The notes under the pieces were generated by a model that did no database searches, was not told where the DNA came from, and saw only the letters and a program-made list of their open reading frames with translations. This document shows positions 1-64,000 of a DNA stretch of 64,000 nucleotides, piece after piece. The stretch comes from Roseateles hydrophilus (GTDB lineage Bacteria; Pseudomonadota; Gammaproteobacteria; Burkholderiales; Burkholderiaceae_C), in NCBI RefSeq assembly GCF_026712245.1, contig NZ_JAPPUY010000001.1:1488001-1552000 (forward strand). The letters run 5' to 3'. The translations under genes and the position numbers were made by a program. The number at the start of each line of letters is the position of its first letter. Position 1 is the stretch's first letter.

Positions 1-582
1 AGCCGATGCGCCATGCACCGCTGCGCGCGCGCAGGCTCGCCACCGTGACAACCAGTGGCACCAGCAGATAGAAGAAGAACTCGTAACTCAGCGACCACGC
101 GACGGTGATCAGCGGGTCGATGGGAAACACCCCTGGGAGCAGCAGGAGGTTCTGCAGCACATACAGCGCCGCCGCCGCCGGATCGGCTGGAAAACGCTCG
201 ACACGGCCTGAGGCCAGGGCGAGGAGCAGGTACACCGCGAACACCACCAGAAACGCGGGATAGATGCGCCGCACCCGGCGCGCCAGGTAGTCCATGAACG
301 GTCGGGGCGCGCCGAGCAGGCTGCCGTAGATCAGGTAGCCGCTCAACACGAAGAACAAGTCCACGCCGACGTTGCCTATCGCGTGGACCTGTTCCAGCAA
401 CCACTCACTGTGGCCGCCATCCGGCACCCAGGGCGACACCAGCGTGGCGTAATGAACCAGGAACACGAGCAGCACCGCGACGCCACGCAGGCCTTCCATG
501 GGGCGCAAGTTCGTAGCCCCCACGACGCGCCCCAACTCCAGGCGCGCAACCAGCCAGGCGCGGAGCGAGGGTGCAGGCGTGC

Positions 583-586
<4 letters not shown>
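1..586 (-). CDS. Acyltransferase family 3 membrane protein (partial, C-terminus outside window)
   Basis: Membrane acyltransferase of the OafA/ExoZ (acyltransferase 3) family, expected to transfer an acetyl or other acyl group onto a sugar of the exopolysaccharide or its lipid-linked precursor at the inner membrane. About 195 codons are visible and the rest lies to the left of the window. Near the N-terminus are the family hallmarks: an L-R-G-V-A-V-L-L-V-F segment followed by a histidine (HYATLV), then NVGVDLFFVLSGYLI, then a basic RRVRRIYPAF segment and a WSLSYEFFFY motif, all within hydrophobic helices. I chose the GTG at 586 because its GTGA overlaps the stop of the upstream dehydrogenase gene by 4 bp, implying translational coupling; an internal ATG 26 codons later is possible. 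It is the last visible gene of the EPS operon. The exact acyl group and acceptor cannot be told. Confidence 0.85.
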
Positions 587-1863
<1,277 letters not shown>

Positions 1864-1910
1864 GGTCGTTTGCTTCTCGTTGCTGTCGTTGTTGGAATGG
1901 CGGCGCATTG

Positions 1911-3485
1911 TCAGGGTTGGCGAAGCATGCCCCGGTCGCGGACCCCACTCAAAGCGGTGTGGAATGTGCGCCAGTGCGCGGACAAGAAGGCCCGCAAACG
2001 CGCATCGTCTGGGCCGGCACCGTCCTTGTCGGCATACACCAGCACCACAGCGGCGTCATCGCCCCGTCCTTGCAGCTTGCACCAGGCGCCGTAAAGCTTG
2101 GCCCGCCAATCGCTGGTAAAGGCGTGTCCATTGATCCAGTAAACCTGCCAGACACGCAGCCTGGGCGCCAAGCTGCCCCCGCCGCTCACTTGACTGAGCG
2201 CCTCGCCACGCAGTTCAGCAACACGCCAGTCCGTTGCGCCCGCATCGGCGTCCAGGCTTGCCCGCGCTGAACCTGTGCGCGACCAGTTGCCGCTCGCCTC
2301 TCCATCGACCAAGCCGTTGACTGAAGTCACGAGTTGGCGCCCCGGCCGCTGATCGCGGTAGTAGCCGATGTAGACGCCAATCGCATCGCCCCCCCGATCC
2401 GGCTCATAGCGCCCGTGTAGCGTGGCAGCCGCGTTCGCAAACGCCGGGCGCCAGCTGGAGTGGGGTTCGGCGCGCCATGCCCAGCCCTGCAACTGCGGCG
2501 CCACCAGTTCGGGCTCGCCATGGGCGCTGCGCTCGTTGGCATGCATGCGCAACACCGATGGCAGGGCCAGCAGCAGCGAGGCCGCGGCGATCGCAACCGA
2601 CCAGCGCGACAACGGCACGCCATGTGCGCCCGGTGCGCCGGATGGCACCGCTTCAGGGGCGGCATCGGGCTCAGCCCAGCGCGAGCCGATCATGAACATC
2701 GCCAGCATGATGACGCCAAAAAACACCCAGCCGTAGATGAGGTGGTCCACGCCCACTGCCAGCGTGTTGCCGGACAGGTGGCCGAGCATGACGATCATGT
2801 AGGCCCGCAGCCAGTTGGCCACCAGCGGCGTGACGATGGCGACGCCGACGAACAGCCAGCGCCGCGTGTGCGAGCGGTAGTTCAGGTAGGCAAACAGGGT
2901 GCCCACCATCACCGACGCCATCAGGTAGCGGATGCCGCTGCAGGCCTGCACAACGGACCATGAGCCCGAGGGAATGACAAAGTCCAAGCCTTCGCGGAAC
3001 ACGGGGATGCCGCTGGCTCGCACGGCCAGCACAGTGAAGTCAGCCGTGCGGTCCATCAGCCACGGCGTCAGGAAGTCGCCGAAAGGCACGGCAAAGAACA
3101 GGAAACCCAGCGGAAACGCCATGCGACGCGCCACCTCGGTGCCAAGCATGGCCGGTACCAGCAGCACAAACATGCCCATCACGGCAAACTGCGTGGGCGC
3201 ATTGGCCGCTGCCAGCTCCCCCACCAGCCAGAGCAGGCCCAGCGGCAGCAGCCCCCACAGCCACGTTGGCGCGGGCGCAGGCTGGAGCGCTGCCAGCTCA
3301 GCGCGCAGCCGCCACACCAGCCAGGCCGAAATTGGCGGCACGACCCAGGCATGAGCAAAGGTCTCGGAGCGATCCCAGATCGACACCATGGCGCCGATGG
3401 TGCCGTGGTAGATCAGCGCCAACAGCGCCCAGGCCAGCACCAGCACGAGCAGCGGCAATCGCCAGGGTTTGGGCATGTTCAGCAT
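1911..3485 (-). CDS. xrtA: Exosortase A with C-terminal EpsI domain
   Basis: Multipass inner-membrane cysteine protease/transpeptidase thought to cleave PEP-CTERM sorting tails of exported proteins, 524 aa. The first 270 residues are hydrophobic helices carrying the exosortase catalytic triad: Cys182 in QACSGIRYL, Arg227 in NWLRAY and His248 in DHLIYGW. Residues from about 300 form a soluble EpsI-like (DUF3485) domain, the fusion usual for XrtA of EPS loci in betaproteobacteria. The ATG at 3485 overlaps the preceding glycosyltransferase gene by 7 bp; a second Met three codons on is possible. All its neighbours are members of the XrtA-associated EPS set. A candidate substrate with a PEP-CTERM tail is encoded in this window at 46889-47515. 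The assignment is firm; the details of sorting are family knowledge. Confidence 0.95.
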   Translation of the reverse strand: MLNMPKPWRLPLLVLVLAWALLALIYHGTIGAMVSIWDRSETFAHAWVVPPISAWLVWRLRAELAALQPAPAPTWLWGLLPLGLLWLVGELAAANAPTQFAVMGMFVLLVPAMLGTEVARRMAFPLGFLFFAVPFGDFLTPWLMDRTADFTVLAVRASGIPVFREGLDFVIPSGSWSVVQACSGIRYLMASVMVGTLFAYLNYRSHTRRWLFVGVAIVTPLVANWLRAYMIVMLGHLSGNTLAVGVDHLIYGWVFFGVIMLAMFMIGSRWAEPDAAPEAVPSGAPGAHGVPLSRWSVAIAAASLLLALPSVLRMHANERSAHGEPELVAPQLQGWAWRAEPHSSWRPAFANAAATLHGRYEPDRGGDAIGVYIGYYRDQRPGRQLVTSVNGLVDGEASGNWSRTGSARASLDADAGATDWRVAELRGEALSQVSGGGSLAPRLRVWQVYWINGHAFTSDWRAKLYGAWCKLQGRGDDAAVVLVYADKDGAGPDDARLRAFLSAHWRTFHTALSGVRDRGMLRQP

Positions 3486-4669
3486 GACGTTTCCAGGTGC
3501 CGGTCCAGGCCAGCCAGATGGGCGTCCCAGCTGTAGGCGCCGACGACGAAATCTCGCGCACGGCGGCCGGCCGCATCGGCAGCGGCCGGGTCACCCAGCC
3601 AGAGCGACAACTGGTCGACGTACGCCTGCACATCGTCTGCAGCCTGCAAGCCCGGCTGGGCCGTCTCAGTGATCGCACGCACACAGCTGCCGGCGGCCAC
3701 GACCGGCCGGGCCATGGCCATGGCTTCCAGCACCTTGTTCTGCAGGCCCCGTGCCAGCCGCAACGGCGCCACGACGGCGGCAGCGTGTTGTAGGTAGGGA
3801 CGCACGTCGGGCACGGTGCCCGTCACGTTGACGGCCGGCCCGGCCAGCGCCTGAACAGCGGGTGTCGGGCTGCGCCCGACGATGTGAAAGCGCAGTGCCG
3901 GAAAGCGCTCGCGCAGCGCCGGCAACATGTCGCGCACCAACCACGTCACGGCGTCGACGTTGGGCCAGTAGTCCATCGCGCCGGTGAACACCAGCGGCAG
4001 CTCACCGGTCGTGAACGGGCTGGCGCGTGCGGCATCGGGGGCAAAGAAATCGGCGTCCACCCCATTGCCCAGCGCGGCGAGCCTCATGGGCTGGCCCGGC
4101 CCAAGGTCACGGAACAGCGCGACCTCGTTCTCGGTGACGAAGAAGCTGCACTGCGCCGCTCGGGCCGTGCGCTGCTCAAAGGCCAGCAGCTGGCTCGATT
4201 CGCGCCGGTACAGCCACGACATCGGCCATGCGTGCTCCGGCGCGTAATCACGCCATTTGGCGGAATCGACATCCACAAAGTCCACCAGCATGCGCAGCCC
4301 CGCCGGCACGTACTGCGCCATGACGCCGCTGAACACCACCACGGCGTCGAACCCCACCCGGGCCGCCGTCTCGGCCACCCAGGCCTGCAGGCCGGCATCA
4401 CGGTAGTAAGGCAGGCTCAGGGGTTCGCCCGTCAGCAGGCCGCGCAGGCTCAGCAGCTTGGCGGTGCGCGGGTTCAGGCGCGCGACATGCAGACCTGCAC
4501 ACAGGGCCTGCACGCGGGGCAGGTGCTGCTCGTCGTCGGGGTCGTCGATGAAGGTGCCGAGGTGCACCTCGTGCCGCGCCGCCAGATGCTTGAGCAAATG
4601 GTAGGAGCGCACCTTGTCGCCCTTGTTGGGCGGGTAAGGCAGACGGTGGACGAGGTAGAGGATCTTCAT
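3479..4669 (-). CDS. PEP-CTERM/EPS-associated glycosyltransferase (TIGR03087-like)
   Basis: GT-B fold family 4-like glycosyltransferase, 396 aa, cytoplasmic, expected to add one sugar to the lipid-linked repeat unit. The N-terminus MKILYLVHRLPYPPNKGDK is the signature of the exosortase-associated sugar transferase family. The C-terminal half has a nucleotide-sugar site region (VFTGAMDYWPN, then FHIVGRSPTP) and an acidic EAMAMARPVVA segment as in GT4 enzymes. The start at 4669 was chosen because the family begins at MKILYLVHR; the longer frame only adds an Arg-rich piece. The leader before this start resembles the leader of the ATPase gene at 7810. The donor and acceptor sugars cannot be read from the sequence. 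Confidence 0.88.
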   Translation of the reverse strand: MKILYLVHRLPYPPNKGDKVRSYHLLKHLAARHEVHLGTFIDDPDDEQHLPRVQALCAGLHVARLNPRTAKLLSLRGLLTGEPLSLPYYRDAGLQAWVAETAARVGFDAVVVFSGVMAQYVPAGLRMLVDFVDVDSAKWRDYAPEHAWPMSWLYRRESSQLLAFEQRTARAAQCSFFVTENEVALFRDLGPGQPMRLAALGNGVDADFFAPDAARASPFTTGELPLVFTGAMDYWPNVDAVTWLVRDMLPALRERFPALRFHIVGRSPTPAVQALAGPAVNVTGTVPDVRPYLQHAAAVVAPLRLARGLQNKVLEAMAMARPVVAAGSCVRAITETAQPGLQAADDVQAYVDQLSLWLGDPAAADAAGRRARDFVVGAYSWDAHLAGLDRHLETSC

Positions 4670-4757
4670 GTCAGCGCTGCCCGGCCGCACGGAGGCACTG
4701 ACGCGCCGACGCATCGCGGCGCGAACGAAGTGAGCGTGGGGTCGTGCGCATCGGCCC

Positions 4758-5807
4758 TCAGCCCAGGTTCTTGACGATGAACGGCCCCAACCAGTTGGCC
4801 ACGCCCACCGGCAGGCGGCGCCACGCCTTGATCATCAGCTGGTACTTGGGGTTGTTCGGATTGTTCTGGGGGATCGCGTCGCGCTTGAACAGTCGGTACT
4901 CGTAGCTCAGCGGCTGCGGTTCAAAACCCCAGTTCTTCTTGAACGCGTAGGGCCCCGTGCCCTGCTTGCTGCGCCCGTAGTCGAAGACCTTGAGGCCCCG
5001 CGCACAGGCGCGCCGCATCAGCTCCCAGTACTTGAAGTCATTGGCCGCGAGGTCGCGCGCGGCCTCGTCGTCGCCAGCGTAGTAAGGCAGCACCTCATCG
5101 CGGAAGTAGAAGCTCAGCACGCTGGACAGCGGCCGTCCATCAGCCGCCGTGACCGTCAACACCTCGGCGTCCGCACCGAACTCGTCCAGCAGCGCCTGGA
5201 AGTAGCGCTTCGGCATGGCCGGCGTGCCGTGGCGCAGCACGTTGTCGGCGTAGAGGTCGAAGAACCGGTCGACATTGGGGTCGATCGCGGCCTTGAGTTC
5301 GTTCTTGATGCCCTTGCGCACCATGGCCCGCTGCTTGCGCGGAATGGCCAGCATGTTGGCCTCCTCGTCCGGCAGGATTTCCTTGCGGAAGGTGACGTAC
5401 AAGTCCTGGCGCGGCCAGTCCGCATGGCGCGTGGCGCCGAGGTAGCGGTACTCCAGATGCTCCGCACCCAGCTCACCCGCGATGCGCTCGGCCTCGGCTT
5501 CCAGTGCAGCCGCGGCTTCATCGTTCAGTGCGGCCACACCGCCGTAGACGGCGAACGGCAGGCTGGCGACCGAGTGGCCAAACAGCCGGCTCTTGATCTG
5601 CGCGAGCGGCAGCACGCCCTCGATGACGCCGTCACGTTCGGCATACAGGAAGAAGCACGCGTGGCCGAAGCTGCGCTCGATGACGCGCAGCCAGCCGCTG
5701 CGGTGGAAGAACGTGGCTTGCGGATGGGCCAGCACGAACGCGTCCCAGCGCGCGGACGCAACCCGGTCTTGCGCGGTCAGCCGCGCAATGCGGAGGGAGG
5801 CACTCAT
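4758..5807 (-). CDS. FemAB-related protein, XrtA/PEP-CTERM system-associated
   Basis: Protein of the GNAT-like FemAB superfamily, 349 aa, similar to the PEP-CTERM-associated FemAB family (TIGR03019). FemAB proteins transfer aminoacyl groups from aminoacyl-tRNA onto peptidoglycan precursors. In EPS loci the acceptor is unknown and modification of the polysaccharide or its carrier is only a guess. Visible features are the N-terminal GNAT half with FHRSGWLRVIE and LPFAVYGG, and the C-terminal half with VFDYGRSKQGTGPYAFKKNWG, typical of the family. No signal peptide is seen. Its ATG directly follows the stop of the deacetylase gene with no spacer (TGA then ATG), so the two are coupled. An 88-bp gap follows before the glycosyltransferase. 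Confidence 0.88.
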   Translation of the reverse strand: MSASLRIARLTAQDRVASARWDAFVLAHPQATFFHRSGWLRVIERSFGHACFFLYAERDGVIEGVLPLAQIKSRLFGHSVASLPFAVYGGVAALNDEAAAALEAEAERIAGELGAEHLEYRYLGATRHADWPRQDLYVTFRKEILPDEEANMLAIPRKQRAMVRKGIKNELKAAIDPNVDRFFDLYADNVLRHGTPAMPKRYFQALLDEFGADAEVLTVTAADGRPLSSVLSFYFRDEVLPYYAGDDEAARDLAANDFKYWELMRRACARGLKVFDYGRSKQGTGPYAFKKNWGFEPQPLSYEYRLFKRDAIPQNNPNNPKYQLMIKAWRRLPVGVANWLGPFIVKNLG

Positions 5808-6701
5808 TCAGGCGGCGCTCAGCGAGGGCGCCGTGGCGCGCGGGCTGGCCTCGCGGCCCAGGAAGATCTCGTCCATGCGCCCCCAGCGGAAGTCGCCCAG
5901 CAACCGCGCGATGCGGCCTTGGGTCCGCGCCAGGTTGACATAGTGGCGGAAGCGCGCCTTGGCATCGATGCCCGGCACACGCGGCTGCTCGGGGTCGATC
6001 TCCCAGGGATGGAAGTAGAAGACCGCCGATTGGCCATCGACCTCGTTGACCCGGCGGATCATCCAGCGCGACAGCGCGTAAGGCAGCAGGCGGAAGTAGC
6101 CGCCACCGCTGCTGGGCAGGTTCTTGGCGCCGACGCGCAGCGTCGTCACCGGGATCTCCAGCAGGCCCTCGCGCACCGGGTAGGCAAAGCGCGGCGAGTC
6201 AGGCATGCCGTAGTGATCGTGGGCAATGGGGTAGACGCTGCTGGAATAGCGGTAGCCAGCGTCACGCAGCACGTCGAAGGCCCAGAGGTTGTCCTTGCCG
6301 ATCGAGAAGCTCGGTGCGCGGTAGCCAACAACGGGCACGCCGCCCAGGTCTTCCAGCAGTTTCTTGGCGCTGGCGATGTCCTCGAGGAAAGCCGCCGGGC
6401 TCAGGTCGCTGGCGCGTTCGTGGCCATAGCCATGGCTGGCCAGCTCATGGCCGCCGGCAACGATGGCCTTGACCACCTGCGGGTAGCGCTCGGCGATCCA
6501 GCCCAGCGTAAAGAAGGTCGCCTTGACGTCCTTCTCGGCCAACAGCGCGAGGATGGCGGCGATGTTGCGCTCGACGCGGCATTCCAGCCCGTTCCAGTCC
6601 TCGCGGCGGATGTAGGGCGCGAACGCAGAGACCTGGAAGTAGTCTTCCACATCGATGCTCATCGCATTGCGCAGCGGCGGGACGGGGGTGGGCATCAACA
6701 T
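5808..6701 (-). CDS. XrtA-system polysaccharide deacetylase (NodB fold)
   Basis: Carbohydrate esterase family 4-like deacetylase, 297 aa, of the type found in exosortase A EPS loci (TIGR03006-like). It probably removes N- or O-acetyl groups from the polymer or an intermediate. NodB motifs are visible: MSIDVEDYF with the metal/catalytic Asp near residue 17, HELASHGYGH with the two metal-binding histidines, GYRAPSFS with the conserved Arg, and FYFHPWEID near the C-terminus. I chose the ATG at 6701, which has a GAGG about 9 nt upstream, rather than the internal ATG at 6662, which has no ribosome site. No clear signal peptide is present, so cytoplasmic action or a non-classical location is possible. 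It follows the ATPase gene by 11 bp and abuts the FemAB gene. Confidence 0.92.
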   Translation of the reverse strand: MLMPTPVPPLRNAMSIDVEDYFQVSAFAPYIRREDWNGLECRVERNIAAILALLAEKDVKATFFTLGWIAERYPQVVKAIVAGGHELASHGYGHERASDLSPAAFLEDIASAKKLLEDLGGVPVVGYRAPSFSIGKDNLWAFDVLRDAGYRYSSSVYPIAHDHYGMPDSPRFAYPVREGLLEIPVTTLRVGAKNLPSSGGGYFRLLPYALSRWMIRRVNEVDGQSAVFYFHPWEIDPEQPRVPGIDAKARFRHYVNLARTQGRIARLLGDFRWGRMDEIFLGREASPRATAPSLSAA

Positions 6702-6712
6702 GATCTACAGCC

Positions 6713-7810
6713 TCAATGTTGCTTCACGGCATCCACCAGCTTCTGCAGCAGCGCCAGCGTCTGCAGGTTGATGCGCTCCAGGCGCATCATGCTGCGCTCC
6801 AGGCGCTGCAAGCGGTCGGTGTGGTGGTCGGCGCTCAACGCGGCAATCTCGCTGGACAGGCCGTCGACCTCGGCCACGCTCAGCTTGAGCTTGGCCACGT
6901 CCAACGCTCCCGGCGCGCTGTCCAGCGCCGCCGGACGGCTGTCGGGCAGTTTGGCGGGCGCACTGTCGAGCGCGCCGACGTCGCTGTGACGCGGCGCCTC
7001 ACTTTCCTGGGCGATGTCGCGCAGCACTTCTTTCACATCGGCCAGCGTCAGGTGTGTGCGGCCCTGCATGAAACCCAGCAGCAGCAGACGGTCGCACAGC
7101 CGGTTGATGCGGCGCGGGATGCCGTTGCTGGCCTTGTAGATGGCCGGGAAGGCGTCGTGATCGAAGGTGGGCTTGCCGGTGGAGCCCGCGCACTTCAGGC
7201 GGTGCTCCATGTAGCGCTGCGTTTCATCCTCGTCCAGCGGGCCGATGTGGCAGGTGGCCGCCACGCGCTGACGGAACTGCTCCATCTCGGGCTTCTGCAG
7301 GATGCCGCGGAACTCGGGCTGGCCGACCAGGAAGGTCTGCAGCAGGGACTGGTTGCTGAACTGGAAGTTGGACAGCATGCGCAGTTCCTCTACCGCGCGG
7401 GCACTGAGGTTTTGCGCCTCGTCAACGATCAGCAGGCACCGCTTGCCCTGCGTGACCTGGTTGACGAAGAAGGCCTCCAGCGTCATCAACAGCTCGGACT
7501 TGGGCGCATCCTTGACGCGCACACCAAAGGCGGCGCCCACCATGCGCAGCGTGTCCTCGGCGTCGAGCTGGGTCGTCACGACATTGCCAATGACGACATT
7601 GCTGCGGTTCAGGCTATCCAGCAGGCCGCGCAGCAGCGTCGTCTTGCCCGCACCGATCTCGCCGGTGATGACGATGAAGCCGTCATTGCGCAGCACGCCG
7701 TAGTCCAGATACGCCTTGGCACGACGGTGCTGCTTGCTGCCGAAGTAGAAGTTCGGGTCAGGGCTGAGCTGGAACGGCTTGCTGCTCAGGCCATAAAAGG
7801 CTTCGTACAT
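6713..7810 (-). CDS. XrtA/PEP-CTERM system-associated AAA ATPase (ExeA-like)
   Basis: Cytoplasmic or membrane-peripheral AAA+ ATPase, 365 aa, like the EPS/exosortase-associated ATPase family (TIGR03015) and related to ExeA/GspA. The start MYEAFYGLSSKPF is characteristic, which fixes the start at 7810 rather than the longer frame. Walker A is GEIGAGKTT at residues 50-58 and Walker B is LLIVDEAQ around 127-133. Sensor and Arg-rich segments (GIPRRINRLCDRLL) follow, and the last 100 residues include a low-complexity linker and a probable coiled coil. Its role in EPS assembly is unknown; energising or organising the export machinery is inference. It is separated from the outer-membrane protein gene by 86 bp with a leader resembling that of the glycosyltransferase at 4669. 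Confidence 0.9.
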   Translation of the reverse strand: MYEAFYGLSSKPFQLSPDPNFYFGSKQHRRAKAYLDYGVLRNDGFIVITGEIGAGKTTLLRGLLDSLNRSNVVIGNVVTTQLDAEDTLRMVGAAFGVRVKDAPKSELLMTLEAFFVNQVTQGKRCLLIVDEAQNLSARAVEELRMLSNFQFSNQSLLQTFLVGQPEFRGILQKPEMEQFRQRVAATCHIGPLDEDETQRYMEHRLKCAGSTGKPTFDHDAFPAIYKASNGIPRRINRLCDRLLLLGFMQGRTHLTLADVKEVLRDIAQESEAPRHSDVGALDSAPAKLPDSRPAALDSAPGALDVAKLKLSVAEVDGLSSEIAALSADHHTDRLQRLERSMMRLERINLQTLALLQKLVDAVKQH

Positions 7811-7896
7811 GTCAGTGGCTCCCGGCCGTGCGGCGGCGCCGATGCGCCGCACCGGGCGCGTGCTTGGAAAGCAGGCGTGCGGGCGGTCGTTTCATT

Positions 7897-9453
7897 TCAG
7901 AACTGCTGCGTCAAAGTGAGCAGCATGGCATTTTCGGTGTAGCTTGTGACACCTTCGAAGCGGCTGTGCCTCGCGCCCAGCTGTGCAGACAACTGGCCGC
8001 CCAGACGGGCCGTCCAGTTGACGAAATAGCTGGTCAGCTGCGTGGACTGGCGGCTGGTGTCGCCCGCCGACTCCTGGCGCGTGGCGATCAGCGTCAGGCC
8101 GGAGGTGGCGCTGAGCTGGTAGCTCCCCGAAAGCGACATCGACCGCTGCTCGATCTGCGAGCTGTCGGCCAGGCTGCCCTGGTTCACATTGCTGCCCAAC
8201 CTGCCGGACACCGAACGGCTGAGCTGGCCCGTGAGGCTCGCACGCACCCCCTGCAGCGTGACAGCCAGCTGCTGACTACGCAGCCGACTCGGGCCAGACG
8301 ACAGGAAACCGCCAGCGACTACCGCGTCAGCCGACAAGCCTTGCGATTGGAGATAAGCCCGCACAAGGGTGTCGCGCTTGACCGAGTCGGGCTCCTGCGA
8401 TGCGAACAACAGGAAGAACTGGTCGTAGTTGCTCCGCGCACCGCCGGCCGAGCCCGTGTTGCCAACCACCGTGCTCTGCTGGTCCGAGTAGCGCAACACC
8501 GATCGCGCCAGCCGGTGCTCCAGGCTGATGCCATGGCTGTTGCCGTAGGCGTGACGCTGCCAGTCCAAGCCAAGGCGTGTGCGAGCAGACGGCGACCAAC
8601 TCGCGGTGGCACCGGCCGTCGTGCCGCTCTGCTGCGCGTTGCCGAGGTAGTTGCTGCGTTCCTGACCGGCGTTGGCGGAGAACACCCAGTCGGGGTCGGG
8701 CCGGTAGTTCGCGCCCAGGCGCAGGCTGCTGGTACGGGCATGGGCGGTCGAAGTCGCACTCCCCGCCGAAGTGGTCTCGCGGGTGTTGAGCTGCAGCCAC
8801 CAGGCGAACGCACGCGCCCCCAACTGGTCCACCTGCAGCGACGCGCCGCGGCCGCGGCTATCGCCCAGCTCGCTGCCGCGCGCATCGCTGCCCGTGAACT
8901 CGCCGCGCAATGCATAACTGGCCAGGCCGCCAAGCCGGCCCTGCAGCACAGGCGAGACCGAATAGCTCAGCGTCTCGCGCTGGTTGCTGTTGGCGAGGCT
9001 GTTGATGCCACCTTGGCCGCCCTGTGCATCCAGGCTCGGCACACTCTGCAACCCGAACGCAGAGATGTTTTGTTGGCCGATGCTGGCCTGCATGTCCACG
9101 AACAAGGCATCCGGAACCAGCGCCGCACGCCCACTGGCGGACAGCGCGTTCTGCACCCGCGACGGCTGATCCGTCTTGGTGTACAGGATGCCGTTCATCG
9201 CGTAATCCAGACTGCCCTGCAGTGCCCCGGTACGGCTGGAGATGCTGACGCCAGGTGACACCGTCGTGATCAGGGCAGCGTCCTTGTCTCGCGCCGTCAG
9301 TTGCAGGTTGTCCGTCAGCGTCTGCGTCGCGCTCAGGCGCGGAGACACGGAGAACATGCCGCCACGACCACCCGTGCCCTGCGCCTGGGCCAACGCCACC
9401 CCGGCCAGCAGTGCGAATGCGAGACAACGCGGCTCAGCTCTGCGCCGAGTCAT
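7897..9453 (-). CDS. PEP-CTERM system-associated outer-membrane beta-barrel protein (TIGR03016-like)
   Basis: Probable outer-membrane protein of 518 aa. The start at 9453 (MTRRRAEPRC) gives a Sec signal peptide with cleavage near ALAQAQG. The frame extends further upstream but there only reads the Gly-Tyr repeat of the preceding gene in another frame. The mature protein is rich in alternating polar/hydrophobic strands and ends in TLTQQF, a C-terminal Phe as in Bam-recognised barrels. The start lies 20 bp inside the tyrosine kinase gene. Family members sit between the kinase and the ATPase in exosortase EPS loci and may form or support the polysaccharide export pore; this role is inference. 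No enzymatic motif is seen. Confidence 0.87.
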   Translation of the reverse strand: MTRRRAEPRCLAFALLAGVALAQAQGTGGRGGMFSVSPRLSATQTLTDNLQLTARDKDAALITTVSPGVSISSRTGALQGSLDYAMNGILYTKTDQPSRVQNALSASGRAALVPDALFVDMQASIGQQNISAFGLQSVPSLDAQGGQGGINSLANSNQRETLSYSVSPVLQGRLGGLASYALRGEFTGSDARGSELGDSRGRGASLQVDQLGARAFAWWLQLNTRETTSAGSATSTAHARTSSLRLGANYRPDPDWVFSANAGQERSNYLGNAQQSGTTAGATASWSPSARTRLGLDWQRHAYGNSHGISLEHRLARSVLRYSDQQSTVVGNTGSAGGARSNYDQFFLLFASQEPDSVKRDTLVRAYLQSQGLSADAVVAGGFLSSGPSRLRSQQLAVTLQGVRASLTGQLSRSVSGRLGSNVNQGSLADSSQIEQRSMSLSGSYQLSATSGLTLIATRQESAGDTSRQSTQLTSYFVNWTARLGGQLSAQLGARHSRFEGVTSYTENAMLLTLTQQF

Positions 9454-10429
9454 TGCTGCCATAGCCGTAGCCGTAGCCATACCCGTAGCCATACCCATAG
9501 CCGTAGCCATAGCCGCCCGCAGCATTGGGGCTGGCCTGGTTGAGCAGCATCATCTTGACGGGGCAATTCTCGATCGCTGCAAGCGCCTGCTGCACCGCAC
9601 TTTGCGGTGTCTTCTCGGCGTGCACGACGATGACGATCTGACCCATGTGCGAGGCCAGCACGCGCGACTCTGTCGTCAACAGCAGCGGCGGCGAATCAAA
9701 GATGATGATGCGATCCGGATAGCGCTTGGCCATCTTCTCCAGCAACTGGCTCATGGACTCGCTGGCCAGCAGTTCGGTGGCACGCGGATGCGGCGTGCCG
9801 CTGGGCAGGATGGTCAGCTTTTCGACGTTGGTGCGCAGCAGCACCTCCGACATGTCGACCCGTTCTTCCAACACGTCCAGCAGGCCAGGGCCTTGCGGCA
9901 AGCCCAGCATGCGCAGCACCGACGGCCGCGCCACATCGGCGTCCACCAGCATGACCGTGTTGTCCAACTCTGCCGCGATGCTCAATGCCAGGTTGATGGA
10001 GGTGAAGCTCTTGCCCTCACCGGCCAGTGCGCTGGTCACCATCAGGAGGTTGGCGTGGTTGATCGTCGCCGCCCCCTTGCCCATCGCGTTCTTGATGAGC
10101 GGGCGCTTGATGACGCGGTATTGATCGCCTGTCTGCGATCGTGGTGTGTGTGGCATCAAGAACCCTTGCGCCGCCAGCGCCACCACGTCCAGTTCAACCC
10201 GCTTGGACGAGGTGTGAGGCCCCTCGTCCACGAGCGTGATGCCCACCGGAGGAGGCTCGGGCGCGACCGAGACGGGCTGCGCAGCGGACGTCGCCACAGG
10301 AGCCGGCGCTGCAGCTAGCGGCATAGCCGCGTCTGGCGACGGGGTGGCCTGCTCGTCACCCGGCAGCACGACGCCAGCCTGGCGAAGCTGCTCCAGCCGC
10401 TGGGCGGCCTGTTCTATCAAGCTCGTCAT
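9434..10429 (-). CDS. epsG: XrtA-associated bacterial tyrosine autokinase (EpsG-like)
   Basis: Cytoplasmic BY-kinase, 331 aa, partner of the chain-length protein encoded just upstream (1-nt gap). A Pro/Ala-rich region (residues 25-65) precedes the kinase domain. The BY-kinase motifs are present: Walker A SALAGEGKS (133-141), Walker A' VMLVDADVARPS (159-170) and Walker B IIIFDSPPL. The C-terminus is unusual: nine consecutive Tyr-Gly dipeptides followed by SNDSAQS. A C-terminal tyrosine cluster is the autophosphorylation site in Wzc-type kinases, so this array is likely the functional Tyr tail. The family (TIGR03018-like) regulates polymer length through phosphorylation cycles. The end of the gene overlaps the start of the outer-membrane protein gene by 20 bp. 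Confidence 0.93.
   Translation of the reverse strand: MTSLIEQAAQRLEQLRQAGVVLPGDEQATPSPDAAMPLAAAPAPVATSAAQPVSVAPEPPPVGITLVDEGPHTSSKRVELDVVALAAQGFLMPHTPRSQTGDQYRVIKRPLIKNAMGKGAATINHANLLMVTSALAGEGKSFTSINLALSIAAELDNTVMLVDADVARPSVLRMLGLPQGPGLLDVLEERVDMSEVLLRTNVEKLTILPSGTPHPRATELLASESMSQLLEKMAKRYPDRIIIFDSPPLLLTTESRVLASHMGQIVIVVHAEKTPQSAVQQALAAIENCPVKMMLLNQASPNAAGGYGYGYGYGYGYGYGYGYGSNDSAQS
9458..9511 (-). repeat. Nine tandem 6-bp units encoding (Tyr-Gly)9
   Basis: On the minus strand, TAT/TAC and GGC/GGG codons alternate nine times at the 3' end of the tyrosine kinase gene. The units are degenerate at third positions, so this is not a perfect microsatellite. Gain or loss of a unit would keep the reading frame but change the number of phosphorylatable tyrosines. 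The start codon of the next gene lies just downstream at 9453. Confidence 0.9.
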
Positions 10430-10430
10430 G

Positions 10431-12023
10431 TCAAACCACCTGCCGGCTCAACTTCACCGCCAAGACCGTCAAGGCGACCGCAAACATCACCAACAATCCG
10501 CCAGCACCCGCCGAGAAGCGGATCAGATCCACCCGCTGGCGAGCCCTGTCGGCATCCGTCACCAGGCGCGTCACCACGCCCAGGATGGGCAACTCGACCC
10601 GCGCCCGCAGGTCGTTGGCATCATGGAATACGGGCCGCAACTGGCTGGCCGCAAACGTCGTGAAGACGCCGACACCCAACGAAGCTGCCATCACACCGGC
10701 GAGCAAAAGCAGCCGATTCGGCGCCACTGGCTTTGGGTTGGCCCGAGGCGGGTCAATGACACGGAAGTCAGCGACACCGGAGGCGACGTCCAGTTCACTC
10801 GAAATGGATGCCTGCTCACGCCGCTGCACCAAGTCCTCGTAGTTTTTCTTGTGAATCGCGTAATCGCGATTCAGCTGCGCAGCCTCCGCCTCCATTTGAG
10901 GTGCCGTCTTCATGGCCGCCATGGCTTGGGCGTAGCGGGCCGAGTACTCGTCCACGCGGGCGCGCAGCGAGGCGACCTGCACCTCCGTGGTCGCGAGGAT
11001 GCGCACCAACTCCTGAACAGCTGGGTTACCACCGGACTGCCCAACGGCCGCAGGAGGGAGGCTCATCGCAGCCTTACGCAACTCGGCAATCTCGCGCTTA
11101 CGCTGTTCCTCAAGATCCTTGATGAGCTTGCGTGTGGAGATGATGTCAGGGTGCTGATCCGTGAAGCGCTGCAGCAGCCCGTCGAGATTGCGGCGGTACT
11201 CGGCCAAGCGCGCATCAAGCTCCGGCGTGCTGACGTTGGCGGTCGATTCCTGCAACAGACTCTGCGCCGTGCTCTGCGCGCCGCTGTTCCCGGACTTCTC
11301 AGCAGCCAGCTGCGCTTTGGCTGCATCACGCGCGTTCACCGCCTCCCGGTACTCCAGACGAGCCCGTTCCAACTGCCCACCAACCTCTGCAATCTGCGCT
11401 GCAGAATCCTTGCCATCCGCTGAAATCGACAGATTCTTGAGCCGAAACTCCTTCAAGCGCGTTTCAGCCTCCTCAAGCTTGGCCTCGTAGACCTTGATCT
11501 GCTCATTGATGAACGTCGATGCCGTCGAACTGTCTTTCCGGGTAGCACCCAAGCTGGACTCAACGAAGATAGACACCAACGACTGAACGACGCGCTTGGC
11601 AGTTTCCGGATCACTGTCGCGGTAACCCAAGATGTACAGGTTGTCACCGCGACCACTGCCCTGGATAGACAGGTTGCTGGTGACCGCCTCGATGGTGGCC
11701 TCTTGCTGAGCCTTGGACTGACTCTTCAAGTCCAGGTCTGCCATGCGAACCAGCTTCTCGACATTGGGTCGACTGATCAAGGTGCGGCTGAGCAGGGACA
11801 CCTGCTGGTCGACATTGGGCTGCACAGCCAGGCCTGCCATCAGCGGCTTGAGCGTGGACTGCGTATCGACGTGGATACGCGCACTCGCCTCGTACCGATC
11901 CGGCAGCACGAACACGACCACCGCCCCTACCACCCCGGCCACCCAAGCCACCACCAGGCCAACCCAGCGGTACTTCCACATCCGCCGGACGATGATCAGC
12001 AGCTGAGCAATCAGCAATTCCAT
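10431..12023 (-). CDS. epsF: XrtA-system polysaccharide chain-length determinant (Wzz/EpsF-like)
   Basis: Inner-membrane polysaccharide co-polymerase of 530 aa that sets chain length and couples to the BY-kinase. The N-terminus has one transmembrane helix (about residues 18-40) followed by a Wzz-type segment DRYEASARIHVDTQS. A long periplasmic coiled-coil region follows, rich in Glu, Lys and Ala (about 180-400). A Pro-rich stretch (VIDPPRANPKPVAPNRL) leads into a second helix, and there is a final hydrophobic segment near the C-terminus. ATG 12023 was preferred over one two codons upstream; either is possible. It lies 74 bp after the export lipoprotein gene and is separated by 1 nt from the kinase gene, matching the epsE-epsF-epsG order of exosortase loci. 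Confidence 0.93.
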   Translation of the reverse strand: MELLIAQLLIIVRRMWKYRWVGLVVAWVAGVVGAVVVFVLPDRYEASARIHVDTQSTLKPLMAGLAVQPNVDQQVSLLSRTLISRPNVEKLVRMADLDLKSQSKAQQEATIEAVTSNLSIQGSGRGDNLYILGYRDSDPETAKRVVQSLVSIFVESSLGATRKDSSTASTFINEQIKVYEAKLEEAETRLKEFRLKNLSISADGKDSAAQIAEVGGQLERARLEYREAVNARDAAKAQLAAEKSGNSGAQSTAQSLLQESTANVSTPELDARLAEYRRNLDGLLQRFTDQHPDIISTRKLIKDLEEQRKREIAELRKAAMSLPPAAVGQSGGNPAVQELVRILATTEVQVASLRARVDEYSARYAQAMAAMKTAPQMEAEAAQLNRDYAIHKKNYEDLVQRREQASISSELDVASGVADFRVIDPPRANPKPVAPNRLLLLAGVMAASLGVGVFTTFAASQLRPVFHDANDLRARVELPILGVVTRLVTDADRARQRVDLIRFSAGAGGLLVMFAVALTVLAVKLSRQVV

Positions 12024-12097
12024 CTGCAACAGTCTCAGTTAAGGCTTGCGCGGGATTGAGGTGCCGGCCGCATGCCAAACACCCCGTGGCCCATGAC

Positions 12098-12730
12098 TCA
12101 GAACAGGCTCTGCGGAATGATGAGGATGTCGCCCGGCCGCATTTCGACATTGGCCGACACATCGCCACGCTTGATCAGATCCTTCAGTCGCACCGAGTAC
12201 TGCTTATTGCCCTCGGCCGTACGCAGGATCGTGGCGCTGTTGCCCGAGGCGAAATCCGTCAGTCCGCCGACGGCGATCATCACGTCCAGCAGCGTCATCT
12301 TCTGCTTGAAGGGCAGAAATTGCGGGCGTGCCGCCTCACCAACGACGCGGATCTGCTCGCTGTACGGGCCAACAAAGCCCGTCACGATCACGGTCACCAC
12401 CGGATCCCGAACGTACTTGCTGAGTTGCTTCTCAACATCGCGCGCCACCTGCACGGAGGTCTTGCCCTGCACAACGATCTCATCGACCAGCGGCGCCGCA
12501 ATCTTGCCGTCCGGACGCACCGGCACCGACATGGACAGCTCCGGGTTGCGCCAGACCTGGATGCTCAGGTTGTCGCCAGCGCCGATGATGTAGCTGTAGT
12601 CATCATTGGCCACCGTGGCCGGCGCCGCAGGATGGTTGGTACTCGCACAACCCGCCAACAGCGCCATCGCCAAGCCGACCATGGCCACGCCCAGCCCGGA
12701 TCGCACGCGCTTACTGGCGGTCGGCATCAT
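12098..12730 (-). CDS. epsE: Polysaccharide export lipoprotein (Wza/EpsE-like), XrtA system
   Basis: Outer-membrane polysaccharide export protein, 210 aa, expected to form the periplasmic/outer-membrane part of the EPS channel. A lipoprotein signal peptide ends in LLAGC (Cys28), giving a lipid anchor. The Poly_export domain begins at YIIGAGDNLSIQVWRNPELS, and an SLBB-like segment contains EAARPQFLPF, LLDVMIAVGGLTDFASG and the final GDILIIPQSLF. The start is one of two adjacent Met codons (12730 or 12727); the longer frame upstream has no signal-peptide logic. It is the first gene of the EPS operon, preceded by a 223-bp intergenic region that must hold the promoter. Confidence 0.92.
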   Translation of the reverse strand: MMPTASKRVRSGLGVAMVGLAMALLAGCASTNHPAAPATVANDDYSYIIGAGDNLSIQVWRNPELSMSVPVRPDGKIAAPLVDEIVVQGKTSVQVARDVEKQLSKYVRDPVVTVIVTGFVGPYSEQIRVVGEAARPQFLPFKQKMTLLDVMIAVGGLTDFASGNSATILRTAEGNKQYSVRLKDLIKRGDVSANVEMRPGDILIIPQSLF

Positions 12731-12953
12731 TTGCGCATCATGGCGAGCTTCAGCGTGGTAGGAGTCCAAGGCAATTCCTCTTTGGGTCTGTTCGTCGAAA
12801 GAGCGCAAGCAGCAATGCAACACCCGCCAGCGCGGGAGTCAGCGCGCCGCATGATGCCATAGGGATGGCGGCGCTCAGCCCTCCGAAACAGGGGCATGCG
12901 CACGAAGCGACGTGCAATTTCACACCGATGACCACCCGAGCAGGTGGCGCTGA
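12731..12953 (-). promoter_or_regulatory. Intergenic region upstream of the EPS operon
   Basis: These 223 bp lie between the ThiF gene end and epsE, both on the minus strand, and are the obvious place for the EPS operon promoter. Two small GC hairpins are visible on the minus strand: CCACC/GGTGG just after the ThiF gene stop and CCCGC/GCGGG closer to epsE. No convincing sigma-70 or sigma-54 promoter could be fixed by eye. No coding frame here looks real. Confidence 0.4.
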
Positions 12954-13835
12954 TCAACCGACCTTCGCGCGCCCTTCGAGCAGCGGGCGGATGAGCATCA
13001 ACATCAACTGCTGCATGGGATTGGCGTTGCCGAACGGACGCCAGGTGAACTTGATGCGCTGGTGATAGGCATCAAATTGCATGGCCCAAGGCGCGGCGCG
13101 CAGGCGCCCTCGTCCGAGCAGCACTTTGAGCGCCGCCACACCCATGACGCCAGCACACAAATCGCAGGACATCATCGTCGACGGCCCGCGGCGCTCCTGG
13201 AAATTCACGGCGCCGGGCTCAACCAAATAGTTGCGCTGAAGCATGGCCGGAGACAGCCCGGCGATGAAGCGCGCATATTGCTCGTTTTCGCTGCGGCCTT
13301 CCACGCGGAAGTACTGCTCGAAACTCATGCCGCCCGGCTTGAAATACATCAACGCCACGCCCATGCCCAGTGGCGCTGCCGTCAGCGCGGGAATGCCACG
13401 CTCATGACAGGCCCTGAACAGCATGCGGCGCGCGGGGAGCGCAAAGAAATCGATGCCGTCAACATACAGGTCAACGTCTCGCAGGAACTCATCGAGATTG
13501 GCCTCCGTGACGCCCTCCGAAAATACCTGGACATCCATCTCGGGATTGATGTCGCGCGCCATATTGGCCAGCACCCTGGCCTTGGGCTGATTCACCGTCG
13601 ACATGAAGGCGCCCACCTGACGGTTCATATTGTGGACACCGAATTCGTCGAAGTCGGCAATATTGAACCTGCTCACCCCCAGGCGACTCAAGGTCAGCAG
13701 GTGCGCGCCGCCCACCCCCCCCAGTCCGGCGATGGCAATGCGGGCCGAACGAAGTTTTTCCTGCTCGGCCGGGGTCACCCAGCCGATGTTCCTGGAAAAT
13801 GCGGTGGCGTAATCAAATGTCGCAGCTTGGTTCAT
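12954..13835 (-). CDS. ThiF/MoeB/HesA-family adenylyltransferase (E1-like)
   Basis: Cytoplasmic E1-like enzyme of 293 aa that would activate a carboxylate (classically the C-terminus of a ubiquitin-like or sulfur-carrier protein) with ATP. Visible are the nucleotide-binding loop IAGLGGVGGAHLL (residues 35-47) and the adenylation motif DFDEFGVHNMNRQ (61-73). A possible Cys pair occurs in SCDLCAG (224, 227) and another Cys at 143. The start at 13835 has a strong AAGGGGGA ribosome site. It is divergent, with 114 bp between, from a nitroreductase-fold gene. A ThiF domain fused to a nitroreductase-like domain is known in Rv1355c-type (MoeY) proteins, so this pair may be a split version. No ThiS/MoaD-like partner is nearby. 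The substrate is unknown. Confidence 0.85.
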   Translation of the reverse strand: MNQAATFDYATAFSRNIGWVTPAEQEKLRSARIAIAGLGGVGGAHLLTLSRLGVSRFNIADFDEFGVHNMNRQVGAFMSTVNQPKARVLANMARDINPEMDVQVFSEGVTEANLDEFLRDVDLYVDGIDFFALPARRMLFRACHERGIPALTAAPLGMGVALMYFKPGGMSFEQYFRVEGRSENEQYARFIAGLSPAMLQRNYLVEPGAVNFQERRGPSTMMSCDLCAGVMGVAALKVLLGRGRLRAAPWAMQFDAYHQRIKFTWRPFGNANPMQQLMLMLIRPLLEGRAKVG

Positions 13836-13949
13836 GTTCCCCCTTTGAGGCGGGCGCAGCCAAAATCCGGCCCGAGCCGCCGTACGGGCCGACCCGCCAT
13901 GGTGTTGCAGCCACGCGGCAATCTTCAACTCCAGAAAAGGTCGTCAACC
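13836..13949. promoter_or_regulatory. Divergent intergenic region between the ThiF-like and nitroreductase-like genes
   Basis: These 114 bp separate two divergent start codons and must contain the promoters for both directions. Ribosome sites are visible at each end (AAGGGGGA on the minus strand, AAAAGG on the plus strand). I could not assign promoter boxes with confidence. Confidence 0.45.
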
Positions 13950-15029
13950 ATGGTTTCCCAGGCCACGCTTCTGCAGATTCTTGATTTTGCACGATGGGCT
14001 CCCAGCGGCGACAACACCCAACCCTGGCGCTTTCAGGTCACCGGGCCGGCCAGCGTCGCCATCCATGGTTTTGACACGCGCGAGCATTGCGTCTACGACC
14101 TGGACGGCCACCCCAGCCAGATCGCCATGGGTGCAATGCTGGAGACGGCAGCCATCGCCGCCAGCCACCACGGGCTGCAGATGCAGGCCAGGCGCCGCGA
14201 AGGCTCGCCGGATGCGCGCCCCGTCTTCGACCTGCAGTTCACGCCTGATGCCGCTCTCGCGCCAGACCCACTGCTGCACAGCATCAAGACCCGCAGCGTC
14301 CAGCGCCGGCCGCTGAAAACCCAGCCACTGACCGCGCCGCAGAAGCAGTCGCTCGCCGCAGCCGTCGGGCCGGGCTACACCGTGACCTGGCAGGAAAGCA
14401 CCGGCCAGCGCCTGCGCATGGCCAAGATGCTGTTTCACTCGGCCAAGATTCGGCTTGTCACGCCAGAGGCCTACCGCGTCCACAAGGACATCATCCAGTG
14501 GCAGTCGCAGTTCAGTGACGACCGCGTGCCGGATCAGGCGCTGGGCACCGACCCGATGACAACGCGGCTGATGCGCTTCGTCATGCAGAGCTGGTCGCGC
14601 GTGGAAATGTTCAACCGCTTCTTTGCCGGCACCTGGGCGCCGCGCATCCAGCTGGACTTCGTGCCCGGCGTCGCCTGCGCGGCCCATTTCCTGCTGCTGG
14701 CCGAGCGCCCCGCCCGTACGCTGGACGACTACGTGGCCGCCGGCCGCGCCATGCAGCGCTTCTGGCTGACCGCCACACACCTGGGGCTGCAACTGCAGCC
14801 GGAGGTCACACCGCTGGTGTTCACCCGCTATGCCCGCAACGGCATTGACTTCTCGCGCACGCCCGGCGCACACGACATGGCGCGCCGGCTGGAGCAGCGC
14901 TTCGTTGACCTCGTCGGCGAACATGCCGTGGCGCATGCCGTGTTCATGGGGCGCGTGGGTCATGGCAATGTCCCCCGCTCCCGCTCGCTGCGCCGACCGC
15001 TGGACAGCCTGATGATCCAGGAGGCGTGA
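13950..15029 (+). CDS. Nitroreductase-family protein
   Basis: Protein of 359 aa with a nitroreductase-like flavin fold. The N-terminus contains ARWAPSGDNTQPWRF, the phosphate/FMN-contacting motif of the family. The length is roughly that of a tandem or extended nitroreductase such as Rv3131-type proteins, longer than the usual 200 aa. An R-S-V-Q-R-R-P motif near residue 115 and AAHFLLLAERPARTLDDYVAAG in the C-terminal half are also family-like. The ATG at 13950 was chosen because AAAAGG lies upstream and the family begins at this point; the open frame extends far upstream only as a shadow of the ThiF gene. It is coupled to the downstream glycosyltransferase by an overlapping stop/start (TGATG). 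The reaction is unknown. Confidence 0.82.
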   Translation: MVSQATLLQILDFARWAPSGDNTQPWRFQVTGPASVAIHGFDTREHCVYDLDGHPSQIAMGAMLETAAIAASHHGLQMQARRREGSPDARPVFDLQFTPDAALAPDPLLHSIKTRSVQRRPLKTQPLTAPQKQSLAAAVGPGYTVTWQESTGQRLRMAKMLFHSAKIRLVTPEAYRVHKDIIQWQSQFSDDRVPDQALGTDPMTTRLMRFVMQSWSRVEMFNRFFAGTWAPRIQLDFVPGVACAAHFLLLAERPARTLDDYVAAGRAMQRFWLTATHLGLQLQPEVTPLVFTRYARNGIDFSRTPGAHDMARRLEQRFVDLVGEHAVAHAVFMGRVGHGNVPRSRSLRRPLDSLMIQEA

Positions 15030-16279
15030 TGACATCGACAGCCCGCCCCCTGCGTATCGCGCTGTTCTGCGAGGCCGTCACGCTGGCCCATGTGGCCCGG
15101 CCCCTGGCGCTGGCGCGTGCGATCGCGCCGGCCGGGCACCAGCTGATGCTGGCCTGCGACCCGCGCTACGCCACGTTCACGGCCGAAGGCCCGTGGCAGC
15201 ACGAATCCCTGCACAGCATCCCCAGCGCCCAGTTCAACGATGCGCTCGCCCGTGGCACGCCGGTCTACGACGAGGCCACGCTGCAGCGCTACGTCGATGA
15301 GGACCTGCGCCTGCTGCGCGCCTTCCAGCCCGACCTGGTGGTGGGCGACTTCCGGTTGTCGCTGTCGGTCAGCGCGCGCCTGGCCGGCGTGCCCTACATG
15401 GCCATCGCCAACGCCTACTGGACCCCGCAGTACGCCGGCGGCTACGCGCTGCCCGTCATCCCGCTGAGCCGTGCGCTGCCGCTGCCGCTGGCCTCGGCGC
15501 TGTTCCACACCTTCCGGCCGCTGGCCTTCATCCCGCACTGCCAGCCGATGAACCGGCTGCGCGCAAGGCATGGCCTGGCCTCACTGGGCAACAACCTGAG
15601 GCGCGTCTATACCGACGCCGACCACCTGCTCATCCCCGACCTCGCCGAACTGTTCCCGCTGAGCGGCCCGGCGGACACGCACACCTACGTCGGCCCGCTG
15701 ATGTGGGCGCCGTCGCTGCCGGCACCCGATTGGTGGGATGAGGCCGTCCAGGCGCCGTTGGGCAGCGTGTACGTCACCCTGGGCAGCTCCGGCCATGTCG
15801 GCCTGCTGCCCATGATCCTGGAGGCGCTGCAGGACCTGCCGGTGCGCGTCATCGCATCGACCGCCGGTACGCCGGCGCCGGCCCGCGTGCCGGCCAACGC
15901 CAGGCTGGCCGCCTACCTGCCAGGTGACGAGGCCGCCCGGCGCTCGCGGCTGATGATCAGCAACGGCGGGAGCCTGGGCACGCAGCAGGCGCTGGCGGCC
16001 GGCATCCCGACACTGGCCCTGGCCAGCAACATGGACCAGTTCCTCAACATGGCCCCGCTGGAAGCAGCCGGCGCGGGCCTCACGCTGCGCGCTGACCGGC
16101 TGAGCGTGGCGCGCATCCGCGACGCTGCCGAGCAACTGCTGCGCTCGACGGCCGCGCCCGCCGCAGCCAGCCGGCTGCAGCCGCAGCTGCTGACCGCTGC
16201 CGCCGGCGTGGCCCAGGCATTCGACGCTGCCGCCCGGCGGCTTGTGCAGAGCCGGCGCGACAGTCCTGCGCGGAGTTGA
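15029..16279 (+). CDS. GT1/UGT-like glycosyltransferase
   Basis: GT-B fold glycosyltransferase of 416 aa resembling the MGT/UGT (GT1) group that glycosylates small molecules or lipids. The N-terminal acceptor domain starts LRIALFCEAVTLAHVARP. The C-terminal nucleotide-sugar site has VYVTLGSSGHVGLLP, then SNGGSLGTQQALAAGIPTLAL, and NMDQFLNM, matching the GT1 donor-binding signature. The ATG at 15029 overlaps the upstream stop and is preceded by CAGGAGG; a GTG one codon earlier is possible. Together with the nitroreductase-like protein and the divergent ThiF-like enzyme it suggests a small modification pathway next to the EPS locus. The acceptor is not known. Confidence 0.83.
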   Translation: MTSTARPLRIALFCEAVTLAHVARPLALARAIAPAGHQLMLACDPRYATFTAEGPWQHESLHSIPSAQFNDALARGTPVYDEATLQRYVDEDLRLLRAFQPDLVVGDFRLSLSVSARLAGVPYMAIANAYWTPQYAGGYALPVIPLSRALPLPLASALFHTFRPLAFIPHCQPMNRLRARHGLASLGNNLRRVYTDADHLLIPDLAELFPLSGPADTHTYVGPLMWAPSLPAPDWWDEAVQAPLGSVYVTLGSSGHVGLLPMILEALQDLPVRVIASTAGTPAPARVPANARLAAYLPGDEAARRSRLMISNGGSLGTQQALAAGIPTLALASNMDQFLNMAPLEAAGAGLTLRADRLSVARIRDAAEQLLRSTAAPAAASRLQPQLLTAAAGVAQAFDAAARRLVQSRRDSPARS

Positions 16280-16351
16280 CGCCCGGCGCGCGCACGCAAG
16301 CGCTGGCATGCGGGCAGGCGACAATCCGCCCTTCACCGCAACGACACGCAC

Positions 16352-16972
16352 ATGGAATACCCCGGCAATCTCTTCGTCGTCGCAGCGCCCAGCGGCGCGG
16401 GCAAGTCCAGCCTCGTCAAGGCCCTGCTGGAGCTGGACTCGCGCCTGGCCGTCTCCGTCTCCCACACCTCGCGCGCGCCGCGCGGCCAGGAGCAGCATGG
16501 CCGCGAGTATTGGTTCATCTCGCCGGACGAGTTCCGCGCCATGGCCGCCCGCGGCGAGTTCTTCGAGTGGGCCGAGGTGCACGACAACCTCTACGGCACC
16601 TCGCGCGCCGGCATCGAGGCGCGGCTGCAGCACGGCGAGGACGTCGTGCTGGAGATCGACTTCCAGGGTGCGCTGCAGATCAAGCAGCTGTTCCCCTACG
16701 CTGTGCTGATCTTCATCCTGCCGCCCAGCTGGGACGAACTGCGCCTGCGCCTGAACCGCCGCGGCGACACGGCGCCGGAGGTCATCGCCAAGCGCATGAA
16801 CACCGCGCGCACCGAGGTGGCACAGGCCCAGCACTTCGATTTCGTCGTCGTGAACGCGGTGTTCGACACCGCTGTTTTCGACCTCAAGACCATCGTGCAC
16901 GCACAGCGGCTAAAATACGCAGCTCAGCGGCGCAACCGCTCTGCCGTCTTTCAGGCGCTCGATCTGCCCTGA
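16352..16972 (+). CDS. gmk: Guanylate kinase
   Basis: Cytoplasmic enzyme that phosphorylates GMP to GDP with ATP, 206 aa, the usual length. The P-loop [10 protein letters not shown] lies at residues 12-21. The GMP-binding region includes [19 protein letters not shown] and [12 protein letters not shown]. It starts the gmk-rpoZ-spoT block with 25 bp to rpoZ. The 72 bp upstream contain a GACAAT stretch that may be a -10 element, not confirmed. Confidence 0.97.
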
Positions 16973-16997
16973 TCGCGCTCAACCCCCTAGGAACACC

Positions 16998-17201
16998 ATG
17001 GCCCGCATCACCGTCGAAGACTGCCTGACCAAGATCCCCAACCGCTTCCAGCTGGTGCTGGCCGCGACCTACCGCGCCCGCATGCTGAGCCAGGGCCACA
17101 GCCCGCGCATCGAGAGCAAGAACAAGCCCGGCGTCACCGCGCTGCGCGAAATCGCCGCCGGTGAGGTGGGCGTGGAAATGCTGCGCAAGGTGCCGGTCTG
17201 A
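16998..17201 (+). CDS. rpoZ: DNA-directed RNA polymerase omega subunit
   Basis: Omega subunit of 67 aa that helps RNA polymerase assembly and is the binding partner for ppGpp on the polymerase. The start [20 protein letters not shown] and the stretch AATYRARML are diagnostic. It sits between gmk and spoT, the usual order in proteobacteria, and is followed by a hairpin terminator at 17226-17247. Confidence 0.97.
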
Positions 17202-17225
17202 TCCAGCCGCTGCACTGAGCATGAA

Positions 17226-17247
17226 ACGGGCGTCCTCGGACGCCCGT
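17226..17247 (+). terminator. Hairpin terminator after rpoZ
   Basis: ACGGGCGTCC and GGACGCCCGT form an inverted repeat of up to 10 bp around a TC centre (more realistically an 8-bp stem with a 6-nt loop), followed by a short T-rich stretch. It lies between rpoZ and spoT, so spoT may need partial read-through or its own promoter in the following 30 bp. Confidence 0.6.
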
Positions 17248-17277
17248 TGCCTTTCTGGCATCGGATAAATTCGGGCG

Positions 17278-19542
17278 ATGGCCCAACGCTCCCTCACTGC
17301 CTGGTTCACCCTGCCCGGGCTGCGCGACAAGGCGCCGCCGACACCGGCGGAAGCCGCCTCCTTCGATGCCCTCCTGCCCAAGCTGGGCTACCTCAGCAAG
17401 GCCGAGGTCAAGCGCGTGCGCGAGGCCTACAAGTTCGCCGATGAGGCCCACCTGGGCCAGAAGCGCGCCACCGGCGAGCCCTACATCACCCACCCCATCG
17501 CGGTGGCCGGCATCTGCGCCGAATGGCGGCTAGACGCCCAGGCGCTGATGGCGGCGCTGATGCACGATGTCGTCGAGGACTGCGGCATCTCCAAGGCCGA
17601 ACTGATCGAGAAGTTCGACGCCACCACGGCCGACCTCGTCGACGGCCTCACCAAGCTGGACAAGCTGCAGTTCTCCACCAAAGAGGAGTCCCAGGCCGAG
17701 TCCTTCCGCAAGATGCTGCTGGCGATGGCGCGCGACCTGCGCGTCATCCTCGTCAAGCTCGCCGACCGGCTGCACAACATGCGCACCATGGGCGCAATGG
17801 CGCCGCACAAGGCTCGCCGCATCGCGCGCGAGACCTTCGACATCTACGCGCCCATCGCCCACCGCCTGGGCCTGAACCAGACCTTCCGCGAGCTGGAAGA
17901 CCTGTCCTTTCGCTACTTCCACCCCTGGCGCTACACCGCGCTCAGCAAGGCCGTGGCCAAGGCGCGCGGCAACCGACGCGACCTGGTGTCGCGCATCGAG
18001 GGCGAGATCCGCACGGCCTTCACCAAGGCCGGTCTGCGCGTGCAGGTGCAGGGGCGGGAGAAGACGGTCTACTCCATCTACAAGAAGATGCGCGAGAAAG
18101 GCCTGATGAGCTTCGCGCAGGTCAGCGACATCTTTGGCTTTCGCATCCTGACCGAGGAACCGCTGCAGTGCTACACCGCCCTTGGCGTGCTGCACCAGCT
18201 CTACAAGCCACAGGCGGGCCGTTTCAAGGACTACATCGCCAACCAGAAGGACAACGGCTACCAGTCGCTGCACACCACGCTGATGGGCCCGCTGGCCACG
18301 CCGCTGGAGTTCCAGCTGCGCACCGAGGGCATGCACCAGATCGCCGAACAGGGCGTGGCGGCGCACTGGATCTACAAGAGCCGGGGCGGCAAGCAGGCCT
18401 CGGCGCTGATCGCGCAGCAGGCCAACGCGCGCTGGCTGCAGAGCCTCATCGACATCCAGGACGAGACGCGCGATGCCAACGAGTTTCTGGAGCACGTCAA
18501 GATCGACCTCTTCCCCGACTCCATCTACGTCTTCACGCCCAAGTCCAAGATCATGGCGCTGCCCAAGGGCGCCACGCCGGTGGACTTTGCCTACGCCATC
18601 CACTCCGACGTCGGCGATCACTGCGTGGCGGCTCAGGTCAACGGCGAGGCCGTGCCGCTGCGGGCGGCGCTGCGCAGCGGCGACATCGTCGAGATCATCA
18701 CGGCCCCCGGCGCCAGCCCCAACCCGGCCTGGTTGAGCTTCGTGCGCACGGGCCGCGCGCGCTCCAAGATCCGCCACTACCTGAAGGATCTGGAGCAGGA
18801 AGAGTCCCGCGAGCTGGGCGAGAAGATGCTGGCCCAGGCCATGCGCACCGAGGGCCTGGGCCTGCCCAGCCTGGAGCTGGACGCGCCCGAGGCGCCGCTG
18901 TGGCATGCGCTGGCCGACTGGGCCGGCAGCGCCAGCACCGAGCAGCTGCTGGTGGACATCGGCGCCGGCCGCAAGATCGCCGCCATCATCGCCAAGAAGC
19001 TGGCGCGCCTGATGGCCGAGCAGGGCCAGCGCCCTGATGCGCTGGCGCTGACGCTGGGCCGGTTCACCGAAGCGCCCGTGGACGACCGCGCCAGCGTCAC
19101 CATCGACGGCAGCGAAGGCGCCTCGGTGCAGCTGGCCACCTGCTGCCGCCCCATCCCCGGCGACGAGGTGCGGGGCTACCTGGGCCGGGGCGAGGGTCTC
19201 GTCGTGCACACCTGCGAATGCGCCGTCGGCAAGCGGCTGTTCCAGCGCGACAGCGAGCACTGGATCCGTGTCGAGTGGGCCGAGGAGCTGACCCGCGGCT
19301 TCGAGGTGGGCGTGTCGCTGCTGCTGACCAACGGCAAGGGCGTGCTCGCCCAGGTGGCCCAGGCCGTGGCCCAGGCCGAAGCGGACATCACCCACATCGC
19401 CATGGGCGAGGAGGCGCCGGCGCTGGAGGAGGTGGAAATGAACCTGCTCATCGCCGTGCGCGACCGCCTGCACCTGGCCGATGTGCTGCGCGTGTTGCGC
19501 CGCACGCCCGCCGTGCAAAGGGTGTCCCGCACCAAGGCCTGA
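17278..19542 (+). CDS. spoT: Bifunctional (p)ppGpp synthetase/hydrolase
   Basis: RelA/SpoT homologue of 754 aa that makes and degrades the alarmone (p)ppGpp. The HD hydrolase domain is at the N-terminus with ALMHDVVED (His96-Asp97) and looks intact. The synthetase domain follows with GRFKDYIANQKDNGYQSLHT. The RFKD version of the loop is the one found in bifunctional Rel/SpoT enzymes rather than the EXDD of synthetase-only RelA. A TGS domain (YVFTPKSKIMALPKGATPVDFAYAIH region), a Cys-containing segment (QLATCCRPIPGD) and a C-terminal ACT domain complete the usual layout. The start ATG at 17278 is 76 bp after rpoZ. A weak hairpin follows at 19542-19557. Confidence 0.96.
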   Translation: MAQRSLTAWFTLPGLRDKAPPTPAEAASFDALLPKLGYLSKAEVKRVREAYKFADEAHLGQKRATGEPYITHPIAVAGICAEWRLDAQALMAALMHDVVEDCGISKAELIEKFDATTADLVDGLTKLDKLQFSTKEESQAESFRKMLLAMARDLRVILVKLADRLHNMRTMGAMAPHKARRIARETFDIYAPIAHRLGLNQTFRELEDLSFRYFHPWRYTALSKAVAKARGNRRDLVSRIEGEIRTAFTKAGLRVQVQGREKTVYSIYKKMREKGLMSFAQVSDIFGFRILTEEPLQCYTALGVLHQLYKPQAGRFKDYIANQKDNGYQSLHTTLMGPLATPLEFQLRTEGMHQIAEQGVAAHWIYKSRGGKQASALIAQQANARWLQSLIDIQDETRDANEFLEHVKIDLFPDSIYVFTPKSKIMALPKGATPVDFAYAIHSDVGDHCVAAQVNGEAVPLRAALRSGDIVEIITAPGASPNPAWLSFVRTGRARSKIRHYLKDLEQEESRELGEKMLAQAMRTEGLGLPSLELDAPEAPLWHALADWAGSASTEQLLVDIGAGRKIAAIIAKKLARLMAEQGQRPDALALTLGRFTEAPVDDRASVTIDGSEGASVQLATCCRPIPGDEVRGYLGRGEGLVVHTCECAVGKRLFQRDSEHWIRVEWAEELTRGFEVGVSLLLTNGKGVLAQVAQAVAQAEADITHIAMGEEAPALEEVEMNLLIAVRDRLHLADVLRVLRRTPAVQRVSRTKA

Positions 19543-19557
19543 CACCGTTGTCGGTGT
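19542..19557 (+). terminator. Weak hairpin after spoT
   Basis: ACACCG-TTGT-CGGTGT forms a 6-bp stem starting at the last base of the spoT stop codon, followed by a short TGCCCGTTT stretch. It is a possible weak terminator; it lacks a clear T tract. Confidence 0.3.
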
Positions 19558-19808
19558 TGCCCGTTTGCACCGCCGCCGCTCACCGCCGTGAGTGTTTCTC
19601 GACGCGTCCACGGGTTAACCATTGTTTCTGGCCCCGGTATTCCCGGACGAGATAGGAAATCCGGGAAATCGTATTTCTCGCCATGTAACCCCATGTTTAT
19701 GGTCTGCGCCGACGCCTGATGCGGGGACCTGAACAGCTCTCCACGCCAGGCCGCAAAGCCTGACAACAAGCATGGCCGGACCGGGACCGGCCAACACGGA
19801 GAGAGACC
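19543..19808 (+). promoter_or_regulatory. 266-bp leader/promoter region of the TonB-receptor gene
   Basis: This non-coding stretch separates spoT from the TonB-dependent receptor gene. It is locally less GC-rich around 19650-19700. A short inverted repeat GAAAT-CGT-ATTTC lies at 19665-19677, next to a tandem GGAAATC/GGAAATC pair starting at about 19655. Either could be a regulator site. A GGAGAG ribosome site is at about 19799. No small gene is evident. Confidence 0.4.
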
Positions 19809-22800
19809 ATGACCAGCACCCCCCTGCTGCGGCGCGACCGCATCGGAACCGCCGTTTCCTTCGCACTGGCGCTGATGGCGCATGAGGCCGTGATGGCCCA
19901 GACACCCGCCGCCCCTGCGGCCGCGGCCTCGGCGCCGGCCACCGCCGCCAAGCCTGCGGAAGCCCCCAAGGCCAAGGCGCCGGTGAACGAGCTGGAGACC
20001 GTGCTGGTCGTCGGCACGCGGCAGTCGCAGCAGTCGGCCATCAACCGCAAGAAGACGGCCGCGACGGTGCAGGACTCCATCGTGGCGGAAGACGTGGGTG
20101 CCTTCCCCGACCGCAACATCGGTGAGGCCATCTCCCGTATCGCTGGCGTGGCGCTGGATCGGGGCGACTACGGCGAGGGCGTGAACGTCACCATCCGCGG
20201 CAACGGCCCGGAATCGACCCGCGTCGAGATGGACGGTGTTGGCGTCAGCTCGGGCGCAGGCACCAACCTGCTGGGCGGTGGCGATGGCCGCGGTACGGAG
20301 TTCCGTGAACTGTCGTCCGACCTGATCAAGAGCGTGGACATCGTGAAGGGTGCCACCGCCTCGATGACCCAGGGCTCGCTGGGCGCCAGCGTCATCATCG
20401 AGACGCGCAACGGCCTGGACTTTGACAAGCCCTACTACTCGTTCCGCCTGGCCGCCAGCAAGAGCGACCTTGCCAAGAAGACGACGCCGGATGCCAACCT
20501 GATCTGGACGGACAAGTTCTTCAACAAGAAGCTGGGCGTCATGGTCAACCTGAACCGTGCCCGCACCGTCCGCGAGAACCACCAGATCAGCCAGGGCGGC
20601 AGCAACGCCCAGCAGGGCCTGGTGCGCTTGGCCGATTTCGACAATTCGCCCGAGAAGACCTTCTCGTACGCCAACAGCGTGAATGCGCTGCTGCCCAGCG
20701 CTGCTGACGTGCCGGTATCCCAGTGGGCCACCACCGGTGGTGGCGTGTTCGCCTCGCTGACACCCCGGCAGATCCTGGAGACATCAGCGGCGGCGGCGAC
20801 CAAGGCCGACTGCCTGACCAAGTTCCCGCTGTACACAACCGCCCAGCTGGCCCCCATCACGACGTCCGCCAACCGCACGCTGGCGTACCAGTCGCGCGTC
20901 AACGAGCAGGTGACTTGCCTGAACCAGTGGAACGACTACACGCTGTCGCACTCGGTCGGCCCACGCTACAACTTCCGCTCCAATGATGACACCCGCACCA
21001 GCGGCGACATCCGCCTGGACTACAAGGTCAACGATCAGCTCTCCGTCTACGGCAAGTTCATCAGCAACCGCCGCCATGTGGACGACATCGTCGGCTTCCT
21101 GAGCATGGGCGGTGCGCCCATCGTCAACGGGGCCGGGACCTTCACCGACAACGTAGTTGCCGGCACCCGCACGCTGGCGACGGGTGCAGTGGGCTCCACG
21201 CTGCCGGGCACGTACAGCTTCCGCGCCAACAACGCGCCGATGATCCTGGGCGCCACCACCAACCTCCTGCCCGGCTACACAGTGGACAGCACCCACCACG
21301 TGACGAGCTACTCGACGGACGGCAACTTCCTCGGCACCGACACCATCCTCAGCAGCATCGACACCACGAACAAGACCCTGCAGGGCGGCGGCGAGTACCG
21401 CAACGATCGCCTGCGCGCCAAGTTCATGGGCAGCTTCAACAAGGGCACCGGCCTGCGCTACGACCGCCGTGCGTCGTTCAGCACGCTGTATGGCGTGGGC
21501 AACTTCAACCTGGAGCCCAACGGCCTGTGGAGCTTTACGCGGCCGGGTGGCGCAGCGATCGACCAGATGGGCAATCTGGCTGGCTACGCGACGCTGAACC
21601 CCGCGGTCCAGAGCGCGGCCGTTCCCGTCGACAACTTCAACCCGCTCTTCGTGCCCGCCTATGCGGCGGCTCAGCGCGCGCAATACACAAACAACACCCA
21701 ACTGAACGTCATCCGGGCGTTTGACAACGAGAACACCGAGAAGCAGCTCAAGCTCGACCTGACCTACAACACGGTCGACAAGCTGCCCTTCCTGACCGCG
21801 CTTAAGACCGGTGTGCAGTTGATCGACTACAGCGCCACCACCTGGGGTGGTGGCGGCGGCGAGCTCGCGTCGCCCGTTGGCACGGCTGGACAGGCGGGCT
21901 TCAAGCCCGGCGTGTACGCGCCGTCCGTGACCGGCCGCTGGAACGTGATCGGCTGCGAGAACACCGCTGGATCGCTGGCCACAGGCGGTCAGCCCTGCGC
22001 CTACGGCACGGTGCGGAACCCGCGCTACGACGCTGGCGTGGGCGCCACCGTTGGCGGCACCACCACGCTGACCACGGCACAGTTCCAGGAACTCGTGCGC
22101 CAGACCCTGACGATCACGCCGAACGGGCAGTACTACGGCGGTGCCAAAGATCGCCCGGCCACGCTACTGAATGGCTGGAACCAAATCGACATCGACAGGT
22201 TGTTCCAGCTGGCCGGCTTCAACGTGCCGCTGAATTGCTTCCGCACCTGCACGGCCAGCGACGGCAAGGTCTATGACATGCCCAAGAGCGGGCTGAAGGA
22301 CAAACAGACCGCCGGCTATCTGCAAACCGACTTCGAGATCGATCGCCTGCCCTTCACCGACCACGCCCTGCCCTTCGGCCTGGAGCTGGCCGGCAACGTC
22401 GGCGTGCGCGTCGTGCGTACCGACATGGAGAGCACCGGCTTCATGATCTTCCGCTCCATCCGCAAAAACCCCCAGTGGGTGGAAGGCAACGGCGACACCA
22501 CCAACGTGACGACCGCGCAGGTCAGCCAGAACGTCGACTTCAAGGGCAGCCGTACTGACGTCAGTCCTTCCTTCAACCTGGCACTGTGGCCGATTCCGGA
22601 CAAGCTGGTGACCCGCTTCTCCTGGGCCAAGCAGATCGCCCGCCTGCCGATGAGCCGGGTCGCGCCGATTGCCGATGGCACGGTGACCTGCACGGTGAGC
22701 GAGATCGTCGAGGACCGCCCACTCGAGGACGACGGCACGGCAGCCGACCAGGGGTGCAACCGCGTGTTCGGCAACCCCGCCATGAAGCCGCAGACCACGA

Positions 22801-23588
22801 TCAGCAAGAACCTGTCGCTGGAGTGGTACGTCAACCGCGAAACCTCGCTGTCGGTCTCGGCATTCGAGCAACGCGATCTGGTGGGCGCGCCCAACCTGCG
22901 CGTCGGCTACTCGGACGTCAACCTTTTCGCCGGCAGCAAGCTGCTGGACCCGCTGAGCGGCACGCCGCTGAGCGACCTGGAGTTCTCGTTCAGTCAATGG
23001 AACAACATGACACCGTCCAAGCGACGCGGTCTCGAGTTCAGCGCCAAGACGGCTTTCACCTTCCTGCCGTCCGTGCTGCGCTACACCGGCTTTGACGCCA
23101 ACTACAGCCGCCTGCGCAACTCGGCCGGCTCGCCGATGATCGACCAGATCAGCGGTGAGGCGCTGCCCTTGATCGGCCAGCCCAAGTACTCGTACAACGC
23201 CGCGCTCTGGTACGACGACGGTGCGCTGCAGTTCCGCGTTGCGCAGCAGGTGGTGGCCTCGAAGTACGCGGGCTTCTCGCCGAACTCGAACACCAGCGGC
23301 CTGGCCGTCAACAACTTCCCGGGCGAGTTGATGTCCGCCGTGCGCTTCCCGTACAACCCCGGTGCGCCCATGTTCAACAAGCGCACGGCGTTCATCGACG
23401 CCAAGGTGTCCTACCGCTTCAAGAGCGGCATCGAGCTGTTCGCGGACGTGCGCAACCTGACTGGCGAACGCAACCAGACCAGCACCGGCGGCTACCAGAA
23501 CTATGCAGGCGGCATCGCGAGCATCTACAGCGACGCGTACTACGGTCGCACCTACATGGTGGGCATGACCTACCGCAGCCCGCGCTGA
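19809..23588 (+). CDS. TonB-dependent receptor (TIGR01782-like)
   Basis: Outer-membrane active transporter of 1,259 aa. A Sec signal peptide (about residues 1-30) is followed by an Ala/Pro/Lys-rich linker. A TonB-box-like segment ETVLVVGTR comes next, and then the plug with NIGEAISRIAGVALDR and VNVTIRGNGPESTRVEMDG, which resembles the large receptors of Xanthomonas/Caulobacter that import oligosaccharides. The barrel fills the rest and ends YYGRTYMVGMTYRSPR; the last residue is Arg rather than Phe, with Tyr and Met in the final strand. It is larger than most receptors (700-1,000 aa). The Sel1-repeat gene follows after 13 bp with its own GGAG, so the two form an operon. The ligand is not identified; a glycan is plausible given the glycoside hydrolases elsewhere in the window. 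Confidence 0.93.
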   Translation: MTSTPLLRRDRIGTAVSFALALMAHEAVMAQTPAAPAAAASAPATAAKPAEAPKAKAPVNELETVLVVGTRQSQQSAINRKKTAATVQDSIVAEDVGAFPDRNIGEAISRIAGVALDRGDYGEGVNVTIRGNGPESTRVEMDGVGVSSGAGTNLLGGGDGRGTEFRELSSDLIKSVDIVKGATASMTQGSLGASVIIETRNGLDFDKPYYSFRLAASKSDLAKKTTPDANLIWTDKFFNKKLGVMVNLNRARTVRENHQISQGGSNAQQGLVRLADFDNSPEKTFSYANSVNALLPSAADVPVSQWATTGGGVFASLTPRQILETSAAAATKADCLTKFPLYTTAQLAPITTSANRTLAYQSRVNEQVTCLNQWNDYTLSHSVGPRYNFRSNDDTRTSGDIRLDYKVNDQLSVYGKFISNRRHVDDIVGFLSMGGAPIVNGAGTFTDNVVAGTRTLATGAVGSTLPGTYSFRANNAPMILGATTNLLPGYTVDSTHHVTSYSTDGNFLGTDTILSSIDTTNKTLQGGGEYRNDRLRAKFMGSFNKGTGLRYDRRASFSTLYGVGNFNLEPNGLWSFTRPGGAAIDQMGNLAGYATLNPAVQSAAVPVDNFNPLFVPAYAAAQRAQYTNNTQLNVIRAFDNENTEKQLKLDLTYNTVDKLPFLTALKTGVQLIDYSATTWGGGGGELASPVGTAGQAGFKPGVYAPSVTGRWNVIGCENTAGSLATGGQPCAYGTVRNPRYDAGVGATVGGTTTLTTAQFQELVRQTLTITPNGQYYGGAKDRPATLLNGWNQIDIDRLFQLAGFNVPLNCFRTCTASDGKVYDMPKSGLKDKQTAGYLQTDFEIDRLPFTDHALPFGLELAGNVGVRVVRTDMESTGFMIFRSIRKNPQWVEGNGDTTNVTTAQVSQNVDFKGSRTDVSPSFNLALWPIPDKLVTRFSWAKQIARLPMSRVAPIADGTVTCTVSEIVEDRPLEDDGTAADQGCNRVFGNPAMKPQTTISKNLSLEWYVNRETSLSVSAFEQRDLVGAPNLRVGYSDVNLFAGSKLLDPLSGTPLSDLEFSFSQWNNMTPSKRRGLEFSAKTAFTFLPSVLRYTGFDANYSRLRNSAGSPMIDQISGEALPLIGQPKYSYNAALWYDDGALQFRVAQQVVASKYAGFSPNSNTSGLAVNNFPGELMSAVRFPYNPGAPMFNKRTAFIDAKVSYRFKSGIELFADVRNLTGERNQTSTGGYQNYAGGIASIYSDAYYGRTYMVGMTYRSPR

Positions 23589-23601
23589 CCAGGGAGACAC
23601 G

Positions 23602-25107
23602 ATGACGCAAGCCGTCCGGCACAACGCAGTTTTGGGCCGGACGGCTTTTGCCGTCCTGGCCCTGTGTTCCACACTCGCTGCGGGCCCAGCGGGCGCGCAG
23701 CAAACGCCAAATGCCGCCTCGCCCACGGTCGACGTGCAGGCGCTGGGCTCCGTCAAGGTCACGGGTCAGCGCACGCGCCCCATCGACCCCAGCGCCATCG
23801 TCGCGGCCAAGAACAAGGTCCTGTCGGCGCAGTTCGCGTCGTCCTGCGGCTTCATGGGCGGCTACAGCGCCGCCGACGATGACGTGACGCTGGCCTACCT
23901 GCGCTCGTTCGGCTCGCTGGATGCCGAGCTCAGCGACTTGGCCCCCGACGACAGCACCGGCGCCGCGCCGGCACCGACAGCCAACGCAGCCGTCCCCGAC
24001 ATGCCCACGACGCCGTCGGTCGCCTGCGCCGCCACGGATCGCCGCTTCGCAGCGGGCCGCAACTGGATCGCCCGCAAGGACAAGTCGCTGCAACAGGCCT
24101 TCGACGCCTACGAGGCCGGCAACTACGTCGAGGCGCGCGCCCGCTTCGAGGAAGGCTGGAAGAAGCTGGGCTACGAAGAGGCAGCCATGATGCTGGGCCG
24201 CCTGCACCTGCTGGGCCTGGGCACGCCGGCCAGCACACCCAAGGCCATCGACTGGCTCAACGAGGTCATCAACGCGCGCTACCACCCGGTCAACGACCGG
24301 CTGCGCTACGACCCCAAGAAGCCCGACCAGATCAACACCCGCATCGAAGCCACGCTGCTGCTGGCCCGCGTGCATCTGGGCGGCCAGGGCACCCAGCGCA
24401 ACCCCGAGGCAGCGCTTCGCCTGTGGCGCAAGGCGCTGGACTTCGGCTTCGAACCCGCCAACACGCTGATCGGCCAGGCCTATGTGAGCGGCGTGGGCAC
24501 GGCGCCGGACGGCCCCAAGGCCGTCGAGGCGCTCACGGCGGCCGCCGCCGCCGGCCATGTGCCAGCCATGCTGCTGCTGGGCCAGCTCTATCACCACCAG
24601 GTGCCCAAGCAGCCGTCTGGCGTGCCGTTGGACCTGGAGAAGGCCGGCGCCTACTACGGCGCGGCCTCCCGGGCCGGCAACCTGGAAGCCACCTACGCCT
24701 ACGGCCGCATGCTGGACCTCGGCGAAGGCACGCCACGTGCACCCGAGAAGGCGTTCGTGTTCTACAAGGAAGCCGCCGTGAAGGGCCACGCCGATGCGCA
24801 GAACGCGCTGGCCACCTTTTTCTACAGCGGCGAGGTCGTGCCGCAGAACCACGCCACCGCGCGCCAGCTCTTCCAGGCCGCCGCCCGCAGCCGCCAACCG
24901 GATGCGATGTTCAACCTCGCGGTCATGCTGGCCCAGGGCCAGGGCGGCGACAAGGACCTGGCCGCCGCCTACGCCTGGTGCAGTCTGGCCAAGGGTCTGG
25001 GCAACGAGCAGGCAGCCACCGCCCTGCCCGCCATCGCCGCCAAGCTCAGCCCTGACGAGAAGGCTCGCGCCGAGGCGATGCTCAAGCCCGCGCCGAAGAA
25101 GTCCTGA
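23602..25107 (+). CDS. Exported Sel1/TPR-like repeat protein
   Basis: Protein of 501 aa with an N-terminal signal peptide (cleavage near AGAQQ) and, from about residue 160, a run of Sel1-like alpha-helical repeats. Typical units read AAMMLGRLHLLGLGTP, ANTLIGQAYVSGVGTAP, AMLLLGQLYHH and ATYAYGRMLDLGEGTP. Such repeats are protein-protein interaction scaffolds. Before them a Pro/Ala-rich and Cys-containing region (SSCGFMGGYSAAD) of unknown function is found. Residues 43-57 (VQALGSVKVTGQRTR) resemble the sequence at the plug entry of TonB receptors, a curious match since the gene follows a receptor gene. Its stop codon abuts that of greB on the other strand (TGA/TCA). It probably assists the receptor, but this is inference from the operon. 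Confidence 0.85.
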   Translation: MTQAVRHNAVLGRTAFAVLALCSTLAAGPAGAQQTPNAASPTVDVQALGSVKVTGQRTRPIDPSAIVAAKNKVLSAQFASSCGFMGGYSAADDDVTLAYLRSFGSLDAELSDLAPDDSTGAAPAPTANAAVPDMPTTPSVACAATDRRFAAGRNWIARKDKSLQQAFDAYEAGNYVEARARFEEGWKKLGYEEAAMMLGRLHLLGLGTPASTPKAIDWLNEVINARYHPVNDRLRYDPKKPDQINTRIEATLLLARVHLGGQGTQRNPEAALRLWRKALDFGFEPANTLIGQAYVSGVGTAPDGPKAVEALTAAAAAGHVPAMLLLGQLYHHQVPKQPSGVPLDLEKAGAYYGAASRAGNLEATYAYGRMLDLGEGTPRAPEKAFVFYKEAAVKGHADAQNALATFFYSGEVVPQNHATARQLFQAAARSRQPDAMFNLAVMLAQGQGGDKDLAAAYAWCSLAKGLGNEQAATALPAIAAKLSPDEKARAEAMLKPAPKKS

Positions 25108-25677
25108 TCAGCCCGCAGCGCCCGGCGCCGGGTACTGCACCTCGACGACCTCGATGCTCTCCACGCCCACCGGCGTGACGAGCTTGAGCTCGTCGCCCAC
25201 GCGCGCCTTCAGCAACGTGCGGGCAATGGGCGACACCCAGCTCACCTCGCCGGCCAGGCTGTCGGATTCGTCGATGCCCTTGATGGTGATGGTCTTCTCG
25301 TCGCCGCGCGCGTTGGCGTAGGTGACCGTGGCGCCGAAGAACACCTGCTCGCTGCCATGGTGGGCGCTCGGGTCCACCACCTCGGCAATGTCCAGCCGCT
25401 TCGTGAGGAAGCGCAGCCGGCGGTCGATCTCGCGCAGCCGCTTCTTGCCATAGAGGTAGTCGCCGTTCTCCGAGCGGTCGCCGTTCTTGGCCGCCCATGA
25501 CACGGTCTCCACCATCTTGGGCCGCTCCACGTCGATGAGCTGCATGAACTCGGCCCGCAGCCGCGCATAGCCGGCGGGCGTCATGTAGTTGCGCGTGCCG
25601 GCCGGCAGCGCGGGCAGCGCCGGGCCGTCGCCATCGTCGTCTGCGGCCTCGGATTCCTTGGTGAACGCCTTGCTCAT
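25108..25677 (-). CDS. greB: Transcription elongation factor GreB
   Basis: Cytoplasmic factor of 189 aa that rescues backtracked RNA polymerase by stimulating transcript cleavage. The N-terminal coiled coil carries the acidic tip GDRSENGDYLYGKKRLREIDRR, which resembles GreB more than GreA. The C-terminal FKBP-like domain has VTYANARGDEKTITIKG and ends with SIEVVEVQYP. The start at 25677 (MSKAFTKES) is the family start; the open frame extends upstream without similarity. An acidic insert (DDDGDGPALPALPAG) at residues 13-27 precedes the conserved part. It is convergent with and directly adjacent to the Sel1-repeat gene. Confidence 0.95.
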   Translation of the reverse strand: MSKAFTKESEAADDDGDGPALPALPAGTRNYMTPAGYARLRAEFMQLIDVERPKMVETVSWAAKNGDRSENGDYLYGKKRLREIDRRLRFLTKRLDIAEVVDPSAHHGSEQVFFGATVTYANARGDEKTITIKGIDESDSLAGEVSWVSPIARTLLKARVGDELKLVTPVGVESIEVVEVQYPAPGAAG

Positions 25678-25943
25678 GCAGGCATTCTCCAACGTCGCGC
25701 AAGCGGGCTTGAACGGGCGTGCTAACGCCCTGGAGCCAGGTCTACCAATCCCTAACTTGACGTGTGGACACGGCCCCCCACGAGCCCGGGGGATTTCGGT
25801 TCCTAGTGATTGAAAGCGCCTTCGTCCCCCACGTACAAGCCCGGCTGGATTCTTGACGCCGTGCGCCCGCGCGCATGGCGCTGGCCGGCGCCTCGCCGGC
25901 ACGGTGCCGCAGCAGGCACCGCCAAAGCACACCGGAGACCGCC
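25678..25943. promoter_or_regulatory. Divergent intergenic region between greB and the giant repeat-protein gene
   Basis: These 266 bp must carry the greB promoter on the minus strand and the promoter of the giant gene on the plus strand. A small hairpin GGGCGT-GCTA-ACGCCC lies at 25715-25730. A GGAG at 25934-25937 is the ribosome site for the GTG start at 25944. No further gene was recognised. Confidence 0.45.
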
Positions 25944-28900
25944 GTGATCTTGTCCAACGAAAAGCGCATCAACACCTTCCGTGCCGGCGAGCAAAGCGCC
26001 AGCCACGTCGCGGTTCTCGCTGACGGCAGCTACGTCGTCGTCTGGCAGTCCAACGGGCAGGACGGCAGCGGCTGGGGCGTGTATGCGCAGCGCTTCTCGG
26101 CCACCGGTGCAGCGCTGGGCGCCGAGTGGCGCGTGAGCAGCACGACGATCAACACGCAGGAGGCCGCGCGCGTGGTCGCCACCAGCGACGGCGGTTTCGT
26201 CATCGGCTGGCAGGACAACAACGGCATCGACGGCTCGGGCTGGACGGTGCTGGCCCAGCGCTACAACGCAGCCGGCGTTGCGCAAGGCAGCAACACGGTG
26301 GTCAACACCGTCACCAACAGCACGCAGGCCGTCTTCGACGGCGCCGGCTACACCGGTGGCTACTCCACGGTCTACACCGGCTATTCCCCGGACGGCACCC
26401 ACAACATCTACCTGCAACGCTGGAACAACGACGGCACGCGCAACGGCGCTGAGATGTTGGCCAGCACGGCCACGGGCGCAGGCGCCACGGCAGCCCAGTC
26501 TGGCCAGCAGACTCAGCCGCGCGTTGCAGGCAACGCCTCGGGCGCGCAAGTCATCGTGTGGCGGGACGAATCCGGCAACGATGGCAGCGGGTTTGGCGTC
26601 TACGGCCGCCGCTTCGATGCGAGCACGGGCACGTTCGGCGACACCTTCCTCGTCAACACGGCCATCGCCAGCCATCAGTACGAACCCAGCGTCAGTGTTG
26701 CGGCTGACGGCAGCTTCGTCGTTGCCTGGCGCAGCGACAGCGGCGACGGCAGCGGCTCGGCCGTGTACGCCCAGCGCTTTGCGGCCGACAACACCAAGCT
26801 GGGCGGCGAGTTTCTCGTCAACAGTGGCGTGACCAGCGGCAACCAGTACCAGCCGTCCGTGCTGATGTTGTCCACCGGCGGCTTCGTCGTTGCCTGGTAC
26901 AGCGACGGCAGCGCCGAGGGCAGCAACCAGGACCTCTGGGTGCGCAGCTACAACGCTGACGGCAGTGCTGCCGAAGCGCCCACCCGGATCACCACCAGCC
27001 TGCACCGTGCCGAGAGCGAACCACAGCTCGCAGACCTGGGCGGCGGCCGCTGGACCGTCACCTACAGCGCCTATGTCGACGCGACCGTGGGCTACGACGT
27101 GATGCAGCAGATCTTCGGCCCCAGCGCCGCGCCGGCCATCCAGCAGGCTGCGCCGACCGTCGGTGACTGGGAGAGCACGCCGCTGGGTGGCAGCGTCACC
27201 TTCAGCGAGAACCTCGTCAACGCGGGGCCGCAGATCATCGACGCCGCCGTCAGCCTGACTGACCTGGACAGCAGCAACTTCGACGGCGGCAGGCTGGAGC
27301 TGTATTACGTCCAAGGTGGCGGCACGGAAGACCAGTTGGGCGTGCGCAGCGTGGGCAGCGGCAATGACCAGATCTCCGTCTCCGGCAGCACCGTGCTGTT
27401 CGAGGGCACGGCCTTCGGCACGCTCAGCGGCGGCAGCAACGGCAGCGCCCTGGTGGTCACGTTCAACGCCAACGCGACGGTGGATGCCGTCGAGCAGCTG
27501 ATCCAGCACCTCACCTACGCCAACACCAACGCCAGCCCGGCCGCGAGCCGCACCATCGGCCTGCGCGTGAGCGACGGCGACGGTGGCTCCAGCACCGGCT
27601 ACGCCAAGGAAATCATCGTCACCCGCGAGGCCGATGGCCAGCCCGCGCTGTACGGCGAGCAAGCCGTGAACAGCATGGGGGCGGCCGAGCAGCGCCACCC
27701 CGATGTGGCCGTGCTCGCCGACGGCAGCTACGTGGTGGTCTGGCAGGCCTACAACCAGCACAACAACGACTGGGACATCTACAGCCAGCGCATGTCCGCC
27801 AGCGGCGAGCCCATCGGCCCCGAACTCACGCAACTCAACACCGCCCGTGCCGGCACGCAAGAGATGCCGCGCGTGACGGGCCTGTCCAACGGCAACTACG
27901 TCGTCATCTGGGATGACGTCAGCGCCGGGGCGGACGGCAGTGGCGACGGCGTCATCGGCCAGATCTACACCGCCAGCGGTGCGCCGGTCGGCGGCAACTT
28001 CGTCGCCACCACCTTCACCAGCGGCACGCAGCGCTACAGCGACACCGTCAGCTGGGCCGGCGGCGGCTCGGTGCCTGCAGGCTTCGGCGTCGTCTGGGCT
28101 TCCAGCGGCAATGCCGGCGGCAGCAACTACGACATCTACCTGCAGCGCTTCGACAACGCCGGCAACAAGCTCGGTGGCGAGCTGCGCGTCAGCGACGGCG
28201 TGGGCGGCAGCGCCGCCCAGACCGGCGCCCAGTACCTGCCCGAGATCGCCAGCCGCGCCAACGGCGACTTGGTCATGGTCTGGCGCGACGATGGCAACAA
28301 CGACGGCGCCGGCAACTACGGCATCTTCGGCCGCACCTACAACGCCGCCACCGGCAGCTTCGGCGCCACCTTCCAGGTCAACACGACCACGGCCGGCACG
28401 CAGAACGAGCCGTCAGTGGCCATGTTCGCCGACGGCAGCTTCGTCGTCGTCTGGCAGGACGACAGCGGCAACGACGGCAGCAGCTACGGCGTCTACGGCC
28501 AGCGCTTTGACGCCACCGGCAACAAGGTCGGTGCCGAGTTCCTCGTCAACGAGCGCACGCTGGGTGGCCAGTACCAGGCCCAAGTGACCGCCCTGTCCAC
28601 CGGCGGCTTCGTCGTCACTTGGTACAACGACAACTACGACGTCACCAGCAGCGGCACCACATCGGACGTCTACATCCGCGAGTACGACGCCACCGGGGTC
28701 GCCATCGACAGCGAGCGCAAGCTGCTCTCGCCCACCAACCACAACGAGTTCGAACCCGCGATTGCCGACCTCGGCCAGGGCAACTTCGTCGTCGTCTACG
28801 CGGACTACGACACCGGCGTCACGGGCGCCACCAACACCTACGGCATCGTGCAGCAGATCTTCGGCAGCGCAGCCGAACTGCCGCGCCAGGAGCGCCCGAC

Positions 28901-31900
28901 GGTGGGCGACTTCGCGAGCACCGTGACCATCGGCGAGAACGCCGCCAACGCCGGCCTGCAAGTGCTGGACGCATCGCTGAGCTTCAACGATGTGGATTCC
29001 GCCAACCTTGCTGGCGGCCGCATCGACCTCTACTACGTCAGCGGCGGCGAAGCGAGCGACCGCCTGGGCGTGCGCGATGTCGGCAGCGGTGCGGGACAGA
29101 TCGGCGTCTCCGGCGCCACCATCAGTTACGGCGGCACCGCCATTGGCACCGTCAGCGGCGGCAGCAATGGCACCAACTTGCGCATCGACCTGAACAGCAA
29201 CGCCACGCCGCAAGCCGTTCAGGCGCTGTTGCAGAACCTCGGGTACAGCAGCAACTCGTCCAGCCCGGCGGCCTCACGCACCGTCGGCCTGCGCGTGGCC
29301 GATGGCGACGGCGGCACCAGCGAGGTGTCGCTGCTCACCATCAACGTCACCTCCGAACTGGACGGCACGCCGCTCGTGCACGGCGAAGAGCGCGTCAACA
29401 CCTACTCGGCCGGCAACCAGGCAGATCCGCACATCGGCGCGCTCGCCGACGGCGGCTACGTCATCGCCTGGGCATCCACCAACCAGGACGGCGACAGCGA
29501 CGGCGTCTACATGCAGCGCTACAACAGCGTGGGCGTGGCGGTGGGCGGCGAGGTGCGCGTCAACACGCAAGTTGCCGGTCAACAGAACTACCCGCAGGTC
29601 GCCGGCCTGACCGGCGCGGGCGGCGGCGGCTGGGTGGTGACCTGGCAGGACGACACCAGCGACGGCAACAGCTGGAGCCAATGGGCCCAGCGCTACGACG
29701 CCAATGGCGATGCCGCCGGCAGCGCCTTCCGCGTGGCGACCGCCACCGTCAGCCAGCAGTACCACGGCCAGGTGGCCAGCTACGGTGGCGGCTTCGCCAT
29801 CGTCTGGTCCTCGCAGAGCAACGCCGGCGGCAACAGTTTCGACATCTACCTCAAGCGCTACGACAACAGCGGCGCCGTCATCACGTCAGACCTGCGCGTC
29901 AGCGACCTGACGGCCGGCGTTGCCGCGCCCGGCTCGCAGGACCTGCCCGACGTGGCCGCCTGGGCCAACGGCAACCTCGCCATCGTCTGGCGTGACAACG
30001 GCAACGACGGCAGCGGCTGGGGTGTCTACGGCCGCCTGTATGACGCCGCCGCCGGCACCTTCGGCGCCACCTTCCTCATCAACACCACCACTGCCGGCAC
30101 CCAGCTCAACCCGGACGTCGCCGTGCTGTCTGACGGCAGCTTCGTGGTCGTCTGGGAAGACCAGAGCGGCAACGACGGCAGCAGCTATGCCGTCTACGGC
30201 CAGCGCTTCAGCGCGGCCGGCGCCAAGCTGGGCGACGAGTTCATCGTCAACCAGCGCCGCGATGGCGGCCAGTACGACGCCCATGTCGTCGCGCTGCAGG
30301 GCGGCGGCTTCGTGGTGTCCTACTACAACGACAACTACGACATCAGCGGCACCGGCAGCACTTCGGACGTCTACATCCGCGAGTACACCAACGCCGGCGT
30401 GCCCATCGACGGCGAGCGCAAGCTGGCGTCGCTCACCAACAGCACCGAGCAGAACCCGGCCATCGCGGCGCTCACCGGCGGCAACTTCGTCGTGGCCTAC
30501 AGCGACTACAACGCCACGCCGGCGCTGGGCAACGGCGCCAACACCTACGAGATCACGCAGCAGCTGTTCGGCAACGCGGCCAGCCTGGCCCGCCAGGCCA
30601 ACCCCGTCATCGGCGATGTGGCGGCCAGCGTCACGTTTGCCGAAAGCGACGTCAACGCCGCGCCGCAGCTCATCGATGCGGCGGTCAGCGTCGTCGACAT
30701 CGACTCCGCCAACTTCGCCGGCGGCCGGCTGGATCTGTTCTACGTGCAGGGCGGCCAGGCCACCGACCGGCTGGGCGTGCGCCATGTCGGCAACGGCGCC
30801 GGGCAGATCGGTGTGGCCGGTGGCACCGTCAGCTTCGGTGGCACGGCGATCGGCAGCATCGCTGCCGCCGCAACCGGCGCCAATGGCGGCGCCCTGCGCG
30901 TCGAACTCAATGCCAACGCCAATGCCGAGGCCGTCGAGGCCCTGATCCAAAGCCTCACCTACGCCAGCACCTCGTCCAGCCCCGACGCCAGCCGCACCGT
31001 CGGCCTGCGCCTGTCCGACGGCGATGGCGGCAGCAGCGCGGCCAGCGCCGTGACCATCAACGTCACGCCCAGCCTGGACGGCGCGCCCGCCGTGGGCGGC
31101 GAGTCCGCGGTCGTCAACACCTACCGCGAGAACCACCAGGAGGCGCCATCCGTTGCCACGCTGGCCGACGGCAGCTATGTCGTCGTCTGGCAGTCGGCCG
31201 GGCAGGATGGCAGTGGCGATGGCGTCTACGGCCAGCGCTTCAGCGCCAGTGGCGCGGCCCTCGGCACCGAGTTCCGCATCAGCACCAACACCAGCAACGA
31301 CCAGGAGTTCCCGCACGTCGAGGCCCTGTCCAACGGCGGCTTCGTCGTCACGTGGCAGGACAACGTCGCGCCCAGCGCCGATGGCAGCAGCTGGGCGCAG
31401 GTCGGCCAGTTCTACGGCAGCGACGGCGCAGCCATCGGCGCCAACGTGGTGCTCAACGCCAGCACCACCAATGGCCAATACCACGGTCAGCTGGCCGGCT
31501 ACACCGGCGGCTTCGCCATCGCCTACGCCTCAGAGAGCGGCCCGGCGGGCGCCAACGGCACCGACATCTACGTGCGCCGCTTCGACAACGCCGGCGCGCA
31601 GACGGCCGCCGAGGTGCGCATCAACGTCGTCTCCGGCGCAGCCCAGGCCGGCACGCAATACCTGCCCGATGTGGCGGCCCAGGCCAACGGCGACCTGTTC
31701 ATCGTCTGGGAGGACCGCCAGGGACTGGACGGCAGCGGTGTCGGCATCTTCGGCCGCACGCTCAGCGCTGGTGGCGTGCTGGGCAGCACCTTCGTCGTCA
31801 ACACCACCAGCGGCGGCAACCAATCCACGCCCAGCGTCGCCGCCTTGGCCGGTGGCGGCTGGGTGGTCGTCTGGGAAGACCAGTCGGGCAACGACGGCAA

Positions 31901-34900
31901 CAGCTACGGCGTCTATGCCCAGCTGATCGACGCGGCGGGCAACAAGCTCGGCAGCGAGTTCATCGTCAACGAGCGCCTGACCGGCGGGCAGTACGAGGCC
32001 CAGGTCACCGGCCTGTCCACCGGCGGCTTCGTCGTCACTTGGTACAACGACAACTACGACACCACTGGCGCCGGCACCACATCGGATGTCTACATCCGCG
32101 AGTTCAGCAGCACCGGCGTGCCCGTGGACGGCGAACGCAAGCTGGCCTCTGGCACCAACAGCACGGAGCGTGCGCCCGCTGTGGCCGATCTGGGCAATGG
32201 CAACTTTGTCGTCGCCTACGCCGACTACAACACCGTCAACGAGTCTGGCCAGAGCACTTATGAGATTCGCACGCAGCGCTTCGGCGATGCCGCCGAACTC
32301 GCGCCGACGAGCGCCAACCCCTTGCTTGGCGATGTGCGCGCCCAACGCACCTTCAGCAATGCGCCCGCGGACGCCGTGAACTACGCCGGCGTGGCCCGCC
32401 TCATCGACTTCGATGTGGCGGTGTCCGACGCCGACTCCGCCAACTTCGACGGCGGCCAGCTGTTCGTCAGCTTCCTGTCCAACGGCAGCGCCAATGACGC
32501 GCTGGGCATACAGGACCAAGGCAGCGGCGCCGGCCAGGTCGGCGTCAGCGGCAGCAGCATCAGCGTCGGCGGCACCGTGGTGGGCAGCTTCACGGGCGGC
32601 GGCGCCGGCGTGGGCGCACTGACCATCACCTTCAACGCCAATGCCGACGCCGCCGCCGTGCAGGCGGTGGCGCAAGCCATCACCTACCTGCATACCGCGC
32701 CGCCAGCGGGCACCACCAGCCGCTACGTCGGCCTGCGCCTCACCGACGGTGACGGCGGTGCCAGCAACGCCAGCCAGGTGGTCATCACCATCCAGAACAG
32801 CGTCAGCACCAGCGCCCTGGTGCTGGACGACGTCGCCAGCAGCGTCACCTTCACCGAAGCTCAGGTCGCGGCCGGCGTCGTCATCGACGGCGCCCAACAA
32901 CTGGTACACAGCGCCGCCGGCGGCTTCCTCAACGGCAAGCTCACGGTGAGCTACCTGTCCAGCACCAACCGTGTGGACGACCAGCTGCGCATCCGGCACG
33001 AAGGCAGCGGTGCCGGTCAGGTGGGCGTGAGCGGCAGCGACGTGCAGTTCGGCGGCGTGTCCGTCGGCACCATCAGCGCCACGCTGGACGGTGCCAACGG
33101 CCGCAATCTGGAGATCACCTGGAAGGCAGCCGCCTCCGAGGCCATCGTCGAGCGCGTGCTGGAGAACCTGAGCTACGCCAACAGCTCGGCCCAGCCTCTG
33201 CCCAGCCGCACGCTGCGCCTGAACCTGACCGACAACGCCGGCAACAGCAGCGGCAGTGACGACATCGTCATCAACGTCACACCGCAGGCCGATGCCGCCG
33301 CGCTGGTGGCGCTGCGCCCGCAGGAGCAGGTCAACAGCTACGAGGTGGGCCAGCAGAGCTACCCCGCCGTCGGTCGCCTGATGGGCAGCAATGACGGCGG
33401 CTACGTCGTGGTGTGGCAGTCCGAGGCTTCGCAGGACGGCGACGGCCACGGTGTCTTCGCCCAGCGCTATGCCAGCAACGGTGCGGCCGTGGGCGCCGAG
33501 TTCCAGGTCAACACCACAACGCTCAACTACCAGAACCAAGCCGCCGTCGGCGGCCTGGCCAGCGGTGGCTATGTGATTGCCTGGCGGGCCCAGGCGCAGG
33601 ACGGCAGCGGCACCTACGAGGTCTATGCCCAGCGCTACCTGGCAGACGGCACGGCCGCCGGCGGCGAGTTCCGTGTCAACACCAGCACGGCCGGCAACCA
33701 ACAGGAACCCGCCGTGCTGGGCCTGGCCGATGGCAGCTTCATCGTCGCCTTCCGCAGCGACTACAACAACGCGGCGGGCAACTACACCTATGACGTGCTG
33801 GCCCAGCGCTACGACGCGTCGGGCAACCCGTTGGGCGGCGAATTCGTGCTCAACACGACCGGCGGTGCCACGCAGTACCAGCCGCAACTCGCGGCGCTGG
33901 ACGGTGGCGGCTTCGTCGCGATCTGGGGCGACACCAGCGGTGACGGCAACGGCTACGGTGTCGCGGCGCAGCGCTTCGACAACGCCGGCAACAAGGTTGG
34001 CGCACTGATCCCGGTCAACGCCACCATCGCCTCCAACCAGTACGGCGCGGACATCGCGGCCGTACCCGGCGGCGGCTTTGTCGCCACGTGGTGGAGCAGC
34101 GGCGGCCAGGTCTATGCGCAACGCTTCGCCGCCGACGGCAGCAAGCTCGGCGGCGAAATCGCCGTCAGCACGGTCGACAGCAGCGCCAGCAGTGATTACG
34201 CCCGCGTGGCGGTGCTGAGCGACGGTGGTTTCATCGTCACCTGGGACAGCTATTTCGGTGTCGGCGGCAACGGCTACGACGTCTGGGCCCAGCAATTCGA
34301 CGCCAGCGGCGCCAAGGTCGACGGCCCGCGCCTGATCAACACCACCACGGCCAGCACACAGCATCTGCCCGATGTGGTGGGCCTCAACGGCAACAAGGCC
34401 GTCATCGTCTGGGCCGGCTACGACCAGGAGTCTGGCACCCAGAACACCTACGGCGTGTTCCAGCAGCTGCTGGGCACAGCCGGCAGCATCACGACCTCGG
34501 CCGCTCCGGTGCTGACCGATGTGGTGTCGGACGTGAGCTTCGCGGAGAACCTGGTCAACGTCACGCCGCAGCTCATCGACACCGGCGTAGGCATCGTCGA
34601 CCCCGACAGCGCCAACTTCGACGGCGGCACGCTGTGGGTCAGCGTGATCTCCGGCTACGGCAACATCGAGACCGCCCAGCTGGCCGACCCCGCCGCGCAG
34701 CAGGACCAGTTCGGCATCCGCCACCAGGGCAGCGGCGCTGGCCAGGTGGGCCTGGTTGGCCTGACCGTCACCTACGGCGGGGTGGCCATCGGCAGCATCG
34801 CCGGCAACGGCCAGAACGGTGCGGATCTGGTGGTCACCTTCAACGCTGACGCGACGGCTGCGGCGGTCGAGGCGGTGCTGGAGAACCTGACCTACCGCAA

Positions 34901-37900
34901 CAGCTCGTCGGCGCCGGTGAGCAGCCGCACGGTCAGCATCAGCCTGTCCGACGGCGACGGCGGCACGAGCGCGCCGCGCCTGGTGACCATCAACGTCACA
35001 CCTGACGCCGACGGCGCAGCGCCGCTGTTCGGCAACGAGCGCGTCAACACCTATGGCAGCAGCACGCAGGACGCACCGGCGTCTGCAGCCCTGTCCGATG
35101 GTGGCTACATCACCGTCTGGACATCTGAAGGCCAGGACGGCTGGGGCGCCGGCATCTACGCCCAGCGCTTCGACGCCAAGGGCGTGGCCGTGGGCGCCGA
35201 ATTCCGCATCAACAACGAAACGCGTGACGCCCAGTCCGAGCCCGCCGTGACCGGCCTGGCCGGCGGCGGCTATGTCGTCACGTGGCGCAGCAATGGCCAG
35301 GACGGCAGTGGCGCCGGCGTCTACGCGCAGCGCTTTGACAACAACGGCACGCGGCTGGGCGATGAGTTCCGCGTCAACGCCGACACCGACAACAACCAGT
35401 ACCAGCCCGCCATCACCGCGCTGGCCGATGGCGGCTTCGTCGTCGCCTGGTACGACGATCACTACACCAACGCCGGCAATACCGAGTACCAGGACGTTTT
35501 CTTCCAGCGCTACAACGCCGCCGGCGTCGCGCAAGGCCCCCAGACGCGCGGCAACCCGGCCGGCACAGGTCAATTCGACCCGCAGTACGAGCCCGCGGTG
35601 GCGGGACTGACCGGCGGCGGCTTCGTGATGTTCTGGCGCGATGACAACGAGGACGGCAGCCTGTCCGGCGTCTATGGCCAGCGCTTCGACGCCAGCGGCG
35701 CGGCCAGCGGCGCGGTGTTCCGCGCCAACACCACGACGGCCAACTACCAATGGAATCCGTCCGCCACGGGGCTGGCCGATGGCGGCTGGGTGGTGGTGTG
35801 GAATTCGCGCGACCAGGATGGCAGCGGCGACGGCGTGTTCGGCCAGCGCTACGCCGCCGACGGCAGCCTCGTGGGCGGTGAATTCCGCGTCAACACGCTC
35901 ACCACCAGCACCCAAGGCCTGCCCAGCGTGGCGGCGCTGTCGCACGGCGGCTTCGTCGTCTCCTACACCAGCCAGGGCTTGCAGTACGTGCAGCAGTTCG
36001 ATGCCTCAGGCGCCCGCCTGGACGGCGAGCTGCGCGTCGACACGCTGGACAACAACGGCAACGCGGAGACCAGCAGCGTCGTGGGCCTGGCCAACGGCGG
36101 CTTCGTCGTCAGCTTCCGCGACTACGACTACTCGCAGGGCTCGACCTACAACGTCTACCAGCAGTTCTTCGGCAACGCCGCTACCGACACGCGGCAGGCC
36201 AGCCCGCAGCTGGTGGACGTGAACGCCACGGTGACCTTCGCCGAGAACACGGTGAACAGCACGCCGCAACTGCTGGACGCCACGGTCGGCCTGTCCGATG
36301 CCGACTCCGCCAACTTCGACGGCGGCACGCTGGAGGTGAACTACCTCACCGGCTACGCGCTGCAAGACCAGCTCGGCCTGTCCGGCCTGTCCGCGCAAGA
36401 CCAGCTGGGCCTGCGCCACCAAGGCAACGGCGCCGGCCAGGTGGGCGTGAGCGGCAACACCGTCAGCTACGGCGGCACGGCCATCGGCACCATCACCAGC
36501 GACGGCGTCAACGGCAACAAGCTGACCCTCAGCTTCAATGCCAACGCGACGGCGCAGGCGGTGGAACGGGTGATCGAGAACCTCACCTACGCCAACACCT
36601 TCAGTGACCCGGCGGCAACCCGCACCGTCAGCATCCGCCTGACCGATGGCGACGGCGGTGCCAGCGAGGCGCGCACCATCCAGATCAACGTCACGCCCGA
36701 GGCCGACGGCGCCCAGGCCCTGCACGGCAACGCGCAGGTCAACAGCTACGAGCCCGGCACGCAGACCAGCCCGGCCACCGCGCGCCTGTCGGACGGCAGC
36801 TACGTCACCATCTGGGAAAGTCAGACCGCGCAGGACGGTTGGGAGTCCGGCGTCTACGGCCAGCGCTTTGACGCCAACGGCGTGCCCATTGGCACCGAGT
36901 TCCAGGTCAACAGCTACACGCCCTACTCGCAGACCGAGCCGGCGGTTGCTGCGCTGAGCGGCGGCGGCTACGTCGTCGTGTGGCGCTCACAGAACCAGGA
37001 CGGCAGCGGCGCAGGCGTCTACGCGCAGCGCTTCAGCAACAGTGGCACGCCGCTGGGCGGCGAGTTCCGCGTCAACACCAGCGTCGACAGCAACCAATAC
37101 CAGCCCACCGTCACCGGCCTGTCCAACGGCGGCTTCGTGGTTGGCTGGTATGACGACTCGTACACCAACCCCACCAACACCGAGTACGGCGATGTGCTGT
37201 TCCAGCGCTTCGACGCCAGCGGCGTGGCTCAAGGCGTGGAGACCCGAGCTAACCCGGCCGGCACCGGCACTTTCGAGTACCAGTACGAGCCGAATTTCGT
37301 AGGCTTGTCCGCAGGGGGCTTCCTGGCCTTCTGGCGCGACGACACGGAAGACGGCAACCTGTCGGGCGTCTACGGCCAGCGCTTCGACAACAGCGGCGCC
37401 ACAGTCGGCGCCGCCTTCCGCGTCAACAGCGAGACCGCCAACTACCAGTGGGATCCTGCGGCGGCGGCCCTGGCCGACGGCGGCTGGATCGTTACCTGGA
37501 CGTCCCGCGCGCAAGACAGCAGTAGCGACGGCGTGTACGCCCAGCGCTACGCGGCGGACGGCAGCCCCGTGGGCGGCGAGTTCCGCGTCAACACCACGGT
37601 CAGCGGCAACCAGTCGCAACCGGCGGTGGCGGCGCTGACGCACGGCGGCTTCGCCATCAGCTGGTACGACCAGGGCAAGATCACCGTCCAGCAGTTCGCG
37701 GCCGATGGCGCCCGCATCGACGGCGAGCTGAAGGCTGATTTCGCGCCCAACGGCAGCAACTACGGCGACGCGCCCACCATCGCTGGCCTGGCCAACGGCG
37801 CCTTCGTCGTGTCCTTCCGCGACTACGACGAGACCACCAGCACCTACAACGTCTACCAGCAGCTGTTCGGCACGCCCGCCAACTTCGTGCGCCAGGGTGA

Positions 37901-39610
37901 CCCGCAGCTCGTCGACGTGGCCAGCAGCGTCACCTTCGCCGAAAACACCATCAACGCCCTGCCCCAGCGCATCGATGCCGGCGTGGGCCTGCAGGACCTG
38001 GACTCGCCCAACTTCGACGGCGGCGTGCTGGAGGTCAACTACCTGACGGGCTACGGCGCGCAGGATCAACTTGGCCTGCAAGGGCTGGACGCGCAAGACC
38101 AGCTCGGCATCCTCAGCGAAGGCACGGGCGCGCAGCAGGTCAGCGTGCTGGGCAACACCGTCAGCTACGAGGGCGTGGCCATCGGCACCATCACGCACAA
38201 CGGCGCCAACGGCAACAAGCTGGCCGTGCAGTTCAATGCCAACGCCACGGTGGCGGCCGTTGAGCAGGTCATCGAGAACCTGAGCTACGCCAACACCGCC
38301 AGCAACCCACTCGCCAGCCGCTCGGTCAGCATCCGCGTGACCGATGGCGACGGCGGCGCCAGCGAGGCACGCACCGTCACCATCAACGTCACGCCCGAGA
38401 CGGATGGCGCGGTGAAGTTCGGCATCGAGAAGGTGGTCAACACCTCGCGCGGCGGCCACCAGACCGAGCCCGCCATCACCCGCCTGGCTGATGGCGGCTA
38501 CGTCGTGACCTGGCAAGACGAAAGCGGCCAGGACGGCGGCAGCTACGGCATCTACCAACAACGCTACGACGCCAATGACGCCGCCGTCGGTGGCGAGGTG
38601 CGGGTCAACACGACAACGGCTGGCGCTCAGTACGAAGCCCAGGTCGCCGCACTGTCCAACGGCGGCTGGGTCGTCGTCTGGCGCGGCGATGGCCAGGACG
38701 GCAGCGGTGCGGGCGTCTACAGCCAGCGCTACAACGCCGACGGCAGCGCGGCCGGCGGCGAAGCCCGCGTCAACACCAGCATCGACTCCAGCCAATACCA
38801 GCCGGCGGTCACCGCCACCGCGACAGGCTACATCGTGGCGTGGTCCGACGACTCCTACACCACGCCAGGCAACACCGAATACGCCGACGTGATGTTCCAG
38901 CGCTTCGACGTCAACGGCGTCGCGCTCGGCGCCGAAACGCGCGCCAACCCGGCCGGCACGGGCCAGTTCGTGGCGCAGTACCAGCCCAGCATCACCACGC
39001 TGGCCAGTGGCGACTTCGTCGTGCTCTACCGCGACAACGACCGCGACGGCTCCGGCGCGGGCGTCTTTGGCCAGCGCTTCGACGCCAACGGCGTGGCCCA
39101 GGGCGCCTCCTTCCAGGTGAACGCCTACGTCAACAGCACGCAGGAGATGCCGTCGGTCGCCGCCCTGACCGGCGGCGGCTTCGTGGCGGTGTGGGAATCC
39201 GAGGGCCAGGACCTGTCCAGCACCGGCATCTACGCCCAACGCTTCGATGCGCTGGGCAACCCGCAAGGCACCGAGTACCGCGTCAACACGACGATCAACA
39301 GCACACAGTCGCAACCCGAGGTGACCGGTCTGGCCAATGGCGGCTACGTGGTCACCTGGGCTGACAGCAACAGCACGAGCTGGGACGTGAAGATGCAGCA
39401 GTACGACGCCAGCGGCCGCGCGGTCGATGGCGAAACGCTGGTCAACACGTACCTGCCCTCTCAACAGTCCCAGCCGGCCGTGGCCAGCATGGCCGACGGC
39501 GGCTTCGTCATCGCCTACACCGGCTACATCTACAGCAGCGACCAGACCGGCGACGGCCTCCCCGACGGCGGCAACGACACCTACGAGATCCGCCTGCAAC
39601 GCTTCAGCAA
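25944..39610 (+). repeat. Eight protein-coding blocks of about 1.6-2.2 kb in the giant gene
   Basis: Blocks start near 25944, 27640, 29370, 31075, 33310, 35020, 36715 and 38405. Each holds about seven or eight units of VVVWQ/GVYGQRFD type. Each of the first seven is then followed by a linker of about 160 residues with the order SVTFAEN, DSANFDGG, QLGVRHxGSGAGQVGVSG, ANATxxAVExxIENLTYAN and RTVxxRxTDGDGG. Block 4 is followed by two linkers in a row, which sets the larger spacing to block 5. The units could fold as beta-propellers (inference). Confidence 0.75.
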
Positions 39611-42600
39611 CACGGCGCCCAACGTCAGCGATGTGCTGGTGAACGGCACCGAGGAACAGCTCATCACGCTGACCGATGCCTTGTTCGAGGGGGGCTTCGT
39701 CGACCCCGACGGCCAGAGCCTGCAGGCCATCAAGATCATCACGCCGCCCGCCTTCGGTGAACTGCGCTTCAACGGCACACCGGTCACCATCGGGCAGGAG
39801 ATCAGCATCGCCGACCTGGAAGCCGGCCTGCTGACCTACCAGGGCAACACGGATTTCTTTGGTGACGACCAGTTCCGCTGGACCGGCAGCGACGGTATCG
39901 CCTTCGCGTCCACCCCGGTGTTCACCAACATCGTGCTGGCCAACGTCAACGATGGCCCGCGCCTGGCCGTCATTGCCGACGGCAACGGCAGCGAAGGCAG
40001 CAACTTCGCCGCCACGCTCAACATCGGTGACCCCGATCCCGAAGGCCATCTGGTCACGGTGAACTGGGGCGACGGCAGCGCCAACACCCAGTTCACCACC
40101 AGCAGCGCCACGCCGCAGATCAACCACAGCTACGCCGACAACGGCGCCTACACGGTGACCGTCACGGTCAACGACCAGCAGGGCCGACCCAACAGCATCG
40201 AGCAGCGCAGCTTCACCGCCAACATTGCCAACGTCGCCCCCACCATCGGCCTGTTCGGCAACAACACGGTCGAGCAGGGTCAGGTCTACACGCTGGATCT
40301 CGGCAACCCTGCCGACCCGGGCGCCGACACCGTCAGCGAATACCGCGTGGACTGGGGCGATGGCAGCCCGGTGCAGACCTTCAGCGCCGCGACGCTGCCG
40401 GCCAACGGCATCGTCACCCACACCTACCTGACCACAGGCAGCAAAACCATCCTCGTGGGGCTCACCGACGAAGACGGCAGCTACAACCCGGCGGGCAGCA
40501 AGACCATCGCGGTCAGCGCACCGGCCGAGGTCATCACGGTCAATGCAGGTGCCGACATCACCGTCAACGAAGGCACGTTCTTCAGCCGCACCATCACCTT
40601 CGACGACCCGACCGACCAGTCACCCAGCGGCCGCAGCTACACCGTCACCTGGGGCGATGGGCAAACCTCCACCGGCTTCCTGGCCGCTGGGCAAACCAGC
40701 TTCAACATCGGCCATGCCTATGCCGACCAGGGCGGCCCGTTCGCCGTCACCGTGACGGTGGACGACTCCGGCCTCATCACCCAGCAAGGCAGCGACAGCT
40801 TCCTCGTAACCGTCAACAACGTCGCGCCCACGGTCAGCATCAGCGGCGCCGGCTCAGTCGCCGAGGGCAGCAGCTACACCATCACGCTGGCCAAGAACGA
40901 CCCGGGCACGGACGCCGCCACCGAATACGTCATCGACTGGGGCGACGGCTCCGCCGCGCAGGTGGTGCCGGCCGCAAGCTTCCCTGCCAACGGCCAGTTC
41001 ACGCACACCTACGCCGACGGCAACATCACGCGCCAGATCCGCGTGCAGGTCACCGACGAGGACGGCACCTTCGTCGATGCTGGCGTCTCGAGCGTCTTCG
41101 TGGCCAACGTGGCCCCCACGGCGCCGGTCAGCGGCGCCAACACGGTGGTCGAGGGCACGGCCTACACGCTGAACGTCGGCGCCGTCGTCGACCCCGGCCA
41201 GGACACCATCGCCGGCTACAGCATCAACTGGGGCGACGGCACGCCCAACAGCAACTTCACCGCGGCTGAATGGGCCGCTGCCGGCGGTGTCTTCACGCAT
41301 GTCTACGCCGACGGCGTGGGCGCCGGCACGCCGCGCACCATCAGCGTCACCGCGTCAGACGAAGACGGCAGTTTCACGATCGGCAGCAAGACCATCGGCA
41401 TCGTCAACGCCAACCCGGGCCTGAGCCTGGCCGGCGCCGCTGCCACCAACGAAGGCGCCACGTACGCGCTGGCCATCACCGGCTCGGACGTCAACGCTGA
41501 CACCTTGAGCTACAGCATCGACTGGGGCGACGGCACCCCCGCGCAGGTCGTCACCGCAGCACAGCTCGCCACGCTCGGCGGCAGCGTGGGCCACGTGTTC
41601 GCGGACGATCAGGATGGCCCGGTCAACACGACGGCGCGCACCATCACCGTCACGGCCAGCGACGAGGACGGCGGCTCCACACAAGCCACCCGCGTTGTCA
41701 ACGTCAACAACGTCGCCCCCACGCTGGCGCTGGGCGGCAGCGGCGCCGCCACTGCCGGCCAGGCCTACACGCTCAACCTCGGCGCCCGCGTCGACCCGGG
41801 CCAGGACACCGCCACCAGCTACATCATCAACTGGGGCGATGGCAGTCCGGCGCAGACGGTGGCCGCCGCCACCGGCAGCGTCACCCACACCTTCGCCAGC
41901 GCCGGCAACGCGACCATCTCGGTCACCGTGGTGGACGAAGACGGCAGCTTTGCCGCCGGCTCGCAGGCCGTGGTGATTGCCGCGCCCACGCCCACCGTCA
42001 GCTTCGAGGCCGGCGGCAATGCCGTGCTCAGCGAAGGTGCCACCTTCGCGCGCACCATCAGCTTCAGCGACGGCCAGGACAACGGCGCTGCCGGCTGGAC
42101 CTACACCGTCGACTACGGCGACGGCACCGTCATCAACGGCAGCACCGCCACACCCAGCATCGAGCTCAACCACCTCTACGCCGATGGCGACGCGACGCAT
42201 GCCGTCGTCGTCACCGTCGCCGACGTGGCCGGCGAGAGCTTCAGCGATGGCTTCAACGTCACCGTCAGCAACACCGCGCCCAGCGCACCGGTCAGCGGCG
42301 CGGCCAATGTGACCGAGGGTGTGGCCTTCACGCTGTCGGTCGGCGCCGTCGTCGACCCCGGCCAGGACACCATCACCGGCTACAGCATCGCCTGGGGCGA
42401 CGGCAGCACCGTCACCTACACGCCCGCCGAATGGCAGGCCGCTGCGGGCAGCTTCTCGCATGTCTACGCCGACGGCGCTGCCGCACCGGTCATCACCGTC
42501 AGCGCCACCGACGAGGACGGCAGCTTTGTGCTGGGCACGCATTCGCTCAGCGTCAGCAACGCCAACCCGGGCCTGAGCCTGGCCGGCGCCGCCGCCACCA

Positions 42601-45600
42601 ACGAGGGTGCCAGCTACGCGCTGGCCATCACCGGCAGCGACGTCGCCGCCGACACGCTGAGCTACAGCATCGACTGGGGCGACGGCAGCCCCACCCAGGT
42701 GCTCACCGCGGCGCAACTCGCCACGCTGGGTGGCAGCGTCGGCCACGTGTTCGCGGACGACCAGGATGGCGCGGTCAACACCACCCCGCGCACCATCACC
42801 GTCACCGCCAGCGACGAGGACGGCGGCTCCACGCAGGTCACCCGCGTCGTCGACGTCAACAACGTCGCCCCGACCGCCGCGGTCTCCGGCGCAGCCAGCG
42901 TCACAGAAGGCGTGGCCTACCTGCTGTCTGTCGGCGCGGCCAACGACCCCGGTACCGACACCCGCAGCAGCTACAGCATCGCCTGGGGTGACGGCAGCGT
43001 CGAGAACTTCACGGCGGCCCAGTGGCAGGCCGCCGCGGGCAGCTTCTCGCATGTCTACGCCGATGGCGACGCCGCTCGCACCATCGTTGTCAGCACGACC
43101 GACGAAGATGGCAGCTTCGTCCTGGGCAGCCAGGCGGTGCAGGTCAACAACGCCAACCCGGGCCTGATCCTCGCCGGCGCCGCTGCCACCAACGAAGGCG
43201 CCAGCTACTCGCTGGCCATCACCGGCAGCGACGTCGCCGCCGACACGCTGAGCTACAGCATCGACTGGGGCGACGGCACCCCCGCGCAGGTCGTCACCGC
43301 AGCACAGCTCGCCACGCTCGGCGGCAGCGTGGGCCACGTGTTCGCGGACGATCAGGATGGCCCGGTCAACACGACGGCGCGCACCATCACCGTCACGGCC
43401 AGCGACGAGGACGGCGGCTCCACACAAGCCACCCGCGTTGTCAACGTCAACAACGTCGCCCCCACGCTGGCGCTGGGCGGCAGCGGCGCCGCCACTGCCG
43501 GCCAGGCCTACACGCTCAACCTCGGCGCCCGCGTCGACCCGGGCCAGGACACCGCCACCAGCTACATCATCAACTGGGGCGATGGCAGTCCGGCGCAGAC
43601 GGTGGCCGCTGCCACCGGCAGCGTCACCCACACCTTCGCCAGCGCCGGCAACGCGACCATCTCGGTCACGGTGGTGGACGAAGACGGCAGCTTTGCCGCC
43701 GCCACCCAGGTCGTCACCGTGTCCCCGCCGACACCCACGGTCAACTTCGAGGCCGGCGGCAATGCCGTGCTCAGCGAAGGTGCAACCTTCGCGCGCACCA
43801 TCAGCTTCAGCGATGGCCAGGACAACGGCGCTGCCGGCTGGACCTACACCGTCGACTACGGCGACGGCACCGTCATCAACGGCGGCACCGCCACGCCCAG
43901 CATCGAGCTCAACCACCTCTACGCCGATGGCGATGCGACGCATGCCGTCGTCGTCACCGTCACCGACGTGGCCGGCGAGAGCTTCAGCGATGGCTTCAAC
44001 GTCACCGTCAGCAACACCGCGCCCAGCGCACCGGTCAGCGGCGCGGCCAGCGCGGTGGAAGGCGTGGCCTTCACGCTGTCGGTCGGCGCCGTCGTCGACC
44101 CCGGCCAGGACACCATCACCGGCTACAGCATCGCCTGGGGTGACGGCAGCACCGTCACCTACACGCCCGCCGAATGGCAGGCCGCTGCGGGCAGCTTCTC
44201 GCATGTCTACGCCGACGGCGCTGCCGCGCCGGTCATCACCGTCAGCGCCACCGACGAGGACGGCAGCTTCGTGCTGGGCACGCATTCGCTCAGCGTCAGC
44301 AACGCCAACCCGGGCCTGAGCCTGGCGGGCGCCGCTGCCACCAACGAAGGCGCCACGTACGCACTGGCCATCACCGGCAGCGACGTCGCCGCCGACACCT
44401 TGAGCTACAGCATCGACTGGGGTGACGGCAGCCCGGCCCAGGTGGTCACCGCGGCGCAACTCGCCACGCTCGGCGGCAGCGTCGGCCACGTGTTCGCGGA
44501 CGATCAGGATGGCCCGGTCAACACGACGGCGCGCACCATCACCGTCACCGCCAGCGATGAAGATGGCGGCTCCACGCAGGCCACCCGCGTCGTCAACGTC
44601 AACAACGTCGCACCCACGCTGACGCTGGGCGGCACCGGTGCCGCCACTGCGGGCCAGGCCTACACGCTCAACCTCGGCGCGCGCGTCGACCCGGGCCAGG
44701 ACACCGCCACCAGTTACATCATCAACTGGGGCGATGGCAGCCCGGCGCAGACGGTGCCCGCTGCCACCGGCAGCGTCACTCACACCTTCGCCAGCGCCGG
44801 CAACGCGACCATCTCGGTCACCGTGGTGGACGAAGACGGCAGCTTTGCCGCCGGCTCGCAGGCCGTGACCATCGCGGCACCCACGCCGACGCTGAGCCTG
44901 GAAGCCGGCGCCGATGCCACGCTCACCGAAGGCAGCACCTTCACGCGCACCATCAGCTTCAGCGACGGTCAGGACAACGGCGCCGCCGGCTGGACTTACA
45001 GCGTCGACTACGGCGATGGCACCGTCGTCACCGGCAGCACCGCCACGCCGTCGCTGGGCCTCAACCATGTCTACGCCGATGGCAGCGCCAGCCATGCAGT
45101 CACGGTGACCGTCACCGATGTGGCCGGCGAGAGCGTCAGCGATGGTTTCAACGTCACGGTGAGCAATGTCGCGCCTACGGCCCCCGTGTCGGGTGCGGCC
45201 AGCGTCACCGAGGGCGTAGCCTACACGCTGTCCGTGGGTGCGGTCAGCGACCCTGGTGCCGATACGCGCAGCAGCTACAGCATCGCCTGGGGTGACGGCA
45301 GCGTCGAGAACTTCACCGCAGCCCAGTGGCAGGCCGCCGCGGGCAGCTTCTCGCATGTCTACGCCGATGGCAACGCCGCTCGCACCATCGTTGTCAGCAC
45401 GACCGACGAAGACGGCAGCTTCGTGCTGGGCAGCCAGGCGGTGCAGGTCAACAACGCCAACCCGGGCCTGAGCCTGGCTGGGGCCGCTGCCACCAACGAA
45501 GGTGCCACCTACTCGCTGGCCATCACCGGCAGCGACGTCGCCGCCGACACGCTGAGCTACAGCATCGACTGGGGCGACGGCAGCCCGGCCCAGGTGGTCA

Positions 45601-46772
45601 CCGCGGCGCAACTCGCCACGCTCGGCGGCAGCGTGAGCCATGTCTTTGCCGACGACCAGGACGGCCCCGTCAACGCCACGCCGCGCACCGTCACCGTCAC
45701 GGCCAGTGACGAGGACGGCGGCAGCACGCAGACCACGCACAGTGTCACGGTCAACAACGTCGCCCCGGGCATCGCCCTGGGCGGCAGCGGTGCCGCCACT
45801 GCGGGGCAGGCCTACACGCTCAACCTCGGCGCCGTCACCGACCCCGGCCAGGACACGCCGACCAGCTACGTCATCGACTGGGGCGACGGCAGCGGGCCGC
45901 AGGCCGTGGCCGCCGTCAACGGCAACGTCACTCACACCTACGCCAATGCCGGCACCGCGACGATCTCCGTCACCGTCGTGGACGAGGACGGCAGCTTCAG
46001 CGCCGGCTCGCAGGCGGTGGTGATCAGCAGTGTGCCCACCGAGACCTTCCGCATCGGCGACTCCGCCGTGCGCAACAACAGCACGGGCACGCTGTGGGGC
46101 GTCGACTGGACCGATCCGGAAGTGCTGGCGTCCACCCAGCACAAGGCCAACGCCACCAACGCGGCAGAGGCCTGGACGGCGGTGCGCCACAACGGCGCCT
46201 CGCCGCAGTTGCTGTCCGGCATCGACATGTTCGCGGGCGACCTCGGCGTCAGCGGCCAGTCGGTGACCAGCAGCAGCGTGCGGCAGGAGATCGACGGCAC
46301 GGAAGCGCTGCGCTTCAACCTGACCCGCGAGGCGGTCAGCGTCGACATCAACCTGTCGCGCTTCTTCCTGTCGGACGACGGCAGCGTCAACGCCGAGGCC
46401 GGCCTGCTGCGACTGTTGGACGCATCCGGCAACGTGGTCGGCGAGAAGGCCTTCACCGCCACCAGCACCAGCGGCAGCCAGCTCGTCTCCGCCAGCGCCG
46501 CCGTCGGCTTCACGACAGTGGAACTGTGGGCCGGCGCTTACGACGGCAGCACGTTCGTGCATGGCGCCTACGCCGGCCCGAGCGGCACGGTGAATCCCTA
46601 CACCGACGGCAGCGGCGCGCACGGCAGTGACTACCTGCTGGACTGGGTGGAGTTCACCTTCGAGGTTCCGCAACCGGCTGCGGCGCAAGTCATCGGCGTC
46701 TCGGGTATCGAGCCCACCGACGCGCCGCTGTCGGGCGCCCTGTACCGCCCCTGGGCACACAACGACTATTGA
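25944..46772 (+). CDS. Giant repeat-rich protein, putative type I-secreted surface/matrix adhesin
   Basis: One uninterrupted frame of about 6,942 codons. The GTG at 25944 has GGAG six bases upstream and gives MILSNEKRINTF; a longer frame to 25875 has no ribosome site. There is no Sec signal, as expected for type I secretion, and the transporter and adaptor genes lie just downstream. Residues 1-4,555 are eight blocks of 50-60-residue units of the kind ADGSYVVVWQS...DGSG.GVYAQRF, joined by cadherin-like linkers (SVTFAEN, DSANFDGG, GAGQVGVSG, DGDGG motifs). A further cadherin-like domain follows. Then come 21 PKD-like modules marked by WGDG or YGDG, and a unique 247-residue C-terminus from about 46030. 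I see no RTX nonapeptides and no LapG-type retention module. Function as an adhesin or biofilm-matrix protein is inference; the closely similar repeats make the locus recombination-prone. Confidence 0.85.
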   Translation: MILSNEKRINTFRAGEQSASHVAVLADGSYVVVWQSNGQDGSGWGVYAQRFSATGAALGAEWRVSSTTINTQEAARVVATSDGGFVIGWQDNNGIDGSGWTVLAQRYNAAGVAQGSNTVVNTVTNSTQAVFDGAGYTGGYSTVYTGYSPDGTHNIYLQRWNNDGTRNGAEMLASTATGAGATAAQSGQQTQPRVAGNASGAQVIVWRDESGNDGSGFGVYGRRFDASTGTFGDTFLVNTAIASHQYEPSVSVAADGSFVVAWRSDSGDGSGSAVYAQRFAADNTKLGGEFLVNSGVTSGNQYQPSVLMLSTGGFVVAWYSDGSAEGSNQDLWVRSYNADGSAAEAPTRITTSLHRAESEPQLADLGGGRWTVTYSAYVDATVGYDVMQQIFGPSAAPAIQQAAPTVGDWESTPLGGSVTFSENLVNAGPQIIDAAVSLTDLDSSNFDGGRLELYYVQGGGTEDQLGVRSVGSGNDQISVSGSTVLFEGTAFGTLSGGSNGSALVVTFNANATVDAVEQLIQHLTYANTNASPAASRTIGLRVSDGDGGSSTGYAKEIIVTREADGQPALYGEQAVNSMGAAEQRHPDVAVLADGSYVVVWQAYNQHNNDWDIYSQRMSASGEPIGPELTQLNTARAGTQEMPRVTGLSNGNYVVIWDDVSAGADGSGDGVIGQIYTASGAPVGGNFVATTFTSGTQRYSDTVSWAGGGSVPAGFGVVWASSGNAGGSNYDIYLQRFDNAGNKLGGELRVSDGVGGSAAQTGAQYLPEIASRANGDLVMVWRDDGNNDGAGNYGIFGRTYNAATGSFGATFQVNTTTAGTQNEPSVAMFADGSFVVVWQDDSGNDGSSYGVYGQRFDATGNKVGAEFLVNERTLGGQYQAQVTALSTGGFVVTWYNDNYDVTSSGTTSDVYIREYDATGVAIDSERKLLSPTNHNEFEPAIADLGQGNFVVVYADYDTGVTGATNTYGIVQQIFGSAAELPRQERPTVGDFASTVTIGENAANAGLQVLDASLSFNDVDSANLAGGRIDLYYVSGGEASDRLGVRDVGSGAGQIGVSGATISYGGTAIGTVSGGSNGTNLRIDLNSNATPQAVQALLQNLGYSSNSSSPAASRTVGLRVADGDGGTSEVSLLTINVTSELDGTPLVHGEERVNTYSAGNQADPHIGALADGGYVIAWASTNQDGDSDGVYMQRYNSVGVAVGGEVRVNTQVAGQQNYPQVAGLTGAGGGGWVVTWQDDTSDGNSWSQWAQRYDANGDAAGSAFRVATATVSQQYHGQVASYGGGFAIVWSSQSNAGGNSFDIYLKRYDNSGAVITSDLRVSDLTAGVAAPGSQDLPDVAAWANGNLAIVWRDNGNDGSGWGVYGRLYDAAAGTFGATFLINTTTAGTQLNPDVAVLSDGSFVVVWEDQSGNDGSSYAVYGQRFSAAGAKLGDEFIVNQRRDGGQYDAHVVALQGGGFVVSYYNDNYDISGTGSTSDVYIREYTNAGVPIDGERKLASLTNSTEQNPAIAALTGGNFVVAYSDYNATPALGNGANTYEITQQLFGNAASLARQANPVIGDVAASVTFAESDVNAAPQLIDAAVSVVDIDSANFAGGRLDLFYVQGGQATDRLGVRHVGNGAGQIGVAGGTVSFGGTAIGSIAAAATGANGGALRVELNANANAEAVEALIQSLTYASTSSSPDASRTVGLRLSDGDGGSSAASAVTINVTPSLDGAPAVGGESAVVNTYRENHQEAPSVATLADGSYVVVWQSAGQDGSGDGVYGQRFSASGAALGTEFRISTNTSNDQEFPHVEALSNGGFVVTWQDNVAPSADGSSWAQVGQFYGSDGAAIGANVVLNASTTNGQYHGQLAGYTGGFAIAYASESGPAGANGTDIYVRRFDNAGAQTAAEVRINVVSGAAQAGTQYLPDVAAQANGDLFIVWEDRQGLDGSGVGIFGRTLSAGGVLGSTFVVNTTSGGNQSTPSVAALAGGGWVVVWEDQSGNDGNSYGVYAQLIDAAGNKLGSEFIVNERLTGGQYEAQVTGLSTGGFVVTWYNDNYDTTGAGTTSDVYIREFSSTGVPVDGERKLASGTNSTERAPAVADLGNGNFVVAYADYNTVNESGQSTYEIRTQRFGDAAELAPTSANPLLGDVRAQRTFSNAPADAVNYAGVARLIDFDVAVSDADSANFDGGQLFVSFLSNGSANDALGIQDQGSGAGQVGVSGSSISVGGTVVGSFTGGGAGVGALTITFNANADAAAVQAVAQAITYLHTAPPAGTTSRYVGLRLTDGDGGASNASQVVITIQNSVSTSALVLDDVASSVTFTEAQVAAGVVIDGAQQLVHSAAGGFLNGKLTVSYLSSTNRVDDQLRIRHEGSGAGQVGVSGSDVQFGGVSVGTISATLDGANGRNLEITWKAAASEAIVERVLENLSYANSSAQPLPSRTLRLNLTDNAGNSSGSDDIVINVTPQADAAALVALRPQEQVNSYEVGQQSYPAVGRLMGSNDGGYVVVWQSEASQDGDGHGVFAQRYASNGAAVGAEFQVNTTTLNYQNQAAVGGLASGGYVIAWRAQAQDGSGTYEVYAQRYLADGTAAGGEFRVNTSTAGNQQEPAVLGLADGSFIVAFRSDYNNAAGNYTYDVLAQRYDASGNPLGGEFVLNTTGGATQYQPQLAALDGGGFVAIWGDTSGDGNGYGVAAQRFDNAGNKVGALIPVNATIASNQYGADIAAVPGGGFVATWWSSGGQVYAQRFAADGSKLGGEIAVSTVDSSASSDYARVAVLSDGGFIVTWDSYFGVGGNGYDVWAQQFDASGAKVDGPRLINTTTASTQHLPDVVGLNGNKAVIVWAGYDQESGTQNTYGVFQQLLGTAGSITTSAAPVLTDVVSDVSFAENLVNVTPQLIDTGVGIVDPDSANFDGGTLWVSVISGYGNIETAQLADPAAQQDQFGIRHQGSGAGQVGLVGLTVTYGGVAIGSIAGNGQNGADLVVTFNADATAAAVEAVLENLTYRNSSSAPVSSRTVSISLSDGDGGTSAPRLVTINVTPDADGAAPLFGNERVNTYGSSTQDAPASAALSDGGYITVWTSEGQDGWGAGIYAQRFDAKGVAVGAEFRINNETRDAQSEPAVTGLAGGGYVVTWRSNGQDGSGAGVYAQRFDNNGTRLGDEFRVNADTDNNQYQPAITALADGGFVVAWYDDHYTNAGNTEYQDVFFQRYNAAGVAQGPQTRGNPAGTGQFDPQYEPAVAGLTGGGFVMFWRDDNEDGSLSGVYGQRFDASGAASGAVFRANTTTANYQWNPSATGLADGGWVVVWNSRDQDGSGDGVFGQRYAADGSLVGGEFRVNTLTTSTQGLPSVAALSHGGFVVSYTSQGLQYVQQFDASGARLDGELRVDTLDNNGNAETSSVVGLANGGFVVSFRDYDYSQGSTYNVYQQFFGNAATDTRQASPQLVDVNATVTFAENTVNSTPQLLDATVGLSDADSANFDGGTLEVNYLTGYALQDQLGLSGLSAQDQLGLRHQGNGAGQVGVSGNTVSYGGTAIGTITSDGVNGNKLTLSFNANATAQAVERVIENLTYANTFSDPAATRTVSIRLTDGDGGASEARTIQINVTPEADGAQALHGNAQVNSYEPGTQTSPATARLSDGSYVTIWESQTAQDGWESGVYGQRFDANGVPIGTEFQVNSYTPYSQTEPAVAALSGGGYVVVWRSQNQDGSGAGVYAQRFSNSGTPLGGEFRVNTSVDSNQYQPTVTGLSNGGFVVGWYDDSYTNPTNTEYGDVLFQRFDASGVAQGVETRANPAGTGTFEYQYEPNFVGLSAGGFLAFWRDDTEDGNLSGVYGQRFDNSGATVGAAFRVNSETANYQWDPAAAALADGGWIVTWTSRAQDSSSDGVYAQRYAADGSPVGGEFRVNTTVSGNQSQPAVAALTHGGFAISWYDQGKITVQQFAADGARIDGELKADFAPNGSNYGDAPTIAGLANGAFVVSFRDYDETTSTYNVYQQLFGTPANFVRQGDPQLVDVASSVTFAENTINALPQRIDAGVGLQDLDSPNFDGGVLEVNYLTGYGAQDQLGLQGLDAQDQLGILSEGTGAQQVSVLGNTVSYEGVAIGTITHNGANGNKLAVQFNANATVAAVEQVIENLSYANTASNPLASRSVSIRVTDGDGGASEARTVTINVTPETDGAVKFGIEKVVNTSRGGHQTEPAITRLADGGYVVTWQDESGQDGGSYGIYQQRYDANDAAVGGEVRVNTTTAGAQYEAQVAALSNGGWVVVWRGDGQDGSGAGVYSQRYNADGSAAGGEARVNTSIDSSQYQPAVTATATGYIVAWSDDSYTTPGNTEYADVMFQRFDVNGVALGAETRANPAGTGQFVAQYQPSITTLASGDFVVLYRDNDRDGSGAGVFGQRFDANGVAQGASFQVNAYVNSTQEMPSVAALTGGGFVAVWESEGQDLSSTGIYAQRFDALGNPQGTEYRVNTTINSTQSQPEVTGLANGGYVVTWADSNSTSWDVKMQQYDASGRAVDGETLVNTYLPSQQSQPAVASMADGGFVIAYTGYIYSSDQTGDGLPDGGNDTYEIRLQRFSNTAPNVSDVLVNGTEEQLITLTDALFEGGFVDPDGQSLQAIKIITPPAFGELRFNGTPVTIGQEISIADLEAGLLTYQGNTDFFGDDQFRWTGSDGIAFASTPVFTNIVLANVNDGPRLAVIADGNGSEGSNFAATLNIGDPDPEGHLVTVNWGDGSANTQFTTSSATPQINHSYADNGAYTVTVTVNDQQGRPNSIEQRSFTANIANVAPTIGLFGNNTVEQGQVYTLDLGNPADPGADTVSEYRVDWGDGSPVQTFSAATLPANGIVTHTYLTTGSKTILVGLTDEDGSYNPAGSKTIAVSAPAEVITVNAGADITVNEGTFFSRTITFDDPTDQSPSGRSYTVTWGDGQTSTGFLAAGQTSFNIGHAYADQGGPFAVTVTVDDSGLITQQGSDSFLVTVNNVAPTVSISGAGSVAEGSSYTITLAKNDPGTDAATEYVIDWGDGSAAQVVPAASFPANGQFTHTYADGNITRQIRVQVTDEDGTFVDAGVSSVFVANVAPTAPVSGANTVVEGTAYTLNVGAVVDPGQDTIAGYSINWGDGTPNSNFTAAEWAAAGGVFTHVYADGVGAGTPRTISVTASDEDGSFTIGSKTIGIVNANPGLSLAGAAATNEGATYALAITGSDVNADTLSYSIDWGDGTPAQVVTAAQLATLGGSVGHVFADDQDGPVNTTARTITVTASDEDGGSTQATRVVNVNNVAPTLALGGSGAATAGQAYTLNLGARVDPGQDTATSYIINWGDGSPAQTVAAATGSVTHTFASAGNATISVTVVDEDGSFAAGSQAVVIAAPTPTVSFEAGGNAVLSEGATFARTISFSDGQDNGAAGWTYTVDYGDGTVINGSTATPSIELNHLYADGDATHAVVVTVADVAGESFSDGFNVTVSNTAPSAPVSGAANVTEGVAFTLSVGAVVDPGQDTITGYSIAWGDGSTVTYTPAEWQAAAGSFSHVYADGAAAPVITVSATDEDGSFVLGTHSLSVSNANPGLSLAGAAATNEGASYALAITGSDVAADTLSYSIDWGDGSPTQVLTAAQLATLGGSVGHVFADDQDGAVNTTPRTITVTASDEDGGSTQVTRVVDVNNVAPTAAVSGAASVTEGVAYLLSVGAANDPGTDTRSSYSIAWGDGSVENFTAAQWQAAAGSFSHVYADGDAARTIVVSTTDEDGSFVLGSQAVQVNNANPGLILAGAAATNEGASYSLAITGSDVAADTLSYSIDWGDGTPAQVVTAAQLATLGGSVGHVFADDQDGPVNTTARTITVTASDEDGGSTQATRVVNVNNVAPTLALGGSGAATAGQAYTLNLGARVDPGQDTATSYIINWGDGSPAQTVAAATGSVTHTFASAGNATISVTVVDEDGSFAAATQVVTVSPPTPTVNFEAGGNAVLSEGATFARTISFSDGQDNGAAGWTYTVDYGDGTVINGGTATPSIELNHLYADGDATHAVVVTVTDVAGESFSDGFNVTVSNTAPSAPVSGAASAVEGVAFTLSVGAVVDPGQDTITGYSIAWGDGSTVTYTPAEWQAAAGSFSHVYADGAAAPVITVSATDEDGSFVLGTHSLSVSNANPGLSLAGAAATNEGATYALAITGSDVAADTLSYSIDWGDGSPAQVVTAAQLATLGGSVGHVFADDQDGPVNTTARTITVTASDEDGGSTQATRVVNVNNVAPTLTLGGTGAATAGQAYTLNLGARVDPGQDTATSYIINWGDGSPAQTVPAATGSVTHTFASAGNATISVTVVDEDGSFAAGSQAVTIAAPTPTLSLEAGADATLTEGSTFTRTISFSDGQDNGAAGWTYSVDYGDGTVVTGSTATPSLGLNHVYADGSASHAVTVTVTDVAGESVSDGFNVTVSNVAPTAPVSGAASVTEGVAYTLSVGAVSDPGADTRSSYSIAWGDGSVENFTAAQWQAAAGSFSHVYADGNAARTIVVSTTDEDGSFVLGSQAVQVNNANPGLSLAGAAATNEGATYSLAITGSDVAADTLSYSIDWGDGSPAQVVTAAQLATLGGSVSHVFADDQDGPVNATPRTVTVTASDEDGGSTQTTHSVTVNNVAPGIALGGSGAATAGQAYTLNLGAVTDPGQDTPTSYVIDWGDGSGPQAVAAVNGNVTHTYANAGTATISVTVVDEDGSFSAGSQAVVISSVPTETFRIGDSAVRNNSTGTLWGVDWTDPEVLASTQHKANATNAAEAWTAVRHNGASPQLLSGIDMFAGDLGVSGQSVTSSSVRQEIDGTEALRFNLTREAVSVDINLSRFFLSDDGSVNAEAGLLRLLDASGNVVGEKAFTATSTSGSQLVSASAAVGFTTVELWAGAYDGSTFVHGAYAGPSGTVNPYTDGSGAHGSDYLLDWVEFTFEVPQPAAAQVIGVSGIEPTDAPLSGALYRPWAHNDY
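41506..41866 (+). repeat. Perfect direct repeat, copy 1 (361 bp)
   Basis: Compared by eye, bases 41506-41866 are identical to 43249-43609, at a spacing of 1,743 bp (581 codons). The repeat covers the end of a type A PKD module and most of the following type B module. Homology continues with scattered mismatches on both sides. Recombination between the copies would remove or add 581 residues in frame. Confidence 0.8.
43249..43609 (+). repeat. Perfect direct repeat, copy 2 (361 bp)
   Basis: Second copy of the 361-bp repeat at 41506-41866. The first mismatch on the right is a silent C to T in the codon pair encoding Ala-Ala after QTV. The left limit is a CTT versus GCT difference before the conserved TGAGCTACAGC. 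Confidence 0.8.
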
Positions 46773-46842
46773 CCATGAACCGACCCGTGATCCAGGGGTA
46801 TGCCACACCCCCAGCGCCGCCTACAGTCGTGCGCGTGCACAC

Positions 46843-46861
46843 GGGCAGCAGGAGGCTGCCC
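46843..46861 (+). other. Hairpin in the leader of the PEP-CTERM gene
   Basis: GGGCAGC-AGGAG-GCTGCCC makes a 7-bp stem with a 5-nt loop, 27 bp before the PEP-CTERM start. There is no T tract. It may be a read-through attenuator or mRNA-stabilising structure between the giant gene and the PEP-CTERM gene; this is speculative. Confidence 0.3.
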
Positions 46862-46888
46862 AGCCCTTTCCCCAAGGAGCCCACAACC

Positions 46889-47515
46889 ATGAAAAGTGCC
46901 CTTCGTTCCATCGCCGTTGCCTGTGGCGCCGCGCTCAGCCTGGCAGCCCAAGCAGCCACCGTCGTCGTTGGCGAGCGCTCGCCGGACACCACCGTCCTGG
47001 CCGGCGTGCAATCGCAGGACCAGGTGAGCGGCACGCCGGCATCGCTGACCGGGCTGGGCGCGGGTTTTGCGGGCTACCGACTGGAGCTCATCCAGTGGTG
47101 GGGCTATGACCTTGCGGACGCCGGCAACGACGCCGCGCCGTTCGCCGTCACCTTCAACAGCAGCACGGTCACGGGCAGCCTGTCCCGCACCGGCGCCGGG
47201 GCACTGGCTGACACGCCCAACGGCCAACCGGGCACGCGTCTGTTCCTCTACACGCTGGACCTCGACGACGGCTTGAACGTGCAACTGACCGGCAGCAACA
47301 GCCTGGCCCTCTGGAACACCAGCCTGGACAGCGATTGGTACTGGCAGACCTCGGGCAGCGGCGATGAGGGCGACATGGCCTACCGCCTGACGGCCTCGCG
47401 CCCTGACACCAACGAGCTACCCGAGCCCGCCTCGCTGGCCCTGGTGGCTTGCGCCGGTGTCGGCCTGCTGGCCGGCACGCGCCGCCGCAAGCCCGCCCAA
47501 GGCTCAGCGCACTGA
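46889..47515 (+). CDS. PEP-CTERM domain protein, candidate exosortase A substrate
   Basis: Secreted protein of 208 aa. The N-terminus is a Sec signal peptide (MKSALRSIAVACGAALSL, cleavage near AQAA). The C-terminus has the full tripartite PEP-CTERM sorting signal: LPEPASLAL, a hydrophobic helix (VACAGVGLLAG) and a basic tail (TRRRKP). The middle is Thr/Ser/Gly-rich with alternating strands and no recognised catalytic motif. AAGGAGC at about 46874 sets the start at ATG 46889; the longer upstream frame has no signal peptide. It lies 116 bp after the giant gene and before a terminator. Exosortase A of this window (1911-3485) is the probable processing enzyme. Its position between a type I substrate and its transporter is unusual. 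Confidence 0.93.
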   Translation: MKSALRSIAVACGAALSLAAQAATVVVGERSPDTTVLAGVQSQDQVSGTPASLTGLGAGFAGYRLELIQWWGYDLADAGNDAAPFAVTFNSSTVTGSLSRTGAGALADTPNGQPGTRLFLYTLDLDDGLNVQLTGSNSLALWNTSLDSDWYWQTSGSGDEGDMAYRLTASRPDTNELPEPASLALVACAGVGLLAGTRRRKPAQGSAH

Positions 47516-47535
47516 ACGCGCGCTGGCGCACGCCG

Positions 47536-47565
47536 AACGCCCCGCCCTGCCGGGGCGTTGTTTTT
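47536..47565 (+). terminator. Rho-independent terminator after the PEP-CTERM gene
   Basis: AACGCCCCG and CGGGGCGTT form a 9-bp stem around the loop CCCTGC, followed by GTTTTT. This is a strong intrinsic terminator. It separates the giant gene/PEP-CTERM unit from the downstream secretion genes, whose start codon is only 23 bp further on, so some read-through or a promoter inside the terminator region is needed for the latter. Confidence 0.85.
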
Positions 47566-47587
47566 GCTCTCGAACCAGGACTGCCGG

Positions 47588-49297
47588 ATGAACCTGCTCG
47601 GCCAACGCCTGCCCCTCGTCACGCCGCTGGGCCGCGCCATGGCGGCCGTGCGCAGCACGCTGGGCTGGGTGGCGTTTTTCAGCTTCTTCGTCAACCTGCT
47701 GGCGTTGACCTCGTCGATCTACATGATGCAGGTCTACGACCGCGTGCTGGCCTCGCACAGCCTGCCCACGCTGCTGGGACTGACGCTGTTCGCGCTGGCC
47801 TGCCTGCTGACGCTGGCGGGGCTGGAGGTGGTGCGCTCGCGGCTGCTGGTGCGCCTGGGCGCACGGCTGGATGCACAGCTCTCCGGCCTGCTGTTCGAGA
47901 AGACGCTGGCCGCCGGCCGCAACAGCCAGGCGCTGCGCGACCTGGACCAGCTGCGCGGCTTCGTCACCGGCAGCACCATGCTGTCGCTGCTGGACGCGCC
48001 GTGGATGCCCATCTACATCGGCCTGGTCTACCTGCTGCACCCGTGGCTGGGCCATGTGGCGCTGCTGGGTGGCGTGGTGCTGTTCCTGCTGGGCCTGTGG
48101 AACGAGCGCGCCACGCGCGCCGCGCTGGCAGAGGCGGGCGCCGAGATGGCAGCCGGCGCGCGCTTCGCCGAGATCTCGGCCCGCAACACCGACGTGATCC
48201 GCGCCATGGGCATGCTGCCCGGCCTTGCGCGGCTGTGGCGCCAGCGCCATGACTACGGCATCGGCCTGCAAGGCCTGGCCAGCGACAAGGCCGCTCTGGT
48301 GGCAGCCTGGGCCAAGTCGGTGCGGCTGCTGCTGCAGATCGCCGTGCTGGGCGTGGGCGCGTGGCTGGTCATCCGCGCCGAGTGCACGGCGGGCGTGATG
48401 ATCGCCGCCAGCATCATCATGGGCCGGGGCCTCGCGCCGCTGGAGCAGGCCATCGGCGGCTGGCGCGGCTTCCTGCAAGCGCGCGAGAGCTATGGCCGGC
48501 TGCGCCAGGAGATCGGCCAGGAGAAGCCGCAGGACGAGCCCATGCCGCTGCCGGCACCCAAGGGCCTGCTGGCCTTCGAGGGCGTGTCTGCCGCGCCGCC
48601 GCAGTCGCGCCGCCTGACGCTGCAAGGCATCGATTTCACGCTGCAGCCCGGCACCTGCCTGGGCATCACCGGCCCCAGCGCAGCGGGCAAGAGCACGCTG
48701 GTGCGGCTGGCCGTGGGCGTGTGGGCGCCGGCCGCCGGCGCCGTGCGTCTGGACGGCGCCCGCATCGACGAGTCCCCGCGCGAGCATGTCGGCCCCCACA
48801 TCGGCTACCTGCCGCAGGACATCGAGCTCTTCCCCGGCTCGGTGGCAGCCAACATCGCACGCTTCGGCGAGGTGGATGCCGAGCGTGTCGTCGAGGCCGC
48901 GCAACTGGCGGGCGCACACGCCATGATCCTGGCGCTGCCCGAGGGCTACGACACCGTCATCGGCCCCGCTGGCGCCAACCTGTCCGGCGGCCAGCGCCAG
49001 CGCATCGGCCTGGCGCGTGCCTTCTACGGCAACCCGCCGCTGATCGTGCTGGACGAGCCCACCAGCAACCTCGACGCCGAAGGCGAGGCCGCCGTGCGCC
49101 AGGGCATCGACGAGATGAAGCGCCGCCAGCGCACCGTGCTGGTGGTAGCCCACCGCCCGGCGCTGCTGGGCGGCACCGACCAGATGCTGGTACTGGTAGG
49201 CGGCCAGATCGTGAAGTTCGGTGCCACGCAGGAACTGATGCCGCAGATCACCCGCAAGAGCGCCCTGGCGCCCGGAGAGGAGGCCGCCCGTGCCTGA
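47588..49297 (+). CDS. Type I secretion system permease/ATPase (PrtD-like ABC transporter)
   Basis: Inner-membrane ABC exporter of 569 aa. The N-terminal half has about six hydrophobic helices, starting with WVAFFSFFVNLLALTSSIYMMQVYDRVL, a hallmark of the PrtD/AprD group, and no C39 peptidase domain. The ATPase half has Walker A GPSAAGKST, signature LSGGQRQRIGLARA and Walker B PLIVLDEPTSNLD. The ATG at 47588 was chosen (AGGA 10-13 nt upstream); a TTG at 47558 would overlap the terminator. It is coupled to the HlyD-type gene by an 8-bp overlap. The giant protein encoded just upstream is the obvious cargo. No TolC-like gene is in the window. Confidence 0.94.
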   Translation: MNLLGQRLPLVTPLGRAMAAVRSTLGWVAFFSFFVNLLALTSSIYMMQVYDRVLASHSLPTLLGLTLFALACLLTLAGLEVVRSRLLVRLGARLDAQLSGLLFEKTLAAGRNSQALRDLDQLRGFVTGSTMLSLLDAPWMPIYIGLVYLLHPWLGHVALLGGVVLFLLGLWNERATRAALAEAGAEMAAGARFAEISARNTDVIRAMGMLPGLARLWRQRHDYGIGLQGLASDKAALVAAWAKSVRLLLQIAVLGVGAWLVIRAECTAGVMIAASIIMGRGLAPLEQAIGGWRGFLQARESYGRLRQEIGQEKPQDEPMPLPAPKGLLAFEGVSAAPPQSRRLTLQGIDFTLQPGTCLGITGPSAAGKSTLVRLAVGVWAPAAGAVRLDGARIDESPREHVGPHIGYLPQDIELFPGSVAANIARFGEVDAERVVEAAQLAGAHAMILALPEGYDTVIGPAGANLSGGQRQRIGLARAFYGNPPLIVLDEPTSNLDAEGEAAVRQGIDEMKRRQRTVLVVAHRPALLGGTDQMLVLVGGQIVKFGATQELMPQITRKSALAPGEEAARA

Positions 49298-50654
49298 AGC
49301 CGCAACCGCCGCCGCCGCACTGCGCGAGCAGGCAATCGCCGCCATGGTGGTGGGCGAGGACAAGGCCGCCGCCGAGACGCGCCGCTGGGTGCGCCTGGGC
49401 CTGCTGCTGCTGGCCAGCACGCTGGGCGTGGCGCTGGTGTGGTCGGCCAGCGTGCCGCTGGCGTCGGCTGTGGTGGGCTCCGGCATGCTCAAGGTGGACT
49501 CCAGCCGCAAGCGCCTGCAGCATGCCGAGGGCGGCATCGTGAAGGAGATCCTGGTGCGCGACGGCGCCCGCGTGACGGCCGGCCAGGTGCTGGTGCGCCT
49601 GGACGAGACGCGGGCCGCCGCCGGCCACGGCGTGGTCACCGGCGGGCGCGACGTGGCGCTGGCCTCGCTGGCGCGGCTGGTGGCCGAACGCGACGACAAG
49701 GCCGTCATCGCCTGGCCGCCGGAGCTCGAAGCACGCGCTGGCGACCAGCAGGTGGCCGAAATCCTGCGCGCGCAGCGCAGCATCTTCGAGTCGCGCCGCA
49801 GCAGCCGGCTGGGCGAGCTGTCCATCCTGGACCAGCAGATCGCCGCGCTGCGCTCCGAGATCACCGGCTACGACAGCCAGCGCCGCAGCAAGGAAGAGCA
49901 GCTGGACAGCCTCAAGCGCGACCTCGAAGGCCTGCTGGACCTGGACAAGACCGGCATGGTCGAGAAAACCCGGCTGCGCGCCACCGAGCGCGACATCGCG
50001 CGCCTGGTGGGCGAACGCGACGAGCTCGTCTCGCGCGCCGCCACCACGCGCACCAGCATCAGCGAAAAGGAGCTGAAGAAGTTCCAGGTGCGCAAGGCCT
50101 TCCAGGAGGACGTGGCCGCCGAGCTGAAGAAGGTGCAGGCCGAGAACTTCGAGCTCATCGAGCGCGAGAGCGCCACCCGCCGCACGCTGGAGCTGACCGA
50201 GGTGCGCGCGCCGGTGGACGGTGTCGTGACCGACCTGCGCATCCACACGCCCGGCGGCAGCATCGCGCCCGGCGAGCTGCTGATGGAGCTGGTGCCCAGC
50301 GACGACAAGCTCGTCGTCGAGGTCAAGGTGCCGCCGTTCGAGATCGACCGCGTGCGCGCCGGGCAGCTGGCCGGCGTGAAGCTGCATGCCTTCAACTCGC
50401 GCTCACTGCCGGAGCTGGACGGCAGCGTCACCTACGTCTCGGCCGACGCCGCGACCGACCCGCGCACCGAACAGTCCTGGTTCATCGCCAAGGTGGACAT
50501 CCCGGCCAGCGAACTCGGCAAGCTGGGCGAAGGCAACCGGCTACAGCCGGGCATGCTGGCCGACGTCTACATCCGCACCGGCGAACGCACCTTCCTGGGC
50601 TACCTGCTGGAGCCGCTGACCGACAGCTTCCGCAAGGCCTGGCTGGAGCGCTGA
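49290..50654 (+). CDS. HlyD-family type I secretion periplasmic adaptor
   Basis: Membrane fusion protein of 454 aa linking the ABC exporter to an outer-membrane channel. One transmembrane helix (about residues 36-58, LGLLLLASTLGVALVW) is followed by a lipoyl-like half with HAEGGIVKEILVRDGARVTAGQVL. A long coiled-coil hairpin (about 150-300) comes next, then the second lipoyl half (VRAPVDGVVTDLRIHTPGG) and a beta-barrel domain. The GTG start at 49290 lies inside the transporter gene, giving an 8-bp overlap and translational coupling. The length matches the PrtE/HlyD family. Confidence 0.94.
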   Translation: MPEAATAAAALREQAIAAMVVGEDKAAAETRRWVRLGLLLLASTLGVALVWSASVPLASAVVGSGMLKVDSSRKRLQHAEGGIVKEILVRDGARVTAGQVLVRLDETRAAAGHGVVTGGRDVALASLARLVAERDDKAVIAWPPELEARAGDQQVAEILRAQRSIFESRRSSRLGELSILDQQIAALRSEITGYDSQRRSKEEQLDSLKRDLEGLLDLDKTGMVEKTRLRATERDIARLVGERDELVSRAATTRTSISEKELKKFQVRKAFQEDVAAELKKVQAENFELIERESATRRTLELTEVRAPVDGVVTDLRIHTPGGSIAPGELLMELVPSDDKLVVEVKVPPFEIDRVRAGQLAGVKLHAFNSRSLPELDGSVTYVSADAATDPRTEQSWFIAKVDIPASELGKLGEGNRLQPGMLADVYIRTGERTFLGYLLEPLTDSFRKAWLER

Positions 50655-50695
50655 CCGCGGCCGGCCCTCCAGTTGCCCGCCGCTAAACTGCCCCC

Positions 50696-51202
50696 ATGCA
50701 CCACAAGCTCCTCTTCGCCGCCCTCATTGCGATCGGCCTGGCCGCGCCGGCCCAGGCCCAGTGGAAGTGGCGCGACGCCCAGGGCAAGGTGCAGTACAGC
50801 GACCGCCCGCCACCCAGCGGCACGCCGGACAAGGATGTGCTGCAGCGCCCGGCCAACGCCCAACGCACGGTCACCGTGGTGCCGGTCGGTCAGGCGGCCG
50901 CTGCGGCCGCGTCGGCGCCTCGCCCGGCAGCCAGCACGCCCACCAAAGCCGAGCAGGACGCAGCCGCGCGCGACAAGCAGGCGCAGGATCGCGAGGCCGC
51001 CAAGCAGAAGGAAGCCGAACGCCAGCAGGCCGAGTTGCGCCGCCAGAACTGCGCCCGCGCCCAGGCCAACCTGCGTGAACTGCAGAGCGGCACCCGCATC
51101 ACCCGCACCAACGAACAGGGCGAGCGTGTGTTCATGGATGACGCGCAGCGCCAGGCCGAGGTCGAGCGGGCGCGCGGCCTGATCACCAGCGAGTGCCGCT
51201 GA
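50696..51202 (+). CDS. DUF4124-domain exported protein
   Basis: Small envelope protein of 168 aa. A signal peptide ends near AQAQ. The DUF4124 motif follows immediately: WKWRDAQGKVQYSDRPPPSGTPD, which matches the family in which a Trp/Tyr-rich strand is followed by sDrPP. The rest is a charged Ala/Gln/Lys-rich probable coiled coil (residues 80-125) and a Cys near the C-terminus. Function is unknown for the family. It converges with rnfH, leaving a single base between the two stops. Confidence 0.85.
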   Translation: MHHKLLFAALIAIGLAAPAQAQWKWRDAQGKVQYSDRPPPSGTPDKDVLQRPANAQRTVTVVPVGQAAAAAASAPRPAASTPTKAEQDAAARDKQAQDREAAKQKEAERQQAELRRQNCARAQANLRELQSGTRITRTNEQGERVFMDDAQRQAEVERARGLITSECR

Positions 51203-51203
51203 G

Positions 51204-51512
51204 TCAGGTGCTGCTGCCAGCCTTGGGTCGGTGGCGGGACACGATGCGCTCGCCGCGATTGGCGTAGCGCTGGCGGCGGGCTTCCTTCGGGTCCACCGTC
51301 AGTGGGCGATACACCTCGATGCGGTCCCGCTCGCGCAACAGCGTGTCCAGCGGTCGCAGCCGGCCCCAGATGCCCACGCGCAGCTCACCGGGCGGTGGAC
51401 TGAAGTCGGCGCAGCCGCGCAGCAGCGCGTCGATGGTGGTGCCCTCCTCCACCTCCAGCCAGCGGTGCTGCACATCGCCGGCCTGCGGGCTCCAGACCAG
51501 CTCAACGCGCAC
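51204..51512 (-). CDS. rnfH: RnfH-family ubiquitin-like protein
   Basis: Small protein of 102 aa with a beta-grasp fold related to RnfH/RatB (PF03658). It reads VRVELVWSPQAGDVQHRWLEV and later VGIWGRLRPLDTLLRERDRIEVYRPL, ending with a DPKEARRQRYA motif, all typical. The GTG at 51512 is the start, as it gives the family N-terminus and overlaps the ratA gene end by 11 bp; the longer frame is a shadow of ratA. The genes ratA and rnfH are paired in most betaproteobacteria and gammaproteobacteria. Its biochemical role is unsettled. Confidence 0.9.
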   Translation of the reverse strand: MRVELVWSPQAGDVQHRWLEVEEGTTIDALLRGCADFSPPPGELRVGIWGRLRPLDTLLRERDRIEVYRPLTVDPKEARRQRYANRGERIVSRHRPKAGSST

Positions 51513-51960
51513 CGTACTGCACCTCGGCGCGCTGCACGAAGCTGTCGACGAAGGTGTTGGCGATGCGGTCGAACACCGGGCTGACCACGGCCTCCAGCGC
51601 GCCGCTGCTGAACGCATAGCTCAGTTCGAACACCACCTTGCAGGCGCTGGGCTCGCCGGTCGTGCCGGGCTTGTTCAGCGGCAGGAACTGCCACACGCCG
51701 TCCAGATGCGAGAACGGGCCGTCCACCAGCTCCATGCGCACGGTGCTGCCGGGCTCGTTGCGGTTGCGGGTGGTGAACGCATGCCGCACGCCGGCATAGG
51801 CCAGGTGCAGGCGCGCGGTGACGGCATCGCCCTCCTGGGCCAGCACATCGACCTTGTTGCACCACGGCAGGAACTCGGGATAGCGCTCCACGCTGGTGAC
51901 CAGCTCGTACATCTCCTGCGGCGTGTACCAGAGCAGAACGGACTTTTTGACCTGCTTCAT
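51502..51960 (-). CDS. ratA: RatA/Coq10-type START-domain protein
   Basis: Cytoplasmic protein of 152 aa of the polyketide cyclase/Coq10-like START family. The N-terminus MKQVKKSVLLWYTPQEMYELV and the VERYPEFLPWC motif match the family. It has been described in E. coli as a toxin blocking ribosome association, and the same fold binds ubiquinone in Coq10-like proteins, so the real role is uncertain. It overlaps rnfH and diverges from smpB with 47 bp between, the usual layout. Confidence 0.9.
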   Translation of the reverse strand: MKQVKKSVLLWYTPQEMYELVTSVERYPEFLPWCNKVDVLAQEGDAVTARLHLAYAGVRHAFTTRNRNEPGSTVRMELVDGPFSHLDGVWQFLPLNKPGTTGEPSACKVVFELSYAFSSGALEAVVSPVFDRIANTFVDSFVQRAEVQYGAR

Positions 51961-52007
51961 AGAATGACGAGATTGTAAGAAGGCCGCCAGGCCCCATCTC
52001 CCTACCC

Positions 52008-52457
52008 ATGTCCATTGCCGAGAACCGCCGCGCCCGTTACGACTACCACATCGAAGAGCAATTCGAGGCCGGCGTGGTGCTGTCGGGCTGGGAGATCAAG
52101 GCCATCCGTGCTGGCCAGGTGCAGCTGACCGACGGCTACGTGATGATCAGGTACGGCGAGCTGTACCTGATCGGCTGCCGCATCAATGCGCTGCGCAGCG
52201 CCTCCACCCACGTCACCCCCGAGGCCGACCGCACCAAGAAGCTCTTGATGCACAAGGCCGAGATCAAGCGGCTGGTGGGCAAGGTGGAGCAGCGCGGCTT
52301 CACGCTGGTGCCGCTGAACCTGCACTACAAGGGCGGCCGCGTGAAGGCCGACATCGCGCTGGCCAAGGGCAAGGACAAGTCCGACAAGCGCGACACCATC
52401 AAGGAACGAGAAGGCAAGCGCGAGGTCGAGCGCGCCATGAAAGAGCGCTCGCGCTGA
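52008..52457 (+). CDS. smpB: SsrA-binding protein SmpB
   Basis: tmRNA-binding protein of 149 aa required for trans-translation. The start [32 protein letters not shown] and the C-terminal basic tail ([26 protein letters not shown]) are diagnostic. No tmRNA (ssrA) gene was found in the window. It diverges from ratA and converges with the following lyase gene. Confidence 0.97.
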
Positions 52458-52460
52458 CGC

Positions 52461-53645
52461 TCAGGCGAACACGGCCAGCGCCTGCTCAATGTCGGCCTGC
52501 AAGTCGACGCCGTCTTCCAGCCCGATCGCGAAGCGCACCAGCGTGCGGCCCTCGAAGGGCAGCGGCAGGTTGCGGCTGCGGCTCATGTCGTAGGGCACGG
52601 CCAGGCTCATCGGGCCAGCCCACGAGTAACCGATGCCGAACAGCTGCAGCGCATCGACAAAGGCATCCACCTGCCGGGCGCTGTAGCCCGGCTGGAACAC
52701 CACCGAGAACAGCGCCGCCGCGCCCGCACCGCCGACCGCCAGCCAGTGCTCGTGGCCCGGCGACCCGGGCAGCGCCGGGTGGAACACCTGCGCCACGTCG
52801 GGCCGGCCTGCCATCCAGTGCGCCAGCTGGCGCGTCACGCGGTCCTGCGCCTCGTAGCGCAGCTGCAGTGTCGGCAGGCCGCGCAGCACGGCCTCCACAT
52901 CGTTCTGGCCCAGGCCGTAGCCCAGGTGCTCGTGTGCGTGGTTGAGCCGATCATGCAGCGCACGGTCGCGCGTGCAGACGGAGCCCATCAGCACGTCGGC
53001 GCCGCCGCTCGGGTATTTGGTCAGCGCCTGCACGACGATGTCGGCGCCCAGCCCCGGGTGGGTCGTCGGTGCCGGCTCGAAGCCGTTGAAGGCCAGGCCC
53101 GCGCCCCAGGTGTTGTCCAGCGCCGTGGTCACGCCGCGCGCGCGGCAGGCGGCCAACGTGCCGAGCAGGTCGGGGAACTCCAGCGTGATGGAGCCAGCCG
53201 CTTCCAGCCACACCAGCTTGGTGTTGTCGCGCAGCTCCGGCACCGTCAGCGGGTCGTAGAAGCGGTGCGTGACGCCCCACTGCGGCAGCCACGATTCGGT
53301 CAGGTAGCGGTTCTGGCCGTAGACGTTGTCCGGCACCAGCACCTCGTCGCCCGGCCGCAGCATGGCCAGTGAGGGCAGCGTCACGGCCGCCAGGCCGCTG
53401 GGCACCAGCAGGCAGTGCTCGGCATGCTCCAGCGTGGCCAGCCGCGCGGCCAGCGTGTAGCTGGTGGGCGTGCCGTGCAGGCCGTAGCGGTAGCTCAGGC
53501 CGTCACGGGGCCGGGGCGTGTGCAGGTCGGCCGTGTTCTTGAACAGCACGGTGGACGCCTTGGCCACGGGCACCGGCACCGCGTCCCAGCCTTCGGGGGC
53601 GCGGTAGGGGTGATGGATCAGCGTCGTGGCCGGGCTGCGCTTCAA
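52461..53645 (-). CDS. metC: Cystathionine beta-lyase-like PLP enzyme
   Basis: PLP-dependent enzyme of the Cys/Met metabolism family, 394 aa, probably cleaving cystathionine to homocysteine, pyruvate and ammonia. Visible are the phosphate loop region [18 protein letters not shown], the cofactor Asp in [11 protein letters not shown] and the catalytic lysine in [17 protein letters not shown]. It starts at a TTG whose bases overlap the rimO stop (TTTGA) and has GGGGAG 7 bases upstream, so the start codon is unusual but well supported. Cystathionine gamma-lyase activity is an alternative. It is coupled to rimO. Confidence 0.85.
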
Positions 53646-55024
53646 ACGAGGCTCCCCACCAGGTCGTGCCCGTCGGCAGCGACGATGCGCACGCGGGCGA
53701 AGTCACCCACCTTCATGGTCTTGCTGGCCTTCTCCGGCGGCAGGATCTTCACGGTGCCATCGATCTCGGGGGCGTCAGCGTAGGTGCGGCCCACGCCGCC
53801 CTTGCGGCCCAGCGCTGGGGCGCTGTCCACCAGCACCTGCATGGTCTGGCCGACGCGGGCCTGCAGCTTGGCGGCCGACACCTGTTCAGCCACGGCCATG
53901 AAGCGCGCGCGGCGCTCCTCGCGCACCTCGTCGGGCAGCGCGCCGGGGATGTCGTTGGCGCTGGCACCTTCCACCGGCGAGTAGGCGAAGCAGCCGGCGC
54001 GGTCAATCTTGGCTTCCTGCATGAAGTCCAGCAGGTACTGGAATTCCTCTTCCGTCTCACCGGGGAAGCCGGCGATGAAGGTGGAGCGGATCACCAGCTC
54101 CGGGCAGGCCTCGCGCCAGCGCAGGATGCGCTCCATGTTCTTCTCGCCGTTGGCGGGGCGCTTCATGCGCTTGAGCACATCCGGGTGGGCGTGCTGGAAC
54201 GGCACGTCGAGATACGGCAGCACCAGCCCTTCGGCCATCAGCGGCAGCACCTCGTCCACATGCGGGTACGGGTAGACGTAGTGCAGACGCACCCAGGCGC
54301 CGTACGGCTTGGCAAGTTCACCGAGCTGCGCGACGAGGTCGAGCATCTTGGTCTTGACCGGCTTGCCATCCCAGAAGCCGGTGCGGTACTTCACGTCCAC
54401 GCCGTAGGCCGAGGTGTCCTGGCTGATGACCAGCAGCTCCTTCACGCCGCTCTCGAACAGCGCGCGGGCCTCGTTCAGCACGTCGCCGATGGGGCGCGAC
54501 ACCAGATCGCCGCGCATGCTGGGGATGATGCAGAACGAGCAGCGGTGGTTGCAGCCCTCGCTGATCTTCAGATACGCGTAGTGCTTGGGCGTGAGCTTCA
54601 CGCCAAAGGCCGGCACCAGGTCGACGAAGGGGTCGTGCGGCTTGGGCACATGCGTGTGCACCGCGTCCATCACCTCCTGCGTCGCATGCGGGCCGGTCAC
54701 GGCCAGCACGCTGGGGTGGATTTCGCGCACCAGGCTGCCGGCGTCGCTGCTGCTCGCACCGGCCTTGGCGCCCAGGCAGCCGGTCACGATGACCTTGCCG
54801 TTCTCGGCCAGCGCCTCGCCGATGGTGTCCAGGCTTTCCTTGACGGCGTCGTCGATGAAGCCGCAGGTGTTGACGATCACCAGGTCGGCCCCGGCGAAGG
54901 TCTTGGAGGTCTCGTAGCCCTCGGCGCGGAGCTGGGTGAGGATCAGCTCGCTGTCGGTCAGCGCTTTCGGGCAGCCGAGCGAGACAAAGCCGATCTTCGG
55001 GACGGAGGTGGTCGTGTCGTTCAT
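53642..55024 (-). CDS. rimO: Ribosomal protein uS12 methylthiotransferase
   Basis: Radical-SAM methylthiotransferase of 460 aa that modifies an aspartate of ribosomal protein S12. The N-terminal MTTase domain begins [17 protein letters not shown] and includes [10 protein letters not shown] and VTGCLGA, the three conserved cysteines of its iron-sulfur site. The radical SAM motif CNHRCSFC follows, and a TRAM domain ends the protein ([18 protein letters not shown] region). It precedes a lyase gene with a 4-bp overlap and follows phaR by 40 bp. Confidence 0.96.
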
Positions 55025-55064
55025 CGCCGTATTTTCGGCGATGTGGGCGCGCCGGCCTACGGGG

Positions 55065-55595
55065 CTACTTCTTGGGGCCGAACGGGAACATCGCGCCCGC
55101 GTTCTTGAGCTGTTCCTGCCACTGGTTCATCAGCGTCTTGGACTGCTCCGCGTAGCCGCCCATCAGGCCGGTCCAGGCGTCGGGGCTGAAGGGCGAACCC
55201 GGCGTCTGCTCGGTGAAGCGCTGCTGCATGTCGGTGAAGGCCTGCATCTGGCGCTCCAGCAGCCCGCCCATCACGCCCTGCATGGCCCCGCCGTAGAAAC
55301 GGATGATCTGGGCCAGCGAGTTGGTGGAGAACATCGGCACGCCGCCGGTCTCCTCCTCCAGGATGATCTGCAGCAGGATGGCGCGGGTCAGGTCCTCGTG
55401 GGTTTTGGCGTCATGCACCTCGAAGGCGATGCCATCCAGCACCATGCGCTTCACATCAGCCAGCGTGATGTAGCTGCTGGTCTGCGTGTCGTAGAGCCGG
55501 CGGTTGGGGTACTTCTTGAGGATGCGCAGCCCGGCCTTGGTTTCGGGGGCGGCGGTGTCATCGGTACTTGCCGCTTTCTTGCGGGCAGTCGCCAT
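55065..55595 (-). CDS. phaR: Polyhydroxyalkanoate synthesis repressor PhaR
   Basis: DNA- and PHA-binding regulator of 176 aa. The N-terminal PHB/PHA accumulation regulator domain is clear: [17 protein letters not shown], then [14 protein letters not shown]. The C-terminal half is Gln/Met-rich ([16 protein letters not shown]), as in PhaR/PhasinR proteins that bind the polymer surface. The start at 55595 (MATARKKAA) follows an AGGAG-type site; a longer frame adds nothing family-like. No PHA synthase gene is nearby. Confidence 0.94.
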
Positions 55596-55843
55596 GCGGG
55601 AGTCTCCTGTGCAGTGCAGCAAATTCTAGGCAGTCCCCGAGCGTTGCCCCGGACGGGTTTCCCTGGGTCTCGGGAAAGCCACAACCCACGCGGCTGAGTG
55701 ACCCGATCCCCGAAGCCGCATCGCAAGGCCGCAAGTCGTCATCGCTCGGCCGCGAATCCACTAACGCCCCGGGCTGACGGCAACCCGCACAATGCCGCGC
55801 ATCCGCGCCTGCGCCCCATTAAAGAACACCAGGAGACACCCCG

Positions 55844-57817
55844 ATGACCCCGCCCACCTCGCCGCTGCGCCGGCTGCTGCTGCCCGCCCTGCTCACCCTG
55901 CTGGCCGGCACCGCCCAGGCCGAGGTGCGCCTGGCGCAGGTGTTCGGCGACCACATGGTGCTGCAGCGCGACCAGCCCATCCGCATCTGGGGCTGGGCCA
56001 CGCCCGGCCGCACGCTGACCGTCAGCCTGGCCGACCGGCAGGCCAAGGCCCAGGCCGGCGCCGATGGCCGCTGGACCGCCCACTTGCCGGCGCTGCAGGC
56101 CGGCGGCCCGCACCAACTGCGCGTCAGCGGCGACGGCGAAGCCAGCCGCCGCGACCTGCTGATCGGCGACGTCTGGCTGCTGGGCGGCCAGTCCAACATG
56201 GAGTGGCCGCTCGCGGCCACCGACACCGGCGCGCAGGAGATCGCGTCGCCGCAGAACGCCCAGCTGCGCCAACTGCGTGTGCCGCTGCGCGCCAGCCTGC
56301 GGCCCGAAGCAGACATCGCGCCTGCGCGCTGGGTGGTGGCCGAGGCCGGCAAGGTGGCCGAGTTCAGCGCGGTGGGCTACCACTTCGCGCGCCAGATGCA
56401 GACCACGCTGGGCGTGCCCATCGGCCTGGTCAACACGGCCTGGGGCGGCTCGCACCTGGAGACCTGGATGCGCCGCGACGCCGTGCTCGCCGACGCCACG
56501 CTCGCCCCCTTCGTCAAGGACCTGCCTAGCGACAACGCCGGCTTCGCCCAGGCGCTGCGCCAGCGCCTGCAGGCCCGCGTGGCCAGCTGGCAGCCCGGCC
56601 TGCCCCTGGCCGCCGCCGACGCTGCAGGCTGGCATGCCGCCCGCGCGCTGGACGGCGCCTGGCCCCAGCTGCAGGCGCCCGGTGTGTGGGAAGGCCAGGG
56701 CCTGGCCGACCTGGACGGCATCGTCTGGCTGCGCCGGGCGGTCACGCTCAGCGCCGCCCAGGCCGGTGGTGCCGCCGAGTTGCATCTCGCCAAGGTGGAC
56801 GACTGCGATGAGGTCTGGGTCAACGGCCAGAAGGTGGGCGGCCAGTGCGGCTACGACCAGCCGCGCCGCTACACCGTTCCCGCCGGCCTGCTGCGCGCCG
56901 GGGACAACTGGATCGCCGTGCGCGTGACCGACACCGGCGGCGGCGGCAGCATCCACGGCGACGCCGCCTCGCTGCGGCTGGACACCGCCGCCGGCCCCGT
57001 ACCGCTGGCCGGCGCCTGGCGCGCCCGTGTGGAGCAGGTCAGCGTGGCCAACGGCCCCACCGCCAACGACGCGCCCACGCTCGCGCACAACGGCCTCATC
57101 GCACCGCTGCAAGGCCTGGCCTTTCGCGGCGTGCTTTGGTACCAGGGCGAGAGCAACACGGGCCGCGCGGCCGCCTACGCAGGCGGCTTTCAGGCGCTGA
57201 TCCAGGACTGGCGCCGCCAGTTCGGCCAGCCGCAGCTGCCCTTCTACTTCGTGCAGCTCGCGTCCTTCCTGCCGCTGCAGAACAACCGCCCCGGCCACGG
57301 CGGCTGGGCCGAGCTGCGTGACGCCCAGGCCCAGGCGCTCAAGCTACCGAACACCGGCATGGCGGTCGCCATCGACGTGGGCGACGCCAACGACATCCAC
57401 CCCCGCAACAAGCGCACGCTGGGCCAACGCCTGGCCGGCCTGGCGCTGCACGACCTGGGCCTGCGCACCGCGCCCGCCACCGGCCCCGTGCTGGCCGGCA
57501 GCGAGGTGCGCGGCGCCGAGCTGTGGCTGCGCTTCAAGCACACCGGCGGCGGCCTGCGCCCGGCGCTGGCCGGCGAGGCGCTGCGCGGCTTCGTGCTGGC
57601 AGGCGCCGACCGCAAGTTCGTGCCCGCGACGGCCCGCATCGAGGGCGACGCCGTCGTCCTCAGCAACCCGGCCGTGGCTGCACCGGTGGCGGCCCGCTAC
57701 GCGTGGATGGACAACCCGAGCGAGTCCAACCTCGTCGGCGGCGACGGTCTGCCGGCGGCACCGGCGCGCAGCGATGACTGGGCGTTGGAGACGGCGGGGA
57801 AGAAGTACCCACAGTGA
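55844..57817 (+). CDS. Sialate O-acetylesterase-like SGNH hydrolase
   Basis: Exported carbohydrate esterase of 657 aa. A Sec signal peptide is cleaved near GTAQA. The nucleophile lies in LLGGQSNMEWPL (Ser117), and the Asp/His pair is in VGDANDIHPRNK near residue 522. A beta-sandwich insert with a jelly-roll look sits in between (VDDCDEVWVNGQKVGG, as in GH2-like sugar-binding domains). Family members deacetylate sialic acids, but in plant-biomass degraders they act on acetylated xylan, mannan or pectin fragments. AGGAG at 55831 fixes the start. It is next to the R-body genes and one side of the GH2/LacI/GH43 group, so hemicellulose/pectin side-chain deacetylation is likely (inference). Confidence 0.87.
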   Translation: MTPPTSPLRRLLLPALLTLLAGTAQAEVRLAQVFGDHMVLQRDQPIRIWGWATPGRTLTVSLADRQAKAQAGADGRWTAHLPALQAGGPHQLRVSGDGEASRRDLLIGDVWLLGGQSNMEWPLAATDTGAQEIASPQNAQLRQLRVPLRASLRPEADIAPARWVVAEAGKVAEFSAVGYHFARQMQTTLGVPIGLVNTAWGGSHLETWMRRDAVLADATLAPFVKDLPSDNAGFAQALRQRLQARVASWQPGLPLAAADAAGWHAARALDGAWPQLQAPGVWEGQGLADLDGIVWLRRAVTLSAAQAGGAAELHLAKVDDCDEVWVNGQKVGGQCGYDQPRRYTVPAGLLRAGDNWIAVRVTDTGGGGSIHGDAASLRLDTAAGPVPLAGAWRARVEQVSVANGPTANDAPTLAHNGLIAPLQGLAFRGVLWYQGESNTGRAAAYAGGFQALIQDWRRQFGQPQLPFYFVQLASFLPLQNNRPGHGGWAELRDAQAQALKLPNTGMAVAIDVGDANDIHPRNKRTLGQRLAGLALHDLGLRTAPATGPVLAGSEVRGAELWLRFKHTGGGLRPALAGEALRGFVLAGADRKFVPATARIEGDAVVLSNPAVAAPVAARYAWMDNPSESNLVGGDGLPAAPARSDDWALETAGKKYPQ

Positions 57818-57983
57818 GCGCCCAGGTGCGACGTCCGGCCGTGGTGGGTTGCCCATGCGTATGCTGGCCGTTGCACCAGCGCCATGAACGGCTGCCGCGA
57901 CAGCACCGCCCTTTCCTGAAGCCGATTGCCGGGCCTGTTGGACGAAGATGCCCCGCCGTTGCGCGCCGTCCCGACGCGCCTCT

Positions 57984-58385
57984 TCAAGCGGTGGAAGTAG
58001 TCGGCTCAGCGGCAGCTTCCGGCACCGCCGCGAGGGTCTTCTCGATCTCGTCGCGCAAGCTCACCACCACGGCATGGAGTGCATTGATCTGCACGTCGAT
58101 GCCGGGGTTCATCAGCGGTGATTCGGCCAGCTTCAGCACGGCCTCGGCCTGTTCCGTGCGACCGTCCAACAGGGCGGTGGCGGCAGCCGTGGTCATCGCG
58201 CAGCGCAGCGTGAAGCTGTGCTGCTGCTGCTGAACTGCGTTGTGCATGGCTAGGCTCAGCGCATGGGAGAGCGCCTGGTAGGCGGCGCCGGCGGCGAAAA
58301 GTTGCCGGCTGCCGCGCAGCAGGTCGTTGACCTGCTGGATCGCATCAACGACCTGATCGTTGGTGGCCGCAGCTTCCTCGGTCAT
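57984..58385 (-). CDS. Reb-like R-body cluster protein, long form
   Basis: Protein of 133 aa whose N-terminal half (NDQVVDAIQQVNDLL, then AAYQALSHALSLAMHNAVQQQQHS and AMTTAAATALL) follows the pattern of the RebB family: a short polar start, an Ala-rich helix with Asn-Ala and a Gln run, then A-V/M-T-T. The second half (residues 75-133) is an additional helix region not present in RebB. Its start overlaps the stop of rebB2 by 4 bp (ATGA), so it belongs to the same translation unit. It may be an assembly or terminating component of the ribbon. Family similarity is by motif only. Confidence 0.7.
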   Translation of the reverse strand: MTEEAAATNDQVVDAIQQVNDLLRGSRQLFAAGAAYQALSHALSLAMHNAVQQQQHSFTLRCAMTTAAATALLDGRTEQAEAVLKLAESPLMNPGIDVQINALHAVVVSLRDEIEKTLAAVPEAAAEPTTSTA

Positions 58386-58621
58386 GACTTCGATGCCGCA
58401 GCGCCCAGCAGGGTGGTGATGGCGCGTGTGGTGACCGCCTGTGCAAGGCTGGTGCCGAGCTGCTGCTGGCTGGAAGCGTTCTGCGCCGCCAGCGCGAGCG
58501 CCTCGGCCGTGGCCTGGTAGAGGGCACCCATCGATGCCGCCGCGGCGTCGCTCAGGACCTGGACATTGGCCTGCGTGACGGCGTCGGTGATCTGATCATT
58601 GACAGAGGTTGGGAAGGCCAT
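58382..58621 (-). CDS. rebB: RebB-family R-body structural protein (paralogue 2)
   Basis: Small protein of 79 aa, about two thirds identical to the paralogue at 58625-58864. It begins MAFPTSVNDQITDAVTQANV, with the RebB (PF11747-like, 'killing trait') pattern: ITDAVTQxNV, GALYQATAEALALAAQNA, QQQ and AQAVTTR. R-bodies are insoluble protein ribbons that roll into hollow cylinders and unroll on pH or ion change, best known from Caedibacter, where RebB is a main subunit. AAGG lies 9 bases before the ATG and the start follows the previous stop by 3 bp. No signal peptide; cytoplasmic assembly is expected. Confidence 0.88.
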   Translation of the reverse strand: MAFPTSVNDQITDAVTQANVQVLSDAAAASMGALYQATAEALALAAQNASSQQQLGTSLAQAVTTRAITTLLGAAASKS

Positions 58622-58624
58622 GGA

Positions 58625-58864
58625 TCACACCTTGTCGGCAGCGCCGCCCAGCAGCACCTGGACACAGCGGGTGGTCACCGCCTGGGCGATCTCATTGCCC
58701 TGCTGCTGCGCCGCAGTGGCATTGTGGGCAGCGTTTGCCAGGGCCTGTGCGGTGGCTTGGTAGAGATTGCCCATCGCCATGGCGGGCGCGTCGCCCAGCA
58801 CCTTGACGTTGGATTGCGTCACGGCGTCCGTGATCTGGCTGTTGACTGCGGTTGGGAAGGCCAT
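58625..58864 (-). CDS. rebB: RebB-family R-body structural protein (paralogue 1)
   Basis: Small protein of 79 aa with the RebB pattern ITDAVTQSNVKVLGD, MGNLYQATAQALANAAHNA, AAQQQGNE and AQAVTTR. It is a likely structural subunit of an R-body ribbon. AAGGA is visible about 9 bases upstream of the ATG. It precedes its paralogue by 3 bp and follows the small Ala-rich protein gene after a 61-bp gap. The two copies keep almost the same length and differ by about 26 substitutions, so they could be co-assembling subunits as RebA and RebB are in Caedibacter (inference). Confidence 0.88.
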   Translation of the reverse strand: MAFPTAVNSQITDAVTQSNVKVLGDAPAMAMGNLYQATAQALANAAHNATAAQQQGNEIAQAVTTRCVQVLLGGAADKV

Positions 58865-58925
58865 GTGATTCCTATCCTTCTTGAGGGACTAACACACGCT
58901 CGCCACTGGCTTTGCAGGCCAATCG

Positions 58926-59138
58926 TCAAGCCGATTGAGAGAGCTGTTGCACCACCTGGGCCACCGATGCATCGGCAGCGGCTACGGCGTTCTCGGCAGC
59001 TTCCATGGAGAGAACATGGGCAGGCGCCGCGGCGACGTCAGGCTCCGTGGTGGCTTCCGACGGGCTCGTGGCTGCGGCAGATCCTGCTGCGGGAGCCGAT
59101 GGCTCTGCAGCGGCGTCGGGGGCTTCAGGGGTGTCCAT
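58926..59138 (-). CDS. Small Ala/Ser/Pro-rich protein at head of the R-body cluster
   Basis: Protein of 70 aa starting at 59138 (MDTPEAPDAAAEPS); AGGA is 8 bases before it. An ATG three codons earlier at 59147 has its AGG directly against the codon and is less likely. The N-terminal 35 residues are low-complexity Ala/Pro/Glu/Thr. The C-terminus (SMEAAENAVAAADASVAQVVQQLSQSA) is an amphipathic Ala-rich helix. It does not match RebB clearly, but co-orientation and spacing suggest it is part of the cluster. Function unknown. Confidence 0.6.
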   Translation of the reverse strand: MDTPEAPDAAAEPSAPAAGSAAATSPSEATTEPDVAAAPAHVLSMEAAENAVAAADASVAQVVQQLSQSA

Positions 59139-59275
59139 GCGCTGCATCCTGCCCAGTCAGTTGGCGGCCTGCATCCTGCTGATTGATGATGCCGCGTTGT
59201 GAACTCGTTAGATAGGCATGAACAGAGCGAGCTCCGACGGACGCGTCACGCCGGAGCATCGAGTGCGCGGCGGCT
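59139..59275 (-). promoter_or_regulatory. Leader region of the R-body cluster
   Basis: These 137 bp between the GH2 stop and the first Reb-cluster gene are the only room for a dedicated promoter of the R-body genes. The sequence GCAGGATGCAG occurs twice on the minus strand; the first copy would start a five-codon open frame (MQAAN) ending 12 bp before the next ATG. Promoter boxes were not identified with confidence. Confidence 0.4.
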
Positions 59276-61993
59276 CTACTTCGGCTGCGTGGTGATCGCG
59301 ACCTCCGCCGGCGCCAGCCCGTCGGCCTCGGCGCGCACGAGCAGCCGGCCCGCCACGCCGGCACGCCCGCGGACGATGGCCAGCGCCTGGCCGCTGAACG
59401 CGCGACGGCTCAGCGACGGGAAGGCCTCGAAGCTGGTCGCATCGCCGTTGTCGGTGGCGACGATGTCGCCCGGGCCGTCCAGATGAAAGCGGATGCGCGC
59501 GTCGGCGCGCGGCACGGTGCGGCCTTGCGCGTCGGTGATGCGCAGCGTGACGAAGCTGAGATCGCTGCCGTCGGCGGCGATGGTGCCGCGGTCGGCCTGC
59601 AGCGCCAGACGCGTCGCGGCGCCGGCTGTGGCGACGCTGGCGGTGGCCCAAGGCTGGCCGGCCTTGTAGGCCTGCAGCGTCAGCGTGCCGGGCTCGTAGA
59701 TCACGTCGTCCCAGCGCAACCGGTATTCGCCTGGGCCTTTCTTGCGCTTGCCCAGCGAGCGGCCGTTCAGAAACAGCTCGGCCTCGTCGCCGCTGGTGAA
59801 AGCGTGCACAGGCGTGACCTGTCCGACCCGCTCGGGCCAGGTCCAGTGCGGCAGCAGGTGGGCCATGGGCAGCTCGGGCCGCCAGCGCGACTGGTAGAGC
59901 CAGTAGCGATCCTTGGGGAAACCGGCGAGGTCGACGATGCCGGAGTAGGAGCTGCGCGCCGCGTAGTAGGGCGTGGGCTCGCCGAGGTAGTCAAAGCCGG
60001 TCCAGACGAACTCGCCGGCGACGAAGGGGTGGGCGTCCAGCGCCTTGAACACCTTGTCGGCGGACGAGCCGAAGTCCACCGCATACAGCTCGTAGCCGCT
60101 GACCTGCCGCGCGGCCGAGTCGCCGCCGCGGCCGTCGCGCGTGATGGAGCTCTGCGCGGGCGTGACAGGGAAGTGATAAACGCCGCGGCTGCTGAAGGCC
60201 GAAGCCGTCTCGCTGCTGAGAATGAGCTTGCCGGGGAAGGCTGCGCGGAAGTTGGGGTACTGCGGCGGCGTGCGGATGCGGTCGGTGCCGATGAACTCGG
60301 GGTCCTGGCGTATGCCCTCGCCCTGGTAGTTGAGGCTGATGACGTCCACCTCGGCGGGCAGCGGCATGTCGGCCTTGGCGAAGTTCATCGCCGTGGTGGT
60401 GGGGCGCGTCGGGTCTTCCTCGCGAGCGATGGCGTGCAGGCGGCGCGCCACGGCAGCACCTTCGGCGCCGGTGTACTGCTCGCCCACCTCGTTGCCGATG
60501 CTCCACATGACGATGGATGGGTGGTTGCGGTCGCGGCGCAGCATGGCGCGCAGGTCGGGCTCGTGCCAGTCCGGGAAGATGAGGTGGAAGTCCAGCGGCG
60601 TCTTCTTGCGCTCCCAGCTGTCGAAGATCTCGTCCACCACCAGCAGCCCCAGGCGGTCGCACAGGTCCAGGAACTCGGCCGCCGGCGGGTTGTGCGCCAG
60701 GCGGATGGCGTTGGCGCCCATGGCCTGCAGGATCTGCAGCTGCCGCTCGGCGGCGCGCAGGTTGAAGGCGGCGCCCAAGGCGCCCAGGTCGTGGTGCAGG
60801 TTGACGCCCTGCAGCTTCACCGGCTGGCCGTTGACGTGCAGGCCGGTGTTGGCATCGAAGCGCAGCGTGCGGATGCCGAATGGCGTTTCATGCCGGTCCA
60901 CCTCGCCGGCCGACGCGAGCAGCCGCGTGACGGCCACGTAGCGGTGCGGCTGCTGCTGCGGCGCCGGCCCCCACAGCCGCGGCCGGGGAACGTGCAGCGT
61001 GGCGGTCAGCTCGCCGTGCCCGCTCGCTGGCACGGCCAGGCCCCGCTGGCGCACACGGGCGACGGCGCGGCCCTCGGGGCGGCCGTCGGCACCCAGGGCG
61101 TAGAGCTCGGTGAGCACGTCCACGGTGGCGGCGCGGGCGCCGTCGTTGTCGACCTGCACGCGCACCGCGACGGTGGCCCGCTCGGGCGACACCTGCGGCG
61201 TCGTCACCGTCGTGCCCCAGTGGGCCACATGCACCGGGGCGGTCTTGGTCAGCCAGACGCTGCGGTACAGCCCGGCGCCCGGGTACCAGCGGGCCGACTC
61301 GGGCGGGTTGTCCAGGCGGATGACGAGCTGGTTGGCCTCGCCAGGGCGGGCCCAGGGCGTCAGGTCCAGCCGGAAGGAGTTGTAGCCATAGGGCCAGCCG
61401 CCCACGAGGCGGCCGTTGAGCCAGACGGTCGCATGCGACATCGCGCCATCCACGTCCAGGAACAGCGAGCGGCCTCGGTCACTGGCCGGGATGTCCAGCG
61501 CGCGGCGGTACCAGACCGGCCCCCAGGTCTGCAGCCGGCCCATGCCGCCATAAGGGCCGGTCTCCAGGAAGGGCCCGGCGATGGCCCAGTCGTGCGGCAG
61601 CGTGACGGCCTGCCAGCCGCTGTCGTCAAAGCCCGGGCGCACGTAATCCACCTCGCTGCCGGGGTGGCCCTCGGGGCGGCGGTGGCGCTTCGCCGGGTCG
61701 CGGATGAAGGGGTTCGCACTGGGCAGGATCCAGGGCTTGAGCACACGGCCCGGCGCGCCGGCCATGGCCTTGACGGCTTCGTCGGGGCGCGCGTCGGCCA
61801 CCTTGCCGTCGGCCGAGGCGGTCACCTCCGGCCGCAGGTCGTACATCAGCTGCGCCGTGGCGCCGGCCGGGTCGCCGCGCTGGAAGCGCCAGCCGGCGGC
61901 CAGCTCGATGCGCTCGCGTGCGAGGGCCGGCAGCACGACCATCAGGCTCAGGGCCAGACCGGCGGCGAGGCGCCGCCCGAGGGTGCGAAACAT
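59276..61993 (-). CDS. Glycoside hydrolase family 2 enzyme (beta-galactosidase-like)
   Basis: Exported glycosidase of 905 aa with a signal peptide (cleavage near PALARE). The sugar-binding domain has DSGWQAVTLPHDWAI, MSHATVWLNGRLVGGWPYGYNSF and WYPGAGLYRSVWL, all standard for GH2. The TIM barrel carries the acid/base Glu502 in MWSIGNEVGEQ and the nucleophile Glu595 in LSSETASAF. C-terminal Ig-like domains follow (ADGSDLSFVTLRITDAQGRTVP). Exo-acting beta-galactosidase is the best guess; beta-glucuronidase or another beta-glycosidase cannot be excluded. AGGAG precedes ATG 61993. The gene is divergent from the LacI regulator gene and shares its operator region. Confidence 0.92.
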   Translation of the reverse strand: MFRTLGRRLAAGLALSLMVVLPALARERIELAAGWRFQRGDPAGATAQLMYDLRPEVTASADGKVADARPDEAVKAMAGAPGRVLKPWILPSANPFIRDPAKRHRRPEGHPGSEVDYVRPGFDDSGWQAVTLPHDWAIAGPFLETGPYGGMGRLQTWGPVWYRRALDIPASDRGRSLFLDVDGAMSHATVWLNGRLVGGWPYGYNSFRLDLTPWARPGEANQLVIRLDNPPESARWYPGAGLYRSVWLTKTAPVHVAHWGTTVTTPQVSPERATVAVRVQVDNDGARAATVDVLTELYALGADGRPEGRAVARVRQRGLAVPASGHGELTATLHVPRPRLWGPAPQQQPHRYVAVTRLLASAGEVDRHETPFGIRTLRFDANTGLHVNGQPVKLQGVNLHHDLGALGAAFNLRAAERQLQILQAMGANAIRLAHNPPAAEFLDLCDRLGLLVVDEIFDSWERKKTPLDFHLIFPDWHEPDLRAMLRRDRNHPSIVMWSIGNEVGEQYTGAEGAAVARRLHAIAREEDPTRPTTTAMNFAKADMPLPAEVDVISLNYQGEGIRQDPEFIGTDRIRTPPQYPNFRAAFPGKLILSSETASAFSSRGVYHFPVTPAQSSITRDGRGGDSAARQVSGYELYAVDFGSSADKVFKALDAHPFVAGEFVWTGFDYLGEPTPYYAARSSYSGIVDLAGFPKDRYWLYQSRWRPELPMAHLLPHWTWPERVGQVTPVHAFTSGDEAELFLNGRSLGKRKKGPGEYRLRWDDVIYEPGTLTLQAYKAGQPWATASVATAGAATRLALQADRGTIAADGSDLSFVTLRITDAQGRTVPRADARIRFHLDGPGDIVATDNGDATSFEAFPSLSRRAFSGQALAIVRGRAGVAGRLLVRAEADGLAPAEVAITTQPK

Positions 61994-62014
61994 GGGAGTC
62001 TCCTGATCGTTGCC

Positions 62015-62103
62015 GGTATCGCTCTCAACGGCGTTCCGGTCTGTCCATCGCCTGGGAAAACACCAAACAGTGTGGTTTGGTCGACAAATATGATAGCGAT
62101 ACC
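62015..62103. promoter_or_regulatory. Operator-like inverted repeats between the GH2 and LacI genes
   Basis: Two half-sites in opposite orientation, GGTATCGCT (62015-62023) and AGCGATACC (62095-62103), are exact reverse complements 71 bp apart. Around the second, TGATAGCGATACCA (62091-62104) is an imperfect palindrome with a central CG, as expected for LacI/GalR-family operators. Between them ACCAAAC-N6-GTTTGGT (62062-62081) is a third inverted repeat. A TATGAT at 62089-62094 could be a -10 box of the lacI gene. The layout fits autoregulation and control of the GH2 gene by the encoded regulator, possibly through a DNA loop. Confidence 0.6.
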
Positions 62104-62127
62104 AATGACGTCAGGACCACACTGCTC

Positions 62128-63189
62128 ATGAAGTTGACCGAAGCCGGGATGCCGCCAGCGCCGCGCCCACGCCCGGTGCTGCGGGCGCGACTGGACGCCG
62201 TCGCTCGCGAGGCCGGCGTCAGCCTGGCCACGGTGGACCGGGCGCTGAACCGGCGCCCGGGCGTCAGCACGCGGACGCTGCAGCGCGTGCAGGCCGCGGC
62301 GTCGCTGCTGGCGATGCGCAGCGACGCAGCCACGGCGGCGCAGCCCCGCGAGCGCTGCTGGCTGCTGTGCTTTCTGCTGCCCACCGGGGCCGGCCCCTTC
62401 GTGGCGCAGGTGCGCGAGGCGCTGCAGGCGCTGGCACCCTGGTTGGCGGCGCAGCAGACGCGGGTCGATGTGCGCACGACCGACGCGGCCGCGCCGGCGG
62501 CTGCGGCGGCCGCCGTGCGCCGGCTGCGCGGGCAGTACGACGCGGTGGTGCTGATGCTGGCCGACGCGCCGGCCGTGCGTGACGCGGTCGCGCGCATGGC
62601 CGGCGACGGCACCTGCGTGATCACGCTGGCGTCCGACATCGCAGCAGCGGCCCGCCAGCACTTCGTCGGCATCGACCACCAGGCCGCCGGGCGCACCGCC
62701 GCTGCGCTGCTCAGCCGCAGCCTCGCGGGGCGTGCGGGCCAGATCGGCATCCTGCTGGGCTCGCCGGCGCTGCTGGGCCAGGCCCAGCGCCTGGCCGGGT
62801 TCCAGGAGCGCATGGCACCCGAGCAGGACAGGCTCGAACTGCTGGCACCGCGCGTGTCGGGCGGGCGGCCCGAGCTGGCGCGGGCGCTGCTGGCGCAGCT
62901 GCGCGCCGAGCAGCCGGCGCTGGTGGGGCTGTACAGCATCGAGGCTGGCGACGACGGGCTGCACGGGGCACTGCAGGGCAGCGGCCTGGCCTGGGTGTGC
63001 CACGAGCTGACGCCGCACACCCGCGCGGCACTGCAGGACGGCACTGCGAGCGCGGTCATCGGGCAATCGGCCGCGCAGCAGACGCAACTCGCCTGCCGCT
63101 GGGCGCTGGCCCGGCTGGCGCGCCAGGCGCCGCCCGCCGACGCCACGCCGCCGCGCATCGAGATCTACCTGAAGGACAACCTTCCATGA
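62128..63189 (+). CDS. LacI-family transcriptional regulator
   Basis: DNA-binding regulator of 353 aa. The N-terminal helix-turn-helix reads LDAVAREAGVSLATVDRALNRRPGVS, the classic LacI HTH and hinge start. A periplasmic-binding-protein-like effector domain follows (YDAVVLMLADAPAV, then HFVGIDHQAAGRTAAALL and GQIGILLGSPALLGQ). ATG 62128 was chosen for the normal length and because upstream sequence contains the operator-like repeats; a frame further upstream is not supported. The last base pairs overlap the GH43 start (ATGA), so regulator and enzyme are translated together. A sugar released from a plant polysaccharide is the likely effector (inference). Confidence 0.92.
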   Translation: MKLTEAGMPPAPRPRPVLRARLDAVAREAGVSLATVDRALNRRPGVSTRTLQRVQAAASLLAMRSDAATAAQPRERCWLLCFLLPTGAGPFVAQVREALQALAPWLAAQQTRVDVRTTDAAAPAAAAAAVRRLRGQYDAVVLMLADAPAVRDAVARMAGDGTCVITLASDIAAAARQHFVGIDHQAAGRTAAALLSRSLAGRAGQIGILLGSPALLGQAQRLAGFQERMAPEQDRLELLAPRVSGGRPELARALLAQLRAEQPALVGLYSIEAGDDGLHGALQGSGLAWVCHELTPHTRAALQDGTASAVIGQSAAQQTQLACRWALARLARQAPPADATPPRIEIYLKDNLP

Positions 63190-64000
63190 TGTCCATGCGG
63201 CTCACCGGCATCGCCCGGTCGCTGATGGCTGCCGCCCTCGCAGCAGCTGTGCTGGCCGCTCCGCTCGCCAGCGCTTGGCAGGCCGACAACGGCGACGGCA
63301 CCTACACCAACCCGCCGCTGAACGCCGATTACCCGGACCCCGACGTCATCCGCGTCGGCGAAGACTTCTACTTCGCCACCACCACCTTCGCGAACGCGCC
63401 GGGCCTGCGCATCCTGCACTCGCGCGACCTCGTCAACTGGACCATCGCCGGCCATGTGCTGCCGCGCCTGCCCGGCGGGCCGGCCTTCAACCTGGACGGC
63501 GGCAACGTCTACCGGCGCGGCGTGTACGCGCCCAGCCTGCGCTTCCACCAGGGCGAGTTCATCGTGGCGTTCACTGTGGTGGGCCAGCACACGCGACTGT
63601 GCCGCGCCGCGCAGGTGGCCGGCCCGTGGCGCTGCCACACGCTGGACCGCGCAGCCTTCGACCCGGCGCTGTTCTTCGACACCGACGGCCGCGCCTACAT
63701 CGCCACCGCCATCGGCAGCGACGGCACCGTGACGCTGCTGTCGCTGAGCCCGGACCTCACCCGCGTGACCGAGGCGCGCCAGATCCACCACATCCCCGGC
63801 GCCGAGGGCTCCAAGCTGATCCGCCGTGGCGACTGGATCTACCTGTTCAACGCCGTGCCCCGCCGGCTGGCGATGACGATCTCGCGCGCCCGCGCGCTCA
63901 CCGGCCCGTGGGAAACCATCCCGTCCATCAACAGCGCCGAGACCGGCGGCCACCAGGGCGCCATCGTGGACCTGGCGGACGGTCGCTGGTGGGGCTTCGT
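63186..64000 (+). CDS. Glycoside hydrolase family 43 enzyme (partial, C-terminus outside window)
   Basis: Exported five-bladed beta-propeller glycosidase, about 271 codons visible. A signal peptide (MMSMRLTGIARSLMAAALAA, cleavage near ASA) precedes NADYPDPDVIRVGEDFYFATTT, which has the general-base Asp (near residue 51). Further on are GVYAPSLRFHQGEFIVAF, FFDTDGRAYIATAI with the pKa-tuning Asp, and GAEGSKLIRRGDWIYLF with the acid Glu. This matches GH43 enzymes acting on arabinan or xylan (arabinofuranosidase/xylosidase). It overlaps the LacI gene by 4 bp. The substrate cannot be fixed without the full sequence. Confidence 0.9.
   Translation, partial: MMSMRLTGIARSLMAAALAAAVLAAPLASAWQADNGDGTYTNPPLNADYPDPDVIRVGEDFYFATTTFANAPGLRILHSRDLVNWTIAGHVLPRLPGGPAFNLDGGNVYRRGVYAPSLRFHQGEFIVAFTVVGQHTRLCRAAQVAGPWRCHTLDRAAFDPALFFDTDGRAYIATAIGSDGTVTLLSLSPDLTRVTEARQIHHIPGAEGSKLIRRGDWIYLFNAVPRRLAMTISRARALTGPWETIPSINSAETGGHQGAIVDLADGRWWGF

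Follow-up and report, generated by a model that had tools for sequence, protein, structure and literature searches.

A four-gene cluster of Roseateles hydrophilus is probably a horizontally acquired, self-contained reb cassette of compact form. Two short RebB-family proteins, R1 and R2, would build an R-body-type ribbon, and a long Reb protein, R3, together with a small non-Reb protein, RebL, would serve as dedicated assembly partners in place of the HP1.1-HP1.4 proteins of classic clusters. RebL is a name proposed here for the small non-Reb protein of compact clusters. Classic clusters have the Group 1 arrangement of reb genes (HP1.1-HP1.4) after Raymann et al. (PMC3583457). Judged by its gene content, the cluster represents a compact layout in its own right, equipped with two specific accessory proteins, rather than a plain reb cluster missing parts. 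The DNA analysed, termed the window, is 64,000 nt long (NZ_JAPPUY010000001.1, positions 1,488,001-1,552,000), and all coordinates are numbered within it.

The four open reading frames of the original prediction are all present on the minus strand. The leader gene, rebL (58926-59138), encodes a 70-residue Ala/Pro-rich protein and was defined from its reading frame, the upstream sequence, comparison with its family and a structure model. It is followed after 61 bp by R1 (58625-58864) and R2 (58382-58621), primary and second RebB-family proteins of 79 residues each. R1 and R2 are separated by a 3-bp gap, and R2 overlaps R3 (57984-58385, 133 residues) by 4 bp, exactly the coupled operon spacing that had been predicted. 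R1 and R2 share 68% identity over 78 residues, in keeping with the earlier estimate of two thirds. An alternative start of RebL at 59147 would give a protein of 73 residues. The start at 59138 is preferred, as it has AGGA 8 nt upstream and yields an 'MDT' N terminus like that of the compact locus L131.

R1, R2, and R3 match the RebB family PF11747 with 98.4, 68.8, and 42.0 bits (E-values 2e-28, 4e-19, and 1e-10), all above the curated cut-off of 24 bits, whereas a Pfam search with the window RebL gave no hit. Apart from R1-R3, the whole genome contains one sub-threshold RebB match (12.7 bits, E 0.6), and none of 14 control genomes has a RebB signal. Together, the family scores, the genome search and the controls place the cluster far beyond chance. 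RebB proteins are characterized by prolines flanking a (D)QITD motif, a KxxxD/E motif, a conserved tyrosine and a QQQ motif (PMC13430693, text). Read by eye, R1 contains FPTAVNSQITD, KVLGD, LYQ, and AAQQQG. R2 has the same motifs, but with Q in place of K, and R3 keeps NDQVVDA, YQ, and NAVQQQQ and lacks the first proline.

The distribution of the layout was assessed by comparing R1 with one genome per species, which gave 448 stretches with relatives. The best 80 were kept, and a Reb profile derived from R1 served to map them. Among these best 80 of 448 loci, 48 contain an HP1.1 relative in the stretch, 14 are compact, and 18 are neither. Most of the 48 HP1.1-bearing loci show the Group 1 arrangement. 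The compact layout consists of two or three short Rebs (74-84 residues), a longer Reb bearing a helical tail (R3), and RebL, all adjacent; in the compact scan loci, the long Reb has 115-148 residues and fits the R3 profile. Compact loci were chosen by their Rebs and R3, independently of RebL. The 14 scan loci (L005, L010, L012, L020, L021, L023, L028, L029, L036, L041, L054, L059, L063, and L075), four further loci from whole-genome searches with the R3 alignment (L131, L144, L147, and L148) and the window make a total of 19. The window cluster has the features proposed for the compact type: short Rebs, R3 and RebL adjacent, and HP1.1 absent. Conservation of the four-gene set in relatives, proposed earlier as a check, is thus borne out in 18 other loci, although the place of the small gene moves.

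Taxa with compact clusters include Comamonadaceae, Rhodanobacteraceae, Bradyrhizobium, Novosphingobium, Polaribacter, Acidobacteriota, and Melioribacteraceae. The compact clusters that record titles put outside Pseudomonadota (L005, L054, L020, L012, and L059, titled Acidobacteriota, Melioribacteraceae, or Polaribacter) point to a wide transfer of the cassette. The third protein of the Polaribacter locus, L059, is an R3, scoring 104 bits with the R3 model against 33 with the HP1.3 model; this locus is absent from alignments A1-A3, the tree, the leave-out test and the genome-wide HP1.1 count. L058, one of the 18 scan loci in neither class, looks compact, but its contig ends before any R3, and it is counted outside the 19 loci and inside the 16 genomes examined for HP1.1. 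The public record of L041 names Candidatus Eremiobacteraeota, and a genome search puts it in the Dyella family. It is probably a mislabelled or contaminated bin, and the Eremiobacteraeota phylum is therefore left uncounted.

R3 was aligned with 17 relatives, which show 26-54% identity to the window R3 and a conserved tail with the pattern AEAVLKLAESPL.NP.... The structure model predicts C-terminal helices at residues 77-87 and 96-120 (mean pLDDT 78, pTM 0.49), in agreement with the extra C-terminal helix foreseen for the longer Reb-like protein. No solved structure was found by sequence (best chance match E 0.028), and a Foldseek search with the R3 model returned nothing at E <= 0.001. In alignment A2, the R3 tails take two forms that differ by a three-residue indel. 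The form tracks whether the RebL gene lies before or after R3 in 18 of 18 loci (8 and 10), and L059 agrees by eye; since the members are related and fall into few clades, the 18 loci are not independent cases, and a p-value for them is overstated.

The relationship of R3 to classic proteins bears on a rival account, which we regard as unlikely. It takes the cluster for a reduced classic Group 1 cluster that has lost HP1.1, HP1.2, and HP1.4, with R3 a worn HP1.3 and the leader gene unrelated or no gene at all. In profile comparison, the Reb domain of R3 is indeed nearest HP1.3 (99.2%, E 2e-19), followed by primary Rebs (98.1%), HP1.4 (97.0%), and HP1.2 (93.4%); the R3 profile has no match to HP1.1. 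A tree was built from 110 Reb domains over 72 columns by a quick method that leaves many forks open, with 14 HP1.4 rows dropped for gaps. R1 adjoins the primary Group 1 Rebs in this tree, which also suits the reduced-cluster account. Against it, a starred branch separates HP1.3 and HP1.4 from all other Reb domains, including the R3 rows. An unsupported branch has all 14 R3 rows on the same side; the 13 rows other than L012 are grouped with an SH-aLRT value of 91. Across lineages, neither R1 nor R2 falls into a single group.

The same account is opposed by RebL, for which a reading frame is found in all 19 compact loci. In 17 of them its score is clear; in the window and in Polaribacter, it is assigned by place and pattern more than by score. 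The protein starts with a mostly Pro/Ala-rich or charged region and ends in a helix with the approximate pattern A(M/V)xxA(E/D)xxVxx(A/V)V. Its gene stands before R1 in the window, L036, L023, L131, L020, and L010, between R1 and R2 in L005 and L054, and after R3 in the other eleven loci. In the structure model, disorder is followed by a single helix at residues 40-69. By tens of residues, pLDDT is 94 and 90 in the last two, 76 in the fifth and 48-64 in the earlier ones.

A RebL model of 12 members read by hand was run over 21,555 stop-to-stop ORFs. It gave E < 0.001 only in compact clusters, with the next match at E 3.6, and matched the L131 locus, which is not among its members. Four loci unseen by the model (L131, L144, L147, and L148) all have a clear RebL, against none of six non-compact loci. 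L059 was likewise absent from the model, and the ORF that immediately follows R3 there comes top among 39 ORFs of the locus (E 0.0032); over the whole ORF set, an 18-member model gives this candidate E 1.8, and two ORFs of classic loci outscore it (L015, E 0.019; L067, E 0.089). The candidate is poor in Ala, which argues that the RebL pattern is more than Ala content. When one lineage at a time was left out and 22,026 ORFs were ranked, the members of eight of ten lineages all came out at the top: L036, L023, L020, L010, L063, L012, L131, and the pair L005/L054 each ranked first. With the eight Rhodanobacteraceae members left out, seven took ranks 1-9 and L028 rank 95. In a whole-genome search with the 18-member model, each of six compact genomes has exactly one match, and each of six others (G003 and G009, which belong to the same genus, plus four classic controls) has none; only the absence elsewhere is informative, since the RebLs of the six positive genomes are in the model.

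The window RebL is among the most divergent members. Left out, it ranks 7 of 22,026 (E 3.7), and it tops the 51 ORFs in the vicinity of the cluster (E 0.0086); with a model of seven upstream-type members, it ranks 53 (E 29). Codon-position GC lends no support to the window RebL as a gene (GC3 0.62). This weak score and missing codon support favour the reduced-cluster account, in which the leader may be no gene. As the score is insufficient, the assignment draws on three other features: the gene immediately precedes R1, which is also its position in L036, L023, and L131; the helix pattern is present; and the protein shares the 'MDT' start of L131. In three pairs of relatives, dN/dS of RebL is 0.225, 0.125, and 0.195, compared with 0.06-0.23 for R1 and R3 and 0-0.20 for R2 in the same pairs. 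RebL is thus under purifying selection in all three pairs, a further point against the reduced-cluster account.

No curated family reaches its cut-off for the RebL members compared (eight proteins against Pfam, four against NCBIfam and four against PHROGs); the best of the scattered PHROGs matches is phrog_12492 for L023 (E 0.0013). Two possible origins within classic clusters were discarded. For RebL as a split-off piece of HP1.3, profile comparison gives a probability of 1.7%, despite a loosely similar Ala-rich helix in HP1.3 tails, and profile comparison shows no kinship of RebL to HP1.1, HP1.2, HP1.4, or the Reb domain. The earlier description of the third and leader proteins as uncharacterised components holds, as the leader and the relatives compared belong to no family above cut-off. 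The two proteins define a separate reb layout. RebL recurs in distant bacteria and seems to have gone unnoticed.

Classic partners are missing from the compact loci. HP1.1 is found in 0 of the 14 compact scan loci, compared with 48 of all 80 (the best 80 of 448), and the window genome (G000) has no HP1.1 match at E <= 1. Genome-wide, HP1.1 occurs in none of 16 compact genomes, including that of L058, and in five of five classic controls; the 16 leave out L059, L144, L147, and L148, and some are metagenome bins that may be incomplete. A single recent loss would not leave all 16 genomes without HP1.1, which speaks against the reduced-cluster account. The HP1.2, HP1.3, and HP1.4 proteins of two plasmids have no match at E <= 1e-3 in the 12 kb around the cluster, where R1, R2, and R3 are the only Reb-like ORFs. 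Neither HP1.1 nor adjacent HP1.2-HP1.4, which mark Group 1 synteny after Raymann et al., thus accompanies the window cluster. HP1.1 and HP1.2 of Eleftheria terrae (L089:10155-11591), conserved partners in classic clusters, themselves have no Pfam or NCBIfam match at E <= 1.

The original prediction of no known Reb regulator beside the cluster also stands, and the classic partner is absent as well. Group 2 and Pseudomonas synteny is marked by an adjacent sigma factor and Crp-type regulator, together with HP2.1 and HP2.2; the neighbours of the window cluster are an esterase, a GH2 glycosidase and then a LacI-type gene. Neighbour families were compared in 15 loci (the window, 13 others and L058). 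None beyond Reb and RebL is common to at least three of them, except for ORFs that overlap reb genes in other frames. Within the cassette, there is no toxin-like or regulator gene.

We also consider it improbable that the compact Reb polymer is some other helical assembly (a storage form, a scaffold or a developmental inclusion) rather than a killing ribbon. Such a role would fit the short Rebs, which lack the charged 'domain 4' of the domain scheme in the text of PMC13430693. It would also fit the lack of toxins: a Pfam search of the window shows no toxin-like gene beside the cluster, as had been noted from the start, and none is common to the compact clusters of the 15 loci. However, the signature motifs of R1 (FPT..., QITD, KxxxD, and QQQ) are intact, and classic reb clusters have no identified toxin either, according to the text of PMC3583457. 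The short Rebs, R1 included, do not have the extended charged C terminus seen in classic Rebs, so the polymer could differ from a classic R-body.

The preferred reading, a self-contained cassette, further holds that it was acquired horizontally. The cassette occupies a segment of 1,458 bp (57818-59275) between the convergent stops of a SASA-domain carbohydrate esterase (PF03629; 55844-57817, plus strand) and a glycosidase with GH2 domains in Pfam (59276-61993, minus strand), both outside the system. GH2 has the same direction as the cassette, and its stop lies 137 bp upstream of the RebL start. Beyond GH2 lies a LacI-type gene (62026-63189, Pfam), probably a sugar regulator; the ORF next to it resembles, by eye, a further glycosidase. 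In another genome of the genus (G009, locus L128), the esterase and GH2 genes are convergent with their stops 4 bp apart and nothing between them; GH2 is 79% and the esterase 73% identical to the window proteins. GH2 is also present in G014 (75%) and G019 (73%), in stretches that do not contain this esterase. Because the flanking genes of G009 stand 4 bp apart, the cassette was inserted here, and the polysaccharide context is incidental. The predicted embedding in a polysaccharide-degradation region is therefore correct for the neighbours, which are real, but not as a functional association.

The segment has a GC content of 66%, compared with 75% in the esterase and 72.5% in GH2. GC3 is 0.81-0.82 in R1-R3 and 0.92-0.94 in three resident genes. 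Within the genus, 2 of 20 genomes carry RebB genes. Strong R3 matches, in counts that all include the centre genome, are found in 2 of 399 genomes of the order (E <= 1e-8 admits five, of which three are weaker than 1e-15) and 1 of 398 in a phylum sample (E <= 1e-12 admits six, five of them no better than 1e-16). At E <= 1e-17, R3 has matches in 8 of 197 genomes of the Dyella family and in one each among 396 genomes of the phylum to which L005 belongs, 248 of the L010 family and 249 of the L063 family. The empty site, the contrast in GC and GC3 and the sporadic distribution indicate that the cassette is horizontally acquired. A comparison of the two insert ends found no shared or inverted 10-mers of the kind expected for mobile-element ends.

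The second RebB-positive genome of the genus, G003, has a classic-looking reb cluster with HP1.1 (C23:345578-348315; L085-L088 and L139), so two reb types occur within one genus. A phage origin was set aside, as R1 has no match in 50,697 phage records and neither alignment A1 nor R1 has one in IMG/VR. Separately, PHROG family 32040, whose function is unassigned, matches R1-R3 with E-values down to 8e-18, so some virus-derived set holds a Reb.

That the cassette is decayed or silent in this genome, with no product now, is most improbable: the rarity of RebB genes in the genus (2/20) and of strong R3 in the order (2/399), the divergent RebL and a scan of the cluster that found no promoter-like or terminator-like sites, a kind of scan that tells little at this GC, would suit decay, but all four frames are open, plausible ribosome-binding sequences precede RebL, R1, and R2 by eye, R1-R2-R3 are tightly coupled, and R1 is 85-86% identical to its counterparts in L036 and L023. 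As a speculation, the position behind GH2 in the same direction might allow read-through from a sugar-induced promoter.

For the self-contained cassette, we propose the following mode of action. By analogy with their family, R1 and R2, as short Ala-rich helical Rebs, would polymerise together into a coiled, insoluble R-body-type ribbon. R3 could join or cap the polymer through its Reb domain and would present a helical tail that the ribbon Rebs lack. RebL, which co-occurs with R3, may be a partner dedicated to this system; its simplest role would be to act with R3 in assembly or nucleation. The R3-RebL pair stands in the position that HP1.1-HP1.4 have in classic Group 1 clusters. As suggested by Caedibacter, the ribbon might extend when its surroundings change, for example on ingestion by a grazing protist, with an effect on others. 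The killing or membrane rupture named in the original prediction would likewise be an extrapolation from other R-body systems.

A bolder version, offered tentatively and with more doubt than confidence, sees the cluster as the smallest complete R-body system, with four genes in 1.2 kb. R3 and RebL would replace HP1.1-HP1.4, and RebL, a new partner family, would bind R3 at its helical tail and thereby nucleate the ribbon or set its size. If so, R3 and RebL would have co-evolved, as the tracking of RebL place by the tail indel would reflect. The assembly of R-bodies and the accessory genes needed for it are questions that a compact four-gene cassette, with its conserved non-Reb partner, would make testable in a single 1.2-kb construct. 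It could also supply a small actuated protein ribbon for engineering, and RebL together with R3 provides a marker for recognising the compact subtype in genomes.

Elsewhere in the window, a single open frame of 6,965 residues (25875-46772, plus strand) is followed by genes for an ABC transporter and an HlyD-type protein (47558-49297 and 49290-50654, Pfam). This arrangement resembles that of a giant protein secreted by the type I route, together with the genes for its export. The DNA of the long frame contains only one tandem repeat scoring at least 200.

Among known R-body systems, the rebABCD cluster of Caedibacter taeniospiralis (pKAP298, L091) encodes two PF11747-type Rebs of 114 and 105 residues, which, by length, we take to be RebA and RebB. 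This cluster differs from the window in lying on a plasmid, and no R3-like protein or RebL-like ORF is seen in the 3.4 kb of L091. The Caedibacter RebA/RebB and Pseudomonas RebP1/RebP2 are held to be the ribbon proteins, and RebC of Caedibacter is a small protein thought to be regulatory and said to be in the operon (PMC13430693, text). Homology of RebL to RebC was considered, but RebC has no entry in the gene table of L091. The Pseudomonas aeruginosa PA14 cluster comprises RebP1/P2, RebD, RapA, RcgA, and FecI2, and, like the window, combines tandem ribbon Rebs with an accessory protein; RapA, likened here by description, co-localises with the ribbon (PMC8322103, text). Unlike the window cluster, which no such genes adjoin, PA14 has its own sigma factor and regulator. 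In Azorhizobium caulinodans, the non-Reb gene AZC_3784 inside the reb operon is essential for R-body formation, according to the text of PMC5527310, and provides a functional precedent for RebL, likened by description only. That operon also has a regulator gene, rebR, a point of difference from the window cluster. According to PMC13430693, R-body synthesis does not depend on the conserved group 3 proteins; conservation within a cluster is therefore no proof that a protein is needed.

The 2026 survey omitted co-localised proteins without Reb homology and reported 1,406 synteny patterns (PMC13430693, text), among which the Rebs of compact clusters may well be included. R3 does not fit its secondary group S2, described in the text as having a Pro-rich tail. 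No description of the compact layout or of RebL was found in the text consulted, as distinct from figures and supplements, of PMC3583457, PMC8322103, and PMC13430693. Literature searches likewise gave none, nor did they turn up a ribbon described for any compact cluster.

The closest comparison is with the Group 1 clusters themselves. Classic members usually have at least three Rebs of about 88-99 residues, followed in order by HP1.4 of about 60-80, HP1.3 of about 100-200, HP1.2 of about 116 and HP1.1 of about 355 residues. The HP1.3 tail is Pro-rich in many classic clusters, whereas the compact R3 tail is helical and not Pro-rich. R1 is near Rebs outside the compact group, with 82% identity over 71 residues (L007) and 88% over 51 (L066). 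In the Group 1 clusters on plasmids of Azospirillum brasilense (L092) and Eleftheria terrae (L089), adjacent RebB genes are followed by a long Reb-domain protein, the same order as in the window.
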